Assembly: GCA_022661535.1 (NCBI GenBank)
Contig: JAKULF010000004.1
Location: 3,844,001-3,908,000, forward strand
DNA length: 64,000 bases
From: Eutypa lata
Taxonomy: Eukaryota > Ascomycota > Sordariomycetes > Xylariales > Diatrypaceae
Reading direction: 5' to 3'
Shown here: positions 1-64,000 of the stretch, piece after piece
Numbering within the stretch: the first letter of the stretch is position 1
How the letters are laid out: each line of letters begins with the position of its first letter
Notes under the pieces: generated by a model
The model's database searches: none
Seen by the model: only the letters and a program-made list of their open reading frames with translations
What the model was told of the DNA's origin: nothing
Position numbers and translations under genes: made by a program

Positions 1-82
1 AGCTGAACGCTGTATGCCGTACAACCGAATATCCAGCCAAACTCGAGAGAAATTTGTATGATCATCAATCCCTTCGACTCGT

Positions 83-1336
83 TCACGCGCTGGTGCTGAA
101 GTAATAGTTCTCCCACAGATACTCGTAATCTTCCAGTATACCACCCACAAAGCTCGGCACGCGCCGGCGGACGCCGTTCATCATGCTCTTGGTGACGTTC
201 TCGTAGAAGGCGCCGCGCATGGCCCACCAGCCGCTAGCCCAATACCTCTTGCCCCACTCCTCCTGCTCCAGGGCGGTCGTCCTATAGCCACGATCACGCA
301 GCTGTCGCGCTGCCAGTTCTATGCTCAGGCCGAGGACCCAGGGCGTCCAGGATTTCTTGTTCTTGCTCCTCGACAGCGCGATGGCGTACACCAGCGGCGC
401 TAGGATGTGCAGGATCTCGGCCGCCTGAGAGGATCCCGATAGCGTGTTTAGGAGCTTCGCGGCGGGTTTGATATCGTCTGCTGTCAATACCCGGCTCTGG
501 AGGTACGAGCTGATATCGCCTGGGTTGGGTAGGCTCGGGAGACTAGTCCCCGTGCGCGGCATCGTCCACTCTTTCTTATGGGGCCCCTTGGCCTCACCAT
601 TGCTCATGGCGGGATCTTCACCCATCAGCTCGCGCAGGGCGGCTCCATCATCGTCATCGTCCTCTTCGGTCGGTATGGGTTCCCGCTCGGGTAGGGCAGG
701 CGTGACGAGGGGTCGGGAGCTAGTGATGCGCATGAGAAGCAAGCGGCAGAAGGCCTTGACGGCCTCTAGCACTATAACGACGCGCCAGCGGATCTTCTCG
801 CCCTTCCTCTTAGCGGCCATCTCCCACAGCAGCTCGGTATACTGCACGACCTGCAGCAACATGGCTATTCTCCGGTACAGTTTGCTCTTGGCGGTCCAGA
901 ACCGGGTGTACCGCGTGTGGGGGCTGGGGACGGGGACCTTGGTGGCGGCTGCTAGCGCGGGGATCCGGATGGCGGCGGCCCGCAGGACGGCATCGTGGTA
1001 GAGCGAGAGAAGCTGGACTCCCGAGTGTAGGGTCTCGGAGGCGATCTCGGCGTCCCGGAACCGCCCCGGTATGACGTAGGTGAGGGACCGCAGGGCGCTC
1101 TCGATCTGAGAGACCTGGTGGGCATTCTTCGTGATGAAGTCGCGGTACATGGTCAGCCACGTCGGAGGGGTCGCGAGGACTCGTCGTATCGGATTCTTGC
1201 TGTTGTTGTTAGGTTTGGATTTAGGATTCCCGTAGCGCGACGACGATGACGACGTGTTTGATTGTGGTTGGGGTTTTGGGCACCCGTTGGGTTTGGTTAT
1301 TTCTGGAGCTACGGGATCTATTATTGGTACAGGCAT
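83..1336 (-). CDS. pex16: Peroxin-16 (peroxisomal membrane biogenesis protein)
   Basis: A single uninterrupted reading frame of 417 aa starts at the ATG at 1336. After a Pro/Ser/Asn-rich N-terminus (residues 1-50) comes the Pex16 core, recognised by the segment TWLTMYRDFITKNAHQVSQ (about 58-76), the PGRFRDAEIASE motif, and the C-terminal blocks SKNKKSWTPWVLGLSIE and EQEEWGKRYWA. In the family, Pex16 is an integral ER/peroxisome membrane protein that recruits Pex3 and so helps import peroxisomal membrane proteins. In filamentous fungi it also matters for Woronin bodies. An acidic Asp/Glu linker near residue 225 splits the core, as is usual for fungal members. Length and order fit an intact gene. 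The 3' end lies close to the window edge. The neighbouring AA9 gene is on the same strand. Confidence 0.93.
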   Translation of the reverse strand: MPVPIIDPVAPEITKPNGCPKPQPQSNTSSSSSRYGNPKSKPNNNSKNPIRRVLATPPTWLTMYRDFITKNAHQVSQIESALRSLTYVIPGRFRDAEIASETLHSGVQLLSLYHDAVLRAAAIRIPALAAATKVPVPSPHTRYTRFWTAKSKLYRRIAMLLQVVQYTELLWEMAAKRKGEKIRWRVVIVLEAVKAFCRLLLMRITSSRPLVTPALPEREPIPTEEDDDDDGAALRELMGEDPAMSNGEAKGPHKKEWTMPRTGTSLPSLPNPGDISSYLQSRVLTADDIKPAAKLLNTLSGSSQAAEILHILAPLVYAIALSRSKNKKSWTPWVLGLSIELAARQLRDRGYRTTALEQEEWGKRYWASGWWAMRGAFYENVTKSMMNGVRRRVPSFVGGILEDYEYLWENYYFSTSA

Positions 1337-2047
1337 GATAGAGCTAGGTGGAAGGAAACGAATGAGAGAGAATCAATTGATCATTAAAATAAGCTCAAAT
1401 AAATTACAAAAAGCAGAAGAAGATAATGTCGAATGGAATTTGGATATCATGGAATCGAAATGGAATGGGATGAAGATGAAGGCGATGATGTGGTTGAAAG
1501 TTAATTAAGAAGTCGTCATTTTCGGTGTGTGTGTGTGTAAATGATGTTTTAGCTGAGCTGAGTTGAGCTGTCTGTCTGGCTGCTGAGCTGTGCTGTGCTG
1601 TTTGTTACTTACCTGATCATTTCATCACAGACCCATTTGCTGCATAACTAAAAGTACCTCGGTAGCTCGGCTTAGACCCCGGTAGTGGAACTTATTTTAG
1701 TATGCTAGACGCGTTTTACGTGTTAAGGACACCGATTTAAAGCGCTAGCCTATGTACCCATCATCGCATAATATGGATTATGCAATATATTATTCACTTT
1801 AACTAAGGCACTCCCTCTACTATGTAGCTGCGAACATCCTTACAGGAAGTTGATATTACTGAGCTGCTGGATATATATCTAGATCGTTAGGTATGTATCT
1901 GAGCTGAAATGAGTGTAAAACATCTCCACACTTAAAGCCGCTCATGGCATAGTAGGTATAGGTATGCTAGTGAATTGACCGATAACTAATGCTATGCCAT
2001 CCATTGCTATAGGCTAATATTCCCCCCCGCTCACCCGTCACCTTCTC
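1337..2047. other. Intergenic: pex16 promoter side and AA9 3' side
   Basis: No coding signal was found. Near 1525-1540 is a short GT-rich microsatellite, and at about 1548-1600 a degenerate run of GAGCT/GCTGT units (gctgagctgagttgagctg). The rest is ordinary A+T-rich spacer that should hold the pex16 promoter (just above 1336) and the AA9 3' untranslated region (just below 2048). Confidence 0.6.
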
Positions 2048-2961
2048 TTAACCCGTCCAGACCTTGGGCCCAGGAGGTGTATACGAGGTAAGTCCACCTT
2101 GGTAGATGTCGACCTGTCTCTCATTAGTTCTCTTGGAATGTCTAAGAATACGTATTCAACACTGAAAACTTACCATCACACCGGGGTCGTTCTGCGAAGC
2201 GTAAGCTGGGATCGCCGTCAAGAACTCGCCACCGGGCGATGCGCTACCGGAACCTTTGACCGAGAGCTGTGCACATTCAGGGTAGAATTGCGGGGTCTAA
2301 AAGTATTTCAGAGTCAGTCACCAACTATCTTATATTGTTCTCGCAGACCGATAGAGATGAGGGAGATGCTCTTACGTTGGCCTGGTGAAGAGCCAGCAGT
2401 TCGTGGCGGATCAGGTAGTCGCCGGGCTTGAGGGATTCGGGGATCTTGCTCGACCACTCCAACGTATTCAGTACAACAGCGGTACCCCAGTCCTCGCTGT
2501 TCGGGTTGCTTCCGAAGAGACCCATCTCGTCGATCTTGAACCAGTTGGCGCCCTTACCGTCGCAGGACGCGAATCCGCTGGGGCACGGGTACATCCACAC
2601 CATCACGGGACCCTGCGCGTGCGTCCACTGCTTCCACACCGCCGTAATGTTCTCGCCCGCAGTGATCTCCGCCGACAGCGGCGCGCTCGTCCCGCCGTTG
2701 CAGGTCATCTTGGCGTCCGTCACCGTCATGATCGGGTTGTAGTCGGGCCACTGGCGCTGGATGATCTGCGCGCCGGGCTGGGGGGAGAAACCCTATTCCA
2801 TGAGTCAGCAAGATGACATTCAACCACAGACCCTAGAGTAGGACTCTTATTCAACTTACCTCGTAGCCGGCATACTCCGTGCCACCGATCTTGTAGCTCG
2901 TGACCGCACCGTGGGCGGACACCAGCACCGGGGCTAGCAAAAGGGCGAGCGTGGACAGCAT
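2048..2961 (-). CDS. Secreted AA9 lytic polysaccharide monooxygenase (235 aa)
   Basis: There are four exons: 2860-2961, 2376-2792, 2174-2296 and 2048-2113. All junctions are GT-AG and in phase. The start is the ATG at 2961, immediately before a signal peptide (MLSTLALLLAPVLVSA). Cleavage after residue 16 leaves His1 (HGAVTSYKI), the first half of the AA9 copper histidine brace. The second His lies in GDYLIRHELLALH. The axial Tyr is in PQFYPECAQL, the AA9 signature encoded at the start of exon 3. The C-terminus GLTSYTPPGPKVWTG is typical, and no cellulose-binding module follows. AA9 enzymes oxidatively cleave cellulose or hemicellulose outside the cell. The catalytic set looks intact, so I expect an active enzyme. 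Regioselectivity cannot be read from sequence alone. Confidence 0.93.
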
Positions 2962-5224
2962 ATTGACACCGTTCTGTGAGATAGACTTGACAAGTGAGAG
3001 AGCTAGCCAAGAGAAAAAAAAGGGAGGCTCAAGTGATTGTGTTGGTCGGCACAGGAAGGAATGAGGAACGGGTGCCAGGGGAGGGGCCATGGCAAGCCAT
3101 TATATCTTAAGATCCCCTAGTCTTATTCATCTATACTAGGTGTATACCCTTGTAGGTTCGCATGAGGCTGGCCGTTGGGCTATGCCGATATTCCAGTGCG
3201 GTCTCCACACATCCCCGAGGACTAAAGATGGGTCTCATATGGACATATTCGTTCTCACAATGCCCTCCTGGAAGATGCATCCTGCTAAGCCGTCTGACTT
3301 GTAAAGAGATACATCTAAACAGGGCGGCCTTCGGTCCGAAAGAGCATTATATGCCCTCTCGTATCCAGTGCCCGCGTGGGATATTGATTAAATAGAGACT
3401 AGCGATATGGTCACATTGCTCTGACGTATTCCTATTTAGGAGCCATAAATTAGATAGCTGTGTCAGGATGCTAGGCGCCCGCCGTGGAAGAGCAAGTTAG
3501 TAGAGGCATTATAGGGACGTTTGTCCAGCACCTGCGCCATCTAAATCGTCGTCGTTCCACGTAGAGTCCGGGGAATCGGGTTTTATTGGCTCAAGGACAC
3601 TGTTCTTTGCCAGCGCGACGTTGGTTCCGAGGTGCTTGTTTAAGGCAATACGGCGGCTTCTAATATTGGTACACTAACGTCACTCTTCACTGCTTTCGGG
3701 TCGCCAAGCCCTTCAGGCTATATAGGATAAATTATTCGCACGTCTACCATCCGCCGTGACAAAAAGGGAAGGCAACCATAATTATATCGGTTCGGTTCTT
3801 CGTCGGTTGAACTTCTATCTAAAGTGGTACACTTCATTCATATCTACTCAACATTTATTGGCGCAGTTTGCAAGGAAATGCTCTTTTATGATGGTTAATC
3901 GATGTGTTTAGCGAGGCTGGCTTACAATCTCGATTTTTAAGTACAGTCCGATACAACATTAATTTCTTAACGAGCCCCCCTATCCATCTCCACAATGCTA
4001 TGAGAAATATTTACCTCGCTGTCTAGCCTTTCAACTACAAATTTAACTATCAATCAAACCGCCGTCTATCATATTTGGAATTTGAAGCCCTTTAAAATTA
4101 TGAGAGTTTATCATGCATGGTGTATCTTACCTACTAGAGCTTTCGATACTCTTTGAAGACGGTTGTTCCTAGTCGAAACAAGATTAGAAATAATTGTTGT
4201 GGGGTATTAGAGGTGACTGTGTACGATACGCTAGATTGAAACTTAAGGATCGTTATGATATACAAGCGAGCTTCAGAAACATTACTGCTTTAAGTGTCAT
4301 GACATTGATGCCCCCACCCCGGCACCCCCCTCTGCTGAAAAGCATAGGCTATTGAATATATAGGGTTATGAGATATTCTACAACCCCTGACGAATACCAA
4401 TGCCATCTGCTCTGCGGTCTATATGGAGTAGTATTCCGACCCCGCACATGGTTGTGAATTGGCTGTGAAGGTATCCCGCTAGAAGTAACGTTGTTTTGTA
4501 AATAAATAGGGTAAGTACCAGTCTAATTACTATAGGAGCTACAGGCTCAGCTAGACCGTTGAATCCACCTTTGTACCATAGATACATAATTCGAACCTAT
4601 AGAAGTTACGCGCTTGAAACTGTGCCTTTATACGATTTATTCGCCTTCAGAGATATATGTAGTAGTCTACGTATATGTCAGCAACATTTTATCATCTCCA
4701 AGAATCTTTAAGCACCACAGAAATGCCGAACCATTGTTACATCTGGGACTCCCATTCTAATAATATAGTGCAGCGATAATTACTCTCTAATCCATACCTG
4801 ATCCGTCTAAGCTTTCAAGCTGTGATTAATATGCAGGACAGCCATCAGCGCATAGCGGGTCTAGGGTTAGATTTGACGGCTTTCCTTACCTGATTCTATG
4901 GGAGTCCTTCCATACGAAGAATCATCTCCTACGCATGTGAGATAATATCCTCCTTTTTACGCAGTTATTCTTTTAGAATAAGGTAGTAAATCAGGGAACA
5001 TGCTAGGACCACAGTCGAGTTTTCCCACATTATTATAGAAGCACATGTTTTTAGACAAAGTAGTAGCTGACTGGCTTTATTAGTGCAATGAGGCACTTGA
5101 AGGGCCATCCAGCCACCCTTACATTAGTAATGGACTTATCAAGATCAGAGGCCTCGTCAATTCCCTAGCATATCTGTTGAAATACGGTGGCTGGTAAATC
5201 CAGGTGGCTGGAACGCCCCACACC
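2962..5224. other. Gene-free spacer up to the retroelement
   Basis: This stretch contains the AA9 promoter (first few hundred bases above 2961) and then about 2 kb with no credible gene. The longest open stretches are under 80 codons, lack family resemblance and have no splice partners. Base composition becomes steadily more A+T-rich towards 5.2 kb, consistent with the edge of an A+T-rich isochore around the RIPped element. Confidence 0.6.
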
Positions 5225-5334
5225 TGTAGCTATATAATGCGTAAAATGCCCCTTACTTGCACATAAAGATAACCTATCTATTTAAATAATAATAACATAC
5301 AATATAACCTTATAACTTATATTTATATTTAATA
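5225..5334 (+). repeat. 5' LTR of the copia element
   Basis: This 110-base repeat begins TGTAGCTATATAATGCG and ends ...TTTAATA, where the final CA appears to have mutated to TA. It aligns end to end without gaps to the repeat at 11954-12063, and nearly all differences are C/T transitions. The bases before it (5220-5224, ACACC) may be the target-site duplication. Confidence 0.8.
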
Positions 5335-8300
5335 AGTTATAAGCTTAAAAAACTTATACGAAATCTTTTATTATATATTTTATTATTTATAATTTATTTT
5401 ATTATTAAATATTTTATAAATTAATTTATTATATTTTTTATTATAAAATAAAATAAAAAATTCTTAATATATTTAATAAAATTTAATACTTTTCGAAATT
5501 TACAATTATTTTTTTATTAAAAATATCGTCGTTTATATTTATTAACGATTATTTATACTTTATTTAAATTATAATTAATATATAATTAATAATTTATTTT
5601 CTTTATTTAATTAAAATTTAATTATATATTTTATTAAATATATATTATTAAATTATTATTATTTTTATATTTAAATATATTTAAAATTTATAATATTAAA
5701 AATAAAACATTTTAAAATTAATTATATAAATAATAAAATAACGATATAAATATTTTTCGTTTTATTTTTTAACGTTATTTAAATAATAATTAAATTAATA
5801 ATATTATAATAAATTTATTAAATAATAATATAAATAAATAATAAAAATATAATTTAAAAAATTATTTTATAACGAAATTATAATTTTTTAAACTTTTTAA
5901 TAAATAAAATTTTTTTTATTTAATTTATATTTTTTTATAACTTTTAATTAAATTTTTTTTTAATAATAACGATTTTAAAAATTAAAATTATATTTTTATT
6001 AAACTTATTAATTATTTTTTATTATTTAATTTTAATAATATATTATTTATATTTTTATTTTACGATTTTAATAAAGTTAATTTATTTAATTTAAAAATTT
6101 TTATATTTAAATTTACGTTAAAATTTATATTTAAATTTATATTAAAATTTATATTTAAATTTATTTTTAATTTTATATTTTTTATTATTTTAAATTTAAA
6201 AACGATATTTAATTTAATATTTAATATTTTATTTATTATTTATAAACGTATATTTTTATTTAATTTATTTAAATTTTATTACGTTAATAAAAACTTAATA
6301 ATAAAGTTAAAAAAAATATATAAACTTTAATTAATTATTATATTTAAATTTTATAATAATAATTTTAATTAAAATAAAAATTAATTTATTAAATAATATA
6401 ATAAAATTTATATTTTTTTTAAAATAAATTAACTTTAAACGAAATATAATAAATTATTTTTATATTTAAAAATATAATTATTTTTTTTAAATAAAAACGA
6501 AATTAAAAAACTTAAAAAAATTAACGAATTAATTAAATTTAAAAAGTATAAAAAAAAAAATAAAATATTAAATTATATTTAATATAAATTAAAAAAAGAT
6601 TTTAAAATTAAAATTAATAATAATAAATCTTTAAATATATTATTCGTTATTTAAAAATATTTAATTAAATATTATTAATTTAAAAATAATATTATTTTAA
6701 TAACGAAATATATTATAATTATTTTAATTATTAAATTTTATTAAATTAAATAAAACTTATATTATTTTAACTTTATACTTTATTAATAAACTTTTTTTTA
6801 CATTTAATTTAAATTATTTTATTTCTTTTATTATTTTTTATTAATTTTATAATATTAATTTTTAAAAAAATAAAATTATTAAAATTATTAAAATAATAAT
6901 AACGTTTAAAAAAACTTTATAATTTATTTTATAAAAAAATAAAATTTATATATTAAAAATAATAACGATTTATAAATCGGATTTCTTTACGTTTAATAAT
7001 TTAATAAATTATAAAACGATAAAAATAAACGAAAAACATTTAATAAACTTTAATATAATTATTATAAAATCGTTAAATGTAAAATTATTAATTATTTATT
7101 TAATAATTATTTTTAAAAATACTTAAAAAAAGCATTATTATATTAACGAAATAATAAAACTTAATAATTTAAAAAATAAAAAATAAATAATAATAATATT
7201 TTAATAATTTTTATTAAATTAATATATAAAAATAACGAAGTTAATAACGATATTAAATTCGTTATTATTAATATATTTTTAATAATAAAAAACGATATTA
7301 TTAAGTTATTATAAGTTATATTATAATTAAGTATTTTATTTCGTTTTTTTAAAAATATTTTATTTAATATTTATTTTATAATTATTTAAAAGCGATTTAA
7401 TAAATAATTTATTATAAATTTATTTATTAATTTTATTATTAATTTTATTATATTAATTTTTAAACTTAAATTAAACGATATATTAAACGACTTTAATATA
7501 AAATAACGATTAATAAAATTAAAATTTTTATTTTTATTTAAAAATAAAATAATAAAGTTAATAAAAAAGTTATAAAAAATATTAATTTTAAATAATAATT
7601 ATAATTAAATAAATTATTATAAACGAAAATTATTTAATAATTTTCGATTATATAAAAGATTATAAATATATAATATTAAAATATAAAAATATTATATTTT
7701 TTAACGTTTTAATTAATAATAAAATAAAATATATTAATATTTAAAATATAATTTATTATTTAAAGTTAAAAGTAAACTTTATTTTAATTATTTAATTTAT
7801 TAAGAAAAAAGCGAAATTTTTATTTCGTTAAAACATCGTTTATAACGTTAAAAAAATATTTTCTTAATTATAATTAAATTAATAAACTTATACGTAATTA
7901 ATTAATTTAATAATATAATTAATATAATTAATTTTAATATAATTTTTTATTTTTACTTTATTATAAACTTTAATTTATTAATTTAATATAAATAATTAAA
8001 GTATTTTAATAAATAAAATATTTATAAATTAATAATTATATTAAAAAACATTAAGTTTTTAAAATAATAATATTTATATAATAATTACGTTAAAAGTTAT
8101 TATTAAAAAAAACCTTATAAAAATAAATTAAAAAAAAGCATTTATAATTTAAAATTATTATATTTAAATAAAGTTAATATATTATAAAATATTATTAATT
8201 ATAATAAGTTTATTAATTAATTAATTATAATTTATAATAAATTTTAAATAAATTAAATTATTTTAATTAAATAATTTAAAAATTAATTATAAGCTTTTAA

Positions 8301-11300
8301 AGATTTTTTAATTTAATAAAAAAAACTTAAACGACGTTATTATATAATAATTATTAATAAATTAAGCTTTTATAATAACGTAAAGTTTTAAAACTTTTAT
8401 TAATAAAAATATATAAATATTTATTATTTCGTTATTAAATAATATAAATAAAACGACGTTTTTAAAAATATTATTAATTATTTAAAAAATTATATTAAAT
8501 TAATTATAAAAACGATTATTAAAAATAATATATCGGTTTATTATTAATTTATTATTATAAAATTAATATATTATTTTAAAAATAAAAGTTTATATTTAAC
8601 TTTTAAAATTATTTTTTATAAAGTATAATATAAAAATAAATTTAATTTTTATTATTTAATAAAAATAAAAGTAATTAATTATTATAAATTTAATAAAAAA
8701 ATAAATATTTTTAAATTAATTAATATATTTTATAAAATATTAAGTTATAATAATAATAATATAATAAATTATATCGTTTTTTAATTAAATAATAACATTA
8801 TTATTAATATTAATAACGTTATTTTTAAAAAAAACATTTAATTTTTTTATAATTATAATATTATAATTATAAAAAATAAAAATTAAATTTATTTAAATTT
8901 AAATTAACGTTAAAATAACGATAAATTAATAACGTTATTAAATCATTTATTATTTAAAACTTATTCGCTTTACGATTAATTTTAATTAAAAAACTTAAAG
9001 GTAAATAAAAGCGTAAAAAATATAAACGATTAAGTTTTAAATTATTATTAATAATTATTAACGAATATATCGTAAATCTTTTATTTAATATTTACTTTAT
9101 AATTATTTAAAAACAATTTAACGAATAAATCGTTATAAATTTATTCGTTAAAAATAATTTAATTATATTTAATAACTTAATTTATAATAATAAATATATT
9201 AAAAAAATTATAACTTATAAAGAAAATTTATTATTTAAAATATTTTACGATTATAATCTTTATTTACGTATTAATTACATTTAAATAAATCGATATTAAT
9301 TAAAAATTAATTTTAAATTTTATTTAATTATAATAATATTAAAAATTATATTAATAATTATAATTATAAAAAATAAATATTAATTTTTAATAAATAATAA
9401 CATTTAAATAATTTATAATTTATTTATTAATTAAAAACCTTTATTTAAAAAATAAATTTATAAATTAAAAAATTTTTTTAATAATAAAATTATTCGTTAT
9501 AAAATACAATAAATTATATATAATTTTAAATAAATTAAAAAATTAAATTATATAAATATTTTTATTTTAATTATTAAATTTATAAATTATAAAATTATTT
9601 TTATTTTTATTATAATATTAAATTTAAAATTAAAATAAATAAATATTAAAATAACGTTTTTTTATAAATTAATTATAAAGAAAATTTACGTTAAATAATT
9701 ACTTAAATTTAATAATAATATAAACAAAGTATATAAATTAAATAAAGTATTTTACGGCTTAAAATAAATATTATAAATATAATATTATATATTAATTACA
9801 TTTTTTAAAAGTTAAAGCTTTAATTTATTAAAATTTAATATAAAAGTATTTTTTTAAAAATATATTTATATAATAATTTACGTAAATAAATATTTAATAA
9901 TTAAATTTAATAAAAAGAATTATTAAATTAAAAAAAGCTTTATTTAATAAATTTAAAATATTTAATTTAAGTTTTTATAATTATTTTTTAAATATAAATA
10001 TTACTTATAATCGTATTAATAAAATAATTTATTTTAATTAAAAAATTTACTTTAAAAGAATTATTAAAAAATTAAATTAATAAAATATATATTTAAATAT
10101 TATATTAATAATAATTAATAAATTTAATAAATTTTTTAATAATTATAAAACTTTAATAATAAACGTTAAATAATATATTAAAGTTATAAATTATTTAATA
10201 TACGTTATAATAAATATTTATTTAAATATTATTTATATCGTTTTTTATTTAAATCGTTATATAAAATTTTTTATTATAATTTATTTTAATATTATTAAAC
10301 GAATATTATATTATTTTAAAAATACGTTTAATTTTAAGTTTATTTATTAAAATAATTTATATAATTTAATTAATTAAATTGATTTTAATTAAATTAATTA
10401 TACGTAATTTCGTTAATTAATCGCCGGTTATATTTTTAACATTAATAATAATATTATTAATTAATTTTAAAAAAAGCAATTTATAATAATATTATTTTTT
10501 TATAAAATTAAATATATAAAATAAATATAAATTATAAAAAAAGTTATTTAATTATATTAATTATTTAATAAACTTAACGTTATTAACGATTAAATAATTA
10601 TTATAATAATTTATAATAATAATTAAAATATATTTATTTTAATTAAAAATTTATAATTTTACGTTTATATAAAATATATAAAAATATATTATTACTTTAT
10701 TTAAAAAAATAAGTTAATAATAAAGTTAATTTTTAATATATATATATTTTAAATTAAATTATAAATAATTTAACGAAATTATTATTAAAAAATAAATTTA
10801 TTAATTTTAAAAAAGCTTTAAATATTTTATTTTAAAATAAATAAAAAAAAGAAAAATAAAACTTATAAAGGCATTTTATTATTAAAATATTTCTTTTTTT
10901 TATATTTATATTATTATTTATATTAATACTTTTTTTTTATATTTTTTTTATATTATATATTATATTAACTTTATAATAATATTAATTTTTTAAGATATTT
11001 TTTAATATATTTATTATTATTTTAAAAAACATTAAAGCTTAATTTTATTTTATAAAATATATCTTTTATTTTTAAATAAAAATAAAAAAAACTAAGCTTT
11101 ATATAATATACGTTTAATTTTTTTTTTAAATTCTTTTTTTTAAATTATTTAAATTACGTTATAATAACATTTATAATATTACTTATAACATTTAATTTAT
11201 TTTTATTAAATTTTAATATATTAAATATTAATTTAAAAAACTTTTTATAATAATTTTATAACTTAATAATTAACGATAAAAGTTTATACGTTTATTTTAA

Positions 11301-11953
11301 AATTATATTTTTTTATAATAAATAAAATAAAGTTAATTAATAATATTATATATTAAATATTATCGCTTATAATATTTTCGAAAACTTTATTAATTTTTTA
11401 TTTAAATATAATAAAAAAACTTAAATAAATTTATTTAATATATTAAATAAATCTTTAATTAAAAATTAATAAAAAATAAAAAAATAATATATATTTATTA
11501 TAATTATTATAAGCGGCTTTTATAAGTTATATAAAAATAAACGAATTTTAATTTAAAATTATAATTTTATATTTTACGTTATTAAAATTAAACGTTAAAA
11601 AAGCGTATTATTTAAAAAATAACGCTTTTTCGTTAAATATTTATAAAATAAACGTTATATATTAAAAGTTAAAATTTAATATAATATTAATAATTTAAAT
11701 AATAAAAAAAATAAATGTTTAATATTTTTATTATATAAAGTATAAAAATAATTTAATTTAAAAGATTTTAATTATTAAAGCTTAAAAAACCTTTAATTTT
11801 AAAATTATATTAAACTTAAATTTTAAAACTTTAATAAAAGAATTAAAGTAACGATAACTTTAAACCGATTATATTATAACTATTAATATAATTCGAATAA
11901 AAATATTAAAATATAATAGTTAATAAATTTAAATAACTAAAACATTTTATATT

Positions 11954-12063
11954 TATAGTTATATAATGCGTAAAATGTCCTTTATTTATACATAAAGATA
12001 ACCTATTTATTTAAATAATAATAACATATAATATAACCTTATAACCTATGTTTATATTTAACA
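11954..12063 (+). repeat. 3' LTR of the copia element
   Basis: This is the partner of 5225-5334. It begins TATAG (original TG mutated to TA) and ends TTTAACA, keeping the canonical CA end. The five bases after it (12064-12068, ATATC) differ from the 5' flank ACACC only by two C-to-T changes. Confidence 0.8.
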
Positions 12064-14144
12064 ATATCTTATAGCTTTAAGTTACCCTTTATTAGTAAAA
12101 TTGTTACTTGATACATGTACTTCATCACTAAGCCCCCTCTTTAATATATCTGTTTGAACGCTATCAGCTTTAGAGGGCTTTCTTCCATCATAAACCATCT
12201 CTTTTATTAACTAGGCAAACAAAATCTGCTGGGAGTCATAGTACACTTTTGGTATTGCATTAAACCAGACACCCAAACGCATATTGAAACTTAGATGCGG
12301 GAGCAAGCGCCTGGAGGCCATACTTCCATTTCTGGCTACAAACTAGTAACATCTGCAACAGTTCTCCTGTAGCAAGCATATATTGTTTTTTTTTTTTTCT
12401 TTACACAAACTTCCAGTGGCCCTGGGTTCGATAAATCTCTGCTATTGTATGAATGGTTGACAGAAATCATGTCGCACTGGTGTATAATCAGTCTTCGTGG
12501 ACGTCTGCTGATTTCTGACTATTTCACCGTAGCTAACCGAAATACCATTGGACATTGAGTATAAAAGTTATCTATGAATTCAATCGGCTTCTCACAAAGT
12601 ATATATACCGAATATGTTATAGAACATATCATTCTGCTCCTATTTATGAGACTGACGGTAGTCGTCCTTGAGGGGCGATAGCTACCAGGGATGCGTTGTT
12701 ACGTGGACTGGCATTTTGTTGCTAGGCTCCCGCGATGTAAACCCCTCTATTCGGTTGCCCTAGTATTCATAATGGTGAAGTGGTATAAATGCGAGTGGTT
12801 GCTCATTGCTCATAACTACGACAAGCTCGGTTGCCCTAGAGTTGCGCCTCGATCTACGTGGTTACCATTCTTTACGTGGTTACCGCCACTGGATTCGACA
12901 GGAATAACATCCAACGTCTCTCTCCACAGCTTGCTCTTTCTTTCCTTCTCTTACCATCGTCATTTGGAACTTCATTCCTACACACGATACTTTCGATTCC
13001 CACCGCTTCCTGCATTCACATATTCACAGCTCCCAAGTTACACTAGTGTAAGAATGCCCTGACTTCTCTCTATGTTACAATTCTAGCGCTCCATTGTTTA
13101 TATCTGGTTCGTCACTAACTGAGCCTGCTTCATCTACCAGCATTCCCAAGACACCATCTTACCGAAAAGATGTGTAAGTACTGCACCTATAGATCAGACC
13201 AGCAGCCCGTAAGTTCATTTCATCGTAAGGTTCCTCTGCCCTGACTATTACTGATCTAATTCGTCTTATAGGTTGGCTTCTTCGAGATCTTAGGATTCGA
13301 CGCGCTTGTTAATCCAGAGACTCCACCTACAGCATCGCAATGGAGCTCTCAGATGCGGATCTGTTGAGGAATCACCTATCCCGACGCTCGCGGGTAGTAA
13401 GTAATTTCTGAGGTTTCTTTCCTCTTCGTAGCTAGCTTTAGTACCTGGAGTTTCTGAAAGGGACAAGTTCGGGAGTTCTTTTCCCCGAATAACTCCCACA
13501 TCGTGCTAAAACATTCAGAAAGATACAATTGCTGATTTAAATGCTATAGCCCAACCCTTCCGTACACCACGGAATACTTCGATCGGGTTGATGACTATAT
13601 TCGACCGGAAAACAAGGATGAGGCCGCAGCGTCTCTCTGGTGGGTGCGGTTTACGTGTACTCTTTCTCTCACTCTGGGTCAATTTCTACTATATCGCAAA
13701 CAGGGGAAATTGTGCTAGCATCTACTGCTCAATGGAGCAGACCCAAACTACTTGATGTACGATTTTATCGTGGATGGAGTCTTCTGGCCCCCTATTGTCG
13801 CAACGTTCCTAAGAGTTGTCCAGAAATCACTCGTGTAAGAAAAAATATAAAATCAATGGCCATGGCGCATTAAGCTTAGGACAGAAACTTCCATGGAGAT
13901 AGTTTGGGTTGGATGGGACAGTCTGGGAACAATCGTCGGACATATGGTCCTCACAATTCAATTAGAAGAGAACAATGAAAAAATATAGTTATTATAGCCG
14001 AGAGTGCGCAAACTAGATGGATACTCAATACCCTACTTGTGATATCCCAAGTGACCGCTGCTTCCGAGCACAACTCTTAGTATAGACCTGGTCTCTGTAA
14101 GTTGATATGTTCAAGATTTCGTGATATTAACAAGCCATACCAGT
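12064..14144. other. Gene-poor flank of the retroelement
   Basis: No intact gene was found. There is an oligo-T run near 12390. A probable gene remnant at 13170-13838 is listed separately. Open stretches around 12691-13062 overlap each other in two frames and resemble nothing known to me. Confidence 0.5.
13170..13838 (+). pseudogene. Possible remnant of an ankyrin-type gene
   Basis: An ATG at 13170 opens MCKYCTYRSDQQP, followed by a well-formed GT-AG intron (13209 to about 13271) and GFFEILGFDALVNPETPP, but the frame then hits TGA. Further on, from about 13560, a different frame reads TEYFDRVDDYIRPENKDEA and, after an in-frame TAG at 13716-13718, LLLNGADPNYLMYDFIVDG. The last is typical of an ankyrin repeat loop (NGADPNY). 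The pieces have the same strand and order expected of one decayed gene, but they could be unrelated. The parent family was not identified. Confidence 0.3.
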
Positions 14145-16507
14145 TTATTGACTTATCCGGCCATCTTCTGGGGCCACTTCCACGGATCCTTGACGTTCTA
14201 GGACGGTGTTATTCGCTGTATCTGGGGCCTTTGTAGTTGAATCAGGACGAACGAGAGTCAAAGTCTCTTGATTTTCTTCATTGGAACTGGACATGTTGGA
14301 TCTTTTGTCCTGTTCAAGGACGACATTGGGGCTAGAGGGAGCAGCATTGTCGGAACCATCCACATTCGACGAATTATCGGTTTCTGGATCATCGGCCTTC
14401 TGTTCCGCAACAGCCAATACCCTTGGGTTCTCCTTATCTGAAAGGTCTAGCGGCGGAAGGTCTGTCACGTTCCTGGTAAGGGGAACTGTCTCATCACCAC
14501 AGTGCCACTCGCCGATTCCTGCCTCGGCGTAGGCGAGACGTTGTAGTTGCAGGGCGCCATTGCTAATCCATTCATACCGCCCGTATGGAATTTCGAGTCT
14601 AAACATTTTCATGATGAGGACAGCTAAGGACTCCAAAAAGATCGAGATAGCGATGATGACAGATCCTGTTATAAGAATAAACAAAATGCCGAAGAAACTA
14701 AAGGAGACGTGAGAGTTGCTGATAACTTTCTATATTTGTTGTTAGAGAATATATTTAACCTTATTTCATATATGAATAAAAGGCTATTCACTTACCTGGT
14801 TCTGGCATATTTTTGTCTCCTCGGCCGTGATCGGCCGCCGTATCCAGTCGTTTGGGTAAGTCGATGGTAAACCAACCGCCAACTCCACATATGACTTTTG
14901 TAACGATGCTAGTACTATGTTGAACAGATGCTTCATGTCTATCTGCCACTGAGTGTCGGGAAGTGGCCCTTGCATGCCCATCAGTAGACTTGTCCTAGAT
15001 AGCAAGGCCTGTGCTCCTAAGACCGTCACTGCCGCTACGACATCGCTTGACATATTTCTAGAAGCGGAAACTGCCCAACTCAGCCGCTCTAGGAGTCCTG
15101 TATCAGTAGATGCCCGATATACATCTGCCAATGCGTCCTCTGCGGTCCCTAGTGGCGTACAGCGGGTGGTTGACGCGGCGTCCTGGAAGCAGTACTGCAC
15201 CTTCCGTATGCATGCAAGGGGAGAACCCGCCTTGTCTTGCCCGTATATTTTTTGGCTCCCAGCCCTTCCGGTGGTGTTGATACCCTTTAATATAGACTCC
15301 CCTTCAACCCGCGTTGCTTGATACCAGGGATCTAGCGTTTTCGTGACGAATACGATACCATAAGCCGTCAAATATAACACGACGACATTTCCCCCACTTT
15401 GTCTCAGTTGAGGTATCGGGATGAAAATGCTTGCGTCGGCCACAGAGCCATTGATAAAATCCGCCGTTGATACTCTATAGCAATTTGTTAGTAGCGATAG
15501 CATTTTATATGACTGTCGAATACTGACCCAATACTGTAATCAGCACGTCCTGTAGCTGAGATATTCGCCAACTTGACCTCGTACACGCCATCGTTTGGTG
15601 CCATGAAAGAGTAGTCTCTTCCGCTCTGAGGACCGTAGTAATAACGTGTATAAGACCGATCACCGGATACGTTGAATTGGTCGCTGTAGCCTTCGACTTT
15701 CAGAGGGGCGCATTGCATTACCCGCCGCTCGGAATATCGTTCATTCACTGGTGCGTTGACCCCCAAGTCTCCGTTGCTGTCTAGAGGGCCAGTGTCGAGA
15801 AGCAAGCTAGTGTTACTGTAACAGAGATCACCGAATGGACAAGGGGCGTTTGTATCCACCATAACCGGCAGCCGAGGTTTTGTGAATAATCCGCAACCAA
15901 CCCCAGACACACCTGTTTGAGAGTAGCATTGGGTTGCATAAATCTCCGATTGTGTCATATGATTGGCTAGATAAGGTTGGTATTCGGTTAACAGGACGCT
16001 ATGATTGACATATCCAGGATCAATTGGCATGCCACAGTTCAAACCCTGCAGGAGAACTTCATTGCTTGTTGCGACCCGGGAAGAGAAACCGGTAGCAATG
16101 GCTAGGGCGACCGTCAGAATTCCAGTGAGAGTGATTAAGGGTAGTAGTCGCCATATGCCTTGACGTGCCATGAGTTTGTTCCATGCCACTCCAAGCTTGA
16201 CAAGGGAAAACAGGCTCCAAGATGGGCCTTGGTTGTTACGAAGGAGGACCTGGCGTTGATGATGAAGCACATCTCGAGCCTCACGGGTTGAGAGAAAGGT
16301 ATGAATTGCGAAACATGTGATCTTCCATATATGGGTGGTCACAATGGTGATGAAGAAGGCCACGAAGGCGATAAGGAGGTTGGCATCGCTTTGGGTCATG
16401 GTTAGTGTGGAACCTAGGGCCTTTCCGTAGGACCAGTTTGTCCAAACTCCCGTGTATACATCATAGGGGAAATCTGTGTTTTGGTTATTTGCAACTCCCT
16501 TATTCAT
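14145..16507 (-). CDS. Multi-pass fungal membrane protein of unknown function (747 aa)
   Basis: There are three exons: 15528-16507, 14796-15474 and 14145-14729, all GT-AG and in phase. Translation starts at the ATG at 16507 (MNKGVANNQNTDFPYD). Hydrophobic helices lie at about residues 43-65 (LLIAFVAFFITIVTTHIWKI), 120-142 (LLPLITLTGILTVALAIATGF) and 565-590 (ILFILITGSVIIAISIF), with a weaker one in exon 2. Between helices 2 and 3 is a large Cys- and Asn-X-Ser/Thr-rich region, probably extracellular. The C-terminal tail of about 160 aa is acidic and Ser/Thr-rich and probably cytosolic. The pattern (TNWSYGKALGSTLTMTQSDANLLIAF) matches a large family of orphan membrane proteins found in Sordariomycete genomes. 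I know of no assigned function, and nothing in the neighbourhood suggests one. Confidence 0.8.
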
Positions 16508-18236
16508 TGTGCTCAAGTAGCAGATGGCGACTCAGCCTTTTGGAAGACGGTGCGTTGATTTCAAAGAGAATGATTATTCCAACAACTGAATGATCGAATA
16601 GCTACACTCAACCTTGCATGTGTTTTTGTACCGAGAAGGGATTTGTCAGGAATATTATATTGAAGAACTATGGGATGCAGTGACGGGCTTAATATGCTGG
16701 TATTCCGTGAGGCTCTCGGTGCTTGTTCTTACGATGGGGTTTTATAGTACTTTCCCACCCACCATACGGGTCAACGACAGCCTCATGTCCAAGATATTAT
16801 AAAGCAGAATCTTTTAGATGTGCAACATTATGAATTTCTGATATCGAATCGCCGTGACTTCATTCGCTACCACATCTTGATACTCAATCCTGAATGTAAC
16901 TCAACTCAGCTCAGCTTACGAAAGTCCCTGCTTTTATCCGACCACTGATCATAGTTGAAATTCGGCCTCATTGTCCTAATAAGTTGGTAAGCTTCGTCCC
17001 AACCTACGAAACATGCATGTTCATGCTGGGGGCATACCGAGTGGCAAGGCAGATCTACTGTCAAATTGTTCGGTAGGGGGGGCTATTCTTCTGGGCCCTT
17101 GAGCATTGATGATGAATTCATCATATACTCCTCGCTGGATGCTTCCCGAAAGGGATAATCCGCCCCAGGATAATCAACCAGACCCCAAGCACATATTACA
17201 TCAATGAAACCTAAGAAAATCAGAGAGCCATTGATCCAAGTTCTAGTAAGAGAGTTACATTTATAGATAGGGAAATACGCAGTGTGCCCTATCAGATGCG
17301 TAGGGTTTTGAATGTGTAGGTGCTGGGGCTGTTTTGAGTGGCGACTGTATCATGCAATGCGACGCTAACGTTGGGCAGCCTATATACATGATAGAGTTGA
17401 CTTTACTATAATTGGCCCCCAACTACCACCGGTATGACATAGTGTTTAAATCGCAGGGACCGAACGTAGTGGCGAATTTTAACCAATACACCATAGAAGA
17501 CGCTGAAGATATGGATGGCAAGGATGACTGCTAAGACCCTATTCATGAGAGCTGTTGAAGGAGTCGTACATTTATTTTCCTGCATGTAAAAATAGCCGTG
17601 TTCAATTTCCCTTGCCTTGCCATATAAGCGATGATTGTGTGGTTGCAACTATCGCCAATTCTAATATGTTGTGGTTAGTGGGTGATAGATAGGGGGAAGG
17701 GGATTTGTTGCACACCAAGTCATATCCACAAATCATTAAACCGGTAAAAACCTAGCGCTGTCGCATCAGTATCTCGAGCACTAGGTAGAACAAGTAAAAG
17801 GCGCAGTTTCCAAGTTCAAATATAGTACCACACTCCTTAAATCAAATTTGCTCAGATAGTCCTATGCAAGTCATTAAACCTCTACAAGGTACCAAGTAGC
17901 CTAACTATATATGTGGTAAACACACATTGGGGATTTTACTGTAGCAATTATAGTAATTCTCGGGCTGTTTTCTTTGAACAAAGAAGGGTAGAACGACCAT
18001 ATCTACTACCAAGAGTAATTACCCTAGCGGTATTTCCCACCACATAACCAACGTGTATTAACGCGTATTAACGTGCATAAAACATACTATGCCATGTGTA
18101 AAAGGTGCCTAATGTTGCTATACGGAGTGACGTAAGTCTAATCGACGATGGAATATCTTAAGCCAGGTAAATAGGCACGTTGTTTATTTAGTCTATGGGG
18201 AGCCTACAGTAGCTGTTTATCTCCTCTTAATATATA

Positions 18237-18986
18237 TACCCAGGCTGGCAAGTAACGCAACACAAGTCACCCGGATAGACACCGATTAATATCCACCACC
18301 CTAACCAACTCACCAATATCAACTTTTTATATATTACAATTATTACAACGCAACGCACTGTTATTGCATTTAATGTCCACACATAAACACCAAATATAAG
18401 TTAACAGGCTTCTTGTTAATAATTACCATGTATTTATATAGTGACACTTAACTCATTAACACCACCACAGCCTGAATATTGTCACGGCACCAAGTGGAGT
18501 GAACGGGCCTACACCGGATTCCTGTATATAGTGGCGTTACGTGCCACCTAGCTAGACTCCCCCCTTTCCTTCTGCGTACAACAACAATATACTTATCTTG
18601 ACCCTATGGTTCCTCGGGGCCGTGACAAATATAAAGGATAATTGCCAAACTGCAAATAAACAAGTAATCCGTAAAAGCCCTGCCGGCGACGGGATAAATA
18701 TTCTTGAAACTTATTATTATGGCGAATGTAACAAAAGTAAGGGATAGTTAACCTTTATACCTTAACCACAGGTCAAAACGCCGAAAATCAATCGCGATAC
18801 CTATTTTCGGCTTCACTTTAACCCCTGTCACACCCCGGTCACCTATGCAACGAATACAACACACTATGCAACATAGCCGTTTTCGTCCACTGCAACTCAC
18901 CAAATCGAAGGTGCCGGTACACCATAAATAACGCAATTCACATGGTCGGCCGGTGGAGTATGTTGCGTTACTTGCCAGTCTGTATA
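18237..18986. mobile_element. Small inverted-repeat element, probably non-autonomous
   Basis: A perfect 18-base inverted repeat (CTGGCAAGTAACGCAACA at 18245-18262, its reverse complement at 18961-18978) closes a stretch of about 750 bases. Similarity continues imperfectly on both sides of the core, and both outer ends run into TATATAC, so a TA target duplication is possible. No transposase is recognisable inside. Without the nested LTR the element would be about 600 bases, the size of a MITE-like element. Confidence 0.55.
18480..18627 (+). repeat. Solo LTR with 5-bp target duplication
   Basis: This 148-base unit starts TGTCACGGC and ends GCCGTGACA, giving TG...CA ends with a 9-base terminal inverted repeat. 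It is flanked on both sides by the exact pentamer AATAT (18475-18479 and 18628-18632). Short inverted ends with a 5-bp duplication are the hallmark of an LTR-retrotransposon insertion, and the absence of an interior indicates LTR-LTR recombination. It sits inside the inverted-repeat element. Confidence 0.8.
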
Positions 18987-20338
18987 TACCTCGGAGTCTA
19001 GGGCTGAGAACCTAAAAGCACCTCTAGGCTGAGGTCATACATAGGTGGCCAATAGCTTCCCTCGCAAGGCCGCTATGCCTAATACACTCGAACTGTTAAG
19101 GCCCTGGTTGTTTACAAGGGTTGACCTTGACTTTGCAACTATCGCACTACATGCCATATGGGTCGCTGCAATCTGTGGGGAGCCGGATGTGACCGGGTGG
19201 TCCGGACTCGAGATAAGACCACCTTACGTGTATAAACCAGGTTGTCGGGTTCGGCCGAGATCTGGACGATGTGCAGCCTATAGCCCTATGCCAACATGTC
19301 CATAGAGGCTGGAGACGTATTCTCCACGGCAATAATACAATTTATCGACGCTACCTTCCTTGGGGACGAAGCTAATAAAATTTGCCAGACATCTTTTTTC
19401 TCTTTGTGGATGAGGCCATTCCCAGTCTTCCTTGACGAGATTACCTACTTATTCATCTGCAATCTTTCACCCTCTCTTCGGCCACTCAATACAACCGGGC
19501 CGGTTTCGAACCTAATACAGGTAGATACAGACTCTAGGCCGCAGAGAATAATCGAAACTGCAAACTATTTTGCACGTGGCAGCATTCGGTAAACGAGCCA
19601 ATTATCTTAGTTGACAATTAGAAGCTGTAAGTCAACTTATTAAACGCACGTCGTATGCAGTTGCGAGCCTAGAACACGACGGCAGGCAATAGTTCTATAC
19701 TAAGCTGAGACGATGCCTGCTAGTGCCGGATGTTAACACAATAGTTTGGATTATAGAGATAAGTAGAGAACTAGCTATATAGTCCTCACAGCCACTGTGG
19801 CTGACCAGCCACAACATTTGGACCCTTACTGAGCTCCATTCAGGTCCAGACTGCAGAGGACCTTCGTCATAGGCCTCATGGCTTGTTAGGCGCCTTTCAA
19901 GAAGAAGCTTACTTCTCTGCTAGAAATCTGGGTATTACCCTAACAAGGATAATACCCCGCGATGTCAGGCGAATACCGGGGTTCAAGGGTAGAAGACTAG
20001 ATCGACACGTTACCAATCGCCCGGGCTCGATCTCCTATTCAGGGGTGCATGTCAATTTTTCTGCTAAGCTCGACAGGGGCTAGGATTCAGCTCATCATCG
20101 TCCATCTCCGGAGATGATGCTATCTCTAAGTAGTGAAAATGACCTGCATAGTCTTTTCAAACATTAATAAAAATATGACGTCCGAAAGAGTTGATGGCAA
20201 TCTCGTACACGTCCTTCTCCTTCTTACCCTATTGCTATTATCTCTTCTACCAGAGCGGTCTCCGCATCGATTTTTCTCCCGTATCTCGTTGACTACCCCC
20301 CTCGATCCTGAACTGTGGATGAGGAATAGACAGACACG

Positions 20339-23300
20339 ATGGCGAAGGCATTGTATATTTTACTCTTCGGTCTATGTGGCTGGGGTGCTGCTCAAGAAGG
20401 TTCGGTTGCCATTCCCTCTGCTAATCATCCACGCGGTCGTTGTCGTCATCCAGCTTCTTCCCCTACACTCATTTCAAATACATCTGCTTCGTCTACACTC
20501 GTTTCAAACACAACTGGTCTTCCTGAGAATGCCTTTAATACTTCGATGTCACTTTCTGCTTCCGCCACAACTGTCACCTCATCTACCGGTTATACACTAC
20601 AAATTACCTCTCTGGCGAATACAAGCGCTGCTGAGACTTCCATTTCGACACTTAGTCAATACTCGGATTCGTTCCAACCTAATACCTTCACCGTTACATC
20701 ATCTATTAAGGACGTCGAGCTAAATTCAACCGCTTACAAAACGACTCTGTCTACGAGTATTGAGGTGTCTAGCAGTACAGCACCAAGCCGGTCTTTGGGA
20801 AGCTCCACCACATATTTGAGCACTCAGTCGCAGTCAACTTCAACCAGCTTACTGCAGTCAACGAGTACTCTAGCCAGCAGCCAGTCGTTGCTGGAATCAG
20901 TTACCAGCTCCAGTTCGACTGGGTCTTCTTCAGGGCAGATATCAGCCAGTGCTTCTATCACCTCCAGCTCTTCTCTAGATACAGATTCTGTACCGCAAAC
21001 TACTGCCACCCCCTCAGATTCTAGCCGTGTTACATTTTCTACTACCTTATCTTCATCACTGTCATCGTTATCATCATCGTCCTTGGTAGCATCTATACCT
21101 TTGACGACATCGACAACTAATAGTCTTCCAGCCGTGACGGTTGCCGCTGACGGAAGCGGCCAATATACGGCCATAGGCGCTGCTATTGCCGCCGCCCAGT
21201 CTAGTGGAATCCCCACTGTTACCGTTAAAGCAGGCACCTATACCGAGGTTATCACTATCCAAGCTACTGCAGCTGTCACTGTCGTGGGCGAGACGAGTGC
21301 GGCGCAAAGGCGGTCAAACGGTTACTCTGGAAACTTGGTAACTGTAACGAACGGCGGATCAGCTTCTGCTCCTTTGACCTTCTCGACAAGTGCATCTAAA
21401 GGAGTCGCTTGGAAGAATATCAATTTCGCCAACACTAACGCGGCTTCCACGTCTGGCGTGGCTTTCCTTCGTGGTTCTAAAAACGCTTTCTACGGTTGTG
21501 CGTTCACCGCCGCTGGCACTGTTGGATTTACAGGTAGTTACGCTTCGGGTATCATCGCCAACTCCTACATCGAGGCAGTCGATAAGCCATTGTCTTCTTA
21601 TGCATCGTTGTACATTTATGGCACAACCATTACCGTTACCAAGAACAACGCAATTTTGGTATACAACAAAGGAGCCCTTTCTGGTACAACACAGTATAAC
21701 TCCACGGTAGTATTCGATACTTGTGACATAGTCCAGAAGGACGGTACCTCGAACACCAATGTTTATCTTGCTGCCGCCAACGGAGTCGGATCAGTAGTGT
21801 TGTACCGTGATTCGACCCTCGCAGGTTTTATCGCGGGGACTGGCGTGTATGTGGATGCGACAACCCAAGACAGCCGGAACAGCTATTTCGAATTTGGCAC
21901 AACTGGTGCAGGTAGCTATTCGAAGAAGGCAGCTACTCGAGCGTCGTATGTAACACTGGTTACAGATGTCGCCAAGCTCGCTCCCTACGATATCACCAAC
22001 TTCTTCTCGTCGGCGTATCCAAGTGTTGCCGTTGCGACTGTTGATTGGATCGACTCGAATGTGTTCAACGCGATACGAGCGGCTAATGCGGCGGACTCTG
22101 GTTCTGCTACTACCACTAGCTCTGCCATCTTAACGACCTCATCTACGTCGTCCTTGGTGTCCACCTCGACTACATCGTCTGCGTCGACCATATCGTCTGC
22201 ATCGACTATATCGTCTGTATCGACTACATCGTCTGTAACATCTGTATCGACTGCATCGACTACATCTTCTACCTCAATCAGTTCAACCACGTCGTGCTTG
22301 CCCTCGTCCGTGCCTACCACGGCCTTGGTCGTCGGACCCGTAGAATCTACTTGCGCAACGTACAATACCATCGCTGGTGCGGTCGCCGCACTTCCCGCAG
22401 ATTCGACGACGCAGTACATATACATCCTAGCGGGCACTTGGAGTGAAAAGCTCACGATAGTCCGCACTGGCGCCACAGTCTTCCGCGGCGAGACTGACAA
22501 TGCGCTGTCCTCGTCGGCCAACAAGGTGACGATCAAAAACTCCGCCTCACTGCTCTCCAGCGCCGGTAGCTCTTCCAGCACTGCGACCTTCTTGGCTAAT
22601 AAATACGAGGCAAAACTCGTCTCATTCTATAATATCAATATCGAAAACAGTGCCACGCCAGCAACTAATACTATTGCCCTCGCGGTATATGCGAAGGGTA
22701 CTAAGGTTAGCTTCTATGGGTGTAACCTTTCCTCATCTCAGGGTACTCTATACCTTGACTATGGCAACTTCTTCTTTAGCGGCGGAACCATCCAAGGGAC
22801 GACGGATATCGTCTGGGGTCAAGGGGCAGGCTACTTTTATAACTCAGTTATCATTTCTAAAGGTACCACAACCGGTCAGACCATCGCTGCCCATAAGTAT
22901 CAGTCTTCCTATGGCGGATCTCAATTCGTCTTCGACACCTGTGCCATTGTGCCAGCCGATACTTCCGTACCGCAGAAGAGCACCTACTTAGGTCGGGACT
23001 ACAGTACAAATTCCAAGGTTGCTTTCATTAACTCGTATATGGACTCGCACATTGCACCTGCAGGATGGAACGTCGCTTCTAAATCTACATTCACGGGCAC
23101 TTTTGTGGAGGCAAACAATACGGGTCCCGGTGCGGATACCTCGTCTCGTACATCTGGCCAAGTCTTGACGGATACTTCAGCTTACAGCATCAAGAATGTG
23201 CTGGGAGATGATAGCTGGCTTGACTCTGCCGCAATAGCCCCTTTCTCTGGCTGGCCCCAATCCGTGTATACGCAGAGCACCACTACATCCTCCATGGTGT

Positions 23301-26300
23301 CTACCACACTATCAGCGACACTATCGGCTACCGTGCCTGCGACATCCACTTCTGCCTCCGCAGCAGCCACTATAACTGTTGCCCCAACTCCGACAACTGG
23401 ACAATACGGTACTCTGTCTTCAGCTATCGCTGCCTTGCCAGATGATAGCAAGGAGTACACAATCTACATTTTAGCCGGTACATACGAGGAGCAAGCATCC
23501 ATCACCCGCCGCGGCAAGGTCACGCTTCGTGGCGAGACGACTTTTGCAAACGATTTTACCCAGAACACCGTCCTGATCAAGTTTAGTCATGGCGTTTCCA
23601 CCAGCGCCGGCCAGAATGAGGAGACACCAGTGATCAACTGGAAGAACACCAACGGAGACGGTCTTGCTTTGTATAATCTCAATTTCACGAACACTTATCC
23701 TCAGACGAATAGCTATGCCGCCCTGGCCGCTGACTTTTTCGGGACTAACATGGCTGCTTACGGCTGCGCCTTTAAGGGGTTCCAAGATACGCTGCTTGCA
23801 AACCAAGGTGTTCAAGTCTTCAGTAACTGCTATGTGGAGGGAAGCGTCGACTTCGTTTGGGGCTATAGCAAGGCTTACTTCCATCAATGCTATGTTGCTA
23901 CCAATACCCCCAACACATGCATCACAGCGCAGAATCGCCCGAGCTCAAGCTGGGCAGGTGGATTTGTGTTCGACAAATCTGTCATCACCTACACCCAGAG
24001 CTATGGAACGAATTATGGCCTGACCTGCTTAGGTCGACCATGGTCCCAGTATGCAGTGGCGGTTTACATGAACTCGTATCTAGATCAGCATATCTCTGCG
24101 GCTGGTTGGACCACTTGGTCTTCGAGTGATCCTAGAACCGGGAACATCCTCTTCGGCGAATACAACAACACGGGTCCTGGAAGTTCGACGAGCTCTCGAG
24201 CCAGTTTCGCGACGCAGCTGACAGAGTCTCAAGCCTCTGCATACTCGTTAACCAACTTCATCGGAAGTACGAGTTGGCTTGATTCGGCTGCATACAATTA
24301 CGTCCCGAGCTATAAATTTGTTTCTGCCGGCACTCCTACGACGACAACCCCTATTTCGACACATCCCACGAGTGGTACAGAACCTCCCTCCGGGGCAGTT
24401 ATTGTCTCAGCTGATGGTAGTGTGTCGGGATCATACACTAGCCTCACCGCTGCCCTCGCAAGCCTCCCATCTGATTCCACACAGCAGGTCATCTTCATGT
24501 ACCCCGGCACGTATAATGAACAAGTACCCTCCATCAACCGTGCCGGGCCAGTGATGATCATTGGGTATACAAGTGATGCGCCCGGAAAAACCTACAAAAC
24601 CAATCAAGTCACTATCACCCAAGCCCGTGGCTTGTCCGTCAGCCCACTGCCAACCGGCCACAGCAATGCTGAAACGGCTACGGTTGCAACGGGTAGCACT
24701 AATATATCGATGTACAATATAAACCTCATCAACTCTGACAACCTTGATGGATCCCAGTCCAGCTATGTGACTCTTGCAGCAAGCATCTACGGTAATAAGA
24801 TCGGTTTCTATGGCTGCTCGTTCGTCGGATGGCAGGACACACTTCTTACGGGCGCGACATCTGGGTATCAATACTATGAAAGCTGCTACATTGACGGTGC
24901 TATTGATTTCATCTGGGGCTACTCTAAGTCCTATTTCAAGGGTTGCACGATCGGAGCGAAGAGAGCCAAGTCTGCCATCACGGCCCAGAGTCGTTCGAGC
25001 ACCTCTGCTATCGGTGGATACATTTTCGACCAGTGTCTGTTTACTCAAGCAACTGGATCAACAGTGGATTTGACTAGCCAGGTCTATCTCGGCCGTCCCT
25101 ACTCACAGTACGCACTCGTGGTGATCAAGAACAGTTACCTGGATGATATTATCCATCCGTCTGGATGGAAGGTCTGGTCGACTACTGAACCAAGGACTGA
25201 CTATATCACATTTGCCGAGTACAACAACGTTGGACCAGGTAATTGGGAGAATAATACGGCCGCGCGAGAAGCATTCGGAAAGTCGACTCTTCTTACTAGC
25301 GATGCTTATTCCCTTGAGAGCGTCATGGATACTACAAGCTGGATCGACATGACCTACTGGGACACTATCCAGACACCTGAAGCTCCTACAACGCCGGAAA
25401 CCCCTTCGACTGAGTATGACGGCACAGTGCCCCCTGCTGGTGCGTTCATCGTATCCAAGACTGCTATTGAGGGGAAGACGACATATAGTACGATCCAGTC
25501 CGCTCTCGATGCTCTCCCAGCCTCCAGCTCCGTGACCGGAACAGTATTCATCTACCCTGGCGTATACGAGGAGCAGTTGGTTCTGAGCAAATCTGGCACG
25601 ACTGTCTTCTTTGGCTACAGCACGTCGTCGGGTGATTACTCACAGAACCAGGTCACCATCAGCTACAATAAAGGTATCGATACGCATGCTGACGCTTCAA
25701 ACTCGGATTCAGCGACTGTTTACGCCACTGGCAACTACTTCCAAGCCGTGAACATCAACTTTGCCAACACTTTTGGCACAACTCAGGAGTAAGCTTTCCC
25801 CCCATCATCCATCATTGTTCCATATCCTAATCATTACCAGCTATGCGTCTCTAGGGTTTGCCGTTAGGAGCAGCAAGTATGCCTCCTTGTACGGTTGCCA
25901 GATCTATGGAAACCAAGACGCTCTACTCATTAACGGTTATTTCTTCGCATCTAACTCGTACATCGAGGGAAATGTCGACATGATCTGGGGATCTGGAGCG
26001 GGCTACTTCCTGAACTCGACGATTTCTCCAAACGAAGATGGCGTATCCTTGACAGCAAGCAAACGTGCAACTGATACTACGGCCGCGGGTTTCGTCTTTG
26101 ACCAATGCACGGTTAAACCCGCTAACGGAGCGTCCTACTCCTCTATCTCGCTTGGTCGACCATGGAACAATCTTGCCCGTATCGCATACGTCGAGAGTTA
26201 CCTGGACTCCTGCGTCGAAGCTGCCGGGTGGAACCAATGGAGCAAGACCTCTCCCCAAACGGACGGGGTTCTCTTTGGCGAGTTCGGAAACAGTGGACCA

Positions 26301-28269
26301 GGCTCTGGGACTTCAGGGCGCGCGTCGTTCGCAACTCAACTCACGGCGGACAGCGCGACTCAATTTCAGCTGGCCAATTTTTTCTCGGCAACCGCATGGA
26401 TAAACATGACCTATGTCTCTGCCACCCCCTTTATTGCCTCGAACGTCGTCATTCCGTCAACCACACTCTCGGCATCCACGCCGGTTTCGACATCAACATC
26501 TTCCGTCGTCTCATCATCTACAGTGACTGTCTTTACTACAGTAGTTTCAACACTTAAACAGACAACATCTACAACTGTTACACCAGCTGATGTGACTGTC
26601 ACTGCAACGGCCACTTCGACCGTAGATATCGGTGCTACCATCACTCCTCAGCCGACAACAAAAACAACGGTCGTCAAGACTTCCGTCACTTCAGTTTCCA
26701 CCATCACTGAACCCTATGAAACAGTTACCCAAAAGTCTACCGTTGTTGTTAATATTGGGACGACCGAAACCCCCGAGTCCGTTACTCGAACCGTCTCATC
26801 CACTGTAAGTACTCTCAGGTGATTTTTACCCATCTAGCATATTTTAGGAGCACAATTCTTCGATAATAGAAGTTTGTGCTGCCAGAACATGATTGGTGGA
26901 TCTAGAATAATCGATACATTGTCTAGAAAGGGAGAGAGCTAACTTCGAGGGGTGTAGGTTACTGAGACTGCGACTTCCATAGTTTCAACAAATGCCAAGG
27001 CTACCACCATCAAGACTTCAACGACGGCCACTACGACGAAGACCAGCACCCAGGTTCTGACAACGACCACGACTATCAGCAATATGGTGGTGTCCACCAA
27101 GACTTCTACCGCCAAGGATACTACCATCACGAATACCATAAGCAAGACCACCGGTGTTGGCGGTGTCACCACCGTAACAGCGAAAGCGACAACGACCTAT
27201 GTTACAATTTTCACTACTTCCATAAAGACAATCAAGAGCACCAAGTGAGTTCTCAGGATCCTTTACTCCCTTGCTTAACCTGTATAAGGATTATTGTATC
27301 TGGCAATATCATATCACAAGACTCAGACTCCTTACTCCCAAAACGTACTAAGAATAATATATACTGACTCCAACCGTCCTGTAGAACATTGTCCTGCATT
27401 CCAGCCAATACTAACAAGGCGAGGGGCCTACCAACACCTATTCCGACCATCGAGTTATCCCCCCGTGATGTTGATGCCCTACAAGCTCGCGCCAACACAG
27501 TGAAAACGGTGACAGTTACCGCGTCAGTTATCACAACTGACGTAAAAACCGCCACGATCACCAATCCAAGAATCACGAGTACGACTGGGGTCATCGTCAC
27601 CAAGACGACTGGAAAAGTGACTGTAAGTACTCCTGGACTGGTTTTGACTCTACCTACCTAGCTATTTCGTTTTGGCGCCACATTTCTTTGCTAGTTAAGA
27701 GTGACTTAGAGCTCCTGGGTCACTGGTAGATTATCTGGGAGGACAACAGAAATAGCTGACCCCGAGTGTTTTAGACCCTTAAACCTGTCACTGTTGTCGA
27801 AACCTCAATTTCGGTTACTAATCGCCTGGTGACAACCACCGTTCCCGGCGTTACAGCAACCACGACGGCCATCACTACTATCACGACCGGCAAGGCGACG
27901 ACCTTGAAAGCCAGCACGATAACCGTCCCTGCGGTAGCCACAGCCACCGTCACCGTCAAATCGACGACTACGATCCCAGCAGACGTGGTGACGAGCTCCT
28001 ATGTCACGACCCGAACCGTGACGACGGTCCTACCCGGGGGCACGGTCACGATCACGCGCAACCAGGATACGACGGCGACAACGACCGTAACAGCTGCAGG
28101 CAAAACGGTCACGAAATCGACGACGGTCATGTCGACGTTGAAGCCTACAAGCACTGTTACCGGGCAGAGTACCGTTACCAAGACTACCACGAAGAAGGTG
28201 TCTACTACCATTACCAGCGTTTCCACGAGGACGGCAAAGAATGCTGGAGTATGTACCACCGTGGTCTAG
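20339..28269 (+). CDS. Giant secreted protein with five tandem pectin-methylesterase-like (CE8) domains
   Basis: There are five exons: 20339-25788, 25841-26804, 26958-27244, 27385-27622 and 27775-28269, in phase throughout, giving about 2477 aa. A signal peptide (MAKALYILLFGLCGWGAA) is followed by about 240 Ser/Thr-rich residues and five beta-helix pectinesterase-like repeats at roughly 265-587, 660-977, 1011-1327, 1351-1680 and 1700-2013. A Thr/Val-rich tail of about 460 residues follows. CE8 enzymes de-esterify pectin. Catalytic motifs are complete in repeats 3 (QDTL, VDFVWG, LGRPW) and 4 (QDTL, IDFIWG, LGRPY), and near-complete in 5 (QDAL, VDMIWG, LGRPW). Repeat 2 has QGTL, losing the acid/base Asp, but keeps TDIVWG and LGRDY. 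Repeat 1 lacks all three motifs. Fungal pectinesterases usually have one domain of about 330 aa. The low-complexity flanks suggest a heavily O-glycosylated wall-associated protein. No GPI signal is evident. Confidence 0.85.
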
Positions 28270-29878
28270 GTTAGTGCCAATAGCAACCGAGAGGGAATGG
28301 GATCGTGGAGGTGGGGCATCTGTTGATATTCCGGTACAGAACTAAATGGTTAAACCGTAACGGTTGCATTATATAACTTAATACTTCGAACGGTACGTTC
28401 AATAATATTGCAGTAAGGGGCTACTGCTATAATGAGCTACTTGGTCAGCTCAAGGAGTCAGGGGAAAATTTATATCCGAGCTCGTCTAATATATATAGAG
28501 CTCCTTAGCTAGTAATACTTAGTAGATGAATATACGTTAAATAATTATCACTATATGCTGTTTACCATATTCATACATTCTCCATTAGTTTATGAGCCAT
28601 TATTGTTCTTGAGTTTTAAGGGCTTAACCCAACGATAATAGGAACCGACGGATGACATCTTGACTAGACAAATACGCCATGTCTTATTCTGCAGCATATA
28701 ACTTTACTTAGTCAATAGGATTACAGGGTATATTATTATATGTCTGAGGCGGATTTCTCACATGATTTGGGGGTAGAGTTGGTTCTACGTACTTGTGCAG
28801 TATCAAGCAACTTATTAGCAAGGCTAGTTTTACAACACCAATATAGCAATCATCGACTCTTTAAAGAGAGAGACTTGGTTCACCATGACCCAACTATTTT
28901 ACTATGCACAAGATGTTTTTGAATGCGCATGGTAATCCGACATGCTGCTAGTTTGCAAGTTAGGGGGGTTCGGCCCGTAAAAACGCGTAGTGCTAACGCG
29001 TATGACGTTAATATGTTGAACTAACTAAATATCTCGTGCCAGAAAAGGGAACTCGTTCTGGTCTATCGCAATCATATTTAGATTTTGATGGTATTTGTAT
29101 GAGATCAGCCCGACCGCTCCAATCGCTCTATCGACAAATTCCGACTCGACGTTACGCGTATGTAGTTCGGAGACTCTGACCTTCAAAAAGTGTAGAAATT
29201 TTATTAAGTAGGGGGCCAGGGGGCTCGATGCGAGAAGTAGAGTAGTGATCGTCGTCCATGCCGTAAGAGGGCTTCACTCGGGCGTTCCAGCTGACTACTG
29301 GCTGACGACAGCCAGCCCTGTGGGGTTGCCCTCTTCAGCCCGTAGCCCTACATACTTATTCAGGAACATACCTAAGTAAGTACATATGCAGATCCCTAGC
29401 TAGAGCTCTCGGCGCCCATCCTCAGCTCCGACCCCTGTAGTTAGCCTCTAGCTGTTGCTATTCTTAGCCGGCCGCTACCACCCCATAATTACCACCCGTC
29501 GATGTCTTGACCTCATTAAGGATCTTTGGGCATGCGGGAAGCGATGCCACCCAACCCTGACACGGCAATAGTGTCGATCTCTGTCCGGAACAGGGAGGAG
29601 GCTCTTTCAATATCGATCCATACGTGCAGTTTTGTGCGAGGGAAATCCATGTAACTAACTAAGTAGCCAATGTTCTCGACGTGAGCGGGAAGGTATTATT
29701 GGAAAAATCCTCCTGTCGGTCGGTCGGTCTCGAGATAGATGGCTTGATGTATGTATATTGATAGATTTAGATATAAATCGACAGCCTCCGTCAATCTTTG
29801 AATGTTCCCCTAGTCATTCCCAGTCCATACCCTCCCTTCACCAACCCTTGAGCAGGACGTAGAAAGAGAAAAGAAAAA
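28270..29878. other. Intergenic spacer, A+T-rich
   Basis: No gene was found. The first part is A+T-rich. A short GGTC microsatellite lies near 29716-29728. The final 200 bases before 29879 (pyrimidine-rich, CCCTCCCTTCACC) look like the promoter and leader of the GH5 gene. Confidence 0.55.
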
Positions 29879-31606
29879 ATGTTGAACAGCAAGTCTGCGG
29901 TCCTCTCTTCGCTACTGGCGCTAGCCAGCGCGCGAAGCGTCAACCCAAGATGTAAGTAAAGTGTTCCATATCGAACTATAGATATGTAGATAGACGAAAC
30001 CTATCTAACCAAACATAAAAAACAGCGTCGCCACCAGTCAGCCGGCGATGGAACCCGGGCCTCGACAAGATCCGCGGCGTGAACCTGGGGTCGCAGTTCA
30101 TCATCGAGCCGTGGATGGCGAACGACGCGTGGACGGAGATGGGGTGCGGCGGCCTCAACGACGAGTGGCAGTGCGTGGAGTCGCTCGGCCAGGACGCGGC
30201 GGACGCGGCCTTCGCGACGCACTGGGACTCGTGGACCACGCAGGACGACATCGCCAAGATCAAGGGCTTCGGGCTCAACACCGTCCGCATCCCCGTCGGC
30301 TTCTGGATGTACGAGGATCTCGTCAACGAGGGTGAATTGTAAGTCGTTCTGGCTAGTGGGCGCTGACGTTCTCTACATATATATCTGGATATTGCTGTTT
30401 GTGTGTGCGCTTACTGACTTTGGTTCAACACAGTTACCCGAAGGGCGGCGTGCAGTATCTCGATCGCCTGGTCGGATGGGCTGCCGATGCCGACATCAAA
30501 GTTATCATGGACCTTCACGGTGGGCCCGGATCGCAATTCCCCAACCAGCAGTACACCGGGCACGTAAGTTTTCATTTTCTTCTTCTTCTTCTTCTTCTTC
30601 TTCTTCTTCTCGCTATTACCGTCTCATATGTGTCTCTCTGGCATCCTTAATTCAGCCTACTTATCACACAACCAGGGTGTCGATTATCCCGGCTTCTACA
30701 CGGCCGACAACTACGAGCGGGCCAACAAGTTCCTCGAGTGGATGGCGGAGCGGATCCACACCAACGGCAACTACAGCAGCGTGTTCATGCTCGAGGTGAT
30801 GAACGAGCCCGTCCACTCGGGCGACTACCCGGACTTGGCTGCCGATATGATCGCGAACTTCTACCCCGCGGCGTGGAGCCGGATCCGGGCGAAGGAGAGC
30901 GACCTTGGCGTCGCCGAGGACGACCAGCTGCACATACAGCTCATGGTAAGTCTCATTCAAGCGGAGCTAAAGCAAAATAGAAGAAGAAAATACAATCCCT
31001 TGAATTCGATTGGATTGGATTTTATGAGTACCCAACTCCGCTAATCTGGAAATATAGGGAGAGGCATGGGGTTCCGGCGACCCGACCGCGAACCTGCCGG
31101 ACACGCACTTCGCGGCGTTCGACGACCACCGGTACTACAAGTGGGACGGATCGGTATCTGCGACGAAGGATGGGTACATTAGCGCAGCGTGTAGCGACGA
31201 CCGCGGCGGCAGCGACATCATTATAGGCGAGTGGTCCATCTCGGTGGCCGACGACGTCGAGAACAATGACGAGTTCAGCATCGACGGCAACCCTGCGGAG
31301 CAAATCGAGTGGTACCAGAAGTTCTGGGCCGCGCAGGTACAGACGTGAGTTCACCCTCCTTCTTTCTTTCCCCCTTTACCGAACCAATACCCACCTACCT
31401 CCCACATCGACTGTATAAATGTGTCAAAAAATACTAATCCGGGATTTCTACGTAGGTTCGAGAAGGCTGGTGGTTGGGTCTTCTGGACTTATAAGTGTAA
31501 CTGGATCGGAGGCAAGGATGAATGGCGGTGGTGCTACGAGTCTGCTGTCGCCGCTGGTGTTATCCCCGAGGATGCCACGAGTGCTTCGAGCATTAGCCCG
31601 TGTTAA
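29879..31606 (+). CDS. Secreted GH5 glucanase, beta-1,6-glucanase type (407 aa)
   Basis: There are six exons: 29879-29951, 30026-30338, 30434-30563, 30676-30945, 31058-31344 and 31456-31606. All introns are GT-AG and in phase. A signal peptide of about 19 aa (LLALASA) leads the protein. The glycoside hydrolase family 5 fold is shown by [47 protein letters not shown], the acid/base Glu in [12 protein letters not shown], and the nucleophile Glu in IIIGEWSIS. The order and the GSQF/HGGPG details resemble fungal beta-1,6-glucanases (GH5_15) rather than cellulases. Known members act on fungal wall beta-1,6-glucan, so roles in wall remodelling or mycoparasitism are both possible. Intron 3 carries a CTT/TTC microsatellite (about 30576-30611). 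The gene is convergent with the F-box gene downstream. Confidence 0.9.
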
Positions 31607-32064
31607 AGAATCACTCGAACGACATATTGTGTGCGAGTAGTCTACTTTGGTACTTGGCCATGTAGAGCATATAGGTGCATCTTGTGGGTAGTGTATTCTT
31701 TTCTCCTGTATCTATTATATCGGCTTGGATTATCTAGGCTCTTGATGCCCCTTTTCAATTCAAATATCGTCCCAAGTGCGTAATTCGTAATAGAGTCAAA
31801 CCTAGCCTAGACTGCGTTCTCCTGTATATAATTAATCGTTCCAGAATTGCCTGAAACCGAGGCTAAGCATGTCTACGTTGCATACTGGAATGCCCTGTGC
31901 CGCCTATTTGAAGATAAGGCTAGGAATCTCTGATAAGATGCTTATGATTAAATGACTGCTCACGCTCGCACTGCTTCGTACGTCCGTTGAATCGTATAAT
32001 AGGCACGATAGCGTTTGCTTTTATTACTATTGGCCAAATGTAGACAAGATTAATCGAGTCGTGG
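31607..32064. other. Convergent intergenic, two 3' ends
   Basis: This lies between the 3' ends of the GH5 gene and the F-box gene. It is A+T-rich with no coding signal and should hold both polyadenylation regions. Confidence 0.55.
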
Positions 32065-33798
32065 TCAGGTGAAGTCATAAACCATTAGACTCTCCCTTCC
32101 TTTCGACTCTTTCAGTACAATGACCATTTCGTCGTCAAAACCGACCCAGTTTCGTCTATCGTCCCATGAAACCAATACTTGGTCTTCAGCAGTGGCAACT
32201 CCCGAAATATCGTCGGTGACAGCTTTCGCTGTTGGCTTGACTTCGATACTTCTTCCTTCTGTCCGACCTTCCAATTCCCAGACTCGGATCTCCTCGCCGC
32301 GGCAGCTCACGCTTACCGCCTTGCCACGTGCTGTGATATCCGCATCGCTGATACCCGAGGTGTGGCCCCAGAGCCGGATACCTGGGGAAATAGAAAGCGT
32401 GGAAGCAGTGGAGGTACAGAGAAATAGGAGCAGGGTGTTGTCCGGAAGGGTGGCAAGGAGGTAAGGATGGGTATAAGAGAGGCTGATAGGCCCATCTGGG
32501 GACTCGAATCGAGTAGAAGAGAGTGGCACAGCCCAAGATTGGGGAGGTGATGATGGTGGAGAAGAGGTGTATGAAGGCGCTGGTCTAATTGGTATTGTAT
32601 ATGCTAGTCGAGTGGAGATATCCACAGCTGATTTAGACGTTGACGAAGACGCTTGCAAATGTAAGTCTTGTATGCCTATGGCCCATCCTTGAAGTGTTGA
32701 AAAAGTATATGCGATAGATGCGATTGTGTTTCCAGGCGCGGTCTTTCGAATAGAAAGGGCCAGAGGAGGCCTGGAAGTATGTGACTTTAGTGACGTAAGT
32801 AAATATGGTGACCGTAACTGGAAATCCTCGAATTTCTGCCGCGGTTTGCTTGTGTAACCTTTCTCAGGAGCATTTTCAACCTCCCGCCTAGCTGAAGCAG
32901 GTGCCGGTTTTGGTGGCCCATCAAAGGTGTATAGTGATATAAGAACATGTCTTGTCGCGGTAAGCACATAGGGATAAGAGACGGCAATCCCAATTAATTC
33001 TCCATTGCTGGACTTTTCGTGGCGATACCGCCTGATGATCCTCTTTTCAGGAACGTTTAGCCCCCAAACACCAAAGCTACCATCTGTAAAGCCGATAGCA
33101 ACATCCAACATCCTTCCCTCGGAGTTCTGGTCGTCTATCGCAAGACTATTGGGTAACACTGTGGCATCTTGTTCTCCCAACCTAACCTGGGCTAGCAAAT
33201 CTTTGGTTTTCAAGTCCCAGGCGCGCAAGCCGTTCGAGGAATCAGCCGTCAAAGCAAGTCCCTCGGAAATCTTGACGAGCATCTTATGTGGAGGGTTAGC
33301 TTCGATCGGCGACGCTATCGAATCTCGGCCGATGGTCAACTCTTCCACAGCGCATTTTCCTCTAGACCAATTATGACGGAGCTTGTATTGTCTTTTCCAG
33401 GTGCGCGATTCGTCGTGCTTAACCTCGTCGCTTCGCATATCCACCCAGCCACCTTTCCTACCGTCGGCCCAAACGGCCTTACGCGAGGAGTAGTGTAGCT
33501 TTCCCTCCCTTGCCGATCCATCGCGGAAACCCGGAATGCGGAGGGCGCGGGGCAGAACAAATCGCGAATAATAAAGACATTTCCAAACTTGTGAGTCGCC
33601 GGAGAGGTGGTAGAAGCGGTGCGACACAGAAGCTACACTTAAAATATCGGGTAAAGCGAGGAAGGTTAGGACGCGAAGTAGGAGTTCGTCGGACAAAGGT
33701 GATAGTAGGTCTGGTGATAGATGGTGGCGACGTTTCTTGGTCGGTATTGGTTCTCTGAGGTTGATTTCGTTGTCTGTTCGTTTCCGTTTGGAAGACAT
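32065..33798 (-). CDS. F-box protein with WD40-like propeller (577 aa)
   Basis: A single exon starts at the ATG at 33798 (MSSKRKRTDNEINLRE). The frame stays open upstream of that ATG but contains no earlier ATG. A basic nuclear-localisation-like stretch (TKKRRHH) precedes an F-box at residues 31-77 (LLSPLSDELLLRVLTFLALPD and VWKCLYYSRF). The remainder contains degenerate WD-type strands, for example LTADSSNGLRAWDLKTKDLL and FTDGSFGVWGLNV, ending in EEIRVWELEGR and VLVSWDDRRNW. F-box proteins link substrates to Skp1-Cullin1 ubiquitin ligases, with the propeller binding the substrate. The substrate is not predictable. A Pro/Ser-rich low-complexity loop lies near residue 480. The gene shares a divergent promoter with the ubiquitin hydrolase gene, which may be coincidence. 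Confidence 0.85.
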   Translation of the reverse strand: MSSKRKRTDNEINLREPIPTKKRRHHLSPDLLSPLSDELLLRVLTFLALPDILSVASVSHRFYHLSGDSQVWKCLYYSRFVLPRALRIPGFRDGSAREGKLHYSSRKAVWADGRKGGWVDMRSDEVKHDESRTWKRQYKLRHNWSRGKCAVEELTIGRDSIASPIEANPPHKMLVKISEGLALTADSSNGLRAWDLKTKDLLAQVRLGEQDATVLPNSLAIDDQNSEGRMLDVAIGFTDGSFGVWGLNVPEKRIIRRYRHEKSSNGELIGIAVSYPYVLTATRHVLISLYTFDGPPKPAPASARREVENAPEKGYTSKPRQKFEDFQLRSPYLLTSLKSHTSRPPLALSIRKTAPGNTIASIAYTFSTLQGWAIGIQDLHLQASSSTSKSAVDISTRLAYTIPIRPAPSYTSSPPSSPPQSWAVPLSSTRFESPDGPISLSYTHPYLLATLPDNTLLLFLCTSTASTLSISPGIRLWGHTSGISDADITARGKAVSVSCRGEEIRVWELEGRTEGRSIEVKPTAKAVTDDISGVATAEDQVLVSWDDRRNWVGFDDEMVIVLKESKGRESLMVYDFT

Positions 33799-34410
33799 TA
33801 TATTCGCAGGTAAACTCGCCCTGATTGTTATGTGATAGACTCGTCGTTGATATTCTAAAGAATGTTCATTGTCCGATGATCTTCGAATTGAAGGGTATGT
33901 ACGTACAAAGGGTAGACCGGTAATTGGTGGGGAGGGAACGACCTTCCGGCGATATCGGCAATAAGCTACCCAGGTAGCTAAGTAGTTATCCACTTAAGGT
34001 TTAGCGTTCCCCGGATCCATTTATTTCAAGTTATCTACATACCATTCTCAAGTTCTAACCTCTAGAGTTACCTCTAAACGACTCCAGGTCGGAGCTACAG
34101 TTAACGCAGAAACGCTTTCAATGTAATTAATATAATTTTCTTCCATAATCATAGCCTTTTCATACTTGACTCAATACCTTTTTTGTAACCCTGCCTGCGT
34201 TTATACCATATACATGCATGACACGGAGCAATTCTAGGTACTTGCCCGTCTTGCAGTAAATATACAGTGACTGCTTATGTCCTCGCTAAACTAGAGTCTA
34301 GCATCACATAAGAGCACGGCAATTGGTTCCTGGCCGAATACAGAACAGACCCGACCACCTATCAACTACATAGGAGACAAGTGACGACCAAATAAGAAGA
34401 AAGCGGAACC
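33799..34410. promoter_or_regulatory. Divergent promoter region, F-box and UCH genes
   Basis: About 610 bases separate the two divergent start codons. The region is A+T-rich, with no coding signal and no recognisable binding motif that I would defend. Confidence 0.45.
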
Positions 34411-35226
34411 ATGAAATACCGCAAACACTTCATTCCCCTAGAATCCAACCCTGAGCTGTTCACTAAGCTTGTCCACCGACTTGGTCTCTCGACCTCACTC
34501 CAATTTCATGATGTCCTTTCTTTAGACGATCCAGACCTCCTTGCCCTCATTCCACGCCCAGCGTTTGCCCTTGTTCTTGTATTCCCCACCTCCCAACCGT
34601 ACAAGACACGTATTGCAGAAAAAGACCAGACCGTCGCCGACTACACAAAATTTGGTGACCAGGAAGATGTTATGTGGTATAGACAGACAATCAACAATGC
34701 CTGCGGGCTCTACGGTATCCTACACGCCGTTAGTAATGGCGTGGCGCCAGAATTTATCGGTAAGTGTGTTCCTTAGTAGTCGAATAGGCCAGTTCTTTTG
34801 CCAAAGCGTCTGATCTATCAAATGGTCGACTTTCCCCCTATAGTCTCTAATGCCCTCATAGTTCCCGATTCTCACCTGTCCAAACTGGTTGAGGATTGCA
34901 AAATTCTAGGTCCCTTAGATCGTGCTTTTGTCCTAGAAGAAGACAAGGAGCTAGAGTCTGCTTATAAGGAAGTCGCATTGCAAGGAGAATCCGAGGCGCC
35001 TCAAAATCCTGAAGATGAGGTTGATTTTCATTATGTCTGCTTTGTTAGATCACGTAAAGACGGGCGCCTTTATGAGTTGGATGGTGACCGGAAAGCGCCA
35101 GTTGACTGGGGTACTTTCACTGGGGACGATATTCTCTCAGAGAAAGGCCTTACTGTGATCAGACAGTTCATGAGAATAGTCGAGAGCGAGGTAGGCTTCT
35201 CGTTGCTTGCGTTAGCCCCAGCGTAA
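34411..35226 (+). CDS. Ubiquitin C-terminal hydrolase, peptidase family C12 (243 aa)
   Basis: There are two exons: 34411-34759 and 34844-35226. The protein starts MKYRKHFIPLESNPELFTKLVHRLG, typical of UCH-L/Yuh1-type enzymes. All catalytic residues are visible: the oxyanion Gln and nucleophile Cys in RQTINNACGLYGILHAV, the His in VDFHYVCFV, and the Asp in LYELDGDRKAPVDWG. Family members cleave small adducts or short peptides from the C-terminus of ubiquitin and NEDD8/Rub1. The length matches the single-domain yeast and human UCH-L forms, without the C-terminal extension of UCH37/BAP1. The 84-base intron is in phase 1. Nothing looks damaged. Confidence 0.93.
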
Positions 35227-36075
35227 TAGTAACTGTACGTAAGTAAGTGGCAAGGAAGGGACGTGAGTATCAAGTTCGTTGTCAAGTTCTTGACATATAA
35301 AACATGTTCTTTGCACAAAGGCTCATCAAACTATGCGAGGCAATGAGATAGAGTATGGGATATGCCCCTATCCTCTAGAAACGCCATGTACGTGAGTCCC
35401 TGAAATTTGCCACACATCTTTTACCACTATCACTGAGTCAATATTTCTTACCCATAGATTTTATCGTCTTATATTGATGGAAAATGTGTCCACTATGAAC
35501 TAAGATGGTCGTGGGAACCAAGTAGAAGGTTGATTGGTAGTTTGACAATGCAGTGTTGCAAATCACAACCAAGCTTGGCTTTGGACTATTCACGACATTG
35601 CCTCAGTAGAAGTAAAGGCTTTATTTTCCATTCTACATATGGAATAATCCCAGTTCGAAATGGACTGATATAAAGTTCACCGCTAAATGGACACACCTAT
35701 TCTTTATAGTCAGGATATCCTTGGTGGTGGTGGACTTATCGGGACCCGCGGCACCCCGGGCTTTAAGCGACGCCTAGCTTAGCTAAGCTCCAGGCAGTCA
35801 AATACGAGTAGCAAGACTCGCAATGAAACAACCTGAACTAGGACGAATAGACAATGTAAATATTCTATACTAATATTATCTTGACTTACCGATTTTGTTG
35901 GTAAAATAATATATTTGTTGATATAAGATATAAGGAATACCAATCGCCTCCTTTAAGGAACCATGGAGTCCGAGGTGCCCGAAGTTGGGAATGGTGGGGC
36001 TTCCCCCTTGGGGATTCGGCGAGCAGTGAGTATTCTCCACGGCGCCCGACGGACTCCGTCCCCCCATCACGAACG
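35227..36075. other. Intergenic spacer before the Zn2Cys6 regulator
   Basis: No gene was supported. This holds the UCH 3' region and the promoter of the transcription factor. The true first exon of that factor could begin here if the ATG at 36076 is wrong. Confidence 0.5.
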
Positions 36076-39000
36076 ATGCATGATACGCCGCTATGTTGTG
36101 TAAACTGCAGAGAATGAGAAGTAGGCTAACGAGTTCGCGACCAGTGTGACCAATGTCGTCTTAGAAAGGTGCGAGATATAGTCACCCCCTAAACTACCTA
36201 GTTGGTTATTACGAGCTTCCAGCTCCTATAACGAAATCTATAACGAAATCTCCCTTGGCTCAGGAGTTGGAGCCCTAGGTTGACATTTCTGTTTTCCGGC
36301 TATGTAGATTCGCTGCGACAAAGACTCACCTTGCTCCAACTGTCGTATCGCTAAGCGGACATGCAGTTCCACAGGAGCAGGGCAAAAGCCAAAGGAGCCA
36401 AGACAGCGTGTTCTGATCTCCAGCCAATAGTATGTGGGAAACCAGTTTGTTAGGCTTTAAGTCGCATACTTCACAAAGCTTATCTCATGATGATAGTGAG
36501 CGGAAGATAGACCAGATAGAGGAGCGACTTGGCGGGATCGAGCGTCTGCTACAAAACCTGATTTCGACGAATTCCGCTGTCGGCCCGGGAGTAGGCATAC
36601 CCGGGACGAGCGTCTCCGAGATCAGCCGTCTCACGTCCAGCAACCTATCGCTACACAAGCGCATGCCGTCGAGCCGCGAAGGCGGCCTCGACGAAGACGA
36701 AGACGATGAGACCACACCAAGCACGTGTCTCGGCCCCGAGGACGACGAGACCTTCGAGGGCAACTCATCGCTAGCGGCTCATACGGCATTCGCCAGCGAC
36801 TTCTTGCGGAGCGCCGTTGAGCGCACGTCAATTCTGGGCCAGGGAACCAGCCCCAAAATCGACGACGCCCTCTCGGCGTTGCGCCACATCGTCGACATGC
36901 AGAATAAGACTAGCACCCCGCAAGAGTCCCGGCGGAGCCCTGCGCGAGTGAACCTCAAAGACCTCCCGATGCCGCCCATGTCGCTCGTCGTGGACAAGTT
37001 GAGGGAGATGAAACGTATGCTTTCTCCCATCATATTTCCTCCATTTTTAGACGCAAATTGACACATCGTTCTCTTCCGCCTTCCCCCGAGATGCAGACAG
37101 CCCGGCACCCGCCATGCAGACCATCATCTACGCCTTCACGGACATCGACCGGTTCACGGACCGGTGTCGGCGGGTTTACTTCGCGACCGATGACCCGAGC
37201 GAGGGGACCTTCATTATCGTGAACGCGGGGCTCGCGTCGCTGTACTTCGAGGCGGCAGTCAACGCCAGCGACCCGGCCGAGCGTGCCCGGTACGACGCTT
37301 GCCGCGCGATGTGTGCTAGGAACTTAGAGATCGCCCTAGGTCAGCTGAACCTCATGATGCCAGCCACCCTGGAGAACATCGAGGCATTGTTGATGGGTGT
37401 AAGTAGTAGCGAGTCCATTATTTATCTCTTGCCCTTTCACATTAACACACCATGTACCTTTCTATGGAGAGTGGGGGTAAGGAGTGAGAAAAAAAGAAGA
37501 GGGTGAATAGATCTCCCCCCGGTGCTTTCTATAACAAGATCTATCCCATCCGTACCTAGGGAGATATTAATTTTCTAATGAACTTCACACAAAAAAATAG
37601 GTGAACTTCGCAGTTGACCTCTCGCGTCCCTCTATGGCATGGATCCTAACGTCGCGGGCGGTGCACATGTGCCGGACCCTCGGGCTGCACCAAGCATCGT
37701 CGAGCGGGGGCGACAACGACCCGGACGAGACGACAGACAAGCGGCTGATATTCTGGTGCACGTACATGCTGGACAAGGGCCTATCCCTGCGGATGGGGCG
37801 AGCCTCCTCGCTGCAGGACTACGACATCTCGCAGCCGCCCGTGATCGAGCGTGCCTACGCGCCCTACCCGGGCCGTGAGGTCCTCACCCTGTGGATCCGG
37901 CACGCGCGGTGCCAGGGTCGGCTCTACGAGCGGCTCTACAGCCCCGCGGCCCTACTACAGCAGGACATCGGGGCGCGCATCGAGCAGGTCGGCATCCTGT
38001 CCGCGGAGATCAACGAGCTGCTTGCCGAGACGCTGGAGCTGCTGCGGCGGATGGGGGAGAAGGAGAGGCGCGAGGAGGAACAAGACCAGCAGCAAGGAGG
38101 AGGAGGACGACAACAACAACAACAGCAACAACAGCCACTACCTAAATCTAGGTCTTCTGCTGCTGCTGCTGCTGCTGCTACTGTTGGGGAGTCACCATCA
38201 CTATTCTCGTCCTCGTCGACGTCGGCATCGCCACCAAACGCCGCTGCTGCTGCCACTGCGGCGAAGAAACATAGACATAAGCATCCCCGCCTCCACTCTA
38301 CCGAGACCCAGCTCTACGTCTACATCCTCAAGTCCGACGAGGTCTCGTACCTTTCGTCGCTCACTCTCGCGTACCGCGCGCTGCCGCCCTTGGGGGCTCG
38401 CTCCCGCACCTTCGCCGACGAGTGCATCGATGCGGCGAGAGAGGCGATGCGGAGCCACCAGGAGACTATGAATATGGTTGAGGACGAGGCGCTGAAGATA
38501 GGACATCTACACTGGTGAGTTTGTTGTTGTCTTATCAACTATCTGTGCTTTTTTTCTACTCATGGTTCTTGGCCGTACTTGTCCCTTTTTTGTCTTAGGC
38601 TTGGTTTGGTTTGGTTTGGTTTACTTTCTGTTTATGCTAATTGACGACTGGTGTAGGACGATCATCTACGCCCCCTTCATCCCGTTCATCGTCATCTTCT
38701 GCCTGGTGATCGAGACGAATGACGCGGAGGACCTGCAGCGGCTAGCGGACTTCGTCAAGTCGCTCGAGGTGGCCAAGGATGTGTCGCCCAGCGTGGGCCA
38801 GCTGCACCACCTCTGCCAGGTGCTGTACAACATAGCGCTGCTGTACGTCGAGGCCAAGGCGCAGCAGCCCATCAACCAGGACATGGCGCCCCTAGGCAAC
38901 GAGTTCGACATGTATTTCAGCCAGCTGGGCTTCATGCCTAACACTACTGCCCCTGCTGCCACCACCACGGACCATACCATGACGAATGCCGCCGACCTCG

Positions 39001-39137
39001 GCGGCATCGATGACCAGACGAGGTCCATGGCCCAGACTACCCAGCAGTTGGGCGACTGGTTTTCTGGGAATAATTACATGTTGGGTTTGTTGGAGGAGGA
39101 TTTGTCGGGGATAAACGCCTTTGGATACCCCGCGTAA
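36076..39137 (+). CDS. Zn(II)2Cys6 fungal transcription factor (about 794 aa; first exon uncertain)
   Basis: Six exons are well supported by phase: 36145-36168, 36308-36429, 36497-37014, 37097-37398, 37601-38514 and 38657-39137. The DNA-binding cluster is split by an intron: CDQCRLRK | IRCDKDSPCSNCRIAKRTC, with all six Cys in C-x2-C-x6-C-x5-C-x2-C-x6-C spacing. A short coiled linker (RKIDQIEERLGGIERLLQ) follows, then a fungal_trans domain (FTDIDRF, SRAVHMCRTLGLHQ, RLIFWCTYMLDKGLSLRMGR). Within it is a low-complexity insert with poly-Gln and poly-Ala (about 38097-38260). The frame preceding the first Cys contains a stop, so an upstream intron is needed. The best guess is a tiny exon 36076-36099 joined across a 45-base intron. 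The target pathway is unknown; no metabolic cluster adjoins it. Confidence 0.8.
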
Positions 39138-39577
39138 CCAACCAGTGGGAAAGAACAAGGCGACCATATCAACGAAATTCGGGAGAATGCATTCTCGTGC
39201 ATATTGTAATGTTAGCTGGTTGACTACTTACTTAAGTAGATGTTGGATAAGACATGACAAAACCCATATTTTAGTGTTTCGAAATACAGATTCCTCTACT
39301 CCCGTAATGAGTTGGTCATCTAAAATCCAAGATGTGCTAGTAGATAGGATCTCCTCCTAAATCGAATACGTATCATAGGACTTTAAGTTGAAATGCTACT
39401 GTGTTAATTGAAGTTCGTTTCGTTTGTTTAAACGGAGTACTAAATATTGAATCTAGTAGCACCCATGCTGCGGTTCTTAGCACTTGGCTGTCTGGCCCCC
39501 TTATCTTCCCTTTTTCTGTCTTCATTTTGTACATAAATTTCTATACATCCACTCTGTGTGTTCCGTGTAGAGCGGAT
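39138..39577. other. Convergent intergenic spacer
   Basis: This separates the 3' ends of the transcription factor and the complex I gene. No coding signal was found. Confidence 0.5.
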
Positions 39578-40405
39578 CTATGAAGTCTTTCCCTGCCTCT
39601 CAGCCTCTAACTCGACCTCGGCTTGCCGGTAGTACTTGGCGGTATCGACGCCATGTTGGTTGTGGTTGACGAAGTTAAACCACGGGACGACGGCCGTGAA
39701 CAGGGCCGAGTATCTCGACTGTCGCGCCGCAACACCCTGCATGTGAGGGGTCAACCGGCTCTCGCCGTAGAGCGGCTCACCGGCCTTCACTTTCGAAACC
39801 ATCTCGTCCATATCCATCTTAACTTCGCGGGCGTTCTCCGTCATACCATAGAATCGCACTGATTGTTCGTTATGGTTAGCACACCCATTTAACTCGCGAC
39901 TAGTCTCGCAAGAGACGTCTCTGCATGAACTGTAGACGTACAGCTTGATCGCTCGTAGAAATATAAGAAACCGCCCATCATTCCGAGAACACCGGCTACC
40001 CGCAAAGCCCGTGCAAAACCTCCCTTTCCGACATATGATGGTGCGAACTTCTCCATGGTCCATAGCAGACCCGGTCCTGCCGCCGCAGCTACCGCGCCAT
40101 GTGCATAATCTGATGGTCGAGCATATCCAACAACTCTCTTGAAGTGCCTATAAAGCGCAAGCTCAATTAGTTATCCGCTCACCATCGCAGAATTTATCGG
40201 ATCGAACGAATTCCCTCCGGGGCCGTGGGGTAAAGAAGACGTACGGGTCGTTGTCGATGAGCTATATGGACAGACATGTTAGTCATTTCGTTCATTACAT
40301 GGATTAGTCAATTGGGGCGGAAGGGGGGGTTCAACATACGGGATAGTCGGTCCTAATGACCTTCGCCGTAGCATACGTAGGTTGTTGCGCTTGAGGAGTC
40401 GCCAT
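39578..40405 (-). CDS. nuo20.9: Complex I 20.9 kDa subunit (NADH:ubiquinone oxidoreductase, 189 aa)
   Basis: There are four exons: 40340-40405, 40245-40261 (only 17 bases), 39942-40147 and 39578-39858. All junctions are GT-AG and in phase. The start MATPQAQQPTYATAKVIRTDYP, the middle KRVVGYARPSDYAH and GGFLYFYERSS, and the end VKAGEPLYGESRLTPHMQG and YSALFTAVVPWFNFVNHNQHG match the fungal accessory subunit known as 20.9 kDa in Neurospora. It acts in the mitochondrial inner-membrane arm of complex I. The hydrophobic stretch around ARALRVAGVLGMMGGFLYFY is its membrane contact. The microexon of 17 bases makes this gene easy to misannotate. It is divergent from csm3. Confidence 0.92.
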
Positions 40406-40726
40406 GGTCGCTGTAAATGCAATTGAGGGTTGCGCTGCAGCTCTCAATCGAAGCTCACGATGCTCGCTCGTCAAATCAATTGAGGTCAATTACCCGACCC
40501 AAGTCAAGTTAGAGGATGAGGATCGAGTGATTAGATAAGCGGGATAAGCTCGGCTCAGTATCTGCGCTATGACCACATCCTACTTACCACTGCCAAGCCA
40601 CTTTAACTTTAGTACTAGCCCAAACGCGTTTCCTTTATTGAAGACGCGTCTTCTCACATGCAAGTCTTCAGAGTTCAGCATATCCTCGTGATCCAAACCA
40701 ATTATAGACCAAGATCTTGACCAAAA
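40406..40726. promoter_or_regulatory. Divergent promoter, complex I 20.9 kDa and csm3
   Basis: A compact 321-base spacer separates two divergent start codons, so core promoter elements for both genes should lie here. It contains paired MluI-box-like ACGCG sites near 40625 (AAACGCGTTT) and 40643 (GACGCGTC). The ACGCGT core is the known binding site of the MBF cell-cycle factor in yeasts, which would suit the S-phase gene csm3. That link is inference. Confidence 0.45.
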
Positions 40727-41801
40727 ATGGCGTCACGTACAGCGGCTAGACCGTCTTCTCCCCAAGGGCCACCCCCTATGAATAATGATATTAACGATTA
40801 TGATGTCGATGACGACCCCTTTGCGGAGTCTGGGGGAGAGGACGCTGCTTCTGCTCAGAACAACAATGCACAATCTAAGAAAAGAAAGGACGCTACTGGT
40901 CTTGGAATCGACGAGGAGGTCGCAGTAGCTAAGAAGGTCAGGGCACCTGCTGTGAAGCTAGATGAGACTAGGTACACCCTCAATCACTATATGCATCTCC
41001 TTGTAAACCCGTGCCCATGCTAATCATGACCTGTCTAGATTGCTATCAGAAAAGGGCATTCCGAGGCTGAGACGCAAAGCACGGGACTTGAAGTTCAAGG
41101 GAAAAGGTCACGAGGTACGTAGTCGAGACCGTTGGATCTTCTTTACAATCGCTTACATCTTAATAGTTCTCCGATGCTGCACGCCTGCTCTCATTCTACC
41201 AGCTGTGGCTTGATGATTTATTCCCTAAAGCCAAGTTCGTCGACGCACTAGCTATGGTAGAGAAGACAGGCCACAGGAAATTCATGCGTGTGAAGCGTAT
41301 GGAATGGATTGACGAGGGGAAGCCGAAGCCCCCGCGAGACGAGGACGATGAAGACATCTTCGGGGAATCAAACCAGCCCGAGGAGCGGGATGCGGCCAAA
41401 TTCCCCGCCAGGATAGCGCCGATCTTTCAGAACAGGGCCAGTCAGAGGCCCAAGACTCCTACCATGGATGACCTATTTGGAGACGAGGATATCTACGATG
41501 CTACGCCTAGAGCCCCCAAACCAACTGCCCCTACAAACGACTCACTGTTCGGCACTGGAGGAAGCGGTGCGCAACCCGATGACATGCCCGAGGAAGATGA
41601 TCTAGACGCTCTTATGGCGGAAGAAGCAGCGCAGCGGACGGCACCAACCAATTCCATCTTCGGCAATGGCGCCACGTCTCGGCCACGTCATCAGTTCGGA
41701 GAAGATGACGATTTAGATGCTCTGATGGCTGAGGCGGAAACGCAAACCAACCCACCCAAGCAAGGCTCCGGTGCCGCCGCTAAGCCAAGTGCTCCCATAG
41801 T

Positions 41802-41836
<35 letters not shown>

Positions 41837-41982
41837 ATCTAGATGCCCTCATGGCCGAAGCAGAAGCGACTTCAGAGAGTCCACAGAAGCAAACACCGGC
41901 CGAGAAAGGGCAGTCTACGGCAAGTTCTGGAGCTGACGCGGATGAGGAGGAGGCGATGGCCGAGATGGATGGATTATGGTGA
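40727..41982 (+). CDS. csm3: Replication fork protection protein Csm3/Swi3 (TIPIN homologue, 378 aa)
   Basis: There are three exons: 40727-40971, 41039-41114 and 41167-41982. The conserved Swi3 domain spans the junctions: [33 protein letters not shown], then [22 protein letters not shown] and the [21 protein letters not shown] block. With Tof1/Swi1 it forms the heterodimer that stabilises stalled replication forks and supports checkpoint signalling and cohesion. The C-terminal half is acidic and disordered. It carries a repeated short motif [11 protein letters not shown] (four copies between about 41592 and 41865) and an (AGC)n-encoded poly-Ala tract (about 41803-41827). The repeated acidic element may be a protein-docking site. 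The length is normal for filamentous fungi. Confidence 0.93.
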
Positions 41983-42743
41983 ACCAACCATATGCTTGAG
42001 ATTAATACTTGTCATGACGTTACATTGCATGGCGTTAGGGGTGGGTTTTCCGGAAGCGTACATAGTTTTGGGTTGCACGCCTCCACATATCATTAGAGTT
42101 GAGAACAAACAAACAAACAGCACGATTATGATTTTAGTACGTGAACTTCAATAAATCGTGGTGTATTTTAAGTACGTGTCTTAAAGCGCATGTTATATAA
42201 TAAGAAAGCATGCCCTCTACTTAAGCTGCACATAGTAGTCTTACGAATTGGGAACTCTGCGCGCTTCGTTATATTTTGATTACTTTATATCAACTTGGGC
42301 CTCTTGTGTCGGTCTCGTCTCCGGCGCAGGCTGCATGGTTTAAAACCCCTTCTTCTGCCACCTTCCTTTCTCAGAAGTAGCTACTGACGCGTAACGAGAT
42401 TTTTAAAGGTTAACTAACAGTCCCGTTATGAACAGGAAGCTCTAGCAAGGCTCTGAGTGTAGTTATACAATGATTTCAGGGGTTTTATATGACCCACAGC
42501 CAAGTAATACCTAGATTATATCTGCCGCGAACAACAATCTTCAACCTGTATCTGATATTTACACTCGCAAGGACGAGTCGTTGTTGACGTCTCCACAAAG
42601 TCTTACGGCCCTCTAGTATAATTGTGGCTGGCTTGATAGGTAGAACTTCTTCCCTTCTGTCTGCGTACAACAGTAATACACTCATCTAAACATTACGGTT
42701 CATTAACATCATGACACTTATCGTGGTTAAAAGGCACGTAGGT
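41983..42743. other. Intergenic spacer with a degraded LTR-like copy
   Basis: No gene was found. The segment 42582-42716 resembles the solo LTR at 18480-18627 and is listed separately. The rest should include the csm3 3' region. Confidence 0.5.
42582..42716 (+). repeat. Degraded relative of the solo LTR family
   Basis: The last 58 bases (42659-42716, TCTGCGTACAACAGTAAT ... CATGACA) align without gaps to 18570-18627 at roughly two-thirds identity. Most differences are C/T or G/A, as expected of RIP. Resemblance in the 5' half is weak, and no target duplication is evident. Confidence 0.4.
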
Positions 42744-43535
42744 TCATCCTTCGAAGACCACCTGTTCCAGTGTCGTCACCCGCTCGCTCGATGTGACCCT
42801 CTGTATCCGTTGTCGGCCCGGATGACGCTCTAACCTCTCGCTCTCGTGTATTGCGGCGCTCACCGTGTACATGTTGACCCGGTTGTGGTTGCCCCGGATG
42901 CTGCTTTGCGCGCTGCCTCCTCTCCCCATCAGCACCAGGACGGCCAGCACGAGCATAGCCGAGGACGGGCTCAGCGCGAACAGGGCCACCTCGAGCTTGA
43001 CGTAGATGTGAATGATGCTGCTGGTGGGGTCCTGCTGAGCCGCGAGGGATGGATCCAGGGCTAGGCATCGCAGTTTGTTGATCACTACTGAGGCAAAAAG
43101 CTTAAGGAGAAGCTTCATATAGTCCTAGTTTCTATTAGTGCTGAAAGATGGCGCCAAGCGAGGGTGGTGGTCAAGCCTATATTACTATACCTTAAAAACG
43201 CACTGAGTAAGTACTATAGCGAGAACGACCGGGCTGAAGTGGAAGAGGAAGCTAATCAATGTGTTGGTCTCGCGTATGATCTCCTTCTCCCGTTCCAATT
43301 CCATTTCAGAAACACCCGGATCCCCTTGGACATCATCCATGTGCGGATCGTGCCCAAGCCGAGAAGGCTCGAGGTCTAGAGTAGTAGCCCTAGATAGCTG
43401 CTTTCTGGAGTGCCGAGAGTCCTCCTCAACTTCGAGGTCTAGAGTATATTCAAAGTCGTACACAGGTCGCAGGCTCCCGATGCTTCTCCTGGTCCTTCTT
43501 CTATCCGGTAGTTCTGTAGTATGTTTTGGGGCCAT
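42744..43535 (-). CDS. Small membrane protein with a G-x-x-N nonapeptide (237 aa)
   Basis: The proposed exons are 43191-43535 and 42744-43112, joined across a 78-base intron with a good branch site (ACTAATA). The start is the ATG at 43535 (MAPKHTTELPD). The N-terminal 90 residues are charged. Hydrophobic helices lie at about 98-115 (FHFSPVVLAIVLTQCVF) and 153-177 (LEVALFALSPSSAMLVLAVLV). Directly after helix 2 comes GGSAQSSIR-GNHNRVNMY, one clear and one weak copy of the nonapeptide seen in the next three genes, then a basic tail. I recognise no family. The shared motif and position suggest it belongs to the same functional island, possibly as a membrane-acting partner. The single motif copy could be chance. 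Confidence 0.5.
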
Positions 43536-44237
43536 CTTGAATTTTTCGTGGGCGATAGGCTGTTATGTCAATGTGTCTGCTGGACGTAATAAATGTCTCG
43601 AATTCCTAAGTCTAACGTCACTGGAGGGTGTGATGGTTTCCGAAATGTACCTTCAGAGAATGGCAGTACCTGAACTAGGGAACCACGAGGAGGTAAAACG
43701 AAAGGGCCTCCGGAGTGACTAAAGAATATAAGTATTTGAAAGATTTTGAAATTGTCAGTAGTCGGTGATAATGGTCCGGAGACAGGCTGAAGTTAAATAT
43801 ATCGGTGGGCAGTGTGCGACGTGGAGAAGGTGCAGAATTTGGGGGCGTAATGATAGGTTTGCCTAGTTCACTCAAAGAGAGGGGAGTTTTGAAGAGCTGG
43901 CATGAAGCCCGGCATTTTGTTTGTGGCAAAATTGCAAGAGCAGCTGTCTTGCAGATTCTATTACTTAATATAGGTAATTGGTGCCTGATAGGTTCGTTTG
44001 ATGTTACATCTCCTAGGGAATACCCTTTACAGGACTCGGTATGCTTACCTATCTAAGCCTCATAAAGAAGAGGCTGTGAATGCTCGATTCGGTGTGCGTC
44101 GCTCTGAGAATAGAAATTTTATATACTCACCTTCTCATTGTAATAACGCCAATCAAGCTTAATCAAGCTTACCTAGATACAAACAAAACCCAGTAGACAT
44201 TTACATACGAAAAAACTAAATAACTAAAGACACATAG
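43536..44237. other. Intergenic spacer within the accessory island
   Basis: Overlapping short open stretches exist on both strands, but none starts with ATG in a convincing context or resembles a family. A perfect tandem copy AATCAAGCTT lies at about 44152-44171. Confidence 0.45.
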
Positions 44238-45701
44238 CTAGCCTTTACCTTTCCACAGAAAAGCCTCCGCCATCTTTGTTAGATCTATTCCTTCCGTGCT
44301 GGCCTGCGTAGTGATATTACCGGACCCGTTCGTATCACTCCAATGTCTATCGCCAAGCTGAGCCGTCTCATTGGTATCGCCAATTATGCAACTCCAGTTT
44401 GACCATCCCGCTTGTCTCATCTTATTTCTATTACCATGAATTCTAGACTCGTTTCCCTCGATGCTGGTGGTGGGCAAGCTGTCCCCCCCATTATGATCAT
44501 TGGTCTGGGTTGTCCTCTCCCTGTGCTTGCGAATCGCCCTTTCCGCCAGTTCAGACACGTTGTCTGCTACTTGTTTATATATAGGGCTGTCTTCGCTCTC
44601 GAACTTGCAGATTTTACTGTGGTCGGCATCTAGTGGTATCTGTTTCTCCCTTGTACCAGGAAGTCCGAGTGTTGCCGATTCCTTGTCCACAATCTGATAG
44701 TACCGTTAGAACTGCTAGTTCGTCTGCTTCCGATCCAGATAATGCTCTACTTACAATGCCACACTGACCTAAGGGTCTGGTCTCGTAGAAGCTGATGATA
44801 GAAAGATTTTCCAAGAATTGGCGGAAATCATCGCCCATGTTATTAGATATGATTGAACCGGGTTTCAGAGATTCCATGAACGTGTTTCTCTGGTTCCCAG
44901 CCACATATCTTGTTATCGTGGCTATGATATTGCCCAAATTTGCATGGTGTCCACCTCTATGAGGCGTGCCGAGGAATGCTACTCCGAATGTAGAGCTAAA
45001 AACGTCTTTGTAAGTACTGTCGCTATTCGCGTGGACGATAGCCTGATAGAAAGTTAGCCCATCGGAAAAGTCAAGTAGAAACACTGTAGGGGGTTATTTA
45101 TACGTTCAAGGGTTCCCAGGAAACTTACCCTCTTTACTACTAGCCCGCCCAAACTGTGGCAGATAAATATCAACGGCCGAGTAGGGTCTTTCTGTTTTGT
45201 GTAAGCGCGTAGCTTAAAGGTAATTGAGAACTGGGACTAGTACATACTATACGCTTATACGCTAACAAATTGAGAAGGTTCTCTGCCTGCTCCCGTACCC
45301 CCGAGGTTGCTGTTCCGAATGCGATGTTTGAGTTATACCCAAAGAGAAGCACTCGTGCTTCCGGAATCCGATGTGGGAGGAAATCTCGGAGCCATAGTTT
45401 TCCATCTTCTTTCCACGTGTTCTCGGCATGGGCATCTTTGTTGATAGGATTTAGCCCGTGTACGGCTACAATACTTCAAGATTGACGAATGGGTCAGTAA
45501 GAATTACTTGGAATAAAAAGGTATTGCTCAGGGAGGTGCCTTACTCAATACTAGGCTCAGATGGCTCAACCAATACATCTAAAAATGTCTGGGAGCTTGG
45601 CTTCTACCGAACTGCTTGTTAGCGCCACCGATTTTCAATAGTATTCAATTGAAGGAGTATACACGTACGACATATTTCTTATGCCAGGGCCAAGAGCGCA
45701 T
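44238..45701 (-). CDS. SesB-type alpha/beta hydrolase with C-terminal amyloid-like repeats (374 aa)
   Basis: There are six exons: 45669-45701, 45545-45603, 45248-45473, 45129-45191, 44755-45042 and 44238-44693, in phase throughout. Start MRSWPWHKKYV, then IVAVHGLNPINKDAHAENTW, the nucleophile elbow RPLIFICHSLGGLVVKR, the block FGVAFLGTPHRGGHHANLG, and an Asp/His pair in IIVDKESATLGLP and LDADHSKICKF. These define the SesB hydrolase often fused to or encoded beside fungal NLR receptors. After a linker, the last 65 residues hold five in-register nonapeptides: GNRNKMRQA, GWSNWSCII, GDTNETAQL, GDRHWSDTN, GSGNITTQA. Known SesB proteins with C-terminal amyloid motifs are activated by templated assembly from a partner NLR. 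No NLR lies in this window. The three catalytic residues appear intact. Confidence 0.85.
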
Positions 45702-46804
45702 TTTGAACAGATTTATTCTATCATATGTGTTGAGCTTAACGATAGTCTAAATTGATGTTGGATATAGGTAGATATATAAAGCAAATATATTTCATGAGAT
45801 TTCTACCAGTTACTGCACGCTGTAGCACCACCGCACAATATCCAATGGACAACTCCAAAGACGTTTGTCTGTCAGAGCTTACATTTATAGCCCCATTACC
45901 CCAAAATTATTGCCTATAATAAGACTTACCTACCTTCAAGGGCGACTTAAAACATGGTTGCGGCTAGCGTCTTATCGTCATTCTTCGCACATGGCTTAGA
46001 ATATGATGTCTAACTCGATTAACACAGAATTGTTCGGCTTTATCCGGCAGCAAGATATAACTCGGATAGCCCAGATAGTTAAAGGTCGGTGAGAAAGGTA
46101 TACCGGCTCAGCTCATACGTCACTGTACTATAAGGTAGCATCGGATTCTCGCTTAGAGAAATCGACTCATTAGATCAAAACCCAGATGGGGTTTCCGACG
46201 GTAGCTACCGGACGGGATCACCGATCGCCTGCAGCTAGCTATGCTGTGAACCCAGCATCAAATATCGTCCTTAACTCCAATCATCTGGGCGGTATATTTT
46301 TACTTAGTGTAAGCAAGGCTCTTGGTGATGTAGGGAAATTCTTTGCGATCATATATATCAAGCCTTACCCATGAAAATAGCCTTGATGACTGCCTAGAGT
46401 CCCTTACTAGAGGGCAGCAGGCAGCAGGCAGGAGAATATGCAGACTTAGGTTGGTAGGGTTACTTTGGTGGCTATCATCTCAACAGACGCAAGGTACGAT
46501 GGTTCGCGCCCCTTCTTCTTTCTTGGGCGAACTATCATTCTTTCATGAATTAGATACAAAAGGCAGTGGCGGGACCCCCCGCAAACCCTCGCTACCGTTC
46601 ATTCACCTAGGATCTGTCACCTCAACTGTACTTTCCATAGATCGTATAGCTTGCGCTATTGCTCTCAAAATTTGGTTTACATATCCTCTATTGTCTAGAA
46701 TTCCGCTCAACACACGGCATATCTCGACGCATCTACCACCAACTACCACCGTCTTAAAAGGTAGTATTCAGAAGAATCCACCGAAGCAGTCTTGTAAGCA
46801 ACAT
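45702..46804. other. Intergenic spacer upstream of two divergent island genes
   Basis: Shared 5' region of the SesB gene and the gene at 46805. The frame of the latter stays open back to 46343 and contains another ATG at 46499, but the extra segment has no resemblance to anything and a composition typical of untranslated leader. A CAGGCAG mini-repeat lies near 46420. Confidence 0.5.
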
Positions 46805-47287
46805 ATGTCTGACCAGGGGACTATCACCATAGGTTCTAAAACTTCGTCTACCAATTATTTCAATATCAAGACAGCTGCTATGCCTAGCAACGTGCACACC
46901 CTGCAGGATAAATCCGACCCGGATATTGAAAACCAGCTCATAGCAGACGACAACAATACAGTGGCCGGCACCACTGATCGCAGACGAAAGACCAACATCC
47001 ACCACGAAACAAAAGGTGTGACTCTTGCTGATGATCAGCAGCAGGGGTGGATCAACAAGATATCTTCCATCCTGAAGGCACTGAATCCATTTAGCAACTA
47101 CATCCTCAACGTAGGAGAGAAAAACAATAACAAGCAGGCTGGGGCGGCGAACCTTGCCGATATCCGTGGAAATGGCAACGTCAATGATCAGAAGGCAGAC
47201 AAAAGTGCCACATTTGTGCTCGGGGGGATCCTGTTAGGCTTCTTTTATCTCTCAGCGAAGTTATTGGGTGCGTTATTTAGTCATTAA
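46805..47287 (+). CDS. Small protein with nonapeptide repeats and C-terminal membrane helix (160 aa)
   Basis: A single exon; I chose the ATG at 46805 (MSDQGTITIGSKTSSTNYFN). A longer start at 46499 is possible. The N-terminal 85 residues are polar. An amphipathic segment WINKISSILKALNPF follows. Residues 104-130 are three contiguous nonapeptides GEKNNNKQA, GAANLADIR and GNGNVNDQK, matching the pattern in the SesB protein. A hydrophobic helix (TFVLGGILLGFFYLSAKLLGAL) ends the protein, so it looks tail-anchored. No family was recognised. By analogy with fungal amyloid systems it could be a membrane effector recruited through the repeats. That is inference: no HeLo or HELL domain is visible. Confidence 0.65.
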   Translation: MSDQGTITIGSKTSSTNYFNIKTAAMPSNVHTLQDKSDPDIENQLIADDNNTVAGTTDRRRKTNIHHETKGVTLADDQQQGWINKISSILKALNPFSNYILNVGEKNNNKQAGAANLADIRGNGNVNDQKADKSATFVLGGILLGFFYLSAKLLGALFSH

Positions 47288-47733
47288 TGCTTAAAATAAC
47301 TTGACTATGAAGTTGATAGCCATCTTTCACTATGTATTAATGTTGGATTAACAAGGAATAACTGTTGTGTTGGGTCTAGGTAGCAGGTGGGTTTATACTA
47401 TGTGATAGAACCAACCTATAGCCTTGCCTTACCCCTAAATGCTCTTTATAGATGCTTTATTATTGTTACGATATTTTAATTTACTCGAAGGTAATCACCT
47501 TTCATGTACTCTTTACTTAATTTCAGACTGAATAACCTTGTTCATATTTTCTGCCATTAGGGGCATATATATCATCAAGACCGAATGTTACGAGTAAATT
47601 CTAAGGGAATTTAAATAGCTCCTATCGTACAAAAGGATAATATGTGATGTTTGAGGTCGCAATGATGTTCAGCTGGTAATTATCTCATGTAGCCATAACA
47701 ATATCTTAATATTCCTAATAGTAGCAGCTGTAC
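47288..47733. other. Convergent intergenic spacer
   Basis: This A+T-rich stretch lies between the 3' ends of two nonapeptide genes. No coding signal was found. Confidence 0.5.
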
Positions 47734-48323
47734 CTATTTCTTTACAGTAAAGAGAAAGTTAAAAGGGTTAATCTTCAATATCTTATCCGCTGCTCCCTTT
47801 TTCCAGCTCAGATCATTTCCAGCGAGCTGGATTGCGGTTTTATCGTAGCGCCGATCCACCCAGTCGCATGTGTTCCCGGCCCCCGTGATCTCAACGCTGT
47901 TGTCGTTGCCCTTAGTGACACTCTTGTTGCGGTTCCCGGCATGGCCGACAGCGCTGCGGTCCAAGGTGACGATCCCATTGTTCTTGTTTCCGTACTGCTT
48001 TGTTCTGTTATCGTTCCCGAAGACCTTGATCCGATTGCCCACCCCCCTCATGGTCGCCAAGTTGGTCCCAAATCTGACCATCAGCTGGAACACTGGCTTG
48101 AGGCAGTTGTTGAAGAACCAGTTCTGGCTGCAGCGTGGATTAGCTAGGGAACGACTTGATTGCATTTTCATTCTCGTTTTTTAAGAAGAGAAAAAGAGAG
48201 CAAAAAGAGGTCACGTTAAACATACTTAGCTTGATAAACGCGGTCTGTGTGTTCTTTCGTGACGTTGGTAATGCGGTCTTTGCTTCTGGCTTCTATGTAA
48301 CTATCGTCTTCCTGAAAAATCAT
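47734..48323 (-). CDS. Small nonapeptide-repeat protein (163 aa)
   Basis: The proposed exons are 48226-48323 and 47734-48127. The start at the ATG at 48323 (MIFQEDDSYIEARSKD) is tentative. The core, residues 61-123, is seven contiguous nonapeptides without gaps: GVGNRIKVF, GNDNRTKQY, GNKNNGIVT, LDRSAVGHA, GNRNKSVTK, GNDNSVEIT, GAGNTCDWV. Gly is at position 1 and Asn at position 4 in six of seven. The C-terminus KILKINPFNFLF echoes SILKALNPF in the protein at 46805. Such strict short-period G/N repeats suggest a stacked beta-solenoid or amyloid-like fold. There is no membrane helix and no family was recognised. It shares strand and repeat type with the SesB gene 2 kb away. Confidence 0.65.
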
Positions 48324-49531
48324 CTCGTATCGGACCTGAGAGCAAAAGCTGATATTTATGAATAATGATTGGTGTGGAGGGGCTGAGTAAGTATTGGGAA
48401 GTGACTTCAAACTTGTGGAATGTGAACTAGATCTTTTGAGTTAAGACCGCTTATACTAAAACATCACATTGGACGTTGCAGAGTTAAGTCTCAAGAAGCT
48501 CAACTCTTGCAATAGGTGCGGGGCATACAGAGATACTTATATTAAAGGGGAAACCGTCCAAGGTTACACTCAGATGAAGATAAAAACAGAGCCTGTCCAT
48601 CTTTGTTATGTCATATCAGACCCTGATCTCTCAATTTGGAAAATACAGGAACCCTTAAGTCCTAAGTGTCGGTGAATCACAAAAAGGCAATCCGAGCCTC
48701 CTCAACCGGGGCATCCGTATCATGCTACATAACTCGCAGAAATTCGGTCCTGCCGTGTAAGGCAACCGATTGCAACCAATTAGTCAAGGAATCAAGCTTG
48801 GCGCATCTGCACCTTCATGCTCACCGAAGTAATGGCTTTGAAGGCCGGCATTCACGGCTAGGTTTGCCTGCCCTCCTTTCCTTACCCTCTGTTCATTAAC
48901 ACCCCACCTTTTCGGTTATTCTAGGCTTTTAATGTCATCACCCTCGAAAGCGCACCCAAGGGTTTAGTCAGGCCGTACGACGTCACATCTCCGCGGCGTT
49001 GAGACCCCCCTTCATTAAAAAGAATTGCCACGGTGAATTAGTTATGAATCCCCACCACTTTCATTCTTGGGGTTGGCAGACTAATTTAACATAGAATACT
49101 TAAACCAAGCTGGAATGGCAATGACAAGCTAGGTTATAAGAAGGTATTGATACAGGGCCAGAACTGATCGGTCAGACAAAGTGCCATCCATATAAGGAGA
49201 GAGCCTAGATCTCACAGCAGATGGATATAACATAACCTGGAAACACTCTCCTGAACCCTTTACGTTCATTATGGTAGTGTAATCAGCTCTGAAGTAGAAT
49301 GTATATATGTTACGATATATTTCATATGGTTCATTGATGCGGTAATATGGGACGAATGTAAAGGTATTGTATGGAGAAGGGGCGAAGGTATTCGTAAAAC
49401 TTCAAGAAAAGATCCTCAAGACAACGTTAGATGCAAGTTTGTTCAGCTGGCATTGAGATCAGGATATCCCACCTAGCTGGAAGTCCGTCTTTGCTCCATC
49501 ACCACGATGCTTCGTCTCGAGGGACAATTCC
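48324..49531. other. Intergenic spacer
   Basis: No gene was supported. Composition is mixed, and short open stretches lack ATG starts and family resemblance. It may contain the lost 5' end of the pseudogene that follows. Confidence 0.45.
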
Positions 49532-51647
49532 GTGCTGTGTAGGGAACACTCCGAGCGGCAAAAGAATCCCCAAAGTTTACGAAATCCGTATATCAGAGAC
49601 CTTCTTGGAAAGGGGGGATTTTTCGAGAAAAAGAATGCCGGAGACCCAAACCCCGCGACCATTCATAGAGATCTACCGATTGAAACGGATGAGGTCAAAC
49701 CAAACCAAGAAACATCTACAGAAGGATCTACGTCGGATGATGACATCGAGAGCATATTTTCTATCAATACCTTGTCGACAGTTCCATCATCTGCCAACCC
49801 CGTTTACACTAGTGGAATCAAGGAGGTTGCACAGGCGCTTTTGAGCCAAGTGGAGCTGAAGAATCTGTACAGCACAGCAATATTGAACTTGAAGCTGCGA
49901 AAGAGTCGTGCTCACATTCGTGGTTGTTGGAAAGAGTATAGCAGGAAACTTGCTGCCGAAGTGTCTAACGAGCTCGAACAGAAAGCGTGCAAATTCGTGG
50001 AGGAGTTGACTGGTCGATTGGCAGACGAGATAAGGGGGTATATTGCCGGATTTGAAGAAGTGAACCGGCCTGCTCCTACCGAATCTAACAAGAAAGATCT
50101 GGAAGGTTGGCTTTCAAATATTGACAGTGCCTATGGACATGGGCCATCAAAAGACGGCCCCTTTCCTTCAACATCAAGAGAACTCGATCAGAGTCTAACT
50201 AAGGTCGGACGATGAGGATTTCGATCCAGGCATAGAAGAGACCACGAATTTCCCAAGAATCGACCAGGTCAGAGACTCTCTCTTGTCATCTCAAGCCTTT
50301 AAATCACATCTTAGAACGCTGCGGGACTGGCTGAAGGTTGATGATAAATCACCCATACAAGCAGGCGTTTCGGGTCCCAATGCTTCTGATACCCAGAACC
50401 TTAGCAGCTCGCATCCAGATAAGGTAAGGTCACGAGACCCCTCACCAAGTCCAAGCCAACCTGCTACAAGCCCCCTAGATGTTCCTAGCACATCACACGA
50501 AGAGGCTCCAGGAATATCTTCACCCATAGAAACGGACGACGATGCCCCGAAGTTTTCGCAAGCTCCGCTGATTACGGACGAAGGGAAAGGGTTTGAAAGT
50601 CACCCAGTTACTACCTCGACACACCAAGAAGTTCCCCAGGAAGTCCTCCTGAAGCCGAGACGTGCTGCACCGACCTCTTGTCCCCGACAAACGAGTGCTC
50701 GCGATTTGTTCTCGGGACCTTTGGACTTCTGGGGCGTATCCTTTTTCTTTTATGATATTATCGAGCTGTTCGTTCCTAGTATAGCACCAGGGTATAGACG
50801 AGTACGATGGAGTTGCGTGAGATCCCCCTCTAGGCTAATGATATTGGAATTTACTAACAAGACCCTAGTCGTGAATACAATGCTACCGGGGGGATTTCCC
50901 AGAAGATGACCTGGGTGCGTTGAGCCAATTGAAGACCGACCTATCATATGGGAGCCTACCTACTCTAAGCGATGATATCTCTTTGGGTTGTTCTTAAACT
51001 GGCAGTGGGCACGCAACGTGGCAGCCGACCTCGGGTGGATTAAGTACGCCCCAGAGAGCACATCTTTCACCTGGCGCCTCGCAGAATACAACACAACACA
51101 ACCATATTCCTGGTTCTGGTTCACGCAATGAGAGATCTACACCTGTTGATGCAGGAGCCCATTCGATCAACGTCGACGGCTTGACTGGAACTACTTATAT
51201 TCCCAAATACTTTTGAGGTGAGTTGTTCTTGCTACCTCAGATGCTCCGGCACTAGCCAGACTCTAGTTTTCTGTCAATCCTAAGAACCTACATGGAACCG
51301 GCATCCACAAGAAGCCAGACGAGTACCCCCCTGAGCAAGAGCTAGATGAAAAAAGGTATCATTACTTGCGTCCTAAGATACTGATGCCGGTCAATGTCTT
51401 TTCCACTACCTCCATCGCGCCAGGTGGAATACGTGGAATGAGCACACTGATGATATATGGCTGAAGAGGCTTCCGAAAAAAGCTCAGCAAGAGTATTTTG
51501 GCTGCTCAAAGGCAAACAGGGAGTGGTTCAGATCCGGATCTGGTGTTCGGTTGGGGTGTGCATATTTTAGACGGACCAAACCATGCGGTTCTATGGCTAC
51601 TGCTCGCAATTCTGATCATTATCTCCTTGATAATCTCAATTGCTTGA
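49532..51647 (+). pseudogene. Decayed gene of a large fungal membrane-protein family
   Basis: Three coding blocks lie in the right order but in different frames. The first (49532-50215) has DDDIESIFSINTLSTVPSS and LRDLL/VELKNLY-type helices but no ATG. The second (from about 50205, shifted by one base near 50206) has DEDFDPGIEETTNFPRID, a Pro/Ser-rich stretch and PGYRRVRWSC. The third (about 51295-51647) has KPDEYPPEQELDEKRYHYL, HTDDIWLKRLPKKAQQEYFG, then after another shift near 51527 DLVFGWGVHILDGPNH and a membrane helix. This order matches orphan proteins common in Sordariomycetes whose C-terminal GWGxHxxxGPNH plus helix is diagnostic. Function is unknown. Some apparent breaks could be unrecognised introns, but at least two look like single-base shifts. 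Confidence 0.6.
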
Positions 51648-52019
51648 TAGTTGGAGCTGCACATACACAGGAACAAGGGTTGGCAGTTATCTCGTTGAGA
51701 TTATGGTATGTCTGATGGTAGCGATCTATTATAAGTTGAATGACAAGTGAAGTACCTAGGCTGGGGCAGTGTCTTCGTTAGCGGATTTGATAGTTACTAC
51801 AATGCTATAATGCCCCGCTATATAGAGGGTAAATGCCCCGCATGCCACTAGAAGTCAACCCCAATGACGGAACGAGTGCCACCTTTTACGTAGAACAATT
51901 TCAACAGACAACACAACTGCACACCTACTTACGTATTAACCACGACCAAATTATCTGTCGGACCTGGCTTGCCATTTATTCTGCTTAGCCTGGAGTGAAA
52001 TAAGAAGCAGTTAGCCAAT
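51648..52019. promoter_or_regulatory. SKI2 promoter region
   Basis: A spacer of about 370 bases with no coding signal that should hold the SKI2 promoter and leader. GTAAATGCCCCGC-like repeats at about 51808 and 51828 are a short local duplication. Confidence 0.4.
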
Positions 52020-55000
52020 ATGGCGACTGCAGACCTCGTTTCGGCCTTGCGAAAGCTTCAGCTTGCAAACGAGCAAGCTGACGCAGATTTCAATATCGAC
52101 GATGTCTTATTCCAGCAAGGACCCCGCAAGAGAGCGAAGCAGGATCCCGACGAGTTGAAAGCAGAACTGGAGCAGAAGTTTCTCACGCCCTCCCAAAAGT
52201 TCTCGACCGAATGGCTCAACCGCCTCCAGCAGCGCTGGGACTGCCCCGCCGATCTGACCGAGCTTTTCCGCATCGCCCCGACCCAGACTCGCACCGTCAC
52301 CCGATTTCAGAGACAGGGCCTGGAGGGTAGGGTAACGGGCTATAAGAATGTAACCGTCCCGGCCAACAGCGCCACCGCCAAGAATTCCACCTCCCTCACG
52401 AGAAAGCCTGGGAACCGAGCCGACTTCGTACGAGGAGCTGCCGGCTTCTTTCCCTTCGCGCCGGGTGGTCTGGAAGGTGTTGAGGCTACCGCAGCCATGG
52501 AGGATCAGATGCTGACATCTGGGGGTGCTGGTACAGACGGACCAACCAACAAATTAGAGCGCGTCATCAAGCTCGGCGCTGAAGGGGGTCTTCTTGAGGT
52601 GGCACCTGGTCTGCAGAGAGGCATTGACTTCTCCAAGAAAAAATCCAAGGTCGATGAGAAGCAAGCGAAGGCTATCGAAGCAGAACTGGACCAAGAGCCC
52701 GAACAAGGTCCCGAGCCAGAGAATATCAATGGCCACCTGACCACCAATGGCGTCGAAGAGGAAACTGACCAGGAAGAAAGTGAAGATATTGACAACTTGC
52801 TACCTGTTGAATTCCCTGCCTTGGAACCTCATGGGAATCTCGCGGCATCCAGCGCTAGAAAGGCTGGTAAGGAATGGGCACACATGGTCGACATCAACAA
52901 GGATATCGCCAATTTCCGAGAGCTTGTCCCTGATATGGCCAGAGAGTGGCCCTTTGAGCTCGATACTTTCCAGAAAGAGGCAATATATCACCTAGAGGGC
53001 GGCGATTCTGTATTTGTTGCTGCACACACCTCGGCTGGCAAAACCGTCGTCGCGGAGTATGCTATTGCACTAGCTGCAAGACACATGACTAAGGCTATAT
53101 ATACGTCACCTATAAAGGCCCTAAGTAATCAGAAATTCAGAGACTTCCGGCAAGAGTTTGACGAAGTCGGTATTCTTACTGGCGATGTCCAGATTAACCC
53201 TGAGGCAAGCTGTCTGATTATGACAACCGAAATCTTGAGGAGTATGCTGTACAGAGGGGCAGATCTCATTCGAGACGTGGAGTTCGTCATTTTTGACGAA
53301 GTTCACTATGTCAATGACCTTGAGCGAGGTGTCGTCTGGGAAGAGGTCATAATCATGCTCCCGGAGCACGTGTCTCTGATCCTTCTCTCTGCAACGGTTC
53401 CGAATACACACGAATTCGCTTCTTGGGTTGGTAGAACCAAGCAAAAAGACATCTATGTTATTTCGACCCCTAAACGACCGGTGCCCCTGGAACACTTCTT
53501 ATGGGCTGGCAAGGACATTTTTAAAATCGTGGATAGCCAGAAGAGGTTTTTGGACAAAGGCTGGGCAGATGCCAATCAAGCCATTCGTGGCAAAGACAAA
53601 GCACTCCCTGCTCCCGCCACTGCGTCTCGTGGTGGAGCCAACCAGCGAGGTAACCAACGAGGCTCACAACGTGGCGGCCAGCAGCAACGTGGTGGACGAG
53701 GCGGCAATCAACAAAGAGGCAGGGGTGGTCCGCCTAGAGCCAGTCATACGCCTGGTCATATGGGCCGTGCTGGCCGTGCTGGTGGCTTCGTGTCTGTCAA
53801 TCAGGATAAGAACCTCTGGGTACATCTTGTACATTTCTTAAGGAAATCAAGTCTACTGCCAGCTTGTATATTTGTATTCTCTAAGAAGCGGTGTGAGGAG
53901 AATGCAGATGCTCTGAGTAACCAGGACTTTTGCACCGCTCAGGAGAAGAGTCACGTTCACATGATTATCGAGAAATCGATAGCACGTTTACGCCCCGAGG
54001 ATCGAGTTCTACCACAAATCATTCGCCTTCGCGATATGCTAAGCAGAGGTATCGCCGTGCACCATGGTGGCCTACTTCCCATTGTCAAGGAGATGGTTGA
54101 AATGCTTTTCGCTCAGACGTTAGTAAAGGTCCTCTTCGCGACTGAAACCTTTGCTATGGGTCTGAATTTACCTACAAGGACAGTTGTGTTTTCAGGTTAT
54201 AGGAAGCATGACGGTCACTCGTTCCGAAATTTGCTTCCGGGCGAGTATACGCAGATGGCTGGCAGAGCCGGTCGTCGTGGTCTCGATCCAGTTGGATCCG
54301 TCATCATCGTACCTCCTGGAGGTATCGACGAAGCACCGCCAGTCACCGATCTCAAGAAGATGATTCTAGACCCGCCTAGTAAACTACGGTCGCAGTTCAG
54401 ATTGACCTACAACATGATCCTGAATCTGTTGCGGGTCGAGGCATTGAAGATCGAGGAGATGATTAAGCGCAGTTTCTCCGAGCATGCCACACAGCAACTG
54501 TTACCAGAGCACGAGAAGGCAGTGAAGGTTTCGGAAGCGGACCTGGCTAAGGTCAAACGGGAGCCTTGCGATATCTGTGACCCGAGCTTGGACGACTGCC
54601 ACCAAGCATCGATGAACTACAAACAACTAACACAAGAGCTATATAAGGGCTTGCTGACAATCCCCATTGGAAGAAAGATGTTCACACAGCAACGGCTCAT
54701 TGTTTGGAATAAGGATGGCGTACGGACTCCTGGTATCATTCTCTCTGAGGGGTTTAGTACGAAAGCGTTAGGTGGCGAACCAACAATCCATGTTTTCGGG
54801 ATCAAAACCGGCCGCGAGACTCGAGACTCGACCGATATCCTTCCCTTAGTCCCCACCTTGCGGAACTTATTCACTCCCCTACCTAGTACGAGGAGGTTTG
54901 TGACAGGCAAGAACGCCCATGTGCCTTTAAGTGAGATTGAGTGCCTCACAGGAACCATAACGACGGGAATCATTCCGGGTTACTTCGAAGGCGGAGAAAA

Positions 55001-55920
55001 ACTACACGATGCAAGGGATCGCATGTTGAATATTTGCAAGACTTGGGACTCGGATAATTGGAATGAGATGGACTTCAGCAAGATCAAGAGCTTGCCGTTG
55101 CAAGAGATCATAGGGAAGCGAAAACAGGAAGAGCAGGCCATTCAGGCAACGGCTACCACGCCGTGCCCGAACTTCCTGAAACATGTGAGTATTCTATTTT
55201 ATTATTAACTAGCGGCTCAGTGTACTAAACCCCGCGCAGTTCGCCATGTGCCACGACCAATGGCTCATCAAAGAGCACATCTCGTCTCTCCGGCAGGCGC
55301 TCTCGGACCAGAACCTGCAGCTCCTGCCCGACTACGAGCAGCGGATCGAGGTGCTTAAGGACCTCTCGTTCGTCGACGCCGACACGCGCATCCAGCTCAA
55401 GGGCAAGGTGGCGTGCGAGATCCACTCGGCCGACGAGCTCGTGCTGACGGAGCTGATTCTCGACAACGTGCTGGCCGAGTACGAGCCGGCGGAGATCGCG
55501 GCGCTCCTGTCGGCCTTCGTGTTCCAGGAGAAGACGGACGCGGTGCCCACCCTGACGGGAAACCTCGAGCGCGGCATGAAGACTATCGTCGCCATCAGCG
55601 AGAAGGTCAACGCCGTGCAGACCGAGCGCCAGGTCATCCAGAGCGCCGACGACAGCAACGACTTCGTGTCGCGGCCGCGTTTTGGCCTGATGGAGGTCGT
55701 CTACGAGTGGGCGCGCGGCATGAGCTTCAAGAACATCACCGACCTGACCGACGTCCTCGAGGGCACCATCGTCCGCACCATCACGCGCCTCGACGAGACC
55801 TGCCGCGAGGTCAAGAATGCCGCCCGCATCGTCGGCGACCCCGATCTCTACCAGAAGATGCAGGCCGCGCAGGAGATGATCAAGCGCGATATCACGGCTG
55901 TTGCTAGCTTGTATATGTAG
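52020..55920 (+). CDS. ski2: Ski2 superkiller RNA helicase (1281 aa)
   Basis: There are two exons: 52020-55184 and 55240-55920. The N-terminal arm (residues 1-300) includes WDCPADLTELFRIAPTQT, typical of Ski2. The DExH core carries motif I AHTSAGKTVVAEYA (about 335), motif II FDEVHYVND (about 424), motif III LLSATVPN, and motif VI QMAGRAGRRGLD (about 745). An Arg/Gly/Gln-rich insertion (RGG repeats, about 537-572) lies between the two RecA folds. The C-terminal DSHCT domain ends RDITAVASLYM. Ski2 works with Ski3 and Ski8 to feed mRNA into the cytoplasmic exosome for 3'-5' decay. The presence of the Ski2-type N-arm and the long arch distinguish it from Mtr4. Exon 2 uses far more G/C-ending codons than exon 1. 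Confidence 0.95.
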
Positions 55921-56768
55921 AAACTTCTGTCTTCTTTTTTTCCTTCCTTCTTCTGTGTTATTCGGAAGTTGGAGGTGAGGGAATCAGTGCCGTTTCTTTG
56001 GCTTGTTTTGACTTGCTTGGACTTGCTACGTTACAAAGGGAGACAGAATTATCAGATCACAAGGGCGATTTTTTTGGACGTTAATGAATGAAATAGATGT
56101 CGGGAAGGGCGATCGATGGCTATAAAAGTTAGATAGGGGGTTATGAGATAATGAAATGATGAGAAGACTTGTATGCCACATACGGGTACGTAGGAAGCTG
56201 CAGATCCTGTTTAGCTATGGGCGGGCATGTTTATAACATTCTATAGATGCGTAATGCTGATGAGGTTTATGATAAGTAACGATGGAGTGTTAATTACTAC
56301 CGCGAAGTCGATTTTACTCAAACCCATTTTTAGATATTTCTGTGATCACTAAGTGAGCTGTTACAAAATGGCGTTAGAAACCAGAACTTGTCCAAAAACT
56401 TTTCACATTTATCAATAACCGCCAGAGGTAATATGAACCATAGAAGGCAGATCGATCGATGTTAGTTATATTCTGATTTAAAAAATATATGAAAAGTGAA
56501 CGATGCTATAATAATGACAATAATTAATGTCCCATGAGAACCGACCGGAACGCCCAACTTGAATCCCGTTTGTCCCATAATCGATCGTGATGTACCTAAG
56601 CAAAGAAAGTCCTTGCCCCCCTCCCCCCCTTTAATTCCTTCGTCCCCGTATAGATGGATGGATGGATGTATGTATATGGATCAATCATGTAGCCCTCTGC
56701 AGCTCTTGCTTCTTGCTGCCATCATCATCGTCGTCGTTACCACCATCGCCGCTGCTGCTACTAGCCTT
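55921..56768. other. Convergent intergenic spacer
   Basis: This lies between the 3' ends of SKI2 and DID2. A short pyrimidine run follows the SKI2 stop, and a GATG microsatellite lies near 56653-56670. No coding signal was found. Confidence 0.5.
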
Positions 56769-57592
56769 CTAAGCCCTCAGGGCCCTCAGCCTCTGCTGCA
56801 GCGCGTCCTCCTCCTCGGCCGTCGGCTCGTTGGCGGCGGTCTGGGCGTGGACCGGCTCGGCCTTGCTGGGCTGGGCGGCGTTGAGCTCGCTGTTGAGCGC
56901 GACGCCGGCGTCGTCGGCTAGCTTTCCTAGCAGCTCGTGCACGGCGTCGTCCGAGACCTGCTGGGATGTCGTCTGCGCGATCGCGTCCTGGTAGATGTTG
57001 TTGTTCATCGCGTACTCTTCGTTCTGCTGCTTGAATTGCTCGAGGGTTAAGAGGGTCTGTGTGGCGTAGGAGACCTTTAGTTAGCATCGTCTGTGTGAGA
57101 TAAGAGAAGGAAAGAACGTACCCGCTCCGGGTTCGTGTTCCGCTGAGCCGCGCTCATCACCTTGGACGACTGGCCCATCATGTTCGTCATGCGGTTCATG
57201 CTGTTGTTGGCCTGGATCTGGGCGACGCTGAGCTCGGCCATGTCGGCCATCTGGTCCATCTGCTGGGCGAGCGCCTGCTTCGACAGCAGCATCTTGGCCT
57301 TCTGGTACGCCTTCGCCGTGTCCCCCTTCTTCAGCAGCTCTTGGATCTGCTTCTTCAGCAACGGGTCCTGCTTTGCTGCCTTCTGGGCCTCGCGCCGCGC
57401 CTGCTTCGCTTGGAACTGCACAGCAGATGGGAAGTTAGCACGTTTATTAGGTAGGTAGGTTGAGAGTTGAGTGTATCGTCATCGGTTCGAGATGCAGTAG
57501 CGTGGAGAAGCAGGAGATGGTGAAGAGCGGGAAAGACGTACGCGGGCTTGGAACTCGACTTGCATGTCGCGAGCTTGTTGTCGGTTCGACAT
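56769..57592 (-). CDS. did2: ESCRT-III protein Did2/Vps46 (CHMP1 type, 210 aa)
   Basis: There are three exons: 57542-57592, 57122-57415 and 56769-57056, in phase. It starts MSNRQQARDMQVEFQAR. The helical, highly charged Snf7-type fold (residues 15-130) is Met/Gln-rich (QALAQQMDQMADMAELSVAQIQ). An acidic C-terminal half contains YQDAIAQTTSQQVSDDAVHELLGKLADDAG. The extreme C-terminus LQQRLRALRA is a MIM1 motif, which binds the MIT domain of Vps4. Did2/CHMP1 recruits and regulates Vps4 to disassemble ESCRT-III at endosomes. The MIM1 ending separates it from Snf7, Vps20 and Vps24. The assignment to Did2 rather than Vps2 rests on the RLRALR ending and the VDELL-like block, and is likely but not certain. 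Confidence 0.78.
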
Positions 57593-60500
57593 CTTGGCTG
57601 GCTGTCTGTCTGTTGTAGGTATTGAGGTTTGGGACCGAGATACTGGATTATGCGATGGATACCTTCCGGTTCGTGCGATGCCGTGGAAAAGTCTCGTCGT
57701 CAGGAATAGAAGAAAACGCGTGGAATCGATATGGTCTGATTAGGTCGGTTTGTGTGTAATCTTCGATGAAGTCTTGGGCAGAGGTTGAGAGCGATCCAGC
57801 GACATGGCGGGGCTGTAGAGTCGTTAAGCGCCACTAGAATGACGCAGGGGAACTCTTTATCTCCCATTCAAGCCACGATTTCTCCAGGCTCCGTAGCTAA
57901 GCCACATAGTTAACTACATAGTTACATATCACTAACTATGTCACTGCCACACATGCAAATCTTGGAGATAGAACTGGAGATAGAACAGCCTTCTGATACA
58001 CGAACAGCACAAGATGGAAATGAAAGCGATTATAGAGTGCGATTTTCATAGGAACTACTATACATTGGTGTCATAAGTAATATATAAAGCTATTCGCCAG
58101 ATCTGAGTCTAACATTGGGTGTATGGTATGCTATTGCAGTTAGATTTCTACCATCAATACTCGAGTAAACCTGCTCATTATTATATCGATATGTATGCAC
58201 AGACCTATCACATCATTGTCTCAAAACAAGCACACATAACTAGAAAGACATAGCGAAATGTTTCACCATTTATTGTCCAATAGTGATACGGCCACAAACT
58301 GCAACTAGTCGTATGACAGTCAGGGTTTACTAAACGTTTGCTGCCCTTTGCTAGAGCTAGTCGTTAGGAGTGTTACATCGATAGGATTAGCAAGCGCAGT
58401 TCAACCTGTGAAAGCAAACTTTATACGAAGTATGAGGCTTATGCTAGGTATATCAATTTGACTGATGAGAGACGAGCCGAGCAACAGGTACGAGTACGTC
58501 CGTCGTCGTTTGAAGGCTATATGGATTGCCCCTATCTGCTGTTTCTGCGCAATAGTAAGGCTTACTCATATAAATAATCAACTAATGATTTATCGTGCGA
58601 GACTACTTCGTACGAGAGTCTCTTAGCTCATCGACCAAAGTGGATATTCACTCATTCATTAGTCTGAAGCTGACCATCGCGGTCCTCAAGCTACTAATCG
58701 ATTCTATTAATACGAGGATTCGTCACTATCTCTTATCATTGCGCGGACATTCGTATTGTGTATGTACGATTCAATCGGGCCCCACGCCTACGCGGAAAGT
58801 TTCACGAGTTCCAGCGGCGTGATATTCCATATACATAGTTAAACGGAGCACAGTACTAATGAAGAGCTAGTCCGCCCGTGAGGTGCGATAGAATGCGCTG
58901 GAATTGCTTATTCGAGAATTTGAATAAAAAACGGCGCGCAAAAGGGAGAACCACACACTCCGAGTAATGAGGTGGCGCAAGGGTGGCCGGCATTAGGGGC
59001 GTTTCGGGTATTCACAGGGAGTAATAAGATGTGTCTTAGGTCTTTTGCCTCTTCATAATATGTAGACTCTAGAGTAGGTGGTGGGCAAGGTGGAGTTCAT
59101 AATGGAACGGACCGTCTCGGCCACTGCTAGGTGAAATACCTACAACAGGAATTGGAGTCTGCCAGTATATTGGCTTTCCATTTCTCAGGGCCGGCGGCCG
59201 ACCATGCCGTCTCGGGCAGGACCCCTTTTTGGAGTAGAAGCAGATCTGCTCAGGCGCCTCGCTCTCCCATGCGGGAAAATCGGAGTCGCGGGGGGTCGAT
59301 TGCGGATGTAACCTCTCGTCCTCGACTGATTTGTTCGAGAACAATGGACTCCCGGAGAGACCCAAGATCGAAGCGGAAGGTGCCCAGATCATCTCCTATT
59401 CTCTCACCTAATACCTATCTAGGACTTCCAAATCGAAAGCAGCCCTTAAACGAAAAAGAACATCGATAATCAGCACACACTAGTTATTATGGCATCATGC
59501 GCGTACCTATTGATAAGTATGTATGTATGTCTTTGATTGTCTTATTCTGATGCCTAGACCTACATATGTAGAGTAAGACAAGGCCCCACCACCACTTTGA
59601 ATGTGTAGCCATCTGTCATCGATAATTGTTTGCCACTTTAAACCAACTGGATACATAGATACTGGGCATGCTGGGGTATTGATCAATTACCGATCGTGTG
59701 ATGTATACCTTTGTAGTAAATAGTAACCGGGTTGGCTGGTTGGCTATGCGTGTAATGAAGCCTGTTGCGGATTTGAGTTCTACAAGATATTACCAAGATG
59801 TAAGCGAAAGGGGTAATTGCGGGGGATTGGAGTAAGGCTCCGATTTAATATGCCTTCTTGTGTGCGTATAATCTAAGTAGAATTCGGTCCGGAGTACTTC
59901 GTAATGGCAGTCAATTAATGGCTCCCCAAAGTGGCATCAGCACTCTCTCTTCATGATATTCGAACTTCTGAGAATGGCAGTCCGCATATTAGAACAATCA
60001 CCGTTTCGGCTGAGTCGCACATAAACTAGCTTTTGTCAGTGCGCACTAAATAAGCACTGTTTCGCCTAACCGCATTGGTGGGCTCTTGTTACGTTTCGAG
60101 AGACGATATCTAATCGCGGGTTAATCACGTATGTGTTTCGGGTCGAACCGAAGATCTAGTTACTAAAAATGGTCGAGTAGGCACGAGCAACACATTACCG
60201 TGTGGCTTGCACACGTTCAACATGAGGGGATTTGGACTGAAATCCTTTATGGTTCGTTAGGATCTACTTTAAGTTAAGGCCTAGCAAAGGTTCTAACATA
60301 CGGAAATCCTAATTATATCTTTGGGTTGGTCATGCTGTTGGAACTTACGCATAGTCATCGATGACGATTACAGAGTCACTTTCACAGCTTCTGATAGTAG
60401 GTATGTGCGTCAGACACCGGGTTATTCACGTCGTCTGTGCCGAAATACGTAACAGAAGATTAGGAGCTGTTAGGCAATCCTATACATAGGAATAGCGTGT

Positions 60501-62240
60501 GTTGTGTAACCGAAGTCGATATACGATCTTTCTTGAAGTGCTGTTGATTGTTGAGCAAACACATTATGAAGCTTCTTGAAACATCATCGAACCAGTGAGT
60601 CTACCTAGATAGTCATGATGATCGATTGTGCTAGCAGATAGAACGGACCGAATCAAATCTTGAAATATGAGTTTGATAGTACGTAGAGCTCCAATATCTG
60701 GTACTATGTAAATTGATTTTAATTTGGACTATTGCCGGAACATGCATGAGTACTGCGGCTCTTTTCCGTATAAGTAACACAACTGCCGAGGCGTTGATAA
60801 TTCACTACTCAGTCTAAATTTGGACGTTGTTGTCGTTTCATCGGAAAACTAAAATATTTACCGACTAGATATCATGATTACCAACTTGGAGTGGACATAA
60901 TCGCGATGAGAAGGTTGGCGATGTGATGGAAGGCGGTTGGGTTGGTACGGTATCAGGATCGAAATACGTCATATTAAATCCGTAAGCCTTATGCCTTCCA
61001 TCCAACCGCCTGGTTGGTTAGTTATACTTGACAAATTTGTTTCATGGCATATAGGGAGTTACCAAGGTGCTGTAGTACAGTATAGGAGCCAACAGCCTTG
61101 CGATGCCGAGTTTATTGCTGCAGATGTATGGCGCGGCGGCTGAGTGAGCTGACTACGCACATGTGGTGGTTTAACAAACGTGTTAGGCCGTTTAGGTTTA
61201 GGCCTGTGCTAATAATAAGTTTTAACTGCAGCAACTAGCAGCGACGATGCGCCAATCACGTCCAGAACAGGGCCCTCCAAAATAGCGGCAAAATAAGTCA
61301 CTTGGTCACTTACCTACATATTACCTACTGCACTACCGAAAAGTTGTTGGACGGATAGCAGGATCCCACGTGTTGGTCTCCGTGAAGTTAGACTTCCGGA
61401 TCGATGTATACCTTTAAGATCGAGGGATTACTCGAGTTTGGATGGAGTTCCTATAGGAAAAGATTGCTCCGGTGGTCCATTCTAGACTTTATGAAGAGAT
61501 ATTGATTGTGGAACAAGAAATAATTTGAAAGGGCAAATCAAGAGATAAGTAATACATACTTTCAGGTGCCCTCGGGGAATACGTCTTCTTCCACTTTCCT
61601 TTTGAGGACAATAACTCGCTGACTTATCTGACTGTGTATCGACTTGTGCAAGCCCCTTAGGTTAGGTCCTTTCTAAAGAACAATCAATCCACCAATCCGG
61701 TTCGTTAAACTGCGTACAGCCCTCGCTTGTTCATAAGCCCCTGAATTGCCTTAGCAAAGCCGTGTGTAGCAAGATGAAAAAAACGGTGGCTGCGTACCAA
61801 GGGATTTGGTCCATTTGATGCAGTGGCGCGGTACAAAAACTCCCAGTGACTCCACAGTTCGTAGTTGGCTTCCCAGCTTCCGGAGCCTGAAGACGGACCC
61901 CCCTGGCCCCTCCCTCCTCCCTGACATTCCTTCCAAATCCATCTGTTCCATCTCCATCCCTTCCGTAAGCCCCCCCTGTTTAAGGTGGACCGATAAATAC
62001 TTCATTTATCCACCATTTTGGGAAATTGATGCCTCAGGCAAAAAGAAACTGTGCCCCCCTGCGCATACGTGTCCTTAACATAAAGAGAGGCTCTTGCTCC
62101 CCAGCTTTTTGCCTCTGATAAATTTGAAGGAACTCAAGCAGCCTAGAAAGAGAACAAAGCAAAGACCACCCACCACACCAAATCTGGCCAGCTGACAACC
62201 ATTCACTACCACCCTCCCATCCCCACTATATACGAAATCA

Positions 62241-62324
62241 ATGAGGACACCTGTCCTTTACATTCACTTTACACTTCACCCTTCACACTATCACGTTGAC
62301 TCACAAAGATACTTGGTAGCCTGA
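62241..62324 (+). promoter_or_regulatory. Upstream open reading frame 1 in the hacA leader
   Basis: An ATG at 62241 opens 27 codons ending in TGA at 62322-62324, about 270 bases before the hacA start. It will only matter if transcription begins upstream of it, which the sequence cannot show. Confidence 0.35.
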
Positions 62325-62528
62325 GCTTGTTGACTCAAAACACCGCTAAGAAAGGCAATGCATTAACAAAGTGGAAGCCTATTCTGCTGATTAACGGTCT
62401 TGAGGAATTAGGAAGGCACCTCATTACTACAGCCATATCCCCATAACTTAGCAACGTCGCATTCATTCAATTCTACAACATACAGCAATAGCACATCTAC
62501 CAATTGTCCATTTGCTGCTTTTTGTTTG

Positions 62529-62579
62529 ATGAACTGCAGTAAATATACTACAAACCAAGTCCTCCTACACCATCAGTGA
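62529..62579 (+). promoter_or_regulatory. Upstream open reading frame 2 just before hacA
   Basis: An ATG at 62529 encodes 16 residues and stops at 62577-62579, only 13 bases before the hacA ATG at 62593. That spacing leaves almost no room for ribosomes to re-initiate, so it could repress hacA translation. Fungal hacA mRNAs are known to be controlled through their 5' leaders. Confidence 0.5.
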
Positions 62580-62592
62580 TCACTTCGTCAAG

Positions 62593-63907
62593 ATGGCGTC
62601 CCCAAATAGTCAAGTCCCTATGTCGACTCCCACCGTCAAGTTCGAGACCTCGCCTACCGAGTCCTTCCTATCAACCCCGGATGAAATGTACCCATCTCTC
62701 TTTGACACATCCGACTCTATGGATCCGGTAGAGGGTATGATGAGCCCTTCGGAATCGGTAGACTCGGCTTCAACTCCGGCTCCAGAGTCTTCGGATAAGA
62801 AGCCTACCAAGAAGAGAAAGTCGTGGGGTCAAGTCCTCCCAGAGCCCAAGACCAACCTACCTCCGAGGTATGATACACATGATTGACTTACTCCAGCGGT
62901 GACCGCAATGCTAACATAATGGTAACTAGGAAACGAGCTAAGACAGAAGATGAAAAGGAACAACGGCGAGTTGAGCGAGTCCTTCGTAACCGCCGAGCTG
63001 CCCAGTCTTCCCGAGAGCGCAAGCGACAAGAGGTAGAGGCCCTAGAGCAGCGATGTAAAGAACTCGAGGCCGCCCTTCAGAACCGGGATAAGACGGTAGA
63101 ATTATTAGTAGAAGAAATGAAGAAAATGCGGAGACATCCAGGTGGCTCAACTCGGGGCTCGTCACCCTTCGATAACCTCGAGCCCTCTCCCCTTACCCTC
63201 TCCCAGGCCTTGTTCGGCTCTTCGACAGAGTCAAATATTCAAGGCACTTCCGGGGCAATGAATGACTTCATCCTAATGCCCGAGTCCAATGCCACCGTTA
63301 ACCCAGCATCCCTTTCCCCCGAACTAAACCCGGTCGCCGATAGCACCGAGGACAACGATGATTCGGCAGCGACGACAACAAGCGACGCGGCCCCCGTTTC
63401 CGCGGGTACTTCCTCCGACGTGACACAACATCCAGCAGCGGTGTTGTGCGACCAGCAGTGTCAGTCGGTGGAAGTTCCGCAGTCATGGGTGGCCTCGCGT
63501 CAAACGTTGGCGCCGGCACTGTCTCTCTTTCTGCAGCTCCAAGCGCTGTTGACCGCCTCCTCGGTGATGCTTTCGGCATGCCGGCATCCCTTGACCTTGA
63601 TCGCTGGGGCACTGAAAACCAACTTAGCCCTTCAGCCGACCCCCTCAATTTTGAGTACGATCATCTGGTTGGTGACGCGACCCCGCAATTTCAGGAGTTC
63701 GACTTCGAGCAATTCCTCAGCACCGACGACAGCGGCGCAGCTTCCGGCGCGACCGCGGGCGGCGACTCGATCGCCCAAGAACCCGAATTCACTTCGAGCC
63801 TCTTCGACTCTGAGACTCAAATCCCTTCAGAAGCTTTTAACCAGCAGCCCCATACTGGCGCGTCCCTTGATGGATGCGACGATGGGGTTATTGCGGTTGG
63901 TGTCTGA
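62593..63907 (+). CDS. hacA: HacA/Hac1 bZIP regulator of the unfolded protein response
   Basis: Exon 1 is 62593-62867 and exon 2 starts at 62930; this is a normal GT-AG intron. The bZIP domain reads KRAKTEDEKEQRRVERVLRNRRAAQSSRERKRQEVEALEQ split by residues, with the diagnostic N-x2-AA-x-SSRERKR basic region and a short zipper. Upstream, SWGQVLPEPKTNLPPRKRAKTEDEKE-type sequence is typical of fungal HacA. Removing about 20 bases near 63453-63483 switches to a second frame ending at 63907 (TGA), giving about 410 aa with the activated C-terminus (NFEYDHLVGDATPQFQEFDFEQFLS). The unspliced frame stays open to the window end. HacA induces ER chaperones and secretion genes. Confidence 0.93.
63453..63483 (+). 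other. Ire1 unconventional splice site pair of hacA
   Basis: Two matches to the Ire1 loop consensus CNG'CNGN face each other: CAGCAGT (63453-63459) and CCGCAGT (63477-63483). Joining the bZIP frame to the activated C-terminal frame needs loss of 20 bases (or another length leaving remainder 2). A 20-base excision, for example 63460-63479, does this exactly, and 20 bases is the size known from Aspergillus and Trichoderma. The exact cut positions cannot be fixed by eye, because cutting at both consensus points would remove 24 bases and not shift frame. Confidence 0.75.
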
Positions 63908-64000
63908 GGGATGCGATGATCGGGTCGAGGGGCTGGCCAGTGGATCCCCGGGTATCAAGGGAGATCGTAGCCGTGGCCCGCTAACGTGGCCAGAAGGCAC

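Follow-up and report, generated by a model that had tools for sequence, protein, structure and literature searches.

Four to five families of amyloid-signalling motifs are in print for fungi (PMC12261475, PMC9815663), and those on the effector side are described as sitting at the C-terminus of the protein (PMC12261475). One of them, sigma, is presented as units of the types GxGxQFNxx and GGTQNINT, three in tandem, common to sesA, sesB and an NLR, and the same account reports a protein with the sigma motif whose gene has no NLR gene next to it (PMC3321046). The PP motif, which is RHIM-like, is described by a pseudo-palindromic G-phi-Q-phi-G core (PMC7885112), and a SesB-type lipase is found within published sigma and PP loci (PMC3321046, PMC7885112, PMC5485727).

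Here we analyse a 64-kb stretch of DNA (the window) of a filamentous fungus in which three neighbouring and otherwise unrelated genes, designated A, B and C, carry arrays of G-x-x-N-x5 nonapeptides. The array is best read as a candidate for a new motif resembling those of amyloid signalling, with a sequence pattern akin to PP and sigma.

Results

Gene A (44238..45701, minus strand) is predicted to encode a SesB-like alpha/beta hydrolase of 374 aa. Its six exons (45701-45669, 45603-45545, 45473-45248, 45191-45129, 45042-44755 and 44693-44238) are separated by GT..AG introns of 65, 71, 56, 86 and 61 nt and leave the frame open. This final model comes from the enumeration of splice pairs, while a first model, with 7 extra residues upstream of the tail, underlies the Pfam scores, the array shuffles, the genome paralogue search, the search of 5.77 billion proteins and one PDB sequence search. 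A 35-nt intron in the first model had prompted the idea that A was a pseudogene, which was dropped because the 56-nt GTATGT...CAG intron that replaced it gives a clean frame. The first model narrowly exceeds the Pfam cut-offs for PGAP1 (24.5 bits, cut-off 24.3) and DUF676 (21.8 bits, cut-off 20.3), and the final one contains the nucleophile motif CHSLGG. A thus has the PGAP1/DUF676-type domain and the nucleophile of a SesB-like hydrolase, as the initial annotation had proposed, the name SesB being that annotation's and ours and not one carried by the Pfam models. Paralogous places for the hydrolase were found elsewhere in the genome, with E values down to 1.7e-33 (first model).

Gene B (46805..47287, plus strand) is a single-exon open frame of 160 aa, with one strong hydrophobic segment at its C-terminus (approximately 47213-47269; 19-residue hydropathy 1.79) that is predicted to span the membrane. 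Gene C (47734..48323, minus strand; exons 48323-48226 and 48127-47734) is predicted to encode a soluble-looking protein of 163 aa, whose top 19-residue hydropathy of 0.77 indicates no membrane segment. Membrane helices had been assigned to two genes of the group, which holds for B and for two frames of a further gene, D (42744-43535; 2.06 and 2.30), and not for C. D had also been listed as a weak fourth carrier of the repeat; it has a single GxxN, which we judge ordinary for its length, and an ambiguous intron, and it was dropped as a member. Since C lacks a helix and D an array, B is the sole array-bearing gene with a membrane helix.

The reading frames of A, B and C are all intact. A relative of B in another public assembly (P0002) is identical at 156/160 residues and a relative of C in other public assemblies (P0001) at 140/143, both being intact over the matched parts. 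P0002 no longer has the Asn in unit 3, and differences from these relatives are not rarer inside the arrays (3/90) than outside them (4/213). GC content is lower between approximately 42 and 52 kb of the window.

The array of A lies in its C-terminal tail (44301..44462, minus strand), in the same exon as the end of the hydrolase part, and comprises six in-register nonapeptides (IEGNESRIH, GNRNKMRQA, GWSNWSCII, GDTNETAQL, GDRHWSDTN and GSGNITTQA), four of them strictly GxxN. Three units, all strict, lie just before the membrane segment of B (47114..47194, plus strand; GEKNNNKQA, GAANLADIR and GNGNVNDQK). In C there are seven (47857..48045, minus strand; GVGNRIKVF, GNDNRTKQY, GNKNNGIVT, LDRSAVGHA, GNRNKSVTK, GNDNSVEIT and GAGNTCDWV), six of which are strict, unit 4 being degenerate. 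The repeats reported in these three neighbours are therefore present, the counts of five, three and seven becoming 4/6, 3/3 and 6/7 when only strict units are taken, and the four Q-x-G junctions noted across unit boundaries (RQAG, AQLG, KQAG and KQYG) all exist. Over the 16 in-register units, Gly occupies position 1 in 14 and Asn position 4 in 14, and position 8 is mostly Q, I or V.

Composition shuffles matched the number of in-phase GxxN in 0/20,000 cases for A (first splice model), 25/20,000 for B and 0/20,000 for C, in a test made after the fact, as the pattern came from the initial annotation of these same sequences. Runs of three consecutive in-phase units were confined to A, B and C in the six frames of the window (4 hits). 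A weak GxxN pair, without a further unit, is located at 26792 on the minus strand. The tail of A aligns with C without gaps over 57 residues (0/5000 shuffles as good), and the alignment of B with C alone is weak (116/5000). When the tail of A was searched in its own 54.5-Mb genome, the only matches were itself and C, 3.3 kb away; the array of C likewise returned only itself and A.

Between units, the Gly and Asn of the arrays are conserved at the protein level. Pairwise identity at codon positions 1, 2 and 3 is 0.76, 0.77 and 0.28 for the Gly at unit position 1, with all four Gly codons in use, and 0.88, 0.88 and 0.54 for the Asn at unit position 4. No DNA tandem repeat overlapping the arrays of A, B or C was found, and this, together with the scrambled third codon positions, places the constraint on the protein.

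Similarity to known repeats was limited. The tail of A gave no match among 5.77 billion proteins at E 10, a search that did not return A itself, and the searches with C and with B returned a single near-identical protein apiece at E 1. NCBIfam and PADLOC gave no match, PHROGs only a chance-level one to B (E 0.12), and sequence searches of the PDB nothing useful. RTX, DUF3060 and curlin repeats resemble the arrays in their short G- and N/D-rich units, and RTX also in its period of nine residues, but none exceeded its Pfam cut-off and the context here is an intracellular-type fungal hydrolase. RTX units follow the consensus GGxGxDxUx, with Asp at position 6, a residue found there in 0/16 units, and no RTX model of Pfam matched. 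An AlphaFold2 model of C from three sequences (pLDDT 34.8) has strands about every nine residues at very low confidence, and one of the repeat only, from four sequences (pLDDT 54.9), has no assigned strands; as the two disagree and their quality is too poor, neither carries weight.

No Pfam amyloid-motif model matched the window genes in the comparison with HRAM, PP and sigma that had been suggested. The sigma cluster of Nectria haematococca (sesA/sesB/het-eN; PF17106, NACHT_sigma) is also a three-gene group with a sesB, and its tandem 8-9-residue units start with Gly and are rich in G, N and Q, as are those described here (Gly first in 14/16). It differs in unit sequence, in its three units and in having an NLR as carrier: by inspection, neither GxGxQFNxx nor GGTQNINT fits any of the 16 units. 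Sigma membership by profile failed with PF17106, which had no match in the window and a single sub-threshold one (E 0.6) on another contig only. HRAM motifs (HET-s) are likewise C-terminal on the effector, and their repeated beta structure has turns at Gly and ladders of Asn, a design that the array may share. They consist, however, of two 21-residue pseudo-repeats with a HeLo effector, whereas the period here is nine and no such Pfam match was obtained in A, B or C. The view that a nine-residue tandem is unlike the named families was too strong: sigma is described with three tandem units of 8-9 residues, and in this genome's PP motifs two GxxN are spaced by nine residues.

These PP motifs belong to an effector C-terminus and an NLR N-terminus that form a PP-type pair (L105), and they share with the arrays the 13-residue core G..N...Q.G..N, a criterion of our own defined after the pair had been seen. 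A, B and C have one copy of the core each and the only others are in that pair, which gives 5 distinct sites among 700,892 six-frame residues, in which overlapping loci were counted more than once. Profiles did not connect the two sets in either direction: A, B and C were absent among the best 17 matches listed for a two-sequence PP profile, and the PP motifs among those listed for the array profile. PF17046 (Ses_B), which PMC8086366 employs as its PP profile, had no match in the window genes; the L105 motifs, taken as a control, scored E values of 0.0015 and 0.0042 with it and themselves fall short of the curated cut-off. The Gly expected two places before Q is missing in A (KMRQAG), B (NNKQAG) and C (RTKQYG); with no Gly at position 6 before this Gln and no pair of hydrophobic residues flanking it, the arrays lack the G-phi-Q-phi-G core. 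PP systems (CgHELLP/CgSBP/CgPNT1; Podospora HELLP/PNT1) resemble this locus in their SesB-type lipase effector (SBP), membrane-directed partner and G/N/Q-rich motif, and differ in having a pseudo-palindrome instead of 3 to 7 tandem units, and an NLR. If the array counts as a motif, A has the layout of a SesB-type effector with a C-terminal motif.

An NLR with the same N-terminal motif, usually adjacent in amyloid-signalling loci, was found neither in the 64-kb window, where NACHT and NB-ARC gave no match, nor as an array in the NLR stretches of this genome that were examined (52/58 NACHT and 22/23 NB-ARC among the matches listed). Two candidates from those stretches were rejected: GNKNSVSQHG, upstream of an NLR (L085), has no second N and lies inside an apparent SesB-type domain, and a single GxxN pair (L063) is on the strand opposite to the NACHT match.

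Discussion

A lipase and a membrane protein with a common G/N/Q-rich tag would resemble sigma and PP loci, an analogy that is partly supported. As to the amyloid-signalling module originally proposed, the lipase, the shared arrays and their adjacency speak for it, and the NLR, the Pfam amyloid-motif models and the profile match are missing. We assign a probability of roughly 0.5 to the reading that A, B and C share a homotypic assembly motif and that polymerisation of the arrays brings the lipase-like A to the membrane. Short beta strands would alternate with G-x-x-N turns, and the units would stack through ladders of Asn and Gln, as fungal amyloid-signalling motifs do, one array templating another. 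The C-terminal helix of B could act as an anchor that displays its array beside the membrane, and C, a small multi-unit array protein, could nucleate or bridge. Once triggered by C or by some receptor, polymerisation might recruit A through its C-terminal array and concentrate it at the membrane, where it would attack lipids and perhaps kill the cell; the proposed recruitment of the PP-motif lipase CgSBP to the membrane by CgHELLP would be a precedent. A bolder version, which we put forward tentatively and with some doubt, is that of a new amyloid-motif family that acts without a linked NLR and in which a multivalent array of PP/RHIM-like half motifs (G-x-x-N...Q) would join lipase A, the membrane-anchored platform B and the soluble nucleator C into one signalosome.

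If this were true, a lipase, a protein anchored in the membrane and a small third protein would share an array of variable length, with no receptor in their vicinity, and such motifs could grow by the addition of units and would not require receptor linkage. The spacing that the arrays have in common with this genome's own PP motifs would link the sigma-type tandem and the PP/RHIM type by a simple route.

The arrays might instead be soluble beta-solenoid or beta-roll binding domains, RTX- or DUF3060-like with two nine-residue units per coil, that complex A, B and C without polymerising. Among Pfam models C comes closest to DUF3060 (E 0.011), with a trace of Curlin_rpt (E 1.2), both under cut-off, and the strands of the very-low-confidence model of C recur about every nine residues, with an RTX module among its non-significant Foldseek matches; others we take to be beta helices. 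In our judgement the three units of B seem insufficient to close a stable roll, the RTX-type Asp is absent from all 16 units, no Pfam model exceeds its cut-off and the repeat-only model has no strands, so that we regard this alternative as rather unlikely, even though nine-residue repeats are described as building RTX beta rolls (PMC6891781). Clearly less probable is a far-diverged sigma motif at the SesB end whose partner receptor was lost or became unlinked. Tandem units of about nine residues and the recorded sigma protein away from an NLR gene (PMC3321046) would suit it, but PF17106 has no match in the window, and Asn/Gln are found here at +3 and often +7 from Gly versus +4 and +6 in sigma unit A.

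It is extremely unlikely that G/N-rich stretches of three orphan genes resemble one another merely by chance or composition. The signal of B is the weakest (25/20,000), B and C align poorly and the pattern was picked after the sequences were seen; against this, no shuffle equalled A or C, these two are each other's sole further matches in the genome, 3.3 kb apart, and the third codon positions are scrambled beneath conserved Gly and Asn. We also consider it very unlikely that the locus is a decaying accessory island, a former signalling cluster whose receptor is gone and whose genes are drifting. The window without an NLR match, its region of lower GC and the unit Asn lost from B in another assembly would be consistent with such a fate, but the three frames are intact, as are P0001 and P0002 over their matched parts, and the introns of A are bounded by GT..AG.

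Three adjacent genes share a nonapeptide array

The window spans C5:3844001-3908000; the genome has 54.5 Mb in 29 contigs and, judged by its genes, probably belongs to a filamentous ascomycete. Within the window, 4.1 kb (44238-48323) hold three adjacent genes with in-register tandem nonapeptides of the form G-x-x-N-x(5). These encode a SesB-like alpha/beta hydrolase (A, 44238-45701, minus strand), with six units near the C-terminus; a membrane-anchored protein (B, 46805-47287, plus strand), with three units ahead of a predicted C-terminal membrane segment; and a soluble-looking protein (C, 47734-48323, minus strand), with seven units in mid-protein. Glycine at unit position 1 and asparagine at position 4 are each present in 14 of the 16 units, and position 8 is occupied by Q (6), I (4), V (2), T (2), H (1) or W (1). 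The proposal of the initial annotation that neighbouring genes have GxxN nonapeptides in common is borne out for A, B and C by these 16 units; the gene named as a fourth carrier (D, 42744-43535) has a single GxxN only.

The product of A exceeds the Pfam cut-offs of PGAP1 (24.5 against 24.3 bits) and DUF676 (21.8 against 20.3 bits), and its frame is intact over 374 aa given a third intron of 56 nt. SesB-type paralogues match at 43 places in the genome at E <=0.001, the exons of A included. None of 26 paralogue loci (L005-L018 and L020-L031, some overlapping) had three consecutive units, so an array does not generally accompany such hydrolases in this genome.

Relationship between the arrays and constraint on the units

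With the GxxN pattern that an earlier reader had picked from these very sequences, the observed in-phase count was reached in 0 of 20,000 composition shuffles for A (run on an earlier splice model that has seven extra residues, none of them in the tail), 25 of 20,000 for B and 0 of 20,000 for C. Local alignment of the array-bearing C-terminus of A with C gave a score of 75, equalled by none of 5000 shuffles, and shuffles did as well in 1 of 5000 cases for the A tail with B and in 116 of 5000 for B with C. Searched against the genome at E 10, the A tail matched only itself and, at a distance of 3.3 kb, C (E 0.62); the C array in turn matched only itself and the tail of A (E 1.08), each search having scored just two candidates from a loose first look. 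These E-values are not significant by themselves, but the location of the matches is, because by our own arithmetic a random second match in 54.5 Mb should fall less than 5 kb from the query about 2 times in 10,000. B had no match in the genome at E 1 beyond itself.

Between units, the codons agree at bases 1, 2 and 3 with values of 0.76, 0.77 and 0.28 at position 1, where GGG, GGA, GGC and GGT all occur, and of 0.88, 0.88 and 0.54 at position 4. Tandem Repeats Finder (score 30, 42000-48500) returned seven rows, none overlapping an array. The low third-base agreement and the lack of a DNA tandem repeat indicate that the units are old or convergent and that Gly and Asn matter; judging from the codons, constraint on the arrays is at the protein level, and their frames look translated. 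Near-identical proteins from other public assemblies differ little from C (P0001, 140/143 identical) and B (P0002, 156/160), with changes, tallied manually, affecting 3 of 90 positions inside the arrays and 4 of 213 outside them. One change in B abolishes the Asn of unit 3, and the two in the C array both fall within the already degenerate unit 4. The distribution of changes and the lost Asn speak against strong constraint.

Comparison with PP and sigma motifs

As defined by Daskalov et al. (2012; PMC3321046), sigma consists of three repeats of the units GxGxQFNxx (A) and GGTQNINT (B) in sesA, sesB and NLR proteins, and PP is a pseudo-palindrome of 17/18 residues carried by homologues of SesB, by HeLo proteins and by NLRs. 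The PP profile PF17046 gave two weak sub-cut-off matches in the genome (E 0.09 and 0.86), on opposite strands and 1.6 kb apart. At this locus (L105, G000:C9:2304000-2309500) an effector gene and an NLR-like gene, on opposite strands, each carry a PP motif, sub-threshold against Pfam Ses_B (E 0.0015 and 0.0042). The effector has a PF17111 domain (E 1.2e-13; Pfam name PigL_N), which we take to be a HeLo-like effector domain, and the C-terminal end SVTFGRNNSGMQHGVNNGSMDGWTFGR; the second gene starts with MPDLAEISFGYGNRGFQMGQNNGSI, followed, in our reading, by NB-ARC and TPR. Since a PF17111 gene ends in a PP motif and an NB-ARC/TPR-like gene starts with one, L105 looks like a PP-type effector/receptor pair.

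The pattern G..N...Q.G..N occurs at five distinct sites, A, B, C and the two PP motifs of L105, in 700,892 six-frame residues from the window and 105 loci, overlapping loci being counted in this total and matches from eight window-overlapping loci left out. As L105 was chosen by the PP profile and the pattern fixed afterwards, this is a match between array and PP and not a genome frequency; the pattern appeared in 176 and 348 of 400,000 shuffles of the two PP motifs. PF17046 and PF17106 had no match in the window. A, B and C were not among the best 17 rows of an unfiltered search of 6138 ORFs with a two-sequence PP profile, nor were the PP motifs among the best 17 for a three-sequence array profile. 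The spacing of the array is PP-like and its tandem build sigma-like, yet it lacks the Gly preceding Q and the hydrophobics on both sides of Q that define PP/RHIM. Because the profiles fail and, for PP, these defining residues are missing, we do not assign it to PP or sigma; judged by sequence, it passes as a member of neither.

AlphaFold2 with three sequences (pLDDT 34.8) gave the repeat region a strand roughly every nine residues, and with four (pLDDT 54.9) assigned none. Foldseek with the former model gave no match at E <=0.001 and 24 weak ones (E >=1.9), among them an RTX module (AlgE6R1), the functional amyloid FapC and several beta-helix proteins.

No NACHT or NB-ARC match was found in the window, the closest among those listed on the contig lying about 0.4 Mb away. 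The array was absent from the stretches searched around 52 of at least 58 NACHT and 22 of at least 23 NB-ARC matches (1.5 kb on either side for 30 loci, 1.5 kb upstream only for the remainder), the L105 NLR being in neither list. L063 had one chance GxxN pair on the strand opposite the NACHT match, and L085 one near-miss within what we read as a SesB-type domain. A receptor may lie elsewhere, or have a motif spanning an intron.

Proposed role and surroundings of the locus

The arrays are most likely a homotypic assembly tag that gathers lipase A at membrane protein B, C being a soluble partner rich in array units. The adjacency of the genes, the sharing of the array, the hydrolase type of A and the predicted membrane segment of B are observed, and polymerisation, templating and killing are inferred by analogy to loci of the PP and sigma type. 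No description of an array of GxxN nonapeptides was found in the open-licence PubMed Central literature on amyloid signalling, SesB, RHIM and PP.

B (47063-47107, plus strand, SSILKALNPFSNYIL) and the C-terminus of C (47749-47787, minus strand, DKILKINPFNFLF) have an ILK-x-NPF segment in common, possibly a membrane-binding helix. The open frame upstream of B (46334-46804) is seemingly indel-shifted in the other assembly (P0002) and the B frame intact, which fits an ATG at 46805. A, B, C and D lie, together with an orphan region (49457-50909), in an island (42000-52000) where G+C is lower and TpA/ApT raised, between two G+C-richer gene blocks. The orphan region comprises a pair of adjoining open frames, neither of which matched Pfam at E 1; the first (49457-50215) had no further match in the genome at E 0.001. 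Elsewhere in the window, about 6 kb (5400-12000) of dense AT-only tandem repeats, with roughly 6% G+C (measured over 6001-12000), resemble a repeat that has undergone heavy mutation, or a centromere-like block, and an 18-bp tandem repeat of 5.8 copies (22166-22270) lies within an open frame of 1820 codons with repeated pectinesterase-like segments, assigned by eye.
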